A stretch of 46,201 nucleotides of DNA. Origin: Candidatus Aquicultor sp. Lineage in GTDB: Bacteria > Actinomycetota > Aquicultoria > Aquicultorales > Aquicultoraceae. Each line of letters starts with the position of its first letter. Position 1 is the stretch's first letter. Below are positions 1-46,201 of the stretch, piece after piece. The stretch lies in contig JAUXNY010000057.1 in the NCBI GenBank assembly GCA_030682615.1, positions 1-46,201 of the forward strand, given 5' to 3'. A program made the translations under genes and the position numbers. The notes beneath the pieces were generated by a model. The model was given only the letters and a program-made list of their open reading frames with translations, made no database searches and was not told the origin of the DNA.

Positions 1-324
1 GTTATGTATTTCGTGCGTGGCTTTAGCGAGAAGGAACAACCCGCCCCCTATGAGGATGATGTCACGTCCTGAAATAGTCTGTTCGAAGATTGTGAACCAC
101 GGTTGGGTCAGCCCCATCACCCACGTTATGGAGAACAACAAGCCCAAGCGCGTGAGCATTGCCAAGCTGAGACCGACCTGTCGGCCGATGGCGCGTTGAT
201 GTTCGGGCAGGCGTCCCACCAAAATGGAGATAAAGATGATGTTGTCGATTCCCAGTACGATTTCCAGGGCTGTCAGGGTGCCCAGCGCTATCCACGCTTC
301 CGGGCTGGCTATCCATTCAAACAA
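1..324 (-). CDS. TerC-family integral membrane protein (C-terminus beyond window)
   Basis: Reading the minus strand from a TTG at 322-324 gives 108 residues open to the window edge, beginning LFEWIASPEAWIALGTL. The next hydrophobic segment, ALEIVLGIDNIIFISILVGR, is the hallmark of TerC/YoaE-type membrane proteins, with acidic Glu and Asp inside a membrane helix; further hydrophobic helices follow. Family members are linked to tellurium resistance and, in better studied cases, to metal (Mn) export during metalation of secreted enzymes. An AAAGGAG ribosome-binding site lies about 7 bases before the TTG, which is why this start was chosen; the first in-frame ATG would remove the diagnostic helix. 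The substrate cannot be told from the fragment. Confidence 0.85.
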   Translation of the reverse strand, partial: MFEWIASPEAWIALGTLTALEIVLGIDNIIFISILVGRLPEHQRAIGRQVGLSLAMLTRLGLLFSITWVMGLTQPWFTIFEQTISGRDIILIGGGLFLLAKATHEIHN

Positions 325-457
325 TTACGGCTCCTTTGGCTCATGGTGTAGATGACATCCAATAGCCTAGCATATTAATATATGACTATTCCACAGTCAA
401 TAAGAGCGCAGAGGGATGTTCGCGAGCAGTCTTTGCGCGGAGCTATCTTTTTCGCTT

Positions 458-1633
458 CTAGTGCGCGTCGTCGATTTGGCGCCGCGCCGCTTTCTGCGCC
501 GCCGCGAAGACGTCTTTGAGCGGGACCGCGTGCGCCTGCGCCGCCGCGCGGCAATCATCAAACTCGGGCGCGACCGAGGTGACGCGGCCCTGCTGTCGGC
601 CGACTTTGACACGCACACCCCCGAACGCGGTGTCCACCTCGAGCAGCTCTCGCTCGACGACGACGCGTGCGTGTTTACTGATTCGCACGCCGAGCGTTCC
701 CGTCTCGGCGATGATGGTGTCGATTATCGCTTGCTCAAGACCGTCCGCAACGAGCGTCGAGAGCATCACAGCGGGGCGGTTTTTCTTCATTTGAATCGGT
801 GTAAACCACACATCGAGCGCGCCCAGAAGCAGGAGCGTTTCCATGGTGTAGCCGAGCACTTCGGCGGAGGTGTCGTCGATGTTGGTCTCGATGAGCGTGA
901 CGTTCTCGTCGCGCTCTGCAGAGACCTCCCCGACGATTACGCGGAGCACATTCGGGATCTCGAGGTCGCGCGTGCCCGCCCCGTAGCCGGTCTTCTCGGG
1001 GCGCATGACCGGCATCTCCGCGGCAAAAGTCGCATAGTGCGCAAGGATTGCGGCTCCTGTCGGTGTCGCAAGCTCGGCGTGGATTTGCGTGCTGTGGATG
1101 GGGATGCCTGAGAGAATCTCGAGCGTCGCCGGGGCGGGTACCGGCAAGACTCCGTGCGCGGTCACAACGGTGCCCGTTCCGGTAGCGATGGGTGATGCGT
1201 AGATTTTCTCGATGCCGAGGTAGCCAAGACCCGTGACGGCGGCGATGACGTCGATTATCGCGTCGGTCGCGCCGACCTCGTGGAAGTGGACTTCGTCGAG
1301 AGGGATGCCGTGGACTTTGGCCTCGGCTTCGGCTATCCGCATAAAAATAGCGAGCGCGTCGAGCTTGGCCGCCTCCGGCAACCCGCTAACCTCTATTAAA
1401 TCGCGCACTTCGTTGAAGGTGCGCGCCGCCTCCGGCGCTGTTACCGTGACATCGAACTTAGTCGCGCCGATATGGTTTTTCTGCGTGCGCCCGGCACTAA
1501 TCTCGTATCCGTCGATGCCTACCTTCGCGAGCTGCTCTTCCAGGAGCGCCAGGGGCAGGCCCAGGTCCAGGAGCGCGCCGGCTATCATATCGCCGCTTAC
1601 GCCCGCGAAACAGTCAAAATATGCGACCTTCAA
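458..1633 (-). CDS. larC: LarC, nickel insertion protein of nickel-pincer nucleotide cofactor synthesis
   Basis: LarC performs CTP-dependent nickel insertion that completes the nickel-pincer nucleotide cofactor of lactate racemase and related racemases/epimerases. The protein shows the family N-terminus YFDCFAGVSGDM (about residues 5-16) and the HFHEVG metal-binding motif (about 116-121), and is full length (391 aa). It reads through in one frame, whereas Lactobacillus plantarum larC is split into larC1/larC2 joined by frameshifting. The TTG at 1633 is preferred over the ATG at 1648 because a GGAGG lies 8 bases before the TTG, inside the longer reading, and family members start MKVAYFDC-like. 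LarB and LarE are not in the window. In an organism with nickel CODH/ACS, a nickel handling gene fits the physiology, but no direct link to CODH is implied. Confidence 0.93.
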   Translation of the reverse strand: MKVAYFDCFAGVSGDMIAGALLDLGLPLALLEEQLAKVGIDGYEISAGRTQKNHIGATKFDVTVTAPEAARTFNEVRDLIEVSGLPEAAKLDALAIFMRIAEAEAKVHGIPLDEVHFHEVGATDAIIDVIAAVTGLGYLGIEKIYASPIATGTGTVVTAHGVLPVPAPATLEILSGIPIHSTQIHAELATPTGAAILAHYATFAAEMPVMRPEKTGYGAGTRDLEIPNVLRVIVGEVSAERDENVTLIETNIDDTSAEVLGYTMETLLLLGALDVWFTPIQMKKNRPAVMLSTLVADGLEQAIIDTIIAETGTLGVRISKHARVVVERELLEVDTAFGGVRVKVGRQQGRVTSVAPEFDDCRAAAQAHAVPLKDVFAAAQKAARRQIDDAH

Positions 1634-1780
1634 TTCTGTCGCCTCCATCCATGTCGATGTCTGTGGTTTACCTCTATATTATTGCCGCCCATTAAGGTCT
1701 ATCCTAATGCAAAGGTTAGACCTCTGCTGTATAATCTGTGATAATTATGGCGGATATTTCTTCACAGCGAAGGGGCAGCA

Positions 1781-2275
1781 ATGAAAGCAGCAACGATTGA
1801 ACTTATTGTAGCACTACTCGGCGCCGGCTGGGCAATCCTCGCAGCATGGCTCATCGCAGTAACGGTGCGCCTCAAGAGGATGGGCAAGCAGCAAAAGGTG
1901 CTGGCTAAGGCGAGCAAGAACGGAGACTTTGTCGAGGCCGTAAGCAAGAGCCTCGGCGAATTATCACTACTAGGCGCCGGCCTCGTGGAGATAAAAGAGA
2001 GTCTGTCGAAGTTTGAGATCGATTTGCGCACCACGGTTCGCCATGTCGGCGTCGTCCGCTTCGACGCTTTTGACGATGTCGGCGGCAAGCTGAGTTTTGC
2101 GGTGGCGCTCTTAAACGGGCACGGCGACGGGGTTGTTCTAAGCACGATAAACGGGCGCCAGGAGAGCCGGAGTTACGCCAAGTTCATCAAGGACGGCGAC
2201 TCCAGCTATAATCTATCCGGCGAGGAGCGCGAGGCGATAGCCGAGGCGCGCTCGGGCGATTTAGTCAAAGCATAG
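1781..2275 (+). CDS. DUF4446 family membrane-anchored protein
   Basis: This 164-residue protein has one N-terminal membrane helix (about residues 6-28), a charged helical stretch likely to form a coiled coil (about 30-75), and a C-terminal globular part beginning RHVGVVRFDAFDDVGGKLSFAVALL, the signature of DUF4446. The function of the family is unknown. It sits 26 bp before pheA on the same strand, an order recalled from actinobacterial genomes where DUF4446, pheA and serS are adjacent. A GAAGGGG ribosome-binding site precedes the ATG. Co-transcription with pheA and serS is inferred from the spacing. Confidence 0.85.
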   Translation: MKAATIELIVALLGAGWAILAAWLIAVTVRLKRMGKQQKVLAKASKNGDFVEAVSKSLGELSLLGAGLVEIKESLSKFEIDLRTTVRHVGVVRFDAFDDVGGKLSFAVALLNGHGDGVVLSTINGRQESRSYAKFIKDGDSSYNLSGEEREAIAEARSGDLVKA

Positions 2276-2301
2276 GCCGAAACCGGAAAGGAACAGCGGA
2301 C

Positions 2302-3156
2302 TTGTCTGAGAACCAGAACATGAAGATAGGGTTTCTCGGCCCACGCGGGACGTATACCGAGGAAGCCCTGCAAAAGTTATTAAAAATAGACGACCACAAC
2401 CTCGTGCCGTACGGCGCCGAGGCCGATGTGCTTCGCGCGGTCGAGCGGGGAGAGGTAGCCAAAGGGATGGTCCCGATCGAGAACTCCATCGAGGGCTCGG
2501 TCAACGCCACGCTCGATGTGCTCGCGTTCGACGTCAACCTCTTCATCCAGCGCGAGATAGTCATACCGATACACCATAACCTGGTGGCACGCCCCGGGGT
2601 GAAGATGGAGGATATACGGACGGTCATATCTCACCCGCAGGCGCTCGCGCAGTGCCGCGGCTACCTTACCGAGAAACTGCCCCAGGCCAAGACCGAGTTT
2701 GCGAGCAGTACCGCTGGGGCGGTCAAGTTAATATCTGAGCAGAACGGGGCGCTGGCGGCGATAGGCCCGAAATTGGCAGCCGAGATGTACGGCCTCGACG
2801 TCCTCGACGAGGGCATCGCTGACTTCGAGGAGAACCAGACTCGTTTTGTCCTGGTAGGCAGGGAGCCCGCGCCGCGCACGGGGAACGACAAGACCTCCAT
2901 CGTCTGTTTTATCTTTGAAGACCGGCCCGGGAGCCTCCTGCAGATACTCCAGGAGTTCGCGTTCCGGTATGTCAACCTGACGAAAATCCAGTCGCGACCG
3001 ACGCGCAAAGCGCTCGGCGACTACTGCTTCTTCATAGACATGCTCGGCCACATCGAAGACGAGGTCATCGAGTCGGCTCTTAAGTGTTTGAAGTGTAAGA
3101 TCAGAAACATAAAGGTCTTAGGGTCGTACCCGGTAGCAGACGTTGTAGGAGGATAA
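2302..3156 (+). CDS. pheA: Prephenate dehydratase
   Basis: Converts prephenate to phenylpyruvate in phenylalanine synthesis, in the cytoplasm. The periplasmic-binding-protein-like catalytic domain covers about residues 7-185 and contains the conserved TRF motif (ENQTRF, T180-F182). A C-terminal ACT domain (about 199-275) carries the IQSRP variant of the ESRP motif for allosteric phenylalanine binding. No chorismate mutase domain is fused, so this is the monofunctional form of about 285 residues. The TTG at 2302 is preferred because GGAAAGGA lies about 9 bases upstream; an ATG at 2320 is possible. The stop codon abuts the ATG of serS, so the two are very probably translated from one message. 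Feedback inhibition by phenylalanine is inferred from the ACT domain. Confidence 0.95.
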   Translation: MSENQNMKIGFLGPRGTYTEEALQKLLKIDDHNLVPYGAEADVLRAVERGEVAKGMVPIENSIEGSVNATLDVLAFDVNLFIQREIVIPIHHNLVARPGVKMEDIRTVISHPQALAQCRGYLTEKLPQAKTEFASSTAGAVKLISEQNGALAAIGPKLAAEMYGLDVLDEGIADFEENQTRFVLVGREPAPRTGNDKTSIVCFIFEDRPGSLLQILQEFAFRYVNLTKIQSRPTRKALGDYCFFIDMLGHIEDEVIESALKCLKCKIRNIKVLGSYPVADVVGG

Positions 3157-4440
3157 ATGCTTGATTTGAGATGGGTTCGCGACAATATAGATGTCGTTCA
3201 GGAGGCGCTCGAAAAACGCGCGGCCAAAGTAGACCTTTCGCGCTTCAAAGAGCTTGATTCGGAGCGGCGTACCCTTATAGTCAAGGTCGAGCATCTAAAG
3301 AATGAGCGAAACGTCGTCTCCGGCGAGATAGCCAAGCTGAAAAAGGCCGGTGCGCCGGCGGACGATAAAATCGAGGCGATGCGCACGCTCGGCGACGACA
3401 TAAAAGAGCTTGATGAGCGGCTCGCCGATATTGAAGACGAGCTAAACCGCTTGATGATGGATATCCCGAATATCCCTCACGAGTCGGTTCCCGTCGGCGA
3501 AGATGAGACCTGCAATCCCGAGATAAGGACCTGGGGCGAGCAGCCGAAATTCGACTTTGAGCCCAAGCCCCACTGGGATTTAGGGCTCGACCTCGGGGTG
3601 CTCGATTTTGAGCGGGCGGCTAAGATAACGCGGGCTCGTTTCGTTCTCTATTGGGATTTGGCTGCCCGGCTCGAGCGCGCTCTCTTGAACTTGATGCTCG
3701 ATTTGCATACCGGCACGCACGGCTACACCGAGGTCTTTCCGCCGATTCTCGTCAATGATACCAGCCTTACCGGCACTGGGCAGCTGCCCAAATTCGCCGA
3801 TGACCTCTTTAAGATAGAGGATGACAACCTGTACCTCATACCGACAGCGGAGGTACCGGTCACCAATATCCACCGCGACGAGATATTCGCCGGGGATGAT
3901 TTGCCGCGCCACTACTGCGCCTATACGCCTTGTTTTAGACGCGAGGCCGGCGCATACGGGAAAGACACTCGCGGCCTTATAAGACACCACCAGTTCAACA
4001 AGGTCGAGCTGGTAAAGTTCGTCCACCCGGAGACGAGCTACGATGAACTCGAGAAGCTGACCGCCAACGCCGAAGCGGTGCTGCGGGCGCTCAATATTCA
4101 CTACCGCGTCATCTCGCTCTGCACCGGCGACATCGGGTTTTCCGCGGCCAAGACCTACGACATCGAGGTCTGGCTACCCGGCTTCGGCGGCTACAAGGAG
4201 ATATCGTCCTGCAGCAATTTCGAGGACTTCCAGGCCAGGCGTGCCAACATCCGCTTCCGCGAACACCCGAAAGCCAAGCCGCAGTTTGTGCACACGCTAA
4301 ACGGAAGCGGGCTGGCGATAGGCAGGACGGTCGCGGCGGTCTTCGAGAACTACCAACAGGCCGACGGCACTATTCTAATCCCCGAGGCGCTCAAGCCCTA
4401 CATGGGCGGCGCGGAGCGTATCGTGGCGAAGAAGTTCTAG
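3157..4440 (+). CDS. serS: Seryl-tRNA synthetase
   Basis: Charges tRNA-Ser (and tRNA-Sec where present) with serine. The 427 residues show the N-terminal antiparallel coiled-coil arm (about 1-110) that grips the long variable arm of tRNA-Ser, then the class II catalytic core with motif 2 around residues 257-283 ([20 protein letters not shown]) and motif 3 around 383-400 ([10 protein letters not shown]). The start abuts the pheA stop. A strong hairpin at 4486-4512 follows. All four tRNA-Ser genes in this window lie downstream within about 8 kb, an unusual grouping of enzyme and substrates. Confidence 0.98.
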
Positions 4441-4485
4441 GCGAGCGCATCGATGCGACTTGTCGGCGGGCATTATGGCGAAAGA

Positions 4486-4512
4486 AAAGGAGTGGTCAAA
4501 GACCACTCCTTT
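4486..4512 (+). terminator. Hairpin terminator after serS
   Basis: A perfect 12-bp stem, AAAGGAGTGGTC with GACCACTCCTTT, closes on an AAA loop. The arms carry A and T runs at the two ends, so the structure could end transcription from both serS and the convergent repeat-protein gene. The T tract on the plus strand is short, which lowers certainty. Confidence 0.7.
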
Positions 4513-4540
4513 GTAGTTTGACGGCCATTGCTAACGCATG

Positions 4541-5047
4541 CTACGGAAGAGTTCTAAGGGGTGGGCAGGGGTCGCTCGGCGTACAGCCTTGTCCCGGGGG
4601 CCCATAATGGTCGCGGTTTTGGTCGCCAAAGCCCCAGCCTGGCTTGAATACTGTTATCGGCGGGCCTGGAGGACATGGCCTTGTCGTGGTCGTTGTCGGA
4701 CAGGGTTTCTTAGTTGTCGTGGTGGTCGGCGGACATGTAGTCGTTGTTGTCGATGGCGGACAAGTGGTCGTAGTAGTCGGCGGACATGTAGTCGGCGGCC
4801 TGGTGGTAGATGTCGTTGACGGCGGACAGGTCGTGCTGCTCGTAGTCGGACAGGTCGGACGCGTTGTAGTCGTCGTCGGCGGACGCGTAGTGCAGGTACT
4901 CGGCGGGCATGTGATGCACGTCGACGATTGCTGAACAGACGCCAAAGACCTGATCCTCGCCGCTCTCTCGCTCCCAGCATATACCGAAGATATTGGCACG
5001 CTTAAGGCTAGCAGCAAGATACAGAGAAGCACCAGCTTTTTCTTCAT
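4541..5047 (-). CDS. Secreted Thr/Pro/Cys repeat protein with a C-terminal GWGxGDxN motif
   Basis: The 168-residue protein starts MKKKLVLLCILLLALSVPIS, a clear Sec signal peptide (about 1-25). From about residue 43 to 125 it is a low-complexity tract of threonine runs separated by CPP or RPP units (for example TTTTTCPP). After that comes PGWGFGDQNRDHYGPPGQ, a motif recalled from other small exported actinobacterial proteins. Threonine runs suggest O-glycosylation and the regular cysteines suggest disulfide cross-linking or metal binding; both are inference. The DNA repeats are codon-imperfect, so the repeat is held at protein level. No lipobox, cell-wall sorting signal or C-terminal membrane helix is visible. 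The high antisense valine-rich reading frame is a shadow of this gene. Confidence 0.75.
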   Translation of the reverse strand: MKKKLVLLCILLLALSVPISSVYAGSERAARIRSLASVQQSSTCITCPPSTCTTRPPTTTTTRPTCPTTSSTTCPPSTTSTTRPPTTCPPTTTTTCPPSTTTTTCPPTTTTTKKPCPTTTTTRPCPPGPPITVFKPGWGFGDQNRDHYGPPGQGCTPSDPCPPLRTLP

Positions 5048-5327
5048 CGTCTCACCCCCTCCCTTAGTGTGCGCTCGAAACCGGTCCTTATAGAAACAGG
5101 TGATTACCCTGCGGGATACTTTCTTAAACTGCCCTTATGGCGGCCCTCTCTTTTGCGTGCGCGAACGCAGGCGGCCTCGAGATATCCTCGCCTAAAGGTT
5201 AGTAATTGGCTTAGCGCACACCTATAGTCAGAGGGATTGTTTATTAGACAAATAATCGCATGCTTGTTTAAGGAGCCGTCTTTTGAGTATGTTGCGTGTT
5301 GCCTCATTTAAAAATGTACTTGTGTTG
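5048..5327. other. Intergenic region without a recognisable gene
   Basis: About 280 bases between the divergent repeat-protein gene and the tRNA-Ser(UGA) promoter. A short minus-strand open frame (5104-5307) has no family resemblance and no convincing ribosome-binding site. The minus-strand promoter of the repeat protein should lie here, but I see no strong consensus. Confidence 0.5.
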
Positions 5328-5356
5328 TTGTTTTGAGCCGAGGGAGTTGGTACAAT
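5328..5356 (+). promoter_or_regulatory. Candidate sigma-70-type promoter of tRNA-Ser(UGA)
   Basis: TTGTTT at 5328-5333 and TACAAT at 5351-5356 are separated by exactly 17 bases. The predicted start near 5363 is about 48 bases before the mature tRNA, leaving room for a processed 5' leader. Confidence 0.5.
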
Positions 5357-5410
5357 GATGACCTGGTTCGGGTCGCATGTATTCTCGCTTATCGAGCCTG
5401 AATTTAATAT

Positions 5411-5502
5411 GGAGAGGTGGCGGAGTCCGGTTGAACGCGGCGGTCTTGAAAACCGTTAGAGGTGTGAGTCTCTCGGGGGTTCGAATCCCTCCCTCTCCGC
5501 CA
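5411..5502 (+). tRNA. tRNA-Ser(UGA)
   Basis: The acceptor stem GGAGAGG pairs with CCTCTCC at 5492-5498, the anticodon loop reads CTTGAAA (anticodon TGA), a long variable arm is present and the T loop is GGTTCGAATCC. The 3' CCA is encoded (5500-5502). This is one of four serine isoacceptors in the window. Confidence 0.95.
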
Positions 5503-5536
5503 AAAAGCCTCCTATTCAAGGCGGCTTTTCTCTTGT
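5503..5536 (+). terminator. Terminator after tRNA-Ser(UGA)
   Basis: AAAAGCC (5503-5509) pairs with GGCTTTT (5523-5529), with an extra inner CCT/AGG pairing, followed by a T-rich stretch ending TTGTTTTT. Confidence 0.65.
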
Positions 5537-5673
5537 TTTTCTTTCTCGATTTACCCGGACGAGCTGGTTGTTGTGACCTGCCCGAATATGGTGACTCGAG
5601 ATGTTGTCCCGGGTGGACAAAGTCCATCGCCTGCGGTATAGTAAATATCTGATTTTATCGCGTATAGCGGCCT

Positions 5674-5767
5674 GGAGAGATGGCCGAGTCGGTCGAAGGC
5701 GCTCGCCTGCTAAGCGAGTAGGGGGTTATAAACTCCCTCGAGGGTTCGAATCCCTCTCTCTCCGCCA
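5674..5767 (+). tRNA. tRNA-Ser(GCU)
   Basis: GGAGAGA at 5674 pairs with TCTCTCC at 5757-5763. The anticodon stem CTCGC/GCGAG encloses loop CTGCTAA, giving anticodon GCT at 5709-5711. A long variable arm and a canonical T arm follow, and CCA is encoded at 5765-5767. Confidence 0.95.
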
Positions 5768-5794
5768 TAATTTTTCTAGTTTAACGACTAGAAT

Positions 5795-5868
5795 GTGCCC
5801 GTAGCTCAGCTGGATAGAGTGTCTGACTACGAATCAGAAGGTCGGGGGTTCGAATCCCTCCGGGCACG
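5795..5868 (+). tRNA. tRNA-Arg(ACG)
   Basis: GTGCCCG at 5795-5801 pairs with CGGGCAC at 5861-5867. The anticodon stem TCTGA/TCAGA encloses CTACGAA (anticodon ACG), so A34 would be the TadA substrate; tadA lies about 5 kb downstream. No CCA is encoded after the discriminator G at 5868. The AT-richer accessory region begins directly downstream, and tRNA 3' ends are common integration sites. Confidence 0.95.
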
Positions 5869-5891
5869 CAAGATGCTAGCAGGGGGAACTT

Positions 5892-5921
5892 AAAACACCG
5901 GCCATAGCGGCTGGTGTTTTT
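5892..5921 (+). terminator. Terminator after tRNA-Arg(ACG)
   Basis: AAAACACCGGCC pairs with GGCTGGTGTTTT (one G-U pair) around a 5-base loop, ending in a run of five Ts. Confidence 0.8.
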
Positions 5922-6018
5922 GCATTATTAATAGCAGCATAAGGGGTAAGAAATCCCTTAGTCAGTCAAGACAGCCAATAAACTTAAACAAGTAATCTAG
6001 TTTACTTTGCTTGACTTA

Positions 6019-6048
6019 ATATAAACTAAATGGCAACATAGTTTATAT
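6019..6048 (+). promoter_or_regulatory. Inverted repeat upstream of the Fic gene, candidate operator
   Basis: ATATAAACT (6019-6027) and AGTTTATAT (6040-6048) form perfect 9-bp arms around 12 bases, ending 25 bases before the Fic ATG. A TTGACT at 6011-6016 just upstream could be a -35 element, placing the repeat over the promoter. Confidence 0.5.
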
Positions 6049-6073
6049 CTTGATGACAAATAGAAACTAACTT

Positions 6074-7201
6074 ATGAAAATTGAAATCGGCAGATATCAG
6101 CAACAGAAAGAGGACTACTCCGCCTTTGTGCCGGGAGCTTTTCCACCGAAAGGCATCTTTGATTATGCCCAAGAAACTCTCATAAAAGCTGCTGAAGCAG
6201 GTCACCTGATCGGTAAACTTGATGGAATTACTCATATGCTACCGGATGTCGATTTTTTCCTCTATATGTTTGTGGCAAAAGACGCTACTTCTTCCGCTCA
6301 GATCGAGGGAACAAAAGCAACCATAGTTGATGCTATTGAAATGGATGCGGGTATTGCTACGCAGCAAACCGATGCAAGCGACATTTTGTACTACATAAAA
6401 GCTCTTCATTATGGAACAGGACGACTTAAGGAATTTCCTCTTTCACTTCGGTTAATTCGTGAAATCCATTCACAACTTATTGAGGGAGCAAGAACTTCTC
6501 ATTTTGCTGATCCTGGTCAGTTTCGCAGGTCACAAAATTGGATAGGTGGTACCGCACCATCTAATGCCTCATATGTACCGCCTACGGTGGATGAGATGAA
6601 CCGTGCTCTATCCGATTTCGAGAAATTCTTACACGCAAAGTTACAAGCGCCACCGCTTTTGCGTATCGCACTTACGCATGCCCAATTTGAGACCATCCAC
6701 CCGTTTCTTGATGGAAATGGAAGAACCGGCAGGCTTTTAATCACCATGTTGCTATGCCATTGGAATTTACTTGAGAGACCTGTGCTGTTCCTGTCCTCAT
6801 ATTTTAAAAAGCACCAAAAAGTTTATTACAGCAAATTAGATAGCTATCACGATGGTCAGGTTGAGGAATGGATTAATTTTTTCCTTGACGGTGTTATTGA
6901 AACTGCCAATGAATCAATCAAAATATCAAAGCAAATAACTACGCTTCGTGTGGACGATATGGCAAAGATACAGTCCCTTGCCAAAAGAGAATCAGTAAGC
7001 GGAGTTTTAATATTGCGCAAGCTTTTTTCCAGCCCCATTATCGGCACTCGGAACATTATGGAATGGACCGGTTTTTCCCGTGCCGGTGCCCAAAAAGCTA
7101 TTGATCGATTTGTAAACCTTGGGATTCTTCAGGTTAGAGATGAAACAGAAAAATACGATCGTTCATATACTTATGACGAATATCTCAATATCTTTTTTTA
7201 A
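6074..7201 (+). CDS. Fic family protein (class II, with N-terminal inhibitory motif)
   Basis: Fic proteins transfer AMP (or another nucleotide moiety) from a nucleotide to hydroxyl groups of target proteins. The 375-residue protein carries an N-terminal SSAQIEG motif (Glu about residue 78) that matches the (S/T)xxxE(G/N) inhibitory helix of class II Fic enzymes, the catalytic HPFLDGNGRTGR motif near residue 209, and a C-terminal winged-helix-like part (about 300-375). All catalytic residues are present, so it should be active and autoinhibited. The gene is clearly AT-richer than the core genes and lies just after tRNA-Arg with no partner gene adjacent, suggesting horizontal acquisition. Target unknown. 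The 9-bp-arm inverted repeat upstream suggests autoregulation by the C-terminal domain; this is inference. Confidence 0.93.
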   Translation: MKIEIGRYQQQKEDYSAFVPGAFPPKGIFDYAQETLIKAAEAGHLIGKLDGITHMLPDVDFFLYMFVAKDATSSAQIEGTKATIVDAIEMDAGIATQQTDASDILYYIKALHYGTGRLKEFPLSLRLIREIHSQLIEGARTSHFADPGQFRRSQNWIGGTAPSNASYVPPTVDEMNRALSDFEKFLHAKLQAPPLLRIALTHAQFETIHPFLDGNGRTGRLLITMLLCHWNLLERPVLFLSSYFKKHQKVYYSKLDSYHDGQVEEWINFFLDGVIETANESIKISKQITTLRVDDMAKIQSLAKRESVSGVLILRKLFSSPIIGTRNIMEWTGFSRAGAQKAIDRFVNLGILQVRDETEKYDRSYTYDEYLNIFF

Positions 7202-7235
7202 CTTTAGGCCAAAATTAATCTGCGAATTCTGAATG

Positions 7236-7358
7236 CTAAATCGGATTCAGGACACTGTCAATATGGAGCCTCGCCGCCACCAAGGGGTCGATGAAAACGC
7301 TTTCCATATCGTTTTCGAGGTCTCGTTTGTTGGAAAGGTAAGTAATACGGTCCTGCAT
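7236..7358 (-). CDS. Possible small protein or remnant of a larger gene
   Basis: A 40-codon minus-strand frame from ATG 7356-7358 to TAG 7236-7238 encodes MQDRITYLSNKRDLENDMES followed by a Val/Ile-rich end. The composition looks protein-like, but the frame opens only just upstream, after a TAA, and lacks a well-spaced ribosome-binding site. It lies just beyond the stop of the 133-residue membrane protein, in another frame, so it may be the broken-off C-terminus of that gene or an independent small protein. Confidence 0.3.
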   Translation of the reverse strand: MQDRITYLSNKRDLENDMESVFIDPLVAARLHIDSVLNPI

Positions 7359-7381
7359 CCGTTTCCGGAGAGATTAAGCTC

Positions 7382-7783
7382 CTAAACTTCTGAAAAAAGG
7401 CTTGAATTGAAAATGAGCCATCGTTCCTCAAGAATAGGTAAAAAGGCGCCCTTTGGCTTGAGAAACGTGTTTTCTGCATTCTTCAAGATCTGTTCAATGT
7501 CTGTGACTTCGTTATGGATATCTAATTCCTTTTCATCAGCAACCTCTTTGGTTATATCTAAGGCAGCCTTGAACAAACCGTTGATTCGTGCAAAGTGCCT
7601 GTCCCGTCTGTTTATCCTTTGAAAAAAAACCACAATAGAGTATATTCCAAGTGTAATTGGTGAGATCAAAAGAATGTATAACCACCAACTAATAAGCGAT
7701 TTGTCAGTATCTCTGCTCTCCTTTATTGCTCTTTCAAGCCTGGGAAGGTTCTGTAAGACAATTTTCTTATCGATGCTTTCCAC
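7382..7783 (-). CDS. Small membrane protein resembling DUF4234, possibly truncated
   Basis: The 133-residue protein begins at a GTG with AAGGGGG about 7 bases upstream. The segment ISWWLYILLISPITLGIYSI followed by VVFFQRINRRDRHFARI resembles the first half of DUF4234-type membrane proteins, in which a hydrophobic hairpin precedes an Arg/His-rich helix. Family members recalled are longer, with a second membrane pair, which is missing here. Other-frame protein-like sequence continues below the stop (7236-7358), suggesting a frameshift and loss of the end. Function unknown. It lies within the accessory segment. Confidence 0.5.
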   Translation of the reverse strand: MESIDKKIVLQNLPRLERAIKESRDTDKSLISWWLYILLISPITLGIYSIVVFFQRINRRDRHFARINGLFKAALDITKEVADEKELDIHNEVTDIEQILKNAENTFLKPKGAFLPILEERWLIFNSSLFSEV

Positions 7784-7797
7784 GACTACCCCCTTAG

Positions 7798-7938
7798 TTA
7801 TAACATTTCATATTCTATGGAGATATTACGAACTCCTTCTTGGATTTGAATTATGACTTCATTTATGGAGGTCTTGGTTATCTTAGGGATTGCAAATACT
7901 GCGCTGCTATATGCCTTTGGAGAATAGCGGGCTCGCAC
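7798..7938 (-). CDS. Doubtful 46-codon ORF upstream of the DUF4234-like gene
   Basis: A minus-strand frame from GTG 7936-7938 to TAA 7798-7800 encodes VRARYSPKAYSSAVFAIPKI and a further 26 residues ending NISIEYEML. It ends 14 bases before the GTG start of the membrane protein, so coupling is possible, but no ribosome-binding site or family similarity is visible. It may be chance or a remnant. The rest of 7939-8067 shows no gene. Confidence 0.2.
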   Translation of the reverse strand: MRARYSPKAYSSAVFAIPKITKTSINEVIIQIQEGVRNISIEYEML

Positions 7939-8067
7939 TTTAAGACACTAATGCTGCTGAAATGCTACCAAAAGCGGCCATAAATCCGTCTAAGCGAGCA
8001 CAAAGCAGTATAATGGTGTCGCGTGTACGCAGGGCCAAACTTCAAAACCGGCATAAGGAAGATGATT

Positions 8068-8457
8068 TTATGCGCTCTGCTTTGCGCTTTGCGCTTTGTA
8101 CTCCTCTAAATCTTTTAGACGCCATATTCTTCCAGAGGCTAGCGCGGCTACCGGTCTGGGGAAGTCCTCTTTGCTGACGTAATCTCTTAAGAAGTTTGGT
8201 TTTTTAACCCCAAAAAGCTTAGCCGCTTCGGCGACTCCAACCAATGAGTCCAGGCCAATATCTTCGATGCTTGCACCAAGCGTTTTTGAAGCCTGCCATA
8301 TCTCGATACCGACAAGCCTGCCCTCGCTATCCACATCCAAATAGAGGTTATCTGCGAGCCTCTTGGTTTCTGCCGCTATGCCCGCAAGTTCCTTGTTCTC
8401 TCGAAACAAGATGTATAGCTGATCGTTGTCCTTGTCTGCCTGTATTGTTATATTCAT
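8068..8457 (-). CDS. DUF2283 protein with C-terminal DNA-binding (HTH) domain, antitoxin-like
   Basis: Residues 1-60 (ITIQADKDNDQLYILFRENK and the YLDVDSEGRLVGIEI strand) match DUF2283. Residues about 70-122 (LVGVAEAAKLFGVKKPNFLR, then PRPVAALASGRIWRLKDLEEY) look like a MerR/excisionase-type helix-turn-helix with a wing. DUF2283 genes are often partnered with a DUF4258 gene in a suspected toxin-antitoxin arrangement. Here the remains of such a DUF4258 gene lie immediately upstream, with a perfect 13-bp inverted repeat in the shared promoter. The DNA-binding domain makes this the probable autoregulator. A GAGGAG ribosome-binding site precedes the ATG. Confidence 0.7.
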   Translation of the reverse strand: MNITIQADKDNDQLYILFRENKELAGIAAETKRLADNLYLDVDSEGRLVGIEIWQASKTLGASIEDIGLDSLVGVAEAAKLFGVKKPNFLRDYVSKEDFPRPVAALASGRIWRLKDLEEYKAQSAKQSA

Positions 8458-8472
8458 TTGACTCCTCTCATT

Positions 8473-8603
8473 CTATTCCCACATCGCATTAATAACCTCT
8501 ACCGATTTTTGCTCTCGCCCTTGCTTATATACAACAAGAAGCGTTTTAGAATATCCCGCATTTTCATCCGCATGATAGTGTAATCGGTAAAGCTAATTTT
8601 CAA
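8473..8603 (-). pseudogene. Decayed DUF4258 gene (toxin-like partner of the DUF2283 gene)
   Basis: From a TTG at 8601-8603, with GGAGG correctly spaced upstream, the minus strand reads KISFTDYTIMRMKMRDI, which matches the conserved start of DUF4258 proteins (I-x-F-T-x-H-A-x-x-R-M-x-x-R-x-I), although the usual His is Tyr here. That frame then goes to an unrelated end and stops. A second frame supplies ENAGYSKTLLVVYKQGREQK followed by SVEVINAMWE, like the family's C-terminal strands, stopping at 8473. About 20 codons of the middle and the frame are lost. The piece lies only 15 bases before the DUF2283-HTH gene, so toxin loss with antitoxin retention is the simplest reading. Confidence 0.5.
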
Positions 8604-8625
8604 GGCGCCCCTCCAGACAAAGGCA

Positions 8626-8659
8626 TTATTATGATAACGTTGTTATCATAATAAATCAA
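8626..8659 (-). promoter_or_regulatory. Promoter with overlapping perfect palindrome for the DUF4258/DUF2283 module
   Basis: TTATTATGATAAC (8626-8638) and GTTATCATAATAA (8642-8654) are perfect 13-bp arms around GTT. On the minus strand TTGATT (8654-8659) and TATCAT (8631-8636) are separated by exactly 17 bases, so the palindrome fills the spacer and covers the -10 element. This is the layout of an autoregulated operator. The predicted transcript starts near 8624, about 20 bases before the DUF4258 remnant. Confidence 0.65.
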
Positions 8660-8838
8660 GTGTTGTTGTCTGTATTTGGCGGATAAGGCAAAATCACAAA
8701 CAGCCCTGAACACGGCTAATGGTGCGATTATACAGACCGTTGTGCATTAATACAAGAGCGCTAATGAGCTTAGGTAAACGGGATGTTTCCTGCAAATTAC
8801 ACAAACCCGCCAAGAAAAAGAAACCTCCCTTCGTGAAA

Positions 8839-8878
8839 TAATACTGTAAATATTGGGTAAAGTAATACTGTAAATATT
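8839..8878 (+). promoter_or_regulatory. Tandem operator-like repeats upstream of the Phd-RelE pair
   Basis: The 16-base unit TAATACTGTAAATATT occurs at 8839-8854 and 8863-8878, a 24-base period (a little over two helical turns). Each unit is itself near-palindromic (TAATA ... TATTA). The second copy overlaps the region expected for the -35 of a TATAAT at 8892-8897, as in conditional-cooperativity operators of toxin-antitoxin operons. Confidence 0.6.
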
Positions 8879-8891
8879 ACGATAAATATAT

Positions 8892-8897
8892 TATAAT
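8892..8897 (+). promoter_or_regulatory. -10 element of the Phd-RelE operon
   Basis: A perfect TATAAT lies 26 bases before the antitoxin start and 12 bases before a GAGGAGG ribosome-binding site. The -35 region 17 bases upstream (TGTAAA) is poor and lies inside the operator repeat. Confidence 0.5.
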
Positions 8898-8922
8898 TAG
8901 GGAATCTGAGGAGGATTATGCA

Positions 8923-9216
8923 ATGCTTGAAAGTAAAGGATGCGCGATGAGTCGCAAGCAAATGGTAGGAGTAAGCGATGCTGCGAAGACTTTATCGCGA
9001 CAGATAGATCGCGTCGGTGAAGGCGAAGAAGTATTTATACTAAAAAATAATGCGGTCAAAGCCGTTCTTGTGAGCATTGATGAATACGAGCGCCTTTGTA
9101 CTCTTCGCGACATAGCCGAAAGATATGCAATAGCTGGGATTGTTAAGGAAAGAGAAAACGAAGATCCCAATAAGAATATAACATTAGAAGAGTTAGCTAA
9201 GAAGCATGGCTTATAG
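8923..9216 (+). CDS. Phd/YefM-type antitoxin
   Basis: The 97-residue protein has the Phd/YefM N-terminal DNA-binding fold: VSDAAKTLSRQIDRVGEGEE followed by VFILKNNAVKAVLVSIDEYERL, the core strand and helix of the family. A charged C-terminal tail (about 65-97) is the expected toxin-wrapping segment. The ATG at 8923 is 8 bases after GAGGAGG; a second ATG at 8947 would also keep the domain. The stop overlaps the toxin start, coupling translation. It likely neutralises the downstream RelE-type toxin and represses the operon at the tandem repeats upstream. Confidence 0.88.
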   Translation: MLESKGCAMSRKQMVGVSDAAKTLSRQIDRVGEGEEVFILKNNAVKAVLVSIDEYERLCTLRDIAERYAIAGIVKERENEDPNKNITLEELAKKHGL

Positions 9217-9541
9217 GGTTGAGCTTCGAAAGGGCGCTCAGGGAGATTTTGCGACGCTAGACGGCTCCCTTCAAGCACTAGCATTCAAAGCATTGAATAA
9301 ACTCAAGGAAAGCCCAAGCTACGGCGAATGGCTTGGAAGCAAACACGGGATTGACCTTACCGGTTGCCACAAGCTGTACTTCAACAAGAAACGTCACAGG
9401 ATCGTCTATCGTGTAAGCGAAAGCAGACGATTAATCGAAGTTATTGCCATAGGCGAACGTGATGGTGAGACCGTCTACCTGGAAGCAGCCGAGCGACTTG
9501 TAGAAATCATCCGCAAAGAGACCCTTTCGACTGACCCATAA
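9206..9541 (+). CDS. RelE/ParE-family toxin
   Basis: A 111-residue basic protein of the RelE/ParE fold: an N-terminal beta strand and helical hairpin, then KLYFNKKRHRIVYRVSESRR and the strand IEVIAIGERDGETVYLEAAERL, which resembles RelE-type ribosome-dependent mRNA interferases. The ATG overlaps the last codons of the antitoxin gene. Whether it cuts mRNA or poisons gyrase (ParE-like) cannot be told from sequence alone, but Arg/His/Tyr residues in the last strands favour an RNase. It is intact, so the pair should be functional. Confidence 0.85.
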   Translation: MAYRVELRKGAQGDFATLDGSLQALAFKALNKLKESPSYGEWLGSKHGIDLTGCHKLYFNKKRHRIVYRVSESRRLIEVIAIGERDGETVYLEAAERLVEIIRKETLSTDP

Positions 9542-9946
9542 TGCTCTTGTGAATGGCTGGTGTTCCTCGGGTCGGCAATCTCCGTAGTATTTAACATGGC
9601 CAATGGAGTCTAAGTCCACCACCCAAAAGGAACTGCGACATACCGTGCCTGGTAGCGGATATGTCGCAGCCGTATGGGATAAAATGTATAAAGGATATTA
9701 TAAAGCCCGAGCCTACAGGCAATTATCGATGATAGATGAAGGCGTATTAATAAAAACCCGGCAAGCGTGCTCATCTTCTTGCCAGTGGTAGGATTTTCGC
9801 GGTAAGCGGTAAGGGCTAAATCGGTTTGACAAATGACTACAGGGGGGCTGCCGACAAATCCCACTAAAGCCCTTCTCCATCTTCGACGATACCTAGATAA
9901 ACCGGAACCCTAGGCAGCTCTATACATTGAAGGGACGTAGCTCTTT
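9542..9946. other. Intergenic region with a strong hairpin, no recognisable gene
   Basis: About 400 bases between the toxin and the HD-GYP gene. A 10-bp perfect stem lies at 9633-9669 (listed separately), and a GGCAAG/CTTGCC hairpin near 9760-9783. Short open frames on both strands show no family resemblance. Confidence 0.5.
9633..9669. repeat. Inverted repeat / stable hairpin
   Basis: CTGCGACATA (9633-9642) pairs perfectly with TATGTCGCAG (9660-9669), and CCG/CGG extends the stem with one bulge. There is no T tract on either side, so it is not a plain terminator; it could be a REP-like element or the end of the accessory segment. Confidence 0.6.
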
Positions 9947-10726
9947 ATGCACGACAAGACCTCGTTAGCTAGGTTAATCGAAACAGTTCACGCGCTGGCT
10001 GCGGGCGACTACCGGGAGCGGATTCAAATCGATGAGGCCGGTGAGCTGAGCGCCCTCGCTGCTGAAGTAAACAAGCTCGCCGAAGCCCACCAGATGGCGC
10101 ACGAGACGATACGCGCCCTCAACCACCAGCTTAAACGGACTAACTTCGACGCGATAATGGCGCTAACCGAAGCCCTGAGCGCTAAAGACCCTTACACGCG
10201 CGGCCATTCGGAGCGCGTCTCGATGTATTCGCTGCTTCTCTCGGAAAGCCTGGGGCTAAAGGCCGAGGAGATCGATGGTGTCCATATCGGTGCATGCCTG
10301 CACGATGTCGGCAAAATCGGCATACCCGAGGTAATCCTGAACAAACAGGGGAAGCTCTCGGCCGACGAGTATAAGCAGGTTATGGAGCATGCAAATATAT
10401 CCGGGCAGATAGTCTCGCAAATCCCGAATCTGTCGCACATCGCGCAGATGGTCCGCTATCACCACGAGCGCTATGATGGAAACGGTTATCCCGATGGCTT
10501 AAGGGCGGACAACATACCGCTCGGTTCTCGAATCCTCTCTATCGCAGACGCGTTTGACGCGATGACCTCGGCACGCCCGTACCGCCCCATTTACGAGCCA
10601 ATAGAGGCGCTCATCGAGTTAAAGAGCTGTTGCGGAACCCAATTCGACCCGGCTCTCTGCGAAGTATTCGTCGATACCTACACGCAGAACTTCGGCGAAT
10701 ATCTCCCGTATGCGAGCGCGTCGTAA
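9947..10726 (+). CDS. HD-GYP domain cyclic-di-GMP phosphodiesterase with HAMP-like N-terminus
   Basis: Predicted to hydrolyse cyclic-di-GMP. Residues 1-60 resemble a HAMP helix pair (LAAGDYRERIQIDEAGELSA) but no membrane segment precedes it, so the protein should be cytosolic. The HD-GYP domain (about 60-250) has H87, HDVGKIG at 119-125, HH at 172-173 and GNGYP at 178-182, all ligands and the GYP signature intact. It is a partner in signalling terms for the GGDEF fusion protein at 29.2 kb. No sensor domain is fused, so the input is unknown. Confidence 0.92.
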   Translation: MHDKTSLARLIETVHALAAGDYRERIQIDEAGELSALAAEVNKLAEAHQMAHETIRALNHQLKRTNFDAIMALTEALSAKDPYTRGHSERVSMYSLLLSESLGLKAEEIDGVHIGACLHDVGKIGIPEVILNKQGKLSADEYKQVMEHANISGQIVSQIPNLSHIAQMVRYHHERYDGNGYPDGLRADNIPLGSRILSIADAFDAMTSARPYRPIYEPIEALIELKSCCGTQFDPALCEVFVDTYTQNFGEYLPYASAS

Positions 10727-10859
10727 AGCCACCGCGTAGAATCTCCACAGCCAACCGATGGTATTCTGGCATTAGTTGCCCATGCCCGCCAGGCGAAATC
10801 CTGTTAGAATACTCTTGTGGTCTATTCCTATTTTCGAGATTTGTTCGAGGTTGATTCAA

Positions 10860-11354
<495 letters not shown>

Positions 11355-11457
11355 CCTAGTAGTCTGCTATAGTTTTTTGGGTACATACAATTGACCGGCA
11401 GCTTGTGCCGGCGTATCTTATGAGTATAGTAACTTTTGCAGCCACTAGGAGCCGATT

Positions 11458-12003
11458 ATGCGATATCTCCGCGTTTTACCGGTCTTTGTCATAGCCCTAT
11501 TCTTGATAGCCGGTTGCGGCGGGCAACAGCCGGCCCGCGAAAAAAACGTGTTCTATGCCAGCGATACGCGCGAGCAACTCGAACTCACACTCACCCTTCC
11601 CAAAGAGCAATACGTCGCGGGCGAGACCTACTACGCGACGGTCTCTCTGACGAACCTCGGCTCGCGTGAGCTCACTTTCGACATGGGGCACCTCTTCGGG
11701 CTTACCGTCCTCGACGATGATGACGCGGTCGTCTGGCCCGATGGGACGATACCGTCGCTCGACGAGTCTCAGCTGGAGACTTTGGCTGAAGGCGAAAGAT
11801 ACGACCAGAAACTTGCGTTTAAGGTGACGAAGCCCGGCGATTACACCGTGCGCTCGCGCCTCGCAAACGGAGTGGCGCGCCAGAGCCGTTCGGGGCGGAT
11901 AACGGTCGCTGAGCCGCCTGCTCTAGTTACGGAGTTAACCGGCATAAAAGTCGTCGCCGCCATCGAAGGTACCGCAGATGCCCTGGGAGAAGAACAGCGC
12001 TGA
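11458..12003 (+). CDS. Lipoprotein with BsuPI-like domain
   Basis: The signal sequence ends in the lipobox LIAGC (C20), so the mature protein is lipid anchored. Residues about 40-150 form an all-beta module with TVSLTNLGSRELTFDMG, FGLTVLDDDDAVVWPDG and LAEGERYDQKLAF, close in pattern to the BsuPI (intracellular proteinase inhibitor) domain: loss of normalisation strand, VxDxxGxxVW strand and a later GExxxF strand. The function of such surface lipoproteins is not known. TAGGAG precedes the ATG. Confidence 0.7.
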   Translation: MRYLRVLPVFVIALFLIAGCGGQQPAREKNVFYASDTREQLELTLTLPKEQYVAGETYYATVSLTNLGSRELTFDMGHLFGLTVLDDDDAVVWPDGTIPSLDESQLETLAEGERYDQKLAFKVTKPGDYTVRSRLANGVARQSRSGRITVAEPPALVTELTGIKVVAAIEGTADALGEEQR

Positions 12004-12009
12004 TAGACG

Positions 12010-12038
12010 TTGTTTTTGGGCGCATTAATTGATAGTAT
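12010..12038 (+). promoter_or_regulatory. Candidate promoter for tRNA-Ser(CGA)
   Basis: TTGTTT (12010-12015) and TAGTAT (12033-12038) are separated by 17 bases, upstream of the tRNA by about 70 bases. The -35 repeats the TTGTTT seen before tRNA-Ser(UGA). Confidence 0.35.
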
Positions 12039-12111
12039 TAGAAAGCGCTTTGGGCGTGCCCCACAAGACAGAGCCAAACGGGGTGCTCAAGGGCGACAAA
12101 AATCGAATATT

Positions 12112-12200
12112 GGAGGAGTCGCATAGTCCGGCCGAGTGCGGCGGTCTCGAAAACCGTTAGGCCCGTAAGGGTCTCGAGGGTTCAAATCCCTCCTCCTCCG
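12112..12200 (+). tRNA. tRNA-Ser(CGA)
   Basis: GGAGGAG pairs with CTCCTCC at 12193-12199, and the anticodon loop CTCGAAA gives CGA. A long variable arm is present and the T loop reads GGTTCAAATCC. The 3' CCA is not encoded. Confidence 0.94.
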
Positions 12201-12203
12201 CAG

Positions 12204-12226
12204 AAAAGCTCCCCGAGGAGCTTTTT
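12204..12226 (+). terminator. Terminator after tRNA-Ser(CGA)
   Basis: AAAAGCTCC (12204-12212) pairs with GGAGCTTTT (12217-12225) around a CCGA loop, followed by T and TTG. Confidence 0.8.
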
Positions 12227-12301
12227 CTTGTTTTGTCAAAAAGATGAAAATCAGGCGCCTACGTGTTAAAATGCTAATGCTTGAAATTTAATATAGGTTT
12301 C

Positions 12302-12391
12302 GGAGGAGTCGCATAGTTCGGCCTAGTGCGCGCGACTGGAAATCGCGTTGGCGTTAATAGCGCCTCGAGGGTTCGAATCCCTCCTCCTCCG
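12302..12391 (+). tRNA. tRNA-Ser(GGA)
   Basis: GGAGGAG (12302-12308) pairs with CTCCTCC (12384-12390). The anticodon loop CTGGAAA gives GGA. The D arm and T arm are near-identical to the preceding tRNA-Ser(CGA), pointing to a local duplication. CCA is not encoded. The SRP RNA begins three bases after the discriminator base, so the two are probably co-transcribed. Confidence 0.94.
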
Positions 12392-12394
12392 CAT

Positions 12395-12663
12395 GACCGT
12401 GCTAGGTGGGGAGGTAGCGGTGCCCTGTATCCGCAATCCGCTATAGCGGGACTGAATCCCTGCTCCAGGCTCCCCGGTTGTGAGGTCGGTTGTTACGCAA
12501 GTGGTGTTGAAGGCTGGGTCCTGCGCAACGGAAACTCGTGAACCCCGTCAGGTCCGGGAGGAAGCAGCGGTAAGCGGTATTTTCCGTGTGCCGTGGGGAA
12601 GCCTGGCCGGAGCTAACTACGTGGCAACGCTTGGGGCTGGATGTCAAAAGCAGGTGCACGGTC
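12395..12663 (+). ncRNA. ffs: Signal recognition particle RNA, large (Alu-domain) bacterial type
   Basis: GACCGTGC (12395-12402) pairs with GCACGGTC (12656-12663) to close the molecule. The 5' part (GGGGAGGTAGCGGTGCCCTG and the CGCAATCCGCTATAGC loop) is the Alu domain. The S-domain apex GTCAGGTCCGGGAGGAAGCA, followed by GCGG, near 12548 is the Ffh-binding signature. At about 269 nt this is the long form seen in Bacillus and Clostridia rather than the roughly 100-nt 4.5S type. It guides membrane protein targeting with Ffh. Confidence 0.95.
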
Positions 12664-12683
12664 ATCTTATTACAGGTATTGAG

Positions 12684-12709
12684 AAAGGCGCTCAAACGGG
12701 CGCTTTTTT
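12684..12709 (+). terminator. Terminator after SRP RNA
   Basis: AAAGGCGCTC (12684-12693) pairs over ten positions with GGGCGCTTTT (two G-U pairs) around AAAC, followed by TT. Confidence 0.8.
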
Positions 12710-12794
12710 CAATTTATGCGCGCCGTTTCGCACTAAGCGAATCCTTCGATTTCGGCCTGGTCGGGCGTCGCCGGCGACCGCCGGCTTCTTTGAC

Positions 12795-12806
12795 TTGACC
12801 GGTCAA
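12795..12806 (+). promoter_or_regulatory. TTGACCGGTCAA palindrome upstream of dnaX
   Basis: A perfect 12-base palindrome overlapping a TTGACT at 12790-12795 that could be a -35. It lies 52 bases before the dnaX start. A suitable -10 is not clear, so promoter or operator function is only suggested. Confidence 0.35.
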
Positions 12807-12857
12807 ATCTGATACGTTTTGCTTAATCATTTAAGCAGCTACGACCGGAGGCTTATC

Positions 12858-14606
12858 TTGTCTTACGTTTCACTCTATCGGAAATGGCGGCCGCAGACTT
12901 TCGACGAGATAGCAGGTCAATCCCACATAACCCAAACGCTTCAGAACGCCATCGATAAAGGACGTATCTCGCACGCATACCTCTTTTGCGGCCCTCGCGG
13001 CACCGGAAAGACGACGACCGCCCGCGCGCTGGCCAAAGCCATAAACTGCATTGAGGGGCCGACATCGAGCCCGTGTAATAAGTGCGAATCGTGCCGGTCG
13101 ATAAATGACGGCAGCTCCATCGACGTGCTCGAACTCGACGCCGCCTCTAACCGCCGGGTCGAGGAGATACGCGACCTCCTCGAGAAGATCCCATACAGTG
13201 CGAGCGGCGGAAACAAAAAGGTCTATATCATCGACGAGGTGCACATGCTGACCACCGAGTCGTTCAACACGCTCTTAAAGACGCTCGAAGAGCCGCCGGA
13301 GCATGTCATCTTCGTGCTGGCCACGACCGAGCCGCACAAGGTGATCCCGACGATACTCTCGCGGTGTCAGCGGTTCGACTTTAGACGAATTTCCCCGCCC
13401 GATATCGAGGCGCGACTCGCGCACGTGGCCGAGGCCGAGGGAATCTCAATAGAGACGGCCGCCCTGTCGCTAATCTCGCACCACGCCCAAGGGGCGCTCC
13501 GTGACGCGCTCGGCGCGCTCGAGCAGCTCGGCTCCTATACTAACGAAAAGATAACGAGCGCGGATGTCATCGCGCTGCTCGGCCTGACCGATAGCGAGCT
13601 CCTCTTCGATTTCACCGATTTGCTGAGCAAGGGCGACCTTGCCGGGGGCCTTCTCTTCATCGACGAGCTGGTCGCCAAAGGGGTCGATTTGCGCCAGTTT
13701 ATCCAAGACCTTCTCGGGCATTTGCGCAACGTCTTTCTAAGGCAGAGCGTCCGGGACATGCAGCCGGCCGGCGTTCCCGACGACTTTAAAGAGCGGCTTT
13801 CGGCACAAGCGGCCCAAATCGAGCCGCAGACGCTCACCTCATATATACAGGTGCTCAACGATGTCTACGGCCAATCCAGATGGTCCACCGACCTGCGCCT
13901 TCTTTTCGAAATAGCCCTTTTCAAGCTCGCCAAGAGCGAGACGGACGCCTCTTTCGAGGGGATACTCCGCCGCCTGGAGCGCCTCGAAAGTGCGGCGCTC
14001 AACGGTGCCCTCTCGCCGGCGCCGGCCGCACCGGCAAGCACGCCCAAGAAGACGGCACGAGCAAGCACGCCCAAGAACAAGGATGAAGCGGCACCGACGG
14101 CACCGACGGTACCGCTCGAACCAGTCGCGACGGTCGAACCGGCATCAGCGCAGGCGACGAAGGCGGGCGCAACGGCGACACTTCCGGCAAGCGGTGGTGA
14201 CTTTGACATCGAGACGGTTCGCCAGGCGTGGCCGCAGGTGCTCAAGCTCGTCAAAGAGAAGAAGCCGTCGCGCTACAATTTTTTTGCCGGCGGCAAGCCT
14301 GTGCGTGTCGATAGCGGCATGCTGACCCTGGCGCTCAAGAAAAGCGATAAAGATTTCGTCGAGACGCCCGAGAACATCCAGCTGTTGCGCAATACCCTTA
14401 AGTTAGTGACCGGTTTTGACATCCCGATCCAATGCGAACTCGCCAACGGTGCGCCCAAAACGGTCGCGGTGCCGGAGGGCGATGCGGCGGCGGACGATAT
14501 GCTCGCGCCGGATGATTACATTAAATTGGTTCAGGATACATTTGGTGCTAAGATAGTCGAAGATATTTCCGTCAAGGAGACCGAGAGTCAGGGGGAAGAA
14601 TCGTGA
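12858..14606 (+). CDS. dnaX: DNA polymerase III subunit tau/gamma
   Basis: The clamp-loader ATPase that loads the beta clamp and organises the replisome. The AAA+ module has Walker A GPRGTGKT (45-52), a zinc site with C64, C73, C76 and C79, Walker B DEVH (126-129) and the SRC motif (168-170). Domain III follows to about residue 365. An Ala/Pro/Thr-rich linker (about 395-455) leads to a conserved C-terminal tau domain. TTG 12858 is chosen because CGGAGG lies 6 bases upstream and the product then starts MSYVSLYRKWRPQTF, as in the family; an in-frame TTG at 12819 lacks such a site. No slippery heptamer for a gamma frameshift was seen. The stop overlaps the next GTG. Confidence 0.97.
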   Translation: MSYVSLYRKWRPQTFDEIAGQSHITQTLQNAIDKGRISHAYLFCGPRGTGKTTTARALAKAINCIEGPTSSPCNKCESCRSINDGSSIDVLELDAASNRRVEEIRDLLEKIPYSASGGNKKVYIIDEVHMLTTESFNTLLKTLEEPPEHVIFVLATTEPHKVIPTILSRCQRFDFRRISPPDIEARLAHVAEAEGISIETAALSLISHHAQGALRDALGALEQLGSYTNEKITSADVIALLGLTDSELLFDFTDLLSKGDLAGGLLFIDELVAKGVDLRQFIQDLLGHLRNVFLRQSVRDMQPAGVPDDFKERLSAQAAQIEPQTLTSYIQVLNDVYGQSRWSTDLRLLFEIALFKLAKSETDASFEGILRRLERLESAALNGALSPAPAAPASTPKKTARASTPKNKDEAAPTAPTVPLEPVATVEPASAQATKAGATATLPASGGDFDIETVRQAWPQVLKLVKEKKPSRYNFFAGGKPVRVDSGMLTLALKKSDKDFVETPENIQLLRNTLKLVTGFDIPIQCELANGAPKTVAVPEGDAAADDMLAPDDYIKLVQDTFGAKIVEDISVKETESQGEES

Positions 14607-14935
14607 AGGGCCAGTACGGAAACATGATGAAACAAGTACAGAAGATGCAGGCCGATATGGCACGCGTCGAGCAAGAGCTAACCGAGACCAATATCGAAGC
14701 AAGCGCCGGCGGCGGGGCCGTCAAAGCGATCGTCACCGGCAAGCAGCAAATCGTTGAGATAAAGATAGACCCATCGGTAGTCGACCCGGAAGACGTCGAG
14801 ATACTCGAGGATATGGTGGTAGCAGCCGTAAGCGAAGCGCTCCGCCAATCGCAGGAGCTCGCGCAGAGCAAGCTTGCCGCGGTGACCGGGCCGCTCGCCG
14901 GAGGTCTGGGTGGTCTAGGTTTACCGGGCTTCTAG
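14603..14935 (+). CDS. ybaB: YbaB/EbfC nucleoid-associated protein
   Basis: A 110-residue DNA-binding protein with the family helix MMKQVQKMQADMARVEQELT and the strand SAGGGAVKAIVTGKQQIVEI. It forms tweezers-like dimers on DNA. The GTG start overlaps the dnaX stop by four bases (GTGA), so translation is coupled. It lies between dnaX and recR as in most bacteria, consistent with a role around replication and repair. Confidence 0.95.
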   Translation: MKGQYGNMMKQVQKMQADMARVEQELTETNIEASAGGGAVKAIVTGKQQIVEIKIDPSVVDPEDVEILEDMVVAAVSEALRQSQELAQSKLAAVTGPLAGGLGGLGLPGF

Positions 14936-15063
14936 CCCCACATATTTTATCTCCAAATCAGGTATAATCAAGGGCAGCGCGAGTGCCGCGCACGCGCATT
15001 TTCCAGCTGACGGCTGTAAGGCAAACAGCTGAAAGCTAAAAGAAAGCAAGGTGGATTTTAAAT

Positions 15064-15663
15064 ATGGCATATTATGCCGGTCCGGTTGCGATGCTCATCG
15101 ACGAATTCGCAAAGCTCCCGGGTATAGGCCCGAAGACCGCGCAAAGGCTCACGTTTCATATTCTCAAGTCGCCGCCGGCAGACGCCAAGAAGCTGGCCAG
15201 AGCGATAGATGAGGTCAAGGATAAGATAAGCTTTTGTGAGGAGTGTTTTAATGTAACCGACCAGGTTCGTTGTGAGCTCTGCCGCGACGCCAATCGCGAC
15301 CAGGAGGCAATCTGTGTCATCGAGGAACCGCGAGATATTGTGGCGCTGGAGAAGACCGGGGAATTCAGGGGTCTTTATCATGTGTTACAGGGCGCTATCT
15401 CTCCGATAGACGGCATCGGCCCGGATGATATTCGGGTGCGCGAGTTGCTCAAACGACTCGGAGAAAAAGAGATAAAAGAAGTAGTAATCGCCACCAATCC
15501 CAACATCGAAGGCGAAGCCACAGCCATGTACCTCGCTAGACTCATCAAACCATTGGGCATTACCGTTACCCGCATCGCGAGCGGCCTGCCGGTCGGCGGA
15601 GACCTCGAATACGCCGATGAGGTTACCTTGGGCCGGGCTCTTGAAGGTAGACGCGAAATGTAG
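15064..15663 (+). CDS. recR: Recombination mediator protein RecR
   Basis: RecR works with RecO and RecF to load RecA on gapped DNA. The 199-residue protein has the N-terminal helix-hairpin-helix ([12 protein letters not shown]), the C4 zinc finger C58-C61-C70-C73, a Toprim domain beginning CVIEEPRD at about residue 85, and the C-terminal segment [27 protein letters not shown]. It follows ybaB by 128 bp; a CAGCTG-containing dyad lies in that gap. Confidence 0.97.
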
Positions 15664-15727
15664 TGTTACTATTCCGGTTACATACCGTGTGTATAGAATC
15701 AATTGTGACGAACATGTAACAAACCTG

Positions 15728-15766
15728 TTGACAGGCTAACGTGTCGACCATTAGAATTCTTCTAAT
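15728..15766 (+). promoter_or_regulatory. Candidate promoter and palindrome upstream of porCDAB
   Basis: TTGACA at 15728-15733 is a perfect -35. Seventeen bases later begins ATTAGAA-TTC-TTCTAAT (15750-15766), a perfect 7-bp-arm inverted repeat that would cover the -10 and the start point. The -10 itself (TTAGAA) is weak, as in activated or repressed promoters. The leader would be about 85 bases. Confidence 0.4.
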
Positions 15767-15849
15767 TGCCTTATAAGCAACCGTTCTGCTTTGTAAGCGA
15801 TAGGGGAACACATTTGACAAGACAAGTCTCAAATTTTTCGGAGGTGACA

Positions 15850-16428
15850 ATGGCAGAGGTAAAACTTACTGAGATTCGCTGGCACGCACGCGGCGGCCAA
15901 GGCGCCGTTACCGCGGCAAAGCTTCTGGCTGAGACCGCGCTCTCGCAAGGCCAGTATTTTCAGGCGTTTCCGGAGTACGGCCCGGAGAGGATGGGCGCTC
16001 CGATTCAAGCGTTCACAAGAATCAGCAGTGAACCGATCCATATTCGCAGCAGCATCGCGAACCCGGAGATCGTCGTTGTGCTCGACCCCACGCTATTAAA
16101 AGCGGTCGATGTTACGTCGGGCATGCACGAAGACGGTGTCTTAATCGTCAATACGGATGATGAGCCGAAAGCGATTCGCAAGGCGATGGGCCTCAAGGGC
16201 CGCACGATATTTACGGTCAATGCGACTAGAATCGCGCAGGAGACGATAGGGCGGCCGATTCCGAACACGCCCATGATGGGCGCGCTCGTCAAGGCGACCG
16301 GCATGATGCCGTTAGGGAACCTCACCGACTATGTCCGCAAATCCTTCGGCAAGAAGTTCTCCGAGGAGATTATCGAGGGCAACGTGCGGGCGGTAGAGCG
16401 TGCCTACGCGGAGGTGAAAGCTGAATGA
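15850..16428 (+). CDS. porC: Pyruvate:ferredoxin oxidoreductase gamma subunit
   Basis: Part of the four-subunit enzyme that interconverts pyruvate + CoA and acetyl-CoA + CO2 with ferredoxin. The 192-residue subunit shows the gamma-family motifs WHARGGQGAVTAAKLLAE, PEYGPERMGAPIQAF and the late NTPMMGALVKATG. The ATG at 15850 is used because TCGGAGGTG lies before it; an in-frame upstream extension lacks support. It overlaps the delta subunit by four bases (ATGA). In an acetyl-CoA-pathway organism this enzyme normally runs toward pyruvate synthesis. Confidence 0.93.
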   Translation: MAEVKLTEIRWHARGGQGAVTAAKLLAETALSQGQYFQAFPEYGPERMGAPIQAFTRISSEPIHIRSSIANPEIVVVLDPTLLKAVDVTSGMHEDGVLIVNTDDEPKAIRKAMGLKGRTIFTVNATRIAQETIGRPIPNTPMMGALVKATGMMPLGNLTDYVRKSFGKKFSEEIIEGNVRAVERAYAEVKAE

Positions 16429-16733
16429 AATGGAATATAAAAGACGCTGAGCACTGGAGCTGGAAGAAATATCCCGAAGGCGCACTCATTCTTGAGGGCG
16501 GCAACGCTACGTACTATAAGACCGGCGGCTGGCGCACCGACAAACCAGCGTGGGATGAGAAGAAATGTACCCAGTGCTTGATTTGTTGGATAAGCTGCCC
16601 CGACTCATCGATCATCGTAAAAGACGAGAAGTGGGATAGCTTCGATTACGACCACTGCAAGGGATGCGGCATCTGCGCGAAAGTCTGCCCGGCCGACGCT
16701 ATCTCTATGCATCCCGAAGGAGGCGAGGAATAA
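16425..16733 (+). CDS. porD: Pyruvate:ferredoxin oxidoreductase delta subunit (2[4Fe-4S] ferredoxin)
   Basis: A 102-residue electron-transfer subunit with two [4Fe-4S] motifs, C48-C51-C54-C58 (CTQCLICWISC) and C78-C81-C84-C88 (CKGCGICAKVC). The N-terminal 47 residues including GGWRTDKPAWDE are typical of PorD. The gene overlaps porC by four bases and porA by one (TAATG), so the four subunits are translationally coupled. Confidence 0.95.
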   Translation: MKWNIKDAEHWSWKKYPEGALILEGGNATYYKTGGWRTDKPAWDEKKCTQCLICWISCPDSSIIVKDEKWDSFDYDHCKGCGICAKVCPADAISMHPEGGEE

Positions 16734-17938
16734 TGGCAAAGACAGCGACTAAGCAAAAAACTGTTGCGATGACCGGTAACGCCGGCTGTGCGCTAGCGAT
16801 GAAACAGATTAACCCGGATGTCGTCGCGGCGTATCCGATTACACCGCAGACGACCATTGTCGAGGAGTTTGCGAATTACGTGGCCGATGGCGTTGTAGAT
16901 ACCGAATACATCAATGTCGAGTCGGAGCATAGCGCGATGAGCGCCTGTATCGGCGCTTCCGCCGCCGGGGCTCGTGTCATGACCAGTACCTCGTCCCAGG
17001 GCCTGGCGCTCATGTGGGAAGAACTCTCCATTGCGTCCGCGCTCAGGCTGCCGATTGTCATGCAGACGGTAAACCGGGCGCTTTCCGGCCCCATCAATAT
17101 CCACTGCGACCACTCGGACTCGATGGGCGCGCGCGATATGGGCTGGATACACCTCTTCGCTGAGACGGCGCAAGAGGCTTATGACAACACGATTATGGCC
17201 CTTAAAATCGCCGAGCACAAAGACGTGCGCTTACCGGTCATGTCGATGCACGACGGTTTTATTACCAGCCATGCGATAGACCGTTTCGAGGTTTTAGACG
17301 ATGCCGACGTAAAGAAATTTGTCGGCGATTACATGCCGAAGTACTCGCTTCTATATAACCCGAATGAGCCTGTGACCTTTGGCCCGTTCGCGATGCCGGC
17401 CTTCTACTACGAGCAGCGGAAACAGCTGCGCGTAGCGATTGACGGCTCAAAAGAGATCGTCATGAAGGTCACCGATGACTTCGCGAAACTATCCGGCAGG
17501 CAGTATGGCCTTTTCGAAGAGTACAGACTAGACGATGCCGATGTCGCCATTGTCGTGCTCGGCTCGACCGCCGGGACCGCCCGCTACACCATCGACGCGA
17601 TGCGCGCGCAGGGCGTCAAGGTCGGCATGCTTAAGCTACGGGTCTTCAGACCGTTCCCGGCGGCAGAACTCGCGGAGGCGCTCGGAAAGGTCAAAGCGGT
17701 CGGCGTTATGGATCGCTCGGACTCGGCAGGCTCGCTCGGAGGGCCGGTCTATACGGAGATAAAAGCGGCGCTCTACAACAGCAAGCAACGCCCGGCGATG
17801 CAGGGCTATGTCTACGGCCTTGGCGGCCGGGACACCGGACCGGATCAAATCGAGACGGTCGTAAACGACCTCGTAAAAGTAGTCAAAGGCGAAGAATCGC
17901 CGCGTGAGGCCGTTACATTACTTGGAGTAAAGGAGTAG
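16733..17938 (+). CDS. porA: Pyruvate:ferredoxin oxidoreductase alpha subunit
   Basis: The 401-residue subunit has the TPP-domain-I pattern (GNAGCALAMKQINPDVVAAY, PITPQTTIVEEF, the catalytic-glutamate segment YINVESEHSAMSACIGASAAG) and a C-terminal transketolase-C-like domain (about 255-390). The segment NIHCDHSDSMGARDMGWIHL matches pyruvate-type rather than 2-oxoglutarate-type alpha subunits. The ATG 16733 overlaps the porD stop and has AGGAGG before it; a longer frame begins inside porD and is not used. Confidence 0.95.
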   Translation: MAKTATKQKTVAMTGNAGCALAMKQINPDVVAAYPITPQTTIVEEFANYVADGVVDTEYINVESEHSAMSACIGASAAGARVMTSTSSQGLALMWEELSIASALRLPIVMQTVNRALSGPINIHCDHSDSMGARDMGWIHLFAETAQEAYDNTIMALKIAEHKDVRLPVMSMHDGFITSHAIDRFEVLDDADVKKFVGDYMPKYSLLYNPNEPVTFGPFAMPAFYYEQRKQLRVAIDGSKEIVMKVTDDFAKLSGRQYGLFEEYRLDDADVAIVVLGSTAGTARYTIDAMRAQGVKVGMLKLRVFRPFPAAELAEALGKVKAVGVMDRSDSAGSLGGPVYTEIKAALYNSKQRPAMQGYVYGLGGRDTGPDQIETVVNDLVKVVKGEESPREAVTLLGVKE

Positions 17939-17945
17939 GAGGCAG

Positions 17946-18869
17946 ATGGCAACTATAAAAGAGCTTAGCAGGAAACCCGAGCTTCTAACCGGTGGCCACA
18001 GGCTGTGCGCTGGTTGCGGTGCCTCCATCGCGGTTCGCCAGGTGTTGCTCGGTGCAAATGACCAGGTCATCGCCGGTTCAGCAACCGGCTGTTTGGAAGT
18101 CTCGACAACGCCGTACCCGTTTTCGGCGTGGAAGATACCGTTTATCCACAATGCGTTTGAGAACTCCGCGGCCACGATGAGCGGTGTCGAAGCCGCATAC
18201 CAGGCGCTAGTGCGCAGAGGTAAAATAGAGAAGAAAATGAAATTCGTCGCGTTCGGCGGCGATGGCGGCACCTATGATATTGGTCTGCAATCGCTCTCCG
18301 GGGCGATGGAACGCGGCCACAACATGGTCTACGTCTGCTACGATAACGGTGCGTACATGAACACCGGCATCCAGCGCTCGGGGTCGACCCCGTTCGGCGC
18401 GGCAACCACGACTTCGCCGGCCGGCAAGGTGCGTCCGGGTAAACCTCAGCAGAGAAAAGACCTTACGCAGATAATGGCGGCGCACGACATCCCGTATGTG
18501 GCGCAGGCATCTATCAGCCACTGGAAAGACCTCGTCAAAAAGGCCGAGAAAGCGTTTTCAGTAGAAGGCCCGGCTTTCTTGAATGTGATGGCGCCGTGCC
18601 CGCGCGGCTGGAGGACGCCCAACGAGATGACCATCGAGATATCTAAGATATCGGTGCAGACCGGCTTCTGGCCGCTCTACGAGGTCGAAGACGGCGAGTG
18701 GAAGCTCAACTTCAAGCCGAAGGAGCTTAAGCCGATTACCGACTTCTTGAAACCGCAAGGTCGTTTTAGGCATCTCTTCAAGCCGGGCAACGAGCACTTG
18801 CTAGAGATAGCTCAGGCTGAGATAGACAAGAACTGGAGCCGGCTCAAGAAACGCTGCGGCGTGGAGTAG
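17946..18869 (+). CDS. porB: Pyruvate:ferredoxin oxidoreductase beta subunit
   Basis: The TPP-binding subunit: HRLCAGCGAS provides two cluster cysteines (C21, C24), GGDGGTYDIGL (about 103-113) with VCYDNGAYMNTG forms the Mg-TPP site, and CPRGW provides a further conserved cysteine. The 307 residues are full length. It follows porA by 7 bases with AGGAGGCAG before the ATG. The operon ends at the terminator at 18915. Confidence 0.95.
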   Translation: MATIKELSRKPELLTGGHRLCAGCGASIAVRQVLLGANDQVIAGSATGCLEVSTTPYPFSAWKIPFIHNAFENSAATMSGVEAAYQALVRRGKIEKKMKFVAFGGDGGTYDIGLQSLSGAMERGHNMVYVCYDNGAYMNTGIQRSGSTPFGAATTTSPAGKVRPGKPQQRKDLTQIMAAHDIPYVAQASISHWKDLVKKAEKAFSVEGPAFLNVMAPCPRGWRTPNEMTIEISKISVQTGFWPLYEVEDGEWKLNFKPKELKPITDFLKPQGRFRHLFKPGNEHLLEIAQAEIDKNWSRLKKRCGVE

Positions 18870-18914
18870 ATACGAGGGCCAGGTTTTGTGGGTCGAGGGC
18901 CAGGGATAACAAAG

Positions 18915-18943
18915 AAGGGGTCGATTGATAGAATCGACCCCTT
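18915..18943 (+). terminator. Terminator after porCDAB
   Basis: AAGGGGTCGATT pairs perfectly over 12 bp with AATCGACCCCTT around GATAG, followed by TATAATTT. Confidence 0.8.
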
Positions 18944-18988
18944 TATAATTTAAGATATCCAGGACACGAGAGAATAGAAGGATTCATT

Positions 18989-19372
18989 ATGATGCGGCCC
19001 GATATACCCTTCGCGGAATATGAAAAACAGACCACGCGCGACGTCTTCATCGTCGTCGAGCCGATTGCGCTCAAAATCGAGGAGGGTGCCATCGAACATG
19101 CTCGCGGTATGCTGGCGCGCCTGTCCGGCTGGTTTCTGGATAAGATAGAAGCCGGAGAGCTGGAGCCGTGGAAGGCACGGAACGCCTACTTCCTGCTCAA
19201 TACCTACCTCACCGACAACTATTCCGGGGATATCTTGGGCGAGGAGGCGCACGAGCTTATCTATGAAGGCACACACCTTCATGAGTACGGCCTCGATTTC
19301 GGCCCGGACACCGGATACATGCGCGAGCTGGCCGACAGGCTTGCTGCCGAGGCCGGGGAGAACGAAGCCTAA
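18989..19372 (+). CDS. Hypothetical protein
   Basis: A 127-residue acidic, mostly helical soluble protein with no signal peptide or membrane segment. I do not recognise the family. It contains conserved-looking stretches VFIVVEPIALKIEEGAIEHA and a C-terminal HLHEYGLDFGPDTGYMRELAD. AGAAGGA precedes the ATG, and codon use matches the core genes, so it is a real gene. Its 3' end overlaps the convergent zinc-ribbon gene by four bases. Confidence 0.7.
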   Translation: MMRPDIPFAEYEKQTTRDVFIVVEPIALKIEEGAIEHARGMLARLSGWFLDKIEAGELEPWKARNAYFLLNTYLTDNYSGDILGEEAHELIYEGTHLHEYGLDFGPDTGYMRELADRLAAEAGENEA

Positions 19373-19818
19373 TCCGGCTTTGTTTTGGATTTCGGGTCGC
19401 GCTTCTTTTTAAACGGGATGACGTTGGTGCGCTTCTTCGGTATCGGCTTGGGAACATGGCTGCGCGGCGGTCCGTAACCGGTGAGGTTGTTGGGCTTTTG
19501 GCCCCCCCGCTTGTCTTGCCGGTGGTTGTGGTAGGCTTGTTTTTCCCGCCAGTTTTTTAGTAGGGTATAGAGAAGTGCCCCGAGCAAGCCTACGATAATT
19601 ACCCAATAGATGCTCGTCACCACGAAAACGGAGCGTGTCATCAGGATAATAGCCGCTAACGCGACCAGGATGAGCGGGTTCCTATATTTAGCGACGCGCA
19701 CGCTAAGCGGCGGACCTTTTCGCTGTGGCTCCTTAGTCAGCGACGTCCCGCAGTTCGTGCACCTGAATGCGCCTTTTTCGAATCTGTTTCCACATTTTGG
19801 ACAGTATGACATACTCAC
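19369..19818 (-). CDS. Zinc-ribbon membrane protein
   Basis: The N-terminus YCPKCGNRFEKGAFRCTNCG is a C4 zinc ribbon (two CxxC pairs). Two hydrophobic segments follow (about residues 50-85) as a membrane hairpin, and the C-terminal third is strongly basic (IPKKRTNVIPFKKKRDPKSK). The function is unknown; such zinc-ribbon membrane proteins are common orphan genes. The start is GTG 19818 or ATG 19812, neither with a strong ribosome-binding site. Confidence 0.65.
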   Translation of the reverse strand: MSMSYCPKCGNRFEKGAFRCTNCGTSLTKEPQRKGPPLSVRVAKYRNPLILVALAAIILMTRSVFVVTSIYWVIIVGLLGALLYTLLKNWREKQAYHNHRQDKRGGQKPNNLTGYGPPRSHVPKPIPKKRTNVIPFKKKRDPKSKTKPD

Positions 19819-19882
19819 TAATTATAAGGGCAAAGCCGATTTTTTGAAAGACCGATAAATCCGTCACGATTGCTCAGCCGAG

Positions 19883-19911
19883 TTGCTACAAGCAGTCTTG
19901 CCTGCTAAAAT
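19883..19911 (+). promoter_or_regulatory. Candidate promoter of lysC-asd
   Basis: TTGCTA (19883-19888) and TAAAAT (19906-19911) lie 17 bases apart, with a predicted start near 19918 and a leader of about 25 bases carrying GGGGGTAGGA before the GTG start. Confidence 0.5.
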
Positions 19912-19941
19912 AAAGATTTGAAACAGAATGGGGGTAGGATT

Positions 19942-21180
19942 GTGGGAATTATCGTGCAAAAATTCGGCGGCAGCTCTGTTGCCGATGTTGAAAAAATCAA
20001 AAATGTCGCCAGAAGGGTAGTTGCGACCAAACTGGCTGGGAGCTCTGTCGTGGTCGTAGTCTCGGCGCTTGGCGATACTACCGACGAGCTTGTTGAGTTG
20101 GCGCGGCAGATTTCCGCAAAACCGCCCGAGCGCGAGATGGACATGTTGCTGGCCACCGGCGAGCAACAATCAGTCGCGCTTTTGGCTATGGCGATATTCG
20201 AACTCGGACACGAGGCGATATCGTTCACCGGCTACCAGGTCGGCATCGTCACCGACGATAGCCACACCAAAGCGCGTATCGTCGATGTCAAATCGGAGCG
20301 CATCATGCAGGCGCTCGCGAGCGGCAAGATATGTATCGTCGCTGGTTTCCAGGGTGTGACCGTCGACAATGATATAACTACATTGGGACGCGGCGGCTCG
20401 GACACGACCGCTGTAGCGTTGGCCGCGGGCCTCAACGCCGACAAGTGCGAGATATATACCGACGTCGAAGGGGTCTTTACAGCGGACCCGAGGATTGTGC
20501 CGGAGGCGTCGCTGGTGCCGGAGATAACGTACGAGGAGATGCTGGAGATGGCGTCGAGCGGCGCCAAAGTGCTGCAACTTCGCTCGGTCGAGTACGCGCG
20601 CAACCACAACGTCGTTATGCAAGTAAGGTCAAGTTTTACCGATAGTGAGGGAACGGTTGTCAAGGAGGAAGATGAGGGGATGGAGAGACCTATAATCAGT
20701 GGCGTAACCCACAATACCAGCGAGGGAAAGATAACCATCTACGGCGTGCCGGACCGACCGGGCATCGCGGCTAAGGTCTTCAAACCGCTCGCGGCGGCCA
20801 ACATCAACGTCGATATGATAGTGCAGAACGTAAGCTATAAGGGCTACACCGATATCTCCTTCACGCTCGACCTCGACGATATTCCACGGGCGCTATCGAT
20901 AATCGAAGATTTGGTGCGCGAGTTCGGCGCACAAGGACACGACCTCGACAAAGATATCGCCAAGATATCCATCGTCGGTGCCGGCATGAAGAGCCACCCC
21001 GGTGTGGCCGCCGAGATGTTCGATGTCCTGGCGGAGAATAGTATCAACATCCAGATGATAAGCACCTCGCCGATTAGGATATCCTGTGTCATCGACGAGG
21101 TTAATATAGCGACAGCGGTCCGCGCGCTCCATGAGCACTTCCAACTCAGCGAGGAGGCGGTCACCGATGAAGCTCTATAA
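19942..21180 (+). CDS. lysC: Aspartate kinase
   Basis: Phosphorylates aspartate, the first step toward lysine, threonine, methionine and diaminopimelate. The kinase domain starts VQKFGGSSV and includes the RGGSDTTA motif (about 150-160). Two ACT domains at the C-terminus (about 265-330 and 345-410) are the expected feedback sites. GTG 19942 fits the family start [10 protein letters not shown] and follows GGGGGTAGGA; an upstream TTG at 19918 is less likely and coincides with the predicted transcription start. The last 14 bases overlap asd. Confidence 0.96.
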
Positions 21181-22171
21181 TGTCGCCGTAGCCGGGGCGA
21201 CCGGCGCGGTAGGAGAGGAGATGCGCCAGGTTCTCGAGGCGCGCGACTTTCCCGTCGGAAGCTTAAAGCTTTTGGCCTCGGGTCGCTCGGCGGGCAAAAA
21301 ATTTTCATATAAAGGCGAGGAACTAATCGTCGAGGAGCTTACTAGAGACTCCTTTAAGGGCGTCGATATCGCGCTCTTCTCGGCCGGTGGCTCCATTAGC
21401 AAGGAGTTCGCCCCGGCCGCGGTCGAGGCGGGCGCGGTCGTGGTCGACAACTCCAGCGCGTTCCGCATGGACGAGGGTGTGCCGCTGGTGGTGCCCGAGG
21501 TCAACCCGTCCGACGTGAAAAAGCATAGCGGCATCATCGCCAACCCGAACTGCACGACCATCATCATGCTGGTGGCGCTGAAACCGCTCTATGACTACAG
21601 CCGCATCAAAAGAGTCGTCGTCTCGAGCTATCAGTCGGCATCGGGCGCCGGCGCTAAAGGCATGAGCGAGCTCATCGACCAGATGCAGGCATTTGCGGCC
21701 GGCAAGGAACTCCATGTCGAGCACTTCGCCTATCAGCTTCTATTTAATCTTATACCGCACATCGATGCGTTTCAGGAAAATGGGTATACCAAAGAAGAGA
21801 TGAAGATGGTCCACGAGACCCGCAAAATCTTGGGTGATGTGGATATCATGGTTTCGCCGACCTGCGTGCGCGTCCCCGTGCTTAGGGCGCATTCGGAGGC
21901 GATAAATATCGAGACCGAGGAGAAGATAACCCCCGAGAAGGCGCGCGAGCTTTTCGAGGCCGCGCCGGGCTTAACCGTCATCGATGACCCGGCGAACAAA
22001 GCTTACCCGATGCCGCTCTTCGCGGCGGGTCAAGACGACTGCTTCGTCGGGCGCATCCGCGAGGATCTCTCGCTCGAGAACGGTTTGAACTTCTGGGTCG
22101 TCGGCGACCAGATAAGGAAGGGCGCCGCGCTAAACGCGGTGCAAATCGCCGAAGAGCTTATCAAGGGATGA
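21167..22171 (+). CDS. asd: Aspartate-semialdehyde dehydrogenase
   Basis: Reduces aspartyl phosphate to the semialdehyde. It has the NADP motif [10 protein letters not shown], catalytic cysteine C129 in NPNCTTI, and the conserved [11 protein letters not shown] stretch. The product is 334 residues. The ATG at 21167 has GAGGAGG inside the lysC end; the longer upstream frame is a lysC shadow. The overlap with lysC implies coupled translation and matched levels of the labile intermediate's two enzymes. Confidence 0.96.
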
Positions 22172-22178
22172 TGCGATA

Positions 22179-22724
22179 GTGGATAACAATATTCCGTCGA
22201 TTGAAGAGGTATCCAAATTCCATGGGCACCTCTGCCCGGGCTTGGGGCTCGGCTACCGGGCCGCCGGGGTTGCGCTGGAGTGGCTCAAGCACCACCGCGC
22301 CGAGGACGAGGAGATAATCGCCATCGTGGAAAACCGCGCCTGCGGCATCGACGCGCTCCAGTATATGCTCGGCACAACCGCCGGAAAGGGCAACTTCTTC
22401 ATCAGCGACTACGGCAAGCATGTCTACACGATCGCCAACCGTGCGACCGGCAAAGCGCTTCGCATCGCGGTAAAGCCGAAGGGGCGTTGGGCGAAAGAGG
22501 GCGAGAGCCGCGAGGAGACGACTAAGCGCCTTCTTGCGATGCCTGAGGAAGAGCTATTCGAGACCCGCGAGGTCGACATCGAGCTGCCGGGCAAAGCCGA
22601 GGTGCTCCAATCGGTCGTCTGCGAGGACTGTGGTGAAGCCGCTATGGAAACCAAGATACGCCACTACCACGCCCGCCGGCTCTGCATCCCCTGCTTTGAA
22701 GCGGAGAGCGGTTTGGAAGCGTAG
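22179..22724 (+). CDS. FmdE family protein with C-terminal zinc ribbon
   Basis: The N-terminal domain has FHGHLCPGLGLGYRA (H15, H17, C19) and ENRACGIDALQYMLGTTAGKGN, the signature of the FmdE family named after formylmethanofuran dehydrogenase subunit E. A C-terminal four-cysteine ribbon (CEDCGEA ... RRLCIPC) follows, as in other FmdE members. No formylmethanofuran dehydrogenase subunits are nearby and the organism uses folate C1 carriers, so the methanofuran role cannot be assumed. It begins at GTG 7 bases after asd, suggesting co-transcription with lysC-asd, though no functional link is known. Confidence 0.88.
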   Translation: MDNNIPSIEEVSKFHGHLCPGLGLGYRAAGVALEWLKHHRAEDEEIIAIVENRACGIDALQYMLGTTAGKGNFFISDYGKHVYTIANRATGKALRIAVKPKGRWAKEGESREETTKRLLAMPEEELFETREVDIELPGKAEVLQSVVCEDCGEAAMETKIRHYHARRLCIPCFEAESGLEA

Positions 22725-22988
22725 GGACGCTTGGCGTTCGATGCTTGCTAGACCCAATTGCGGCAACCCGATTCACAATCGCACGCATTATTGATAAGCT
22801 ACCCGCATAACGGCTGGTCTTTGACTTGCCGCGTGCCTGACACCAGAAGTTTGAGAAGTTGACACCAGAAGTTTTGCCGCGCGTCCGACAGTGTCCACCG
22901 TGTCTGTGGGAGTGTCTATGTCAAAAAGCTTAAAAACTTGCGCGTATGGTATTGTGGGTCGCCAACGAATACTATATCGTAGTATGGC
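22725..22988. other. Intergenic region with short direct repeats
   Basis: It contains two copies of TGACACCAGAAGTTT (22838-22852, 22860-22874) and the left copy of the repeat that also flanks the other side of the transposase-like gene. A minus-strand frame across this region has no family resemblance. Confidence 0.5.
22823..22844 (+). repeat. Left flanking repeat of the REP-associated transposase gene
   Basis: GACTTGCCGCGTGCCTGACACC matches 19 of 22 positions of 23491-23512 on the other side of the transposase-like gene. The core GCCTGACACC also occurs inverted at 24759-24768, beyond MntA-HepT. Confidence 0.5.
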
Positions 22989-23462
22989 ATGGACAGCAGA
23001 GAGCAAAATACCATCGGCACCTATGGCCTTTTAGACAACGTACATCCGTTGCCGGTTACCTATCACATTATTCTCGCGACGCTTGACGACGACTTCTTCA
23101 CGACCCCCAGGAAATGCAACAACCTTGCCTATCTGATATTCGAGACAGCCGCACTCCACGGCTATAGCCTGTTTGCGTTTTGCATACTCCCCCAACAGGT
23201 GCATTTACTGTGCAGACCCGGCAATCTCCTGGTCAGCCATTTCGTAAACCTCTTGAGGTTCCGCTATGAGCATGTCATGGCCAAGCTAGGCCTTGGCAGT
23301 CGTGTCTGGCAAAGACAGTTCGACGAGTACCAGCTCTGCGCCGAAGAGGTGATAGAAAAAGCCCTGTATATTTTTGACGCGCCGGTCGAGACAGGGCTTG
23401 TCGAAAGCGCCGTTGCATACCCTTTTTCGTTTGTGCTGGGAGGCAAGGACTATGTCCCTTGA
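22989..23462 (+). CDS. REP-associated tyrosine transposase (RAYT/Y1_Tnp)-like protein with altered HUH motif
   Basis: This 157-residue protein has the Y1 transposase pattern: VTYHIILATLDDDFF at the start, GYSLFAFCILPQQVHLLCRP as the HUH region, LLRFRYEHVM, and ALYIFDAPVETGLVESAVAY, like the usual YIHNNPVRAGLV segment holding the catalytic Tyr (Y127). The family motif PNHVHLL here reads PQQVHLL, so the first metal-binding His is Gln70 while His72 remains. Nuclease activity is therefore doubtful. Flanking repeats (22823-22844, 23491-23512) resemble REP-type sequences that RAYTs act on. The start ATG 22989 lacks a strong ribosome-binding site. Confidence 0.75.
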   Translation: MDSREQNTIGTYGLLDNVHPLPVTYHIILATLDDDFFTTPRKCNNLAYLIFETAALHGYSLFAFCILPQQVHLLCRPGNLLVSHFVNLLRFRYEHVMAKLGLGSRVWQRQFDEYQLCAEEVIEKALYIFDAPVETGLVESAVAYPFSFVLGGKDYVP

Positions 23463-23827
23463 GGCAGAAGCAAGGGAAAAAAAGGCATCTGACTTGGCGC
23501 GCGCCTGACGCCGGATTATGATTGAGCAATTAAGAGGTAGTTTTCACACGGTCTGACGTCCCCTTGCGCTACCGACGCGAAAAAGCGGAAAATCTCTCAT
23601 CGTGTTAACGAAGGATTTTCTGTTCCTTACTTCCGCTATGCAGCACCCTAATTGTTTTGAACGTTTGCGATATCGTTCACAGCGGGAGGTTTCATTCCTA
23701 TCTGGGCTAAGTTAGCCCCAGGCAGTTCGAGGCTATGTGGTTTTGTGCTAAAGCATCCTAATGAGAGTATCCATTTTTACCTGACCGGGTCTTTGGCACC
23801 TGGCTTACCGGGCCAAACGTAGCCGTT
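23463..23827. other. Intergenic region with nested dyad, no recognisable gene
   Basis: It holds the right flanking repeat (23491-23512) and a nested imperfect stem: AGCGGAA (23584-23590) with TTCCGCT (23631-23637), and GGAAAATC (23587-23594) with GATTTTC (23614-23620). The two pairings overlap, so they are alternative or slipped structures. No coding frame is convincing. Confidence 0.45.
23491..23512 (+). repeat. Right flanking repeat of the REP-associated transposase gene
   Basis: GACTTGGCGCGCGCCTGACG followed by CC differs at three positions from 22823-22844. The centre GGCGCGCGCC is itself a palindrome, which would allow a REP-like hairpin. Confidence 0.5.
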
Positions 23828-24253
23828 CTAATCGACTCCTTCTAAGAACTCACTTAAACACTTAAGATAAACGGGAAGATCACGAACAGCCGCCTGCATC
23901 CCTTCGTAAACCTTTTTGGGGTCAATCTCGTCATATTCGTGAACTATGCGGTTTCGCAGACCTGCAGCAGGAGCAATCTGCCTGGCAAAATCAGACGGCA
24001 GCACTTTAATCTTTACTAGATCAAGAAACGATTTAAAGTAGTCGGTGGGTGGCGGGTGGCCTAACTCGGTGAGCAAATGATAATTAATATCTATCGTGCG
24101 GCCGATCATTCTCTCAAGATAGCGTTCAGCTAAAACTTGATTTACGGGGCCGGATGTATATTCATCGTAGTCTAGCTCAGCCAGGGATTTTAATGCCTTG
24201 AAGTCTTCGCTAATTAAATTAATTTTTCTTATGACCAGAGTTTTATCGACCAT
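23828..24253 (-). CDS. hepT: HepT-type RNase toxin of a MntA-HepT module
   Basis: HepT (HEPN superfamily) is an RNase kept inactive when its partner MntA AMPylates a tyrosine near the active site. The 141-residue protein is all-helical and carries the RX4HXY motif as R100-NRIV-H105-E-Y107. The start at MVDKTLVIRK (24253) gives a family-length product and follows AAAGAAATGG; a longer frame extends into mntA and is rejected. It lies 22 bases after mntA and is co-transcribed with it. All key residues are present, so the module looks active. Confidence 0.88.
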   Translation of the reverse strand: MVDKTLVIRKINLISEDFKALKSLAELDYDEYTSGPVNQVLAERYLERMIGRTIDINYHLLTELGHPPPTDYFKSFLDLVKIKVLPSDFARQIAPAAGLRNRIVHEYDEIDPKKVYEGMQAAVRDLPVYLKCLSEFLEGVD

Positions 24254-24275
24254 TTCTTTTTCTTTATTAACCTGC

Positions 24276-24695
24276 TTAGCTGTAACGCTTGATAAATTTA
24301 CGGGCATATTCTTCTTCCATCTTAAAGAACCTGCCGTGATCCATATATCTCTTAAAGGCGTAAATTCTAAGCCTTGCCATATCTTCCGGTTTGCCGTAAA
24401 GGACAAGGTAGTCATCGAGGATTTTCTTTAAGAACAAAGGGTCGGCCTGGTTTATAATAGCAAGGTCTACCTCTATGTGGGGAAATAGCTCCTGTAGATC
24501 AAAGGCGAGATCTGAAAATTCGTCAAAACTAAAATCCGGATTTTCCGCAAGAACGGCGATATCAATATCACTTCTTGCATGGATACGCCCGGTTATGCAA
24601 GAGCCAAAAGCAACAACGAGTCGAAGTTTAAAACGCTTAGCAATGTTCTCAAGGGCTTTCTTGTGAAATTCACTTAATAACCTACGAGTCTTCAT
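24276..24695 (-). CDS. mntA: MntA-type nucleotidyltransferase antitoxin
   Basis: A minimal nucleotidyltransferase of 139 residues with the diagnostic GS-x10-DxD motif: G31-S32, D43 and D45 (GSCITGRIHARSDIDIAV), followed by the third strand acid in HIEVDLAII. It transfers AMP to HepT and neutralises it. It is the first gene of the pair. The promoter at 24704-24732 places the transcription start within about two bases of the ATG, so the message is probably leaderless; no Shine-Dalgarno site is seen. Confidence 0.88.
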   Translation of the reverse strand: MKTRRLLSEFHKKALENIAKRFKLRLVVAFGSCITGRIHARSDIDIAVLAENPDFSFDEFSDLAFDLQELFPHIEVDLAIINQADPLFLKKILDDYLVLYGKPEDMARLRIYAFKRYMDHGRFFKMEEEYARKFIKRYS

Positions 24696-24703
24696 GTGCC
24701 TGG

Positions 24704-24732
24704 AGTATAGTGCAGATAGGTATGTGAGTCAA
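24704..24732 (-). promoter_or_regulatory. Promoter of mntA-hepT, predicted leaderless start
   Basis: On the minus strand TTGACT (24727-24732) and TATACT (24704-24709) are 17 bases apart. The start point falls near 24697, with the ATG at 24695. Confidence 0.6.
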
Positions 24733-24758
24733 GCGCAAGTCTTGTCCAATGCGAAAGC

Positions 24759-24768
24759 GGTGTCAGGC
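24759..24768 (-). repeat. Inverted copy of the GCCTGACACC core repeat
   Basis: GGTGTCAGGC here is the reverse complement of the core in 22835-22844 and brackets the transposase-like gene and MntA-HepT together with it. Confidence 0.35.
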
Positions 24769-24814
24769 TTGGCAGAAGGGACGGCAGAGGGGACGTAGTA
24801 CGCCCGCGTAACCG

Positions 24815-25813
24815 CTACACATCCGGCCGCTGCGCCCGCGCAACCGAGCCGGTTTTGAGTTTGTAGGCCGGGCCGACGTGGACCTCGGCGGTCGCGCCCG
24901 GCATCGACTCGCCGATGCGTACCGCGACCTCGTGGGAGATATCATGCGACGCTTCGACCGTTAAATCTTTGTCGACCAGGATGTGGACCGTGACGACTTT
25001 GCGTACCCCGTAATCGTGGACATGGATGGCGTGGGCGCCCTTGACCCCGTCGACCGAGCGGGCGATGAGGCGCACCAGCTCGATGGTGTCCTCGCTCGGC
25101 GCCTGTCCCAGCAGGATGTTTGACGCGTCGCGCGCGATGTCGTAGGCGGTGTAGAAGATGAAGCCGACCACCGCGAGCCCCGCGATGGCGTCGAGTTGGT
25201 TGAACCCGAAGGACGCCCCGATGAGGCCGAGCATAACGACGACCGCCGCGAGGCTGTCGACGCGCTGGTTTAGCGAATCGGCGATCAGCACCTGCGCCTC
25301 GATGCGGCGTCCCAGATCAATGGCGACGCGCGCCAAAAACTCTTTAAGGGCGATGTTGACGACGAGCACCGCGATGGCGATGTAGCTGAGCGCGATGGGC
25401 GTCGGGTTTAAGAGGCGCTCGATGGAACGGCTCGCTATCTCCAGGCCCAGCACTACTAAAATCACCGCCGCGACCAGCGTGGCGATTGCCTCGAAGCGGC
25501 CGTACCCGTAGGGGTGCTCGGGGTCGGGCGGCTGCTTGGCGAAACGGAAACCGAAAATCACGATGAGCGACGAGAAGATATCCGAGAGGCTGTGAAAGGC
25601 CTCGGCGATGAGCGCGATGCTTCCCGACAGAAGGCCGATGATAAGTTTCGAGGTGAAGAGCAGCACCTCGATGCTCGCCCCGAGAATGCCCTCGATGTAG
25701 CCGTACGAGGCGCGCACGTCTGTATCGTGGACGTTTTCGTAGTCCCTGACGAACCGTTTTAGCAGGAACGTATTGAATTTTTCGATGCGCGAGCCTTTAC
25801 GCGCGGATTTCAT
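24815..25813 (-). CDS. Cation diffusion facilitator (CDF) family metal exporter
   Basis: A 332-residue membrane transporter with six predicted helices. TM2 contains AEAFHSLSD and TM5 contains ADSLNQRVDS, the paired metal-site motifs of CDF proteins. The C-terminal cytoplasmic dimerisation domain (about 235-315) includes the DLTVEASHDISHEVAVRI stretch. The metal (Zn, Fe, Mn, Co or Ni) is not clear from these residues; the TM2 HxxxD with TM5 DxxxxxxD pattern is not that of the well studied Zn exporter YiiP. AAGGGG precedes the ATG. It is divergent from the helicase gene. Confidence 0.92.
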   Translation of the reverse strand: MKSARKGSRIEKFNTFLLKRFVRDYENVHDTDVRASYGYIEGILGASIEVLLFTSKLIIGLLSGSIALIAEAFHSLSDIFSSLIVIFGFRFAKQPPDPEHPYGYGRFEAIATLVAAVILVVLGLEIASRSIERLLNPTPIALSYIAIAVLVVNIALKEFLARVAIDLGRRIEAQVLIADSLNQRVDSLAAVVVMLGLIGASFGFNQLDAIAGLAVVGFIFYTAYDIARDASNILLGQAPSEDTIELVRLIARSVDGVKGAHAIHVHDYGVRKVVTVHILVDKDLTVEASHDISHEVAVRIGESMPGATAEVHVGPAYKLKTGSVARAQRPDV

Positions 25814-25879
25814 GGCAACCCCTTACTTCTTATAGTTGATTATCACCATATCGGCGTCTTTTGACACATTAAGAGTTTG

Positions 25880-25897
25880 CCCGGCAACATCGCCGGG
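25880..25897. promoter_or_regulatory. Hairpin in the divergent CDF/helicase intergenic region
   Basis: CCCGGC and GCCGGG pair around 6 bases, 16 bases before the helicase ATG and close after a TTGACA at 25861-25866. It could be a 5' leader structure or operator; no T tract follows. Confidence 0.3.
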
Positions 25898-25912
25898 TGT
25901 TACAAATAGGTT

Positions 25913-28183
25913 ATGGATGAAATCGGTAGTTTTTTGAGCTATATCGAGGAACAAGAGGAATACAGCGGCCAGATAACGCATCGGCGCACGCTGCCGGCGC
26001 GGCCGGCGGCATACACCTCACCACGCCATGCGCTCGATGATGAGGTGAAGGCGAGGCTTGCGCGCATCGGGGCGAAGCGGCTCTACACCCACCAGGCGGC
26101 CGCCTACGACCTCGCCAAGGAGGGCAAGCATGCCCTGGTGGTAAGCGGGACGGCGAGCGGCAAGAGCCTCTGCTACAATCTACCCGTCCTCGACGAGTTG
26201 CTGACCAACAAAAAAGCGCGGGCACTCTACCTTTTCCCGACGAAAGCGCTCGCCCAGGACCAGCTGCGCGCGCTGGGCGAGATGGATTTCCCCGGCCTCT
26301 GCGCGACCTACGACGGGGATACCCCGCGCGAGGAGCGCGCCGGCATCCGCCGGCACGCCTCGGTGGTCTTGAGCAACCCGGATATGTTACATGCGGGCAT
26401 CATGCCGGCGCATAAGCAGTGGGCGGGTTTTTTCTTGAACCTGCGCTATGTGGTCATAGACGAGATACACATCCTGCGCGGCGTCTTCGGCTCGAACGTC
26501 GCCCAAGTCATCCGCCGCTTGCGCCGCATCTGCCGGCACTATGGGAGCAGCCCGCAGTTCATCATGGCCTCGGCGACCGTCGCCAACCCGGATGCTTTCG
26601 CCAAGCGTCTTACCGGACTCGATGTCGTGCTCGTCGAGGATGACGGGGCTCCGCGCGGGCGGAAGACCTGGGTCTTCTGGAACCCGCCGCTTCTGGAGAA
26701 GAGCCTCAACAAGCGAAAAAGCTCGAACTGGGAGACGACCTGGCTCTTGAGCGAGCTGGCCAAAGAGCACTTTCGAACCATCGCCTTTAGTAAGTCGCGA
26801 AAGCTAGCCGAGCTTGTCTTAAACTATACCGGCAAAGCACTCTTTGAGCGCCCGGATATCGCCGGGCGCATCGCCTCGTACCGCGCGGGCTACCTGCCCG
26901 CGCAGCGGCGCGCCATCGAGGAGCGCCTCTTCTCGGGCGAACTCCTCGGAGTCTCCAGCACCAACGCGCTCGAACTCGGCATAGATGTCGGCGCGCTCGA
27001 CGCGGCCATCATGAACGGTTTTCCCGGTACCATCAGCTCGACCTGGCAGCAGGCCGGGCGCGCGGGACGCACCGTCGGCGAGTCGCTCGCAATTCTGGTG
27101 GCGGGGGCCGACGCACTCGACCAATACTATATCAACCACCCCGAATACTTCTTCGGGCGAAGCTTCGAGGAGGCTATCATCGACCTCGACAACGCCAAGA
27201 TTCTCGGGCGCCACCTTCGTTGCGCCGCCTACGAGCTGCCCCTGCGCGAAGAGGACGAGGTCTACTTCGGCGCCGGCTTTGCCGAGGCGCTGCAGTTACT
27301 CACCGCGACCGGCGAGCTTAAAGAGCGAAAAGCGCGCTGGTATTTGGGGCGCCCGGGTTACCCGGCGGGGGAGACCAACATCCGCTCGGCCTCGCAGTTC
27401 AGCTACGACATCGTCGAGGCCGACAGCGGACAGCTCCTGGGCACCAGCGACGCGGCACGCGCTTTCTTCGAGGTGCACCCCGGCGCTGTCTACCTCCACC
27501 AGGGCGAGCCCTACGAGGTCCTCGCCCTCGACCTCAAAGAGCGGGTCGCCTTTGTCGAGAAGACCCCGCACGACTACTATACCGAGCCGCACGAGGAGAC
27601 CGACATCTCGGTCATCGCCGAAATCGAGCGACGCGCGCTCGGGGCGACCGAGCTCTTCTTCGGCCAGGTCGAGGTGACGACACACGTCAGCGCGTACCGA
27701 AAGAAACGCACGGTGACGCAGGAGATCCTTGGGATGGAGGAGCTGGACCTCCCGCCGGTCCAGTTTCAGACCGAAGCGCTCTGGTTCACCGTGCCCGATG
27801 ATATTATAGGCGAGCTCGGCTTGAACGAGCTCGAACTCGCCGGCGGCATCCACGCGGTGGAGCACGCGGCCATAGCGCTCCTTCCCATCTTCGCGATGTG
27901 CGATCGCTGGGACATCGGCGGGGTTTCGACCCCGCTTCACCCGCATACCGGCGCCGCGACCATCTTCATCTACGACGGCTTCGAGGGCGGTATCGGCATC
28001 GCCCAGCGCGGTTTTTGGGTGGCGGAGGAGCACCTGGCGCGCACGCTCGCCGCCATCGTAGAATGCCCGTGCAAAGAAGGTTGCCCATCGTGCATCCAGT
28101 CGCCCAAGTGCGGCAATTGGAACGAGCCGCTCGACAAAAAAGCGGCGGTCGCGATTTTAAAGGCTATATTAATTAGGAGTTAA
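25913..28183 (+). CDS. mrfA: MrfA-type DEAD/DEAH-box helicase with DUF1998 domain
   Basis: A 3'-5' DNA helicase of the MrfA/YprA group, involved in UvrA-independent repair of mitomycin-type lesions in Bacillus subtilis. The 756 residues have Walker A SGTASGKS (78-85), DEIH (about 183-186), helicase-C motif VI QQAGRAGR, and a C-terminal DUF1998 region with the C-x-C-x3-C-x2-C zinc motif starting at C718 (CPCKEGCPSC). Length and order match the family. No MrfB exonuclease gene is adjacent. It is divergent from the CDF transporter. Confidence 0.93.
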   Translation: MDEIGSFLSYIEEQEEYSGQITHRRTLPARPAAYTSPRHALDDEVKARLARIGAKRLYTHQAAAYDLAKEGKHALVVSGTASGKSLCYNLPVLDELLTNKKARALYLFPTKALAQDQLRALGEMDFPGLCATYDGDTPREERAGIRRHASVVLSNPDMLHAGIMPAHKQWAGFFLNLRYVVIDEIHILRGVFGSNVAQVIRRLRRICRHYGSSPQFIMASATVANPDAFAKRLTGLDVVLVEDDGAPRGRKTWVFWNPPLLEKSLNKRKSSNWETTWLLSELAKEHFRTIAFSKSRKLAELVLNYTGKALFERPDIAGRIASYRAGYLPAQRRAIEERLFSGELLGVSSTNALELGIDVGALDAAIMNGFPGTISSTWQQAGRAGRTVGESLAILVAGADALDQYYINHPEYFFGRSFEEAIIDLDNAKILGRHLRCAAYELPLREEDEVYFGAGFAEALQLLTATGELKERKARWYLGRPGYPAGETNIRSASQFSYDIVEADSGQLLGTSDAARAFFEVHPGAVYLHQGEPYEVLALDLKERVAFVEKTPHDYYTEPHEETDISVIAEIERRALGATELFFGQVEVTTHVSAYRKKRTVTQEILGMEELDLPPVQFQTEALWFTVPDDIIGELGLNELELAGGIHAVEHAAIALLPIFAMCDRWDIGGVSTPLHPHTGAATIFIYDGFEGGIGIAQRGFWVAEEHLARTLAAIVECPCKEGCPSCIQSPKCGNWNEPLDKKAAVAILKAILIRS

Positions 28184-28400
28184 ACCGGCTTGCGCTACGA
28201 ATCTCATATATGAGAAGATGATAGAAGAGGTGCGGGCCGTGCGTCAACCGGCCCCTAATTCTTACCTGTTTCTTTTACATGAAACTCGGCCTAAAACATG
28301 GCAATTAACCTATAGTGATGATTTCATGTTCATCGAAATGCGCTTGTTGAAAATTATCGTTAATGGTACGATTCCTTGTAGGGTTAAGGGGGGAGCCGGG
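28184..28400. other. Intergenic region before the YbaK gene
   Basis: An in-frame upstream extension of the YbaK gene runs through here to 28218 but lacks family similarity and coding bias. The promoter of the YbaK gene is expected here. Confidence 0.4.
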
Positions 28401-28877
28401 ATGAGAACTAGTGTCGATTTACACAATTTTCTGCAAATGCGTGAAATTCCTCACGAAATCAGCCTTGTCGAGATTTCCACAAGAACCGCAGCTCTCGCAG
28501 CCGATTCGCTCGGTTTGGATCGGTCTGAGGTGGGCAAGACCCTGATAATCGATGTAGACGGCAAGCCGGTTGTCGCCATTATTCCGGGGAATCGCCGCAT
28601 CGATATCCGCAAGCTCCGCACGCTCACGGGAGCGGGTAAGGTAAGAATGGTCGAGCCCGATGACGTCGTCAATCTCACCGGCTATGTGCTTGGCGGCACG
28701 CCACCGATAGCGCACGCGAACGAGATGCCGATATATCTCGACCACAGATTGCTCGGGATTCCGGTTCTCTACACGAGCGGCGGACAGATCAATACCATCT
28801 TGAAAATAAAACCCATCGACCTCATTGAAGTCGGGGGCGCGCAAATCGCCGACCTCGCCGACGATGGGAGAATCTAG
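28401..28877 (+). CDS. YbaK/EbsC-type aminoacyl-tRNA deacylase
   Basis: A trans-editing protein that hydrolyses mischarged tRNA (Cys- or Ala-tRNA-Pro in studied members). The 158 residues show the conserved catalytic lysine K46 in SEVGKTLIID, IPGNRRIDIRKLR, and GYVLGGTPPIAH with the GxxxP-like loop. AAGGGGGGA lies before the ATG at 28401. Substrate specificity cannot be told. Confidence 0.88.
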   Translation: MRTSVDLHNFLQMREIPHEISLVEISTRTAALAADSLGLDRSEVGKTLIIDVDGKPVVAIIPGNRRIDIRKLRTLTGAGKVRMVEPDDVVNLTGYVLGGTPPIAHANEMPIYLDHRLLGIPVLYTSGGQINTILKIKPIDLIEVGGAQIADLADDGRI

Positions 28878-29188
28878 CTGTTGTCGACTAATCTCATACG
28901 TGTTTTATCCGCATGGCGCCCCGACGGGTATTGTGGCCTTATGCCCGCCTATACTATTATTAGATTAGCGACATTAAATCGAACGGCACGGATTTCGTGG
29001 TGAACCGTCGATATTTAGATTTTATTTATAGGGATTTTCGGGATATTTAGCTGTCGGGCTAAGATAACAAGATATGATTTAAGCACGTGTGATACTACTC
29101 CAATCCACTCTTTTCCGCACCAGATGTTCTAGCCGGACTTGACACTAAGCGCATCCCGCATGTGCGGGGCGTACCACAAAGGTTTGAT
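28878..29188. other. Intergenic region upstream of the hydrogenase-like/GGDEF gene
   Basis: About 310 bases, AT-richer than its surroundings, with no recognised RNA or gene. A TTGACA at about 29138 and a CCCGCATGTGCGGG dyad at about 29155-29168 are the only visible elements, and the latter lies next to the start. Confidence 0.4.
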
Positions 29189-30970
29189 ATGAGCATATTA
29201 ACCGTTAAAGACGGGCACTGCGCGGAGTGCTACTCGTGTATCCGCGTGTGCCCGGTAAAAGCGATAAAGATGGCCGCCGGCCGCATAGAGATTCTCGATG
29301 AGCGCTGCGTCTATTGCGGCCGCTGTTTCGTTACCTGCACCAAGGGATCGATTAGCCTCGGCGACGACCTCGACAGGGCGCTCGGCTTGCTGTCGTCCGG
29401 CCGGAAAACAGTTGCTATCCTGGCACCGGAATATCTCGCCTCGTTCTACCCGATGAATACGGCGCAGGTGCTCTTTCTGATCGAGCGGGCGGGTTTTTAC
29501 GGCTGTGAGGATACCATCCTAGGCGAGGAGATGGTCGCTCGCCACTACCTGCGGTATTTTGCCGGCCAGGCCGAGACGCCGGTCATACGCTCCACCTGTC
29601 CCGCCGCGACTTCCTGGATTGAAAAGTATTACCCGGCGCTCGCCGGCAAGCTCGCACCCGTCGCCACACCGATGGTCGCGCAGGCGAGGCTGGTAAAGCA
29701 GCTTTACGGAGATGATGTAGCGGTCGTCTACGCGACGCCCTGCATTGCGGCAAAACACGAGGCTAAGCTGGGCGATGAGGTCGACGCAGTCTTGACCTTC
29801 GATGATTTCAAGCAGTTGCTGAGGATGAGGTTCTTGCGGACGCAGGGCGACCTAGCGGTTAATGACGAGCCGAAGCCGGCAATCAGGCGCCGTTACTCGG
29901 TGCCCGGCGGTTTTCCTCGCCCGACAATCGCGCAGCACAGCATGCTCGACCCGGCGCTCATGGTCGTGCGCGGGGTTTCCGACATCGAGGGGCTGGCCGC
30001 GGCTATCGAGCGCGGCGAGATTGGCGCCAAGTTCATCGACATATTGACCTGTAACGGCTGCATCGACGGTCCTGCCATCGACACCAAGATCGGCATCCAC
30101 CTGCGCAAACAGGTGACCGAGCGCGCGTATAAGGAAGGTTTAGTCAAAGCCTCCAGGCAGCTCACCTTCGACCAGCTCGAACCGTACCTGCCGAAAATCG
30201 AGACATATAAATCCTTTGCCGGAAAGCAGGTCGAGTTACCGCTTCCTGACGACGAAGCCCTCAGGAGAATCTTGGCCGAGGGCGAGAAACATATGCCTCA
30301 GGACGAACTCGACTGCGGCGCTTGCGGTTACGATACCTGCCGCGAGGAAGCGGTCGCGATATACCAGGGGATTGCTGATTGGAGCATGTGCTTTCCGTTC
30401 CAGCGAAAAGTATATATGCGCATCATCAAGCAGCTCCAGGAGACCGCTGTGACTGACGGGCTGACGGGCGTCGCCAACCACAAAAGCTTCATCGAACGGC
30501 TGGGCGTAGAGTTCAACAGGGCACAGCGCTATGGCTCGGAGCTGTCGCTTATGATGGTCGACATCGATACCTTCAAGAGCATCAATGACACGCACGGCCA
30601 CCTCGCCGGGGATGAGACGCTAAAGGCTATCGCGAAGACGATAAAGGACAATATCCGCCAATCCGACTTCGCGGCGCGCTTCGGAGGCGATGAGTTCGCC
30701 TTGATTCTACCCGAAACCGATGTCATCAAGGCGCAGAGGGTCGGCGAGAAACTACGCCGCAGGGTCGAGGCGATGTCGATAAGCGTCGGCGCCGATACCA
30801 CCATCAATGTTTCGCTCAGTATCGGCCTCAGCTCGATTAATAAGAACATGCAAGACCCGTTGAGCCTTGTCAAGCGAGCGGACGAAGCGCTTTACGACGC
30901 GAAAAAGGCCGGTCGCAACCGGATGGTCGTAGCCGTCGATGAACCCGTCGAGCAGGCGGAAAAGGGGTAG
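29189..30970 (+). CDS. Ferredoxin-[FeFe]-hydrogenase-like-FeS-GGDEF fusion: putative redox/H2-sensing diguanylate cyclase
   Basis: A 593-residue soluble fusion. Residues 1-55 carry two [4Fe-4S] motifs (C11, C14, C17, C21 and C40, C43, C46, C50). Residues about 70-340 match the [FeFe]-hydrogenase large-subunit C-terminal domain: the L1 site is STCPAATSW (C137), L2 is TPCIAAKHE (C185) and L3 is TCNGCIDGP (C288, C291). All four cluster-ligand positions keep Cys, but the second L1 Cys used for proton transfer is Thr136 and L3 is one residue shorter, so hydrogenase catalysis is unlikely. Next comes an FeS domain with C376, C379, C384 and C401, then a GGDEF domain with RFGGDEF intact (499-503) and an inhibitory site RQSD (490-493). 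It should make cyclic-di-GMP in response to redox state or H2; that input is inference. The ATG 29189 has AAAGG upstream. Confidence 0.88.
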   Translation: MSILTVKDGHCAECYSCIRVCPVKAIKMAAGRIEILDERCVYCGRCFVTCTKGSISLGDDLDRALGLLSSGRKTVAILAPEYLASFYPMNTAQVLFLIERAGFYGCEDTILGEEMVARHYLRYFAGQAETPVIRSTCPAATSWIEKYYPALAGKLAPVATPMVAQARLVKQLYGDDVAVVYATPCIAAKHEAKLGDEVDAVLTFDDFKQLLRMRFLRTQGDLAVNDEPKPAIRRRYSVPGGFPRPTIAQHSMLDPALMVVRGVSDIEGLAAAIERGEIGAKFIDILTCNGCIDGPAIDTKIGIHLRKQVTERAYKEGLVKASRQLTFDQLEPYLPKIETYKSFAGKQVELPLPDDEALRRILAEGEKHMPQDELDCGACGYDTCREEAVAIYQGIADWSMCFPFQRKVYMRIIKQLQETAVTDGLTGVANHKSFIERLGVEFNRAQRYGSELSLMMVDIDTFKSINDTHGHLAGDETLKAIAKTIKDNIRQSDFAARFGGDEFALILPETDVIKAQRVGEKLRRRVEAMSISVGADTTINVSLSIGLSSINKNMQDPLSLVKRADEALYDAKKAGRNRMVVAVDEPVEQAEKG

Positions 30971-31222
30971 GAATCGTCCGGCAAGCCCGCGATGCAAGAG
31001 ATTCGCCGATTGTCATTGCTAATCGTAACTGATTTCGCTAGACTAATGCCCTAACACCATGCAATTGGCCTAATCCGACAAGCATTAACGAACCTCCCTT
31101 GCCTTAGCGGGACTGGCTCGCCCAGTATCCGAAAGCATACGTTTTTCTCCGGGCAAAAGGAGCACAAAATACATGAACCGGCCGTGACTGAAGAATATCA
31201 AGATAGCGTAAGGGGTTAGCGT

Positions 31223-32125
31223 ATGAACAAAGAAGCGGTTTTGCAGACGAGTTTTTCGGGTCTAAACAAGGCGAGAAGCGGCAAGGTGCGCGATGTCTAT
31301 GAGGTAGACGACAAATTATTGATTGTCGCCACCGACCGCATCTCGGCGTTTGACGTGATATTGGCGGACGGAGTTCCCGGCAAAGGCATCATCCTTACAC
31401 AAATGTCCACGTTCTGGTTCGACCTGGTAAAAGATATCGTTCCCAACCACCTCGTCGCGACCGATGTCGACGAATATCCGCAAGTCTGCAAACCGCATGC
31501 TGACGGGCTCAGGGGACGCAGCATGCTGGTAAAGAAAGCCGAGCCGTTGCCGGTCGAATGTATCGTGCGCGGCTATATCGCCGGCTCGGCCTGGAACGAA
31601 TATAAGGCGAGCGGCACGGTCTGCGGGATAGAACTTCCCGAAGGATTGGTCGAGTCCGATAAGTTCCCGGAGCCGCTATTCACGCCGTCGACGAAAGCGG
31701 AGATAGGCGACCACGATGAGAATATCTCTTTCGAGCAGATGAAGTCTATCGTCGGTGACGAAATGGGACAGCGCCTCAGCGATATCAGCATAGCCGTTTA
31801 TAAGCGGGCCGCCGAGTGGGCGCTCAGCCGTGGGATAATCCTGGCCGACACCAAGTTCGAGTTCGGCATCGCCGACGGCGAACTCATCCTTATCGATGAG
31901 ATATTTACGCCGGACTCTTCCCGTTTCTGGCTGACGCGCGAGTATGAGGCGGGTAGGGGCCAGGAGAGCCTCGACAAACAGTTCGTCCGTGATTACCTCC
32001 TAACTACCGGTTGGGACAAGACACCGCCGCCGCCGAGCCTTCCCGAAGAAGTGGTCAATCAGACTAGGGAGCGCTATTTGGAAGCGTACCGGATTATAAC
32101 CGGCAAAGAGCTTGAGCCGGCATAG
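31223..32125 (+). CDS. purC: Phosphoribosylaminoimidazole-succinocarboxamide synthase
   Basis: SAICAR synthase of purine synthesis. It opens with GKVRDVYEVDDKLLIVATDR and ISAFDVILADGVPGKG and keeps ECIVRGYIAGSAWNEY and LIDEIFTPDSSRFW. At 300 residues it belongs to the longer, eukaryote/actinobacterial-type group rather than the 237-residue E. coli type. AAGGGG precedes the ATG. No other pur gene is adjacent. The roughly 250-base upstream region shows no riboswitch I can recognise. Confidence 0.96.
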   Translation: MNKEAVLQTSFSGLNKARSGKVRDVYEVDDKLLIVATDRISAFDVILADGVPGKGIILTQMSTFWFDLVKDIVPNHLVATDVDEYPQVCKPHADGLRGRSMLVKKAEPLPVECIVRGYIAGSAWNEYKASGTVCGIELPEGLVESDKFPEPLFTPSTKAEIGDHDENISFEQMKSIVGDEMGQRLSDISIAVYKRAAEWALSRGIILADTKFEFGIADGELILIDEIFTPDSSRFWLTREYEAGRGQESLDKQFVRDYLLTTGWDKTPPPPSLPEEVVNQTRERYLEAYRIITGKELEPA

Positions 32126-32225
32126 CCTCCTCGTCGAGGTAGACGATGTAGGATTAAAGACTTGAACCACTACTAATTGAGCCGCTATTAATATATTTAA
32201 TGTTAGCCAACCCGAGGTATGCGCT

Positions 32226-33698
32226 ATGAGCACAACTAGAAAAATCCCGCGCTGCATGAGCACGCAGCACCCCGATAACGTCACCGCGCCCTTCTTCGCA
32301 GCCGACGCGATTCTCGGCGGGGAGGACGAGATAAAAGAGGCGTATTATGCCTATTCTCATCTCGGGTGCGATGAACAGATGTGGGATTGTGAGGGAAAAG
32401 AGGTCGACAACTACGTCGTAAGGAAGCTCCTCACCCGCTACAAAGAGTACTTCATCGACAACAAGTTGGGGGAGGACGTCTTTCTGACGCTGCGCGTGCC
32501 CAACCCGACCGTCGAGCGCGAAGAGGCCAAAGTCTTGCTCGAGACGCTCGAGGGCATACCGCGAGCCTTCGATACGGCCAGGGCGCTAAGCCTCGATAGC
32601 CCGGCTCCCGTCTTCGAAGTCATCTTGCCGATGACGACGTCGGCGCGCTGCCTTTACCGCATTTACGTATACTACCGGGATTTCGTCGCGGGCAAGCAGG
32701 ACAAACTTTTCTGCGAGGGCGATGTCAGTATCGCCGATTGGATAGGCGGCTTCGAGCCGCACGAAGTACACGTCATCCCGCTTATGGAGAACAAGGAAGG
32801 GATGCTCAACGCGCACAATATCGTCGAGGAATACGTCTCCAAGGTGCGGCCGCCATACCAGCGGGTCTTCCTGGCGCGTTCCGACCCGGCGATGAATTAC
32901 GGCCTAGTAAGTTCGGTGCTCTTAAACAAGATAGCGCTCCAGCGACTCCATCGTCTTTCGAAGAATATCGGGGTCGAGATATATCCCATTATCGGTGTGG
33001 GTTCGGCGCCGTTTCGCGGCAACCTGAAACCCACAAATGTGATGAATTGTCTCGAGGAATACCCGAGCGTGCAGACCTTCACCGTGCAGTCGGCGTTTAA
33101 GTACGATTACCCGGAGCGCGAGGTCATGAGCGCAATAGATACCATCAAAGCGTGGGAGCGCAAGGACCCGACCGAAGTCGACGAGGCCGCTTGTTTGCGC
33201 GTCATGGACAAGCTCTCCAGGGAATATACGCGCCAGGTGGAATTGTTGGCGCCGCTTATCAACACGGTGGCGAAGTATGTGCCCGCGCGGCGCAAAAGGA
33301 AGCTCCATGTCGGTCTTTTTGGATACTCCCGAAGTGTGGGCTCGGTTTCGTTACCGCGCGTGATAAGTTTCTGCGCGTCGCTCTATTCGATAGGCCTGCC
33401 GCCCGAGCTACTTGCGCTCAACGCACTGACCGATGACGACCGGGCATGCCTTAAGTCGGCCTACCTTCATTTCGAGGATGACCTGCGCGACGCCATGGCA
33501 TACTTCAACGAGGATGTCCTTGATATCTTGCCTGGCGACCTTGGCGACAAGATTCGCCGCGATATCGTCGATTATGAGGTAAACCGGCAGCACCGGGAGA
33601 TAACCTCGAGGATTATCGAAAACATCAAAGAGCAAAGATTCGCCAATATCCAAGAACAAGTCGTTGAGGCGGCGTGGACCAGGCGTTTCTTAGGATAA
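32226..33698 (+). CDS. ppcA: Archaeal-type phosphoenolpyruvate carboxylase
   Basis: Fixes bicarbonate on PEP to give oxaloacetate, feeding the TCA branch and aspartate family. The 490-residue length and the N-terminal CMSTQHPDN with GSAPFRGNLKP and GLFGYSRS stretches are those of the archaeal-type (PpcA) enzyme, roughly half the size of classical bacterial PEPC. It is rare in bacteria (known from some clostridia and lactic acid bacteria). The gene is intact, with core-like codon use. In this acetyl-CoA-pathway organism it is the likely anaplerotic step between Por and LysC/Asd. Confidence 0.93.
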   Translation: MSTTRKIPRCMSTQHPDNVTAPFFAADAILGGEDEIKEAYYAYSHLGCDEQMWDCEGKEVDNYVVRKLLTRYKEYFIDNKLGEDVFLTLRVPNPTVEREEAKVLLETLEGIPRAFDTARALSLDSPAPVFEVILPMTTSARCLYRIYVYYRDFVAGKQDKLFCEGDVSIADWIGGFEPHEVHVIPLMENKEGMLNAHNIVEEYVSKVRPPYQRVFLARSDPAMNYGLVSSVLLNKIALQRLHRLSKNIGVEIYPIIGVGSAPFRGNLKPTNVMNCLEEYPSVQTFTVQSAFKYDYPEREVMSAIDTIKAWERKDPTEVDEAACLRVMDKLSREYTRQVELLAPLINTVAKYVPARRKRKLHVGLFGYSRSVGSVSLPRVISFCASLYSIGLPPELLALNALTDDDRACLKSAYLHFEDDLRDAMAYFNEDVLDILPGDLGDKIRRDIVDYEVNRQHREITSRIIENIKEQRFANIQEQVVEAAWTRRFLG

Positions 33699-33844
33699 CA
33701 GCCGGCCGCTCTACGTGCCGGCCGGCGGCCCCCTGTGCAAGGAGACTAAAGCATAGACCCACCACTTTCCAGCCCATCTTTTTTGCGCTTGTGCATATGA
33801 AACCGGTGCTGATTTCGATATAATTAGGGTATTCTCGAAAGTCG

Positions 33845-35206
33845 GTGACCGGGGTTAAAAGAAATTTTGTTAGCTTAAGTGAACTAAATACGAACACGTT
33901 TTATTACTTCATAGGCAGTCTTGTCTTCGGCAGCCTGCTCGCCCTGGCCGTCGTCTATCTCGGTACATACTTCTTCGACCTGGAGGCCGGCTACTTCTTT
34001 TTCTTCTTGCTTGCCGCCTCGGCGACGGCCACGATTTTTGTGGCGCTTATTCTCTTCAGATTCATGAGCCAGTCCGAGCATTTTAGGGCGAAGCAATCGT
34101 ACCACGTCCTCGAAATCACGCGAAAAACCCTGCCGCACCTGAGAAAAGGCTTGAGTATCGAGTCGGCGTCACAGGTCGTCGAGATAGTCTTCAACTACAC
34201 CGACGCGGTTGCGGTCTCGATAACCGACCGGACGACGATTCTGGCGTTTCACGGTGTCGGCAAAGACCATCACCTGCCGGGTAAGCCGATTCTAACCCGC
34301 GCGACCAAAGAGTCGATAGAGACCAATGCGACGCGGATTCTCGGTTCGAAAGCGGAAATCGGGTGCCCGGTCGTCAATTGCCAGCTGAAAGCGGCGGTGG
34401 TGGTGCCGCTTACGCAGATGGGAAAAGCGATAGGTTCTCTAAAATTTTATTATAACAACCCGTCGAAGCTGACGGAGAGCAGGATAGCGCTGGCCGAGGG
34501 CCTTGCGCAACTGCTGAGTACCCAGATAGAGCTCTCCGAACTCGACCGGCAGACCGAGCTCGCGTACCATGCTGAGCTGAGGGCGTTGCAGGCGCAAATA
34601 AACCCGCACTTTCTATTCAACACCCTCAACACCATCACGGCTTTTATCCGGACCGACCCGCAGAAGGCCCGCAAGCTGCTCATCCAGTTTTCGGACTTCT
34701 TCCGCAAGTCTCTGGAGTGGAAAGAGGGCTTCATCACGCTTGCGCAGGAACTCGACTATATCGCAACCTATCTGGTGCTGGAGAAGGCGCGGTTCGGCGA
34801 GCGCCTCAATATAAGTTTCGATATCGACCACGAGGCCCAGACCTGCATTCTACCGGGTCTGACCATCCAGCCTATCGTTGAAAACTCCATCAAGCACGGT
34901 TTCTGTGAAGAAAAGCCATTGGAGATTGAGCTAAAAGTCAAAATTGTCGATGATAATCTACAGATAACCGTCATCGACAACGGCAAAGGGATTGCTGAAG
35001 AAGAGCTAGACCAGGTGTTAAATATTGGTTATGGTAAGGGTATCGGGATTGGTCTAAGCAATGTCAACGAACGCCTGAAGGGCCTTTACGGGGAAGACCA
35101 CCAGATAACGCTCGAAAGCCGGCCCGGCGCGGGCACGACGGTTCACGTAAATATTCCCGTATCCAGGAGCGAAGAACATGAAGTTGAAAACACTTATAGT
35201 CGATGA
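33845..35206 (+). CDS. LytS-type sensor histidine kinase with GAF domain
   Basis: Two membrane helices at the N-terminus (about residues 15-75), a GAF-like domain (about 90-225), then a His_kinase module of the LytS class with the phosphorylation site QINPHFLFNTLNTI (H255) and an ATPase with NSIKHG (N box) and GKGIGIGLSNVNERL (G box). It pairs with the LytTR regulator downstream, whose start lies inside this gene. GTG 33845 is used, with only a weak ribosome-binding site. The extracellular loop between the helices is short, so the signal is more likely sensed by the GAF domain or in the membrane. Confidence 0.9.
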   Translation: MTGVKRNFVSLSELNTNTFYYFIGSLVFGSLLALAVVYLGTYFFDLEAGYFFFFLLAASATATIFVALILFRFMSQSEHFRAKQSYHVLEITRKTLPHLRKGLSIESASQVVEIVFNYTDAVAVSITDRTTILAFHGVGKDHHLPGKPILTRATKESIETNATRILGSKAEIGCPVVNCQLKAAVVVPLTQMGKAIGSLKFYYNNPSKLTESRIALAEGLAQLLSTQIELSELDRQTELAYHAELRALQAQINPHFLFNTLNTITAFIRTDPQKARKLLIQFSDFFRKSLEWKEGFITLAQELDYIATYLVLEKARFGERLNISFDIDHEAQTCILPGLTIQPIVENSIKHGFCEEKPLEIELKVKIVDDNLQITVIDNGKGIAEEELDQVLNIGYGKGIGIGLSNVNERLKGLYGEDHQITLESRPGAGTTVHVNIPVSRSEEHEVENTYSR

Positions 35207-35924
35207 TGAGGCGCCGGCGCGCTCCGAGCTCCGGTATATGCTCGAGAAAGCGCCGGATGTTCATGTAGTCGGTGAGGCGACAAACGCGAGCGAAGCTCTG
35301 GAGTTGATTCGCGCCTTAAACTACGACCTCGTCTTCATAGACATACAGATGCCGGGCCTAAGCGGGCTCGATGTCGTTGCTGCCCTGAAGGATTTGGAGC
35401 AGCTGCCGGACGTCGTCTTCGTGACCGCGTACGGGGAGTACGCCGTCCAAGCCTTTGAGCTGGATGCCGTCGACTACCTGGTCAAACCGATAGACGAAGA
35501 CCGTCTGATGAAAGCCATCAGCAAGGTGACCAAGCACCGTGAGACCAGGCCGGCGCCGCAAGCCCCGGCCAAAGCCGAGCCGGTCATCGAGATAGAGAGA
35601 ATACCGGTCGAGAGCAAAGGCAAGACGCTTCTCTTGACACTCCAGGACGTAGTCTATATATCGAGCAGAAACGATATCGTCTTCGTGCACACGCAGGACA
35701 ACACGTACATAACCAAATTTACCCTTAAGACCCTGGAGGATCGCTTGAAGAACAAGTCTTTCCTGCGGGTCCACCGCAGCTACATAGTCAATCTTGCGCA
35801 CGTCATCGAGATCGTGCCGATGTACGGGCGAAGCTATATTCTAAAGGTTCGCAGCACCCAAAAGAACGAGATCCCGGTAAGCCGCAGGCGGGGTCAAAAG
35901 CTCAAAGCTATGCTCGGCATGTAA
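35178..35924 (+). CDS. LytTR-family response regulator
   Basis: Receiver domain 1-120 with the phospho-acceptor D55 (FIDIQMPG), acidic pocket D9-D10, and K in VKPI. A Pro/Ala-rich linker (about 125-145) leads to a LytTR DNA-binding domain (about 150-245) with SKGKTLLLTLQDVVYISSRN and FLRVHRSYIVNLAHVIEI. LytTR proteins bind pairs of 9-bp direct repeats about one to two helical turns apart. The next gene on this strand is fhs, 667 bp away, and the gap holds several repeats of that kind; control of the Wood-Ljungdahl cluster is therefore a reasonable hypothesis. Confidence 0.92.
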   Translation: MKLKTLIVDDEAPARSELRYMLEKAPDVHVVGEATNASEALELIRALNYDLVFIDIQMPGLSGLDVVAALKDLEQLPDVVFVTAYGEYAVQAFELDAVDYLVKPIDEDRLMKAISKVTKHRETRPAPQAPAKAEPVIEIERIPVESKGKTLLLTLQDVVYISSRNDIVFVHTQDNTYITKFTLKTLEDRLKNKSFLRVHRSYIVNLAHVIEIVPMYGRSYILKVRSTQKNEIPVSRRRGQKLKAMLGM

Positions 35925-36105
35925 CGGCCAATGTGCCGAAAATGCACGTGGAATCGCTTGCTAACTTTTTCGCTTACTCCAAGAATGATGCGCTCACCTC
36001 TAAAATCGACCGTTTGCTAAATCATTGTTGCCGTGTATGAAATCATCAGTATAAACTTAAGGCTTAACACGGTCATTTGTGGGGCGCATAAACCGGTTGA
36101 ACAAA

Positions 36106-36137
36106 ATACGTAACAATGTTGCAGTTTTGTTACGTAT
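36106..36137 (+). promoter_or_regulatory. Inverted repeat ATACGTAACAA ... TTGTTACGTAT
   Basis: Perfect 11-bp arms (36106-36116 and 36127-36137) around 10 bases, without a T tract suitable for termination. It lies about 180 bases after the LytTR gene. Confidence 0.55.
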
Positions 36138-36342
36138 ACGTATTAGCACGTATAGCTTACACGGGACGCAGGCCTCGAAAGCGACTTAGAGTTATCCGAA
36201 ACCGTTTAATCCTATATTTTAACGCTCGCGGGTCGATTCGAACCGTTTACCAATTTAAAGTTGCTGTTGCTTGAAGCTTGGCCTATCTTTAAGGATTGCT
36301 TCAAATGGCTTGACTGGTGTGCGGGTTTGAGCTATATTATTA

Positions 36343-36382
36343 CATGGTTTGTAGTTACTGTTACGTACTGTTACAAACCATG
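36343..36382 (+). promoter_or_regulatory. Inverted repeat with internal tandem TACTGTTAC pair
   Basis: CATGGTTTGTA (36343-36353) and TACAAACCATG (36372-36382) are perfect 11-bp arms. Between and into them lie TACTGTTAC at 36356-36364 and 36366-36374, a 10-base period or one helical turn. Tandem same-face repeats are the usual LytTR binding layout. Confidence 0.55.
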
Positions 36383-36484
36383 GAACCCTGAAGAAACCAT
36401 GACGAGCGCGTCCTACGAGGACCCCTGACGCATGTCTGTATGTAGTCCTTGGCTGCGCGCACTGTTGCGGCAACCAAGTTAAAA

Positions 36485-36504
36485 ATTAACATACTCATGT
36501 TAAT
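36485..36504 (+). promoter_or_regulatory. ATTAACAT-ACTC-ATGTTAAT palindrome upstream of fhs
   Basis: Perfect 8-bp arms around 4 bases, 87 bases before the fhs start. The size and symmetry fit a dimeric repressor or activator such as a Crp/Fnr or Rex-like protein, but the half site is not a match I can name. Confidence 0.5.
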
Positions 36505-36591
36505 AGCAAGACAATCGATTTCCTCCGGCCCCATAGCGGAGGGTTGAAGACTTAGGCTAAAAACAATAGGTAGGAGCACCAAGGAGGTTGT

Positions 36592-38379
36592 ATGGGAGCA
36601 AAAGAAAAGTACGAACCGCGTTCAATGGACCCGACCAAGTTCAAGGATTATCAGATAGCTCAGGAAGCTGAGAAACATCTGCCGACGACTGAGGAATGGA
36701 TTGACAAGCTGGGGCTCGAGAAAGAGGAGATGATTCCCTACGGGAAGACTCCGAGACTCGACTTCATCAAAATCATGAATCGGCTCAAAGACAAGCCGGA
36801 CGGAAAGTACATCGAAGTTACCGCCATCACCCCAACCCCTCTCGGCGAGGGTAAAACCACGGTATCCATGGGTCTCGTTCAAGGCCTCGGCGTGAAGGGT
36901 ATCAATGTGGGTGGCGCGCTTCGCCAGCCATCGGGCGGCCCGACGATGAACGTTAAGGGTACGGCGGCCGGCGGCGGCAATGCCCTGCTAATCCCGATGA
37001 CCGAGTTCTCGCTCGGTCTTACCGGTGACATCAACGACATAATGAACGCACATAACCTCGCCATGGTCGCGCTTACCTCGCGCTACCAGCACGAGTGCAA
37101 CTACACCGACGAGGAGCTCACCAGGCGCGGTCTAAAACGCCTCGACATCGACCCGAAAAACGTCGAGATGGGCTGGATCATCGACTTCTGCGCGCAGGCG
37201 CTTCGCAATATCACAATCGGCCTTGGCGGCAAGAAAGACGGCTATCCGATGTCATCGCGGTTTGGTATCGCGGTCGGTTCCGAGCTGATGGCGATTCTCG
37301 CCGTCTCTAAAGACCTGGCCGACATGCGCGACCGCCTGGGCAAGATCACCGTCGCTTACGACCGGACGGGCAAGCCTATCACCACATCCGACCTCGATGT
37401 AGCCGGCGCCATGACGGCGTGGATGCGTAATACCATCAACCCGACGCTCTGTTACTCGGTCGAGGGCCAGCCGGTCCTAATCCACGCGGGCCCGTTCGCA
37501 AATATCGCCATCGGACAGAACTCGATTATCTCCGACCGTTTGGCGCTGAAACTCTTTGATTACACCGTAACCGAGTCCGGCTTCGCCGCCGACATCGGCT
37601 TCGAGAAGTTCTGGAACGTCAAGTGCCGCCTCAGCGGTAATGTCCCGAATGTCTCCGTTATCGTTGCGACCATCAGGGCGATGAAGATGCACGGAGGCGG
37701 CCCGAAAGTCGTGCCGGGACGCCCGCTCCCTGATGAGTACACCAGAGAGAATCTCGACTTGGTCGAAAAGGGCTTCGAGAACCTGCGCCACATGGTAGGC
37801 GTCGTCAAGAAGTCGGGTATCGTCCCGGTCGTCTGCGTAAACGCGTTCTACACCGACACCCAGGCCGAGACCGACCTGGTCAAGAAACTCTGCGACGAGA
37901 TAGGTGTTCGTTGCGCGAGGTCCGATCACTGGATGTATGGCGGCGAGGGCGCGGCCGAGCTGGCGGACACCGTCATGGATGCCGCCAACGAGCCATCCAA
38001 CTACAAACCGCTTTATCCGCTGGAGATGCCGCTGCGCCAGCGTGTTGAGATGATCGCTAAGGAAGTCTACGGAGCGGACGGCGTTAGCTTCTCACCGGTT
38101 GCCGAGGAGAAAGCGAAGCGCTTCGAGTCAGACCCGCAGTTCGCGGACTACCAGACCATGATGGTCAAGACGCACCTGAGCCTCTCGCACGACCCGACTC
38201 TCAAGGGTGTGCCGAAGGGCTGGACGTTGCCCATTCGCGACATCCTGGTCTACAGCGGTGCGAAGTTCCTCTGCCCGATGGCGGGCGACATCAGCCTGAT
38301 GCCTGGAACCGCATCCGACCCGGCTTACAGAAGAGTCGACGTCGACGTAGAGACCGGCGAGGTCAAGGGATTGTTCTAG
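36592..38379 (+). CDS. fhs: Formate-tetrahydrofolate ligase
   Basis: Makes 10-formyl-THF from formate, THF and ATP, the second step of the methyl branch of the Wood-Ljungdahl pathway. The P-loop [11 protein letters not shown] is at about 80-90, and [23 protein letters not shown] and the NLHLTGD-like [11 protein letters not shown] follow. At 595 residues it is about 40 longer than common forms, mainly at the N-terminus. It begins the gene cluster that continues to acsB. AAGGAGG lies 5 bases before the ATG. Formate dehydrogenase is not in this window. Confidence 0.97.
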
Positions 38380-38403
38380 GAGCAAATTTTACGCTAGAGC
38401 AAA

Positions 38404-38431
38404 TGTAGCTTGTAGCTTGTAGCTTGTAGCT
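38404..38431 (+). repeat. Tandem heptamer repeat TGTAGCT x 4
   Basis: Four perfect copies of TGTAGCT in a row directly precede a strong hairpin. Tandem heptamers can vary in copy number by slippage. Confidence 0.85.
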
Positions 38432-38460
38432 TGGGCGGGCTTATGAAGGCCCGCCCAAGC
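38429..38460 (+). terminator. Strong hairpin between fhs and acsV
   Basis: GCTTGGGCGGGC (38429-38440) pairs perfectly with GCCCGCCCAAGC (38449-38460) around 8 bases. It is followed by AAAAC rather than Ts, so it may attenuate or stabilise messages instead of ending them; the heptamer tract overlaps its left base. Confidence 0.55.
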
Positions 38461-38580
38461 AAAACTTGTAGCCGGGTCAAGGTTTTCATGTTAATAGCCG
38501 CACTCAAGCGCGGCCTGAGCTGTGACAGGAGCTTTGCGAAAGAGCTTGAATCCAGCGGAAGAAAGTCGGTAAGTTTCAAT

Positions 38581-40545
38581 ATGCCTAAGGTTTATTTCTA
38601 CCCCGACAACAGAGAAGTCGAAGTAGAAGAAGGGGAAAACATCATCCGGGCGGCGATGCTGGCCGGGGTTCATATAAATGCATCATGTGGCGGAACGGGC
38701 ACCTGCGGAAAGTGTCGTGTCGTCGTCGACAAGGGTGAGACAATCAAACATGCGACCGCGAAGCTCACACCCGAGCAAGTCGAGCAGGGCTACGTGCTGG
38801 CATGCACTACGCAGGTCAAAAGTGACATAGAAGTGCGCATACCGGTCGAGACCCAGATGGGCGATAGCAGGGCGGCTTTAGAGAGAGAGCACCGGCCGGT
38901 TAGCCGTGGGTCGGTTTTGACGAGCAAAGATCTGAGCGAGCTTTTCGGCGATTTCGAATTAGAACCCGCGACGCACAGGTACTACATCGAAATCGCGCCG
39001 CCGACACTCGAAGACAACCTCAGCGACCTCGAACGACTCAAGCGTGAGCTGACGCGCACCCATAAGGTCGGCGAATTCACGGTCGATCTCGATTGCCTGC
39101 GCCAGATGGCGGTAAGGCTTCGCGAAGCCGACTGGAAGGTCACCGCGACTATCATGGAGGGCGCCGACGGCGAATGCCCGCGTCTTATCCGGCTCGATTC
39201 GGGCGACCGCGTGCAAACGCATTACGGACTGGCGGTCGACATCGGCACCACCTCGGTCTATGTCGAGCTTATCGACCTCAATACCAGGGAATCGCTTGGA
39301 AGGGTGTCTGAATATAACGCCCAGGTCAGCAGTGGCGAAGATATAATATCGCGCATCGTCTATTCACTCAAGAACGACGGGCTCGAGAGATTGCAGTCGC
39401 TGGTAGTCCAAACGATTAATGGTCTTATAGACAGGCTCCTTGATAAAACAGGCGTTCAGCGGGATGACATCGTCTACATGGTCGCCGCCGGCAACACGAC
39501 GATGGTCCATCTCTTCTACGGAATCAACGCTCGCTACATTCGCGAGGAACCTTATATCCCGACGGTCAACTTTACCCCCACAGTTAAAGCGTCCAATCTC
39601 GGCGTAAAGATCGCCGACGGCGCCCGCATCTATTGCATCCCGGGACGGGCGAGCTACGTGGGCGGCGACATCACCTCGGGCCTTTTGGCCTCGGGCGTGT
39701 ATAAAACGGATAAACTCACCCTCTATATAGATGTCGGCACCAACGGCGAGATGGCGCTGGGCAATGCCGAGTGGCTGCTATCTTGCGCGTGCTCGGCGGG
39801 CCCCGCTTTCGAGGGCGGCTCGGTAAAGCACGGCATGCGTGCGGTAAAAGGCGCGATAGAGACCGTCCGCATCAGCACCGAGACGCTTGAGCCCATGATT
39901 TTGACGATCGGCCAGACCAAGCCGAAGGGTGTCTGCGGCTCGGGCCTGATTGACGCACTGGCGGAACTCTTCTTGACCGGCATCATCGACGAAAGAGGAA
40001 AGTTCAAGCTCGAGCTTGGGCACCCGAGAATACGCGAAGGCGGAGGCCAGGGCGAGTACGTGCTTGTCTGGGCCGACGAGTCGGCGACGAAAGAGGATAT
40101 CGTGATCACCGAGGCCGACATCGACAACCTCATCCGCACCAAGGGCGCGATTTACGCCGGCATCACGACGCTTCTAGATTCGATGCAGATGCCGGTCGAA
40201 GCGATAGAGCGGGTCTATATCGCCGGCGGCTTCGGGCGCTACCTGGAGCTTGACCAAGCGATTACCATCGGGCTTTTACCCGAGTTTTCTGAGGATAAAG
40301 TGATGTACGTGGGCAACGGCTCTCTGATGGGCGCGCATTTAGTACTCCTGTCGCAGTCCGCGCGCCGTTCGGCTAAGGATATCGCGCAACGGATGACGTA
40401 TCTGGAGCTGAGCACACACCCCGGCTTCATGGATAATTACGTCTCGGCGCTGTTTCTGCCGCACACCGATATCGGCGCGTTTCCGTTGGTAGCGCAAAGA
40501 GTGAAAGAGCGTAGCGGCGTCTATGGCAGCCGGGATGTTCGCTAA
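38581..40545 (+). CDS. acsV: AcsV-type corrinoid activation/regeneration protein
   Basis: Reduces the inactive Co(II) state of the corrinoid iron-sulfur protein with ATP. The N-terminal [2Fe-2S] ferredoxin domain (1-100) has C36-x5-C42-x2-C45 and C75. A middle domain (about 110-210) is followed by an ASKHA ATPase (about 215-640) with GLAVDIGTTSVYVELID, YIDVGTNGEMALGN and CSAGPAFEGGSVKHGMRAVKG. At 654 residues it is full length. ATG 38581 gives the family start MPKVYFYPDN; the longer frame above it passes through the hairpin and repeat and is rejected. It lies in the Wood-Ljungdahl cluster between fhs and cooC. Confidence 0.94.
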   Translation: MPKVYFYPDNREVEVEEGENIIRAAMLAGVHINASCGGTGTCGKCRVVVDKGETIKHATAKLTPEQVEQGYVLACTTQVKSDIEVRIPVETQMGDSRAALEREHRPVSRGSVLTSKDLSELFGDFELEPATHRYYIEIAPPTLEDNLSDLERLKRELTRTHKVGEFTVDLDCLRQMAVRLREADWKVTATIMEGADGECPRLIRLDSGDRVQTHYGLAVDIGTTSVYVELIDLNTRESLGRVSEYNAQVSSGEDIISRIVYSLKNDGLERLQSLVVQTINGLIDRLLDKTGVQRDDIVYMVAAGNTTMVHLFYGINARYIREEPYIPTVNFTPTVKASNLGVKIADGARIYCIPGRASYVGGDITSGLLASGVYKTDKLTLYIDVGTNGEMALGNAEWLLSCACSAGPAFEGGSVKHGMRAVKGAIETVRISTETLEPMILTIGQTKPKGVCGSGLIDALAELFLTGIIDERGKFKLELGHPRIREGGGQGEYVLVWADESATKEDIVITEADIDNLIRTKGAIYAGITTLLDSMQMPVEAIERVYIAGGFGRYLELDQAITIGLLPEFSEDKVMYVGNGSLMGAHLVLLSQSARRSAKDIAQRMTYLELSTHPGFMDNYVSALFLPHTDIGAFPLVAQRVKERSGVYGSRDVR

Positions 40546-40673
40546 GGGCTTGGTTGTTGATATTTGGATTTAGAGCTCTTAATCTCAAGTTGAGGCCGCA
40601 GAAATTGGTAGAGAATACCAGCGGGTGGAGTTTTAATTTAGCTGTATGTGTAGCAAGTGGAAGGTGTTAAGTT

Positions 40674-41435
40674 TTGAGCTTTACAATCGCGGTCGCCGGT
40701 AAGGGCGGCACAGGAAAGACGACATTGACGAGCATGATCATCGGTCATCTCCTGCGAACGGGGAAGACGCCGGTATTTGCCGTCGACGCGGACGCTAATA
40801 TAAATCTAAACGAGCAGCTCGGCGTAGAGGTCGATTCGACCATCGGCGGGATGCGCGAGGAATTAAAGGTCAAGATCGGGGCCAACGAGGTTCCGGCCGG
40901 CATGACCAAAGATATGTACATGGAATATTTGCTCCAGGATACCGTGGTCGAAAGTTCCGGATTCGACCTTCTTGTCATGGGTCGCCCGGAGGGGCCCGGA
41001 TGCTATTGTGCCGCTAACAACATGCTCAGGCGCTACATCGAAATACTCGCGAAGAACTACCCGTATGTAGTCATCGATAACGAAGCCGGAATGGAGCACT
41101 TGAGCCGTCGCACGACCCAGAAGATAGACCTGTTGCTCCTGGTCTCCGAGCCGAGCCCGATTGGGATTATGACTGCGGCCCGGATTCGCGATCTCGCTAA
41201 AGAGATGGAAGTAAGCGTCAAGCAAGTCGGTCTCATTATCAATAGAGTCAATGGGGAACTACCCGCCAGTCTTGCAGAAGAGGCGGAGAACCGAGGTCTG
41301 GAAGTGCTGGGAACGGTCCCGCTCGACGACAGCGTCTTCGAGCATGCGCTCAACCATATTCCGGCGGTTAAGCTTCCTGAAAGTTCGCCTGCGGTTCAGG
41401 CAATAGATAATATACTTGGCAAGTTGGACATTTAA
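40674..41435 (+). CDS. cooC: CooC-type nickel-insertion ATPase for CODH
   Basis: A MinD/ParA-like P-loop ATPase that loads nickel into the CODH C-cluster. It has the deviant Walker A GKGGTGKTT (9-17), the CxC motif GPGCYCAANN (C110, C112) at the dimer interface used for metal binding, and DADANINL as the switch. The 253-residue protein starts at a TTG with GGAAGGTG upstream. It stands two genes before the CODH gene (folD and acsD in between), which supports its role in CODH/ACS maturation. Confidence 0.94.
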   Translation: MSFTIAVAGKGGTGKTTLTSMIIGHLLRTGKTPVFAVDADANINLNEQLGVEVDSTIGGMREELKVKIGANEVPAGMTKDMYMEYLLQDTVVESSGFDLLVMGRPEGPGCYCAANNMLRRYIEILAKNYPYVVIDNEAGMEHLSRRTTQKIDLLLLVSEPSPIGIMTAARIRDLAKEMEVSVKQVGLIINRVNGELPASLAEEAENRGLEVLGTVPLDDSVFEHALNHIPAVKLPESSPAVQAIDNILGKLDI

Positions 41436-41451
41436 CCAAGGAGGAATGTGA

Positions 41452-42321
41452 ATGACGGCTAAAATTATTGATGGTAAAGCGATATCGGCCCAGATTCGGG
41501 CTGAGCTTGTCGAAGAGGTCAAGAAGCTCCAAGCGGAAACCGGTGTTACCCCGGGTCTCGCTGTGGTTCTGGTCGGCGAGGACCCGGCTTCCAAGGTCTA
41601 TGTCGGCCAAAAGGAGAAAGCTTGCGAAGAGCTCGGACTAGTCTCGAAGAAGTTTGTTCTTTCGGTAGACACATCCGAGCAAGAGCTGCTCGACCTCGTT
41701 GCGAAGTTAAACAACGACCCGGAAGTCGATGGTATCCTGGTTCAGTTGCCGCTGCCTAAGCAGATAGACGAGAACAAAGTCATTGCGGCTATCGACCCCG
41801 ACAAAGATGTCGACGGGTTCCATCCGGTAAACGTCGGTCGTTTAGTAATAGGAACAGCGGGCTTTAAGCCTTGCACTCCGTATGGCGTTATCCACCTGCT
41901 AAAAAGGTCTAACGTTCAGCTTGCGGGCGCCGAGGCTGTTGTCGTGGGCCGGAGCAATATCGTCGGCAAGCCGGTCGCGCTGATGCTCCTGCAGGAGAGC
42001 GCTACCGTTACCGTCTGTCACTCGAAGACTAAAGACCTCGGCGAAGTATGCCGCCGCGCGGATGTGCTCGTCGTTGCGACGGGGCGCCCGAACATGATCA
42101 CCGCGGATATGGTAAAAGACGGCGTAGTCGTAATCGACGTCGGTGTCAACCGCCTCGATACCGGCAAACTCTGCGGCGACGTCGATTTTGAGGCGGTCTC
42201 GCAGAAGGCTTCCGCTATTACCCCGGTTCCGGGTGGCGTAGGCCCGATGACCATTGCCATGTTGATGTACAACACGGTAAACTCAGCAAGACGCCGCGCC
42301 GGTGTTCCGGCTCTTGCATAG
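41452..42321 (+). CDS. folD: Methylenetetrahydrofolate dehydrogenase/methenyl-THF cyclohydrolase
   Basis: Bifunctional enzyme of the methyl branch. The catalytic lysine K54 lies in [13 protein letters not shown], the substrate segment QLPLPKQID and the cofactor-binding [17 protein letters not shown] are intact, and the end [17 protein letters not shown] is typical. It is 289 residues and follows cooC by 16 bases with AAGGAGG before the ATG. Together with fhs it carries formate to methylene-THF; methylene-THF reductase is not in the window. Confidence 0.97.
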
Positions 42322-42407
42322 TGCCGGGCACGACCGGGTGCAAACCCGGTGCTTGTGCGGCATGGGTTGCGCACAACGTTAGCGTAATCAGCACCCGTGA
42401 TGGGTGC
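42322..42407 (+). promoter_or_regulatory. Two stable hairpins between folD and acsD
   Basis: A long stem spans 42322-42362: TGCCG with CGGCA outside, and ACCGGGT with ACCCGGT inside. A second stem, GCACCC/GGGTGC, lies at 42391-42407. No T tract follows either one, so transcription through them, with mRNA processing or altered stability, is more likely than termination. Confidence 0.5.
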
Positions 42408-42454
42408 GGTATATATAGACTATAAAAGGAAGTTTCAAAGAAGGGGGAGAACAT

Positions 42455-43396
42455 ATGGCAATTCAGGCACCGACTGAATCATACACCGGTAAGATCAGGG
42501 AATTAGTCTTGGGTTCCGATACCCAAGTGGCCGTCGGCGGCGAGAACACACTGCCGTTTTACGGATTTGAAGGCAACATTCCCAACGGGCCAAAAATCGC
42601 GATGGAGGTATTCGATACCGAGCCGGTTGGTTGGGCGGACGAACTTCAAGCGGTTATCGGCGATGTATGGGGAGACCCGGTCGCGTGGGCGAAGAAGTGC
42701 GAGAGCGAGTTTGGCGCGGACATGATATGTCTGCAGCTCGCCGGGACCGACCCGAATGGCGCCAACAGGAGCCCCGAGGAAGCGGTCGCGACCGTCAAGG
42801 CTGTTGTGGACGCGGTGAAGATTCCGGTAATCATCTATGGCAGCGGCAACGCGGACAAAGATAGTGAAGTGTTGAAAGCGGTAGCCGAGGCTACCCAGGG
42901 CAAAAATGTCGTCATCGGCCCGGCCGTTGAGGATAACTACAAATCAGTCGCCGCGGCGGCGATGGGCTTTAATGCGAAGGTAGCAGGCGAGACCCCAATC
43001 GACGTCAACATGGCTAAGCAGCTTAATATTCTCATGAGCAACCTCGGAGTTCCCGTCGAGAGCATTCTTATCGATCCGTCGACCGGCGCTCTCGGGTACG
43101 GTCTCGAGTACTGTTTCTCGGTCAACGAGCGTATCAAACTCGCCGCGCTGACCCAGAACGACAACATGCTCCAATCACCGACCATCAGCAACCTCGGCAA
43201 AGAGGTCTGGAAGGCCAAAGAGGCCAAAATCACGCAGGCAGAGGCGCCGCAGTGGGGCGACCAGAAGAAGCGCGGCATCATCTGGGAGACGCTGACCGCT
43301 ATCTCCGTCATGATGGCCGGCGCGGACCTGCTCATTATGAGACATCCGGAGTCGGTCAAGCTCATCAAGCAGACCATCGCTGAGCTTATGGCTTAA
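42455..43396 (+). CDS. acsD: Acetyl-CoA decarbonylase/synthase delta subunit (corrinoid Fe-S protein small subunit)
   Basis: The small, TIM-barrel subunit of the corrinoid iron-sulfur protein that carries the methyl group from methyl-THF to acetyl-CoA synthase. The family stretches GGENTLPFYGFEGNIPN, EVFDTEPVGWADELQAVIGDVWGDP, and DPSTGALGYGLEYCFSV are present in 313 residues. The large subunit (AcsC) is not in the window and may lie downstream of acsB. AAGGGGGAGAAC precedes the ATG. Confidence 0.94.
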   Translation: MAIQAPTESYTGKIRELVLGSDTQVAVGGENTLPFYGFEGNIPNGPKIAMEVFDTEPVGWADELQAVIGDVWGDPVAWAKKCESEFGADMICLQLAGTDPNGANRSPEEAVATVKAVVDAVKIPVIIYGSGNADKDSEVLKAVAEATQGKNVVIGPAVEDNYKSVAAAAMGFNAKVAGETPIDVNMAKQLNILMSNLGVPVESILIDPSTGALGYGLEYCFSVNERIKLAALTQNDNMLQSPTISNLGKEVWKAKEAKITQAEAPQWGDQKKRGIIWETLTAISVMMAGADLLIMRHPESVKLIKQTIAELMA

Positions 43397-43477
43397 GATA
43401 GCAGGCATTATTTAAGGAAACACGTGGCCGACCGAAGTCGGGCCGCAAGATCACTAGATCGAAAGTAAGGAGAGACT

Positions 43478-45418
43478 ATGTCAGACAAGATCAGAAGCGT
43501 GGATCCGGCAACGATAGAGATGCTGGAGAAAATCGGCGACATGTCGACCATGTTCAGCCGAGCTGAGGAGATGAAGGCTTGTACCTTCGGCTCCGAAGGC
43601 AGCTGCTGCCGGGTTTGCGCCATGGGCCCATGCCGCCTCGGCGGGAAGAGCAAAAACGGCAGGGAAAAAACAGGTGTTTGCGGTGCGACGATGCACACCG
43701 TTGCCGCCCGCAATCTCGCGCGTTCCGTTGCCGCCGGTGCGTCCGCACATGCGGACCATGGTCGCGCAGTAGCCATGACGTTCCTCGCTGCCGCTAAAGG
43801 TGAGGCTCCGGGCTACGGCATAAAAGACGAAGCAAAGTTGATGGTGGTAGCCGGGCATTTCGGTATCGAGACCGAAGGCAAGACCGTCCAGGAAATCGCC
43901 ATCGCTCTCGGCGAAGCCGCTCTCGCGGAGTACGGCAAACAAACCGGCACCCCGATGATGTATGTCAAACGTGCGACCGAGAAGCGTAAGAAAATATGGG
44001 AAGAACTCCAAATATTCCCGCGCGGGTTCGACCGCGAGGTCGTTCAGCTAATGCACCAAACGCACGCCGGAACCGACCAGGACGCCGAGCATATTCTGAT
44101 GTCATCGGTTCGCTGTGCGTTGGCTGACGGTTGGGGCGGCTCCATGATGGCGACCGACCTTTCGGACATCATGTTCGGTACCCCGAAACCGCTTCGCGCT
44201 GAGGCGAATCTCGGTATCTTGAAAGAAAAAGAAGTAAACATCATCCTCCACGGTCACGAGCCGCTTCTCTCGGAGAAGATCGTTGATCTTGCGACCAGCC
44301 CGGAGATGATAGAGTATGCCAAGAGCAAGGGTGCCGAGGGCATTACGCTCGGCGGTATCTGCTGTACCGGTAACGAGGTCCTGATGCGTCGCGGCGTTGG
44401 CCCGGCCGGTAACGTTCTCCAGCAGGAGCTCGCTATCGCGACCGGCGTCGTCGATGCCATGATCGTCGACGTACAGTGCGTTTTCCAGGGTCTCGTCGAG
44501 GTCGCTGAGAAGTACCATACGAAAGTAATCACGACCAACGAGCGCGCGATGATGACCGGTGCGGAGCACATCCAGTTCGATGAGCACAACGCGATAGAGA
44601 CTGCCAAGACCATCGTCAAGGCGGCTGTCGATAACTTCGCAAACCGCAAGGGCGATGTCTTCATCCCCGACCATAAGAAACCGATGATCGCCGGCTTCAG
44701 CCACGAGTACATCAAGTACATGCTCGGCGGCAAGTTCCGCGGCTCGTTCCGTCCGCTAAATGATGCCATCATCAGCGGTCGCATTCAGGGTGCGGTGGCC
44801 ATCGTCGGGTGTAATAACCCGCGTACCACGCACGATGACTCGCACAGGTTCCTCGTCGAGGAGTTTATTAAACGCGATATCCTCGTCGTTATGACGGGTT
44901 GTGCCGCGCAAGGCGCCGCGAAAGCCGGCTACATGACGCCGGAGACGATGGAGATGGCGGGTCCGGGTCTCAAGGAGATCTGCGAGACCGTCGGTATCCC
45001 GCCGGTGCTCCACCTCGGCTCCTGCGTCGACAATAGCCGCATACTTACCGTCCTCAACGAGATCGTTACTGAAGGCGGCCTTGGCGAAGATGTGAATGAC
45101 CTGCCGGCTGTCGGCCTGGCTCCCGAGTGGTATTCGGAGAAAGCGCTCACCATCGCACTCTACTGTGTCGCCAGCGGCGCGGATGTCATCTTCGGCGGCG
45201 TCGGGGCACCGTATCGCGCGAGCAGCGAGATGATGAGACTTACGACCGAGGGCTTTAAAGAGAAGTTCGGCGCGACGTTTGAATTCTACCCGACAAAAGA
45301 GGAGATTCTCGAAGCGACGATCGCAAAGATTCAAGCGAAGAGAAAAGCTCTAGGTATTGATACCCAGAAAGAAAGAGTCCTCTTCGATATGGAGATGAGG
45401 AGGGAACTGAATGTCTAA
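43478..45418 (+). CDS. acsA: Anaerobic carbon monoxide dehydrogenase catalytic subunit
   Basis: The nickel CODH (CooS/AcsA type) interconverting CO and CO2. The N-terminal cysteines ACTFGSEGSCCRVCAMGPCR hold the B and D clusters. C-cluster ligand motifs are all present: HGHEPLLSEKI, GICCTGNEVL, VDVQCVFQG, VGCNNPRTT, TGCAAQGAAKAG and GSCVDNSR. At 646 residues it is full length. Its last eight bases overlap the acsB start, fitting the bifunctional CODH/ACS complex rather than a stand-alone energy-yielding CooS. AAGGAGAG precedes the ATG. Confidence 0.97.
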   Translation: MSDKIRSVDPATIEMLEKIGDMSTMFSRAEEMKACTFGSEGSCCRVCAMGPCRLGGKSKNGREKTGVCGATMHTVAARNLARSVAAGASAHADHGRAVAMTFLAAAKGEAPGYGIKDEAKLMVVAGHFGIETEGKTVQEIAIALGEAALAEYGKQTGTPMMYVKRATEKRKKIWEELQIFPRGFDREVVQLMHQTHAGTDQDAEHILMSSVRCALADGWGGSMMATDLSDIMFGTPKPLRAEANLGILKEKEVNIILHGHEPLLSEKIVDLATSPEMIEYAKSKGAEGITLGGICCTGNEVLMRRGVGPAGNVLQQELAIATGVVDAMIVDVQCVFQGLVEVAEKYHTKVITTNERAMMTGAEHIQFDEHNAIETAKTIVKAAVDNFANRKGDVFIPDHKKPMIAGFSHEYIKYMLGGKFRGSFRPLNDAIISGRIQGAVAIVGCNNPRTTHDDSHRFLVEEFIKRDILVVMTGCAAQGAAKAGYMTPETMEMAGPGLKEICETVGIPPVLHLGSCVDNSRILTVLNEIVTEGGLGEDVNDLPAVGLAPEWYSEKALTIALYCVASGADVIFGGVGAPYRASSEMMRLTTEGFKEKFGATFEFYPTKEEILEATIAKIQAKRKALGIDTQKERVLFDMEMRRELNV

Positions 45419-46201
45419 GATTATTGCAACCTCAGCTATCAGGGGCGCGCACGAAACCGTTAATCTCGCGGAAGCGAAGATTAAAGAGGCCATCGATTCT
45501 AAAGGCGCGAATCAAGAAGTAGCCTTCCCCAACACCGGCTACTTCCTCCCGGTCATCTATGCGTTGACCGGCGAGAAAGTCGAGAAGGTCTCCGATATGG
45601 AGAAGGTTCTCAAAATCGCGAAGGACCTCCTTCCCGAGGAGCCGAGCGAGAGCCTATGGCTCCCGTACCTCGGCGGTACTCTGGACGCTGGTATCGCGAC
45701 GCTCTTCGGCGCCGAGATGATAATGGCGCTTCGCTACATCGGCATCGGTGACGCACCGGTGACCGACCTCTACGTCGGTGCCGCTGATGACGTCATCATG
45801 CGCGCCCGAGGCGTCGAGTTCGTCGATGGTTCCGCTCCGGGTTTTGCCGCGATAGTCGGCGCCGCCCCCAGCGTTGAGCAGGCCGTGGCTATGGCTCGCG
45901 ACCTGCAGCAGAAGAACCTCTATACCTTTATCGCCGGCTCGACCGATGGCGTATGCTTCGCCGACCAGCTCGTAGAGGGCGGCGTAGAAATCGGTTGGGA
46001 CACGCGTCTCGTCCCGTTCGACCCGCATGTCTACGGGCATATCTACTCGATTGGTTTTGCCACCAGGGCCGCTATGGCCTTCGGCGGTGTCCAGCCGGGC
46101 GATTATGAGAGAACACTTCGTTACAACAAGAACCGCGTCTTCGCGTTCGTCGTCGCACTCGGCGAAGTCGACCCGGTCAAATATGCAGCCGCCGCCGGCG
46201 C
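45411..46201 (+). CDS. acsB: Acetyl-CoA synthase catalytic subunit, N-terminal part (window ends)
   Basis: The ATG at 45411 overlaps the acsA stop, and GAGGAGGGAA lies before it. The 263 residues visible begin MSKIIATSAIRGAHETVNLA and include VAFPNTGYFLPVIYALTGEK and DLYVGAADDVIMRARGVEF, domain I of AcsB/CdhC that contacts CODH and the CO tunnel. The cysteines of the A-cluster come much later and are not in the window. It joins the acetyl, CO and CoA moieties. Confidence 0.93.
   Translation, partial: MSKIIATSAIRGAHETVNLAEAKIKEAIDSKGANQEVAFPNTGYFLPVIYALTGEKVEKVSDMEKVLKIAKDLLPEEPSESLWLPYLGGTLDAGIATLFGAEMIMALRYIGIGDAPVTDLYVGAADDVIMRARGVEFVDGSAPGFAAIVGAAPSVEQAVAMARDLQQKNLYTFIAGSTDGVCFADQLVEGGVEIGWDTRLVPFDPHVYGHIYSIGFATRAAMAFGGVQPGDYERTLRYNKNRVFAFVVALGEVDPVKYAAAAG

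Follow-up and report, generated by a model that had tools for sequence, protein, structure and literature searches.

The fusion gene and its neighbourhood

A gene encoding a 593-amino-acid fusion of an Fe-S sensor part with a diguanylate cyclase was identified at positions 29189-30970 on the forward strand of the window, which is the whole stretch of DNA analysed (46,201 nucleotides) and forms one contig of the 2.1 Mb genome of Candidatus Aquicultor sp. The gene was characterized by its open reading frame, Pfam, orthologues, AlphaFold2, Foldseek and dN/dS. The sequence AAAGG lies just 5' of the ATG at 29189, and the same start position is found in the orthologues. A promoter scan gave nothing above chance.

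All parts of the gene are read on the forward strand. Two [4Fe-4S] ferredoxin motifs (C11/C14/C17/C21 and C40/C43/C46/C50) are encoded at 29210-29362 and are matched above cut-off by the Pfam model Fer4_10 at residues 8-50. They are followed by a hydrogenase-like Fe_hyd_lg_C domain (residues 73-295; 29405-30073), which matches PF02906 with 110.7 bits against a cut-off of 22.1 (E 1.2e-31) and is linked to [FeFe] hydrogenases by Foldseek, and by a C4 Fe-S domain (residues 374-403; 30308-30397; PF04060, E 7e-9) with the pattern Cx2Cx4Cx16C formed by C376, C379, C384 and C401. The C-terminal part is a GGDEF diguanylate cyclase domain (residues 420-578; 30446-30922), for which the PF00990 match (164.8 bits, E 1.8e-48) covers model positions 1-161 of 161. 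Its active-site motif GGDEF (residues 499-503; 30683-30697) is preceded by the I-site RQSD (residues 490-493; 30656-30667). The RxxD inhibitory site is an optional feature of the GGDEF family. A single predicted helix (residues 402-419), encoded together with the first residues of the GGDEF domain at 30392-30448 (AlphaFold2/DSSP), joins the C4 domain to the cyclase. In the AlphaFold2 model of the protein (mean pLDDT 86, pTM 0.67), the C4 domain is directly continuous with the stalk helix of the cyclase, and this single model was matched by Foldseek to [FeFe]-hydrogenases (E 2.5e-18) as well as to diguanylate cyclases (E 3.6e-19). A PAS domain of the M2f type was not matched after the C4 domain, which ends at residue 403, the GGDEF domain beginning at 420. 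The domain order proposed in an earlier note made from the sequence (two ferredoxin motifs, Fe_hyd_lg_C, an additional C4 Fe-S domain and GGDEF) was confirmed, with all Pfam matches over their cut-offs.

The upstream neighbour (28218-28877, forward strand) encodes a YbaK-like aminoacyl-tRNA editing domain (PF04073), and a YbaK-like gene lies upstream of the fusion gene in 23 of 31 Aquicultoria relatives. Downstream on the same strand (33845-45418) lie a LytS/LytR-like pair, in which Pfam identifies a histidine kinase and a LytTR regulator, and a Wood-Ljungdahl cluster composed of fhs, RACo, cooC, folD, acsD-like and cooS-like genes. RACo was assigned by Pfam, and the other Wood-Ljungdahl genes were named on visual inspection of their translations. 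The order ask, asd, helicase, YbaK-like gene, fusion gene, LytS/LytR-like pair, fhs, RACo, cooC and folD is retained across distant families, with losses and insertions, even where the fusion proteins share about 41% identity, which shows that the fusion gene has long been associated with central carbon genes. The tie to the Wood-Ljungdahl pathway claimed earlier stands as synteny, kept also in distant families; this order is no proof of a functional tie.

Other features of the window include a secreted-looking predicted protein consisting mostly of Thr/Pro/Cys repeats (TTTTRPPTTCPP...; 4541-5047, reverse strand), a large bacterial SRP RNA (12397-12661, forward strand) and five tRNA genes at 5411-5868 and 12112-12391.

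The hydrogenase-type site and the genomic context

Catalytic [FeFe] hydrogenases from the phylum of the host, group A and group B yardsticks and three HydS-type proteins served as references for the H-domain. In the alignments, the H-cluster ligand positions of the fusion protein are occupied by C137, C185, C288 and C291. The L1 motif RSTCP (residues 134-138; 29588-29602) contains C137 at the ligand position and Thr136 at the position of the proton-transfer cysteine, the L2 motif TPCIAAK (residues 183-189; 29735-29755) contains C185 at the ligand position and Ala188 at the position of K358 of CpI, and the L3 motif CNGC (residues 288-291; 30050-30061) is of the CxxC and not the CxxxC type, one residue shorter than in the catalytic enzymes. 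The four ligand cysteines, the Thr136 replacement and the shortened L3 had been described in the earlier note and are all seen in the alignments; Ala188 had not been mentioned there.

CxxC is found at L3 in all GGDEF-linked sequences, whereas CxxxC is found in every catalytic enzyme compared and in the three HydS-type proteins. The K358 position, which was numbered through the alignment to hydrogenases other than CpI and the published numbering, is occupied by Lys in 4 of 28 aligned orthologues and by Ala, Gln, Met, Val, Arg, Trp or Tyr in the others. All proteins with a CxxC L3 form one clade in the H-domain tree (support 0.996), which HydS adjoins with a support of just 0.63. Loss of the proton-transfer cysteine alone is not decisive, since HydS enzymes often lack this residue and still bind the H-cluster (PMC10055695).

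The NCBIfam models of [FeFe] hydrogenases scored far under their cut-offs (group B1, 139 of 450 bits; group A, 69 of 406 bits). A check of the maturases, suggested in the earlier note, had a negative outcome: HydG and HydF were under cut-off in all 36 Aquicultoria genomes, with a Thermotoga maritima control over cut-off, and HydE was under cut-off in the genome carrying the locus. An H-cluster is therefore unlikely in the fusion protein. Catalytic [FeFe] hydrogenase identity was rejected because of the CxxC spacing at L3, the K358 position that is not kept and the absence of HydG and HydF from the class, and the protein is not filed as an [FeFe] hydrogenase.

[NiFe] hydrogenases are present in Aquicultoria, and H2 could act on the fusion protein only indirectly, via the electron pool. 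One [NiFe] hydrogenase large subunit (L114; G000:C77:2500-5000) contains a single in-frame TGA at the C-terminal ligand motif (DP-TGA-MACAVH); this pattern, as in selenocysteine-containing [NiFeSe] enzymes, recurs in many Aquicultoria genomes. The genome carrying the locus also encodes further GGDEF proteins and seven PilZ domains, so that a c-di-GMP message would be readable in the host.

Distribution and conservation

The gene was searched for in 36 genomes of Aquicultoria, the class of Candidatus Aquicultor, including its own. The sensor part was clearly matched in 31 genomes, with E values of 1e-56 or lower. The same domain order, which the earlier note had proposed to look for elsewhere, recurs in nearly full-chain orthologues in 29 of the 36 genomes, and a partial match alone was found in two (G027 and G030). 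Two more genomes (G034 and G035) carry a diverged form whose GGDEF motif is degenerate, and neither form was found in three of the 36. One contig scan gave only two close Aquicultor relatives; the named near-identical ones are from Candidatus Aquicultor primus and an Actinomycetota metagenome-assembled genome. Among 396 genomes sampled from the phylum, each Aquicultoria genome with a PF02906 match carries exactly one, which is the fusion gene or its divergent form; a second PF02906 protein was not found in any Aquicultoria genome of this sample.

The four H-domain cysteines, the cysteines of the C4 domain, R134, R490 and D493 of the I-site and the GGDEF motif at 499-503 are invariant in 28 orthologues, and the ferredoxin cysteines are at least 90% conserved. 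The C4 domain and the intact GGDEF domain with its RxxD site, as first read from the sequence, are upheld by this conservation. Purifying selection acts on the chain, whose dN/dS over the whole length, in comparison with close orthologues, is 0.08-0.11. A pseudogene was rejected on this ratio and on the recurrence of the chain in related genomes. A chance fusion, misassembly or chimera was excluded because the same chain is present in independent assemblies.

Outside Aquicultoria, proteins of the family f55 show the same domain order with RGDQF or GGDQF in place of GGDEF. They are placed among the Aquicultoria proteins in the H-domain tree with moderate support, so that a transfer involving f55 is possible. 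Degenerate motifs with a retained RxxD were observed in the relatives L090-L092 and L095-L097, comprising RGDQF or GGDQF in three f55 genomes, GEDNF in G012 and GSDTF in G034 and G035. A shift from cyclase activity to c-di-GMP binding is possible for these proteins. Such degenerate motifs in related lineages indicate that the cyclase output is not essential everywhere. A scan of viral contigs with the family alignment gave matches on the GGDEF side only, and a GGDEF fusion of the sensor part was absent from the proteins examined in six of 12 matching records of a plasmid collection.

Related sensors and the proposed function

The best named match found for the fusion protein is a HydS-type protein of Ruminococcus albus (WP_013483411.1; E 1e-37, 31%). 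R. albus HydS and Thermoanaerobacterium HfsB contain the same order of two ferredoxin motifs, Fe_hyd_lg_C and a C4 Fe-S domain. However, the L3 of HydS is CxxxC, its K358 position is Lys, its C-terminus is of PAS type and a phosphatase is encoded by a separate gene, whereas the fusion protein combines a CxxC L3 and an Ala in place of K358 with a fused GGDEF domain, in a genome free of maturases. HydS and HfsB are putative sensory [FeFe] hydrogenases and presumed regulators of redox metabolism; deletion of hfsB in Thermoanaerobacterium raised the ethanol yield, which points to redox-linked regulation (PMC5707799, PMC11837493). As far as the sequence can tell, the fusion protein functions like HydS/HfsB, in agreement with the earlier view of a sensor, and not an H2 enzyme, with a GGDEF output. 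Tam-HydA of Thermoanaerobacter mathranii (sub-class M2e) likewise contains ferredoxin clusters, an H-domain and a C-terminal Cx2Cx4Cx16C motif, but it binds the H-cluster, has low H2 activity and has no described GGDEF domain (PMC6984386).

Another output was observed in one Actinomycetota genome (G205), where two proteins, L093:710-2914(-) and L094:88-2274(+), carry the same sensor part with a CxxC L3, within the same clade of 0.996 support, fused to a histidine kinase. They differ from the fusion protein in this output, in the Lys at the K358 position and in the presence of canonical [FeFe] hydrogenases in their genome, and are possibly members of HydDB group [FeFe] C1. HydDB links [FeFe] C1-C3 only to kinases, chemotaxis and phosphatases, and its putative diguanylate cyclase-linked group is [NiFe] 2c, in which a hydrogenase-type input is likewise thought to feed c-di-GMP, but which consists of [NiFe] enzymes of another protein family (PMC5037454). 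In Bhr-DGC of Vibrio cholerae, an iron-based redox/O2 domain ahead of GGDEF also controls the cyclase, but this domain is an O2-responsive, non-haem diiron hemerythrin without Fe-S clusters (PMC8846402). A 2022 review of c-di-GMP sensors gives haem, flavin, hemerythrin and disulfides as redox inputs and does not mention iron-sulfur or hydrogenase inputs (PMC8846402). No described [FeFe]/GGDEF fusion was found in the literature searched, which lay mostly outside subscription journals. The fusion is considered a new form of HydS-like sensor, because HydDB has no cyclase-linked [FeFe] class and the review no Fe-S input.

The preferred reading, held at a probability of roughly 0.6, is that the protein is a cytoplasmic Fe-S sensor of the electron state with a diguanylate cyclase output, its cluster occupancy, electron donor, direction of switching, cyclase activity and target all being putative. 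Ferredoxin is used by pyruvate oxidoreductase and by the Wood-Ljungdahl pathway. Electrons from this low-potential pool would pass into the two ferredoxin clusters and reach equilibrium with one [4Fe-4S] cluster ligated by C137, C185, C288 and C291. The hydrogenase fold around this cluster would no longer hold a diiron subsite and would form a maturase-free, cubane-only module, although these cysteines could instead hold a labile cluster or no cluster at all. Next to the output domain, the C4 cluster would join the same equilibrium as the last cluster of the relay. The redox state of these clusters may move the short helix 402-419 and with it the geometry of the cyclase dimer, which would set the level of c-di-GMP synthesis, and the I-site would provide product feedback.

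Counted in favour of this reading are the domains with their invariant ligands, the loss of H-cluster features (L1 Cys to Thr, the K358 position and the CxxC L3), the absence of a second PF02906 protein from the class and the missing maturases, together with the C4 domain that runs into the stalk helix and the retained order with Wood-Ljungdahl genes. The nearest named relative being of HydS type, the HfsB deletion phenotypes (PMC5707799), the intact, invariant GGDEF and I-site, the other GGDEF proteins and the seven PilZ domains are counted for it as well. The earlier suggestion that electron or H2 status is passed on to c-di-GMP is retained in its electron part, which fits and would apply as described above; its H2 part is not supported, in view of L3, the K358 position and the maturases.

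The cyclase may instead be switched by loss or conversion of an exposed Fe-S cluster, and not by reversible electron transfer, in a sensor of O2, NO or oxidative damage. A single soluble chain with many clusters would suit such a role, and there are known Fe-S and diiron sensors that work in this way, such as the O2-inhibited Bhr-DGC (PMC8846402). This explanation is unlikely, as a hydrogenase fold retained in full, together with both ferredoxin motifs, suggests electron entry and the neighbouring genes give no indication of oxidative stress. A reversed role, in which GTP or c-di-GMP bound by the GGDEF domain or its I-site gates electron flow through the Fe-S clusters, or in which the chain is a c-di-GMP receptor, would agree with the RxxD kept in the relatives with degenerate GGDEF. 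It appears still less probable, because the motif is intact and invariant across the set of 28 orthologues to which this protein belongs, implying that cyclase activity has been kept. Binding of CO, or of some other carbon-metabolism ligand, to a non-canonical, CxxC-ligated cluster is quite improbable: the conserved gene cluster also includes CODH-like genes and residues such as R134, P161 and G241/P243 of the pocket are invariant, but a cluster with four cysteine ligands has no obvious open site. A true H2 sensor, in which H2 would act on the cyclase through an H-cluster in the manner suggested for HydS, was rejected as the leading idea and is very improbable, the retained ligand cysteines, the HydS proteins without the proton-transfer cysteine and the use of H2 by the host through [NiFe] hydrogenases being opposed by the CxxC L3, Ala188 and the missing maturases.

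The chances are about even for a wider interpretation: a hydrogenase fold without its diiron centre would have become a maturase-free Fe-S module, marked by the CxxC L3 and Cx2Cx4Cx16C, with exchangeable GGDEF and histidine kinase outputs, and in Aquicultoria it would represent a first Fe-S input to c-di-GMP, linked to the low-potential electron pool of the Wood-Ljungdahl pathway. Proteins with the CxxC signature should not be counted as hydrogenases from a Pfam match alone. The fusion also provides a natural test of the role that an H-domain has once the diiron site is gone, a question not settled in work on HydS. If the reading is true, a class-wide, single-copy chain of uncultured Wood-Ljungdahl Actinomycetota would show that c-di-GMP signalling in anaerobes can respond directly to electron supply at the level of ferredoxin. 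This subsurface class probably keeps the fusion to report the electron supply of the cell.
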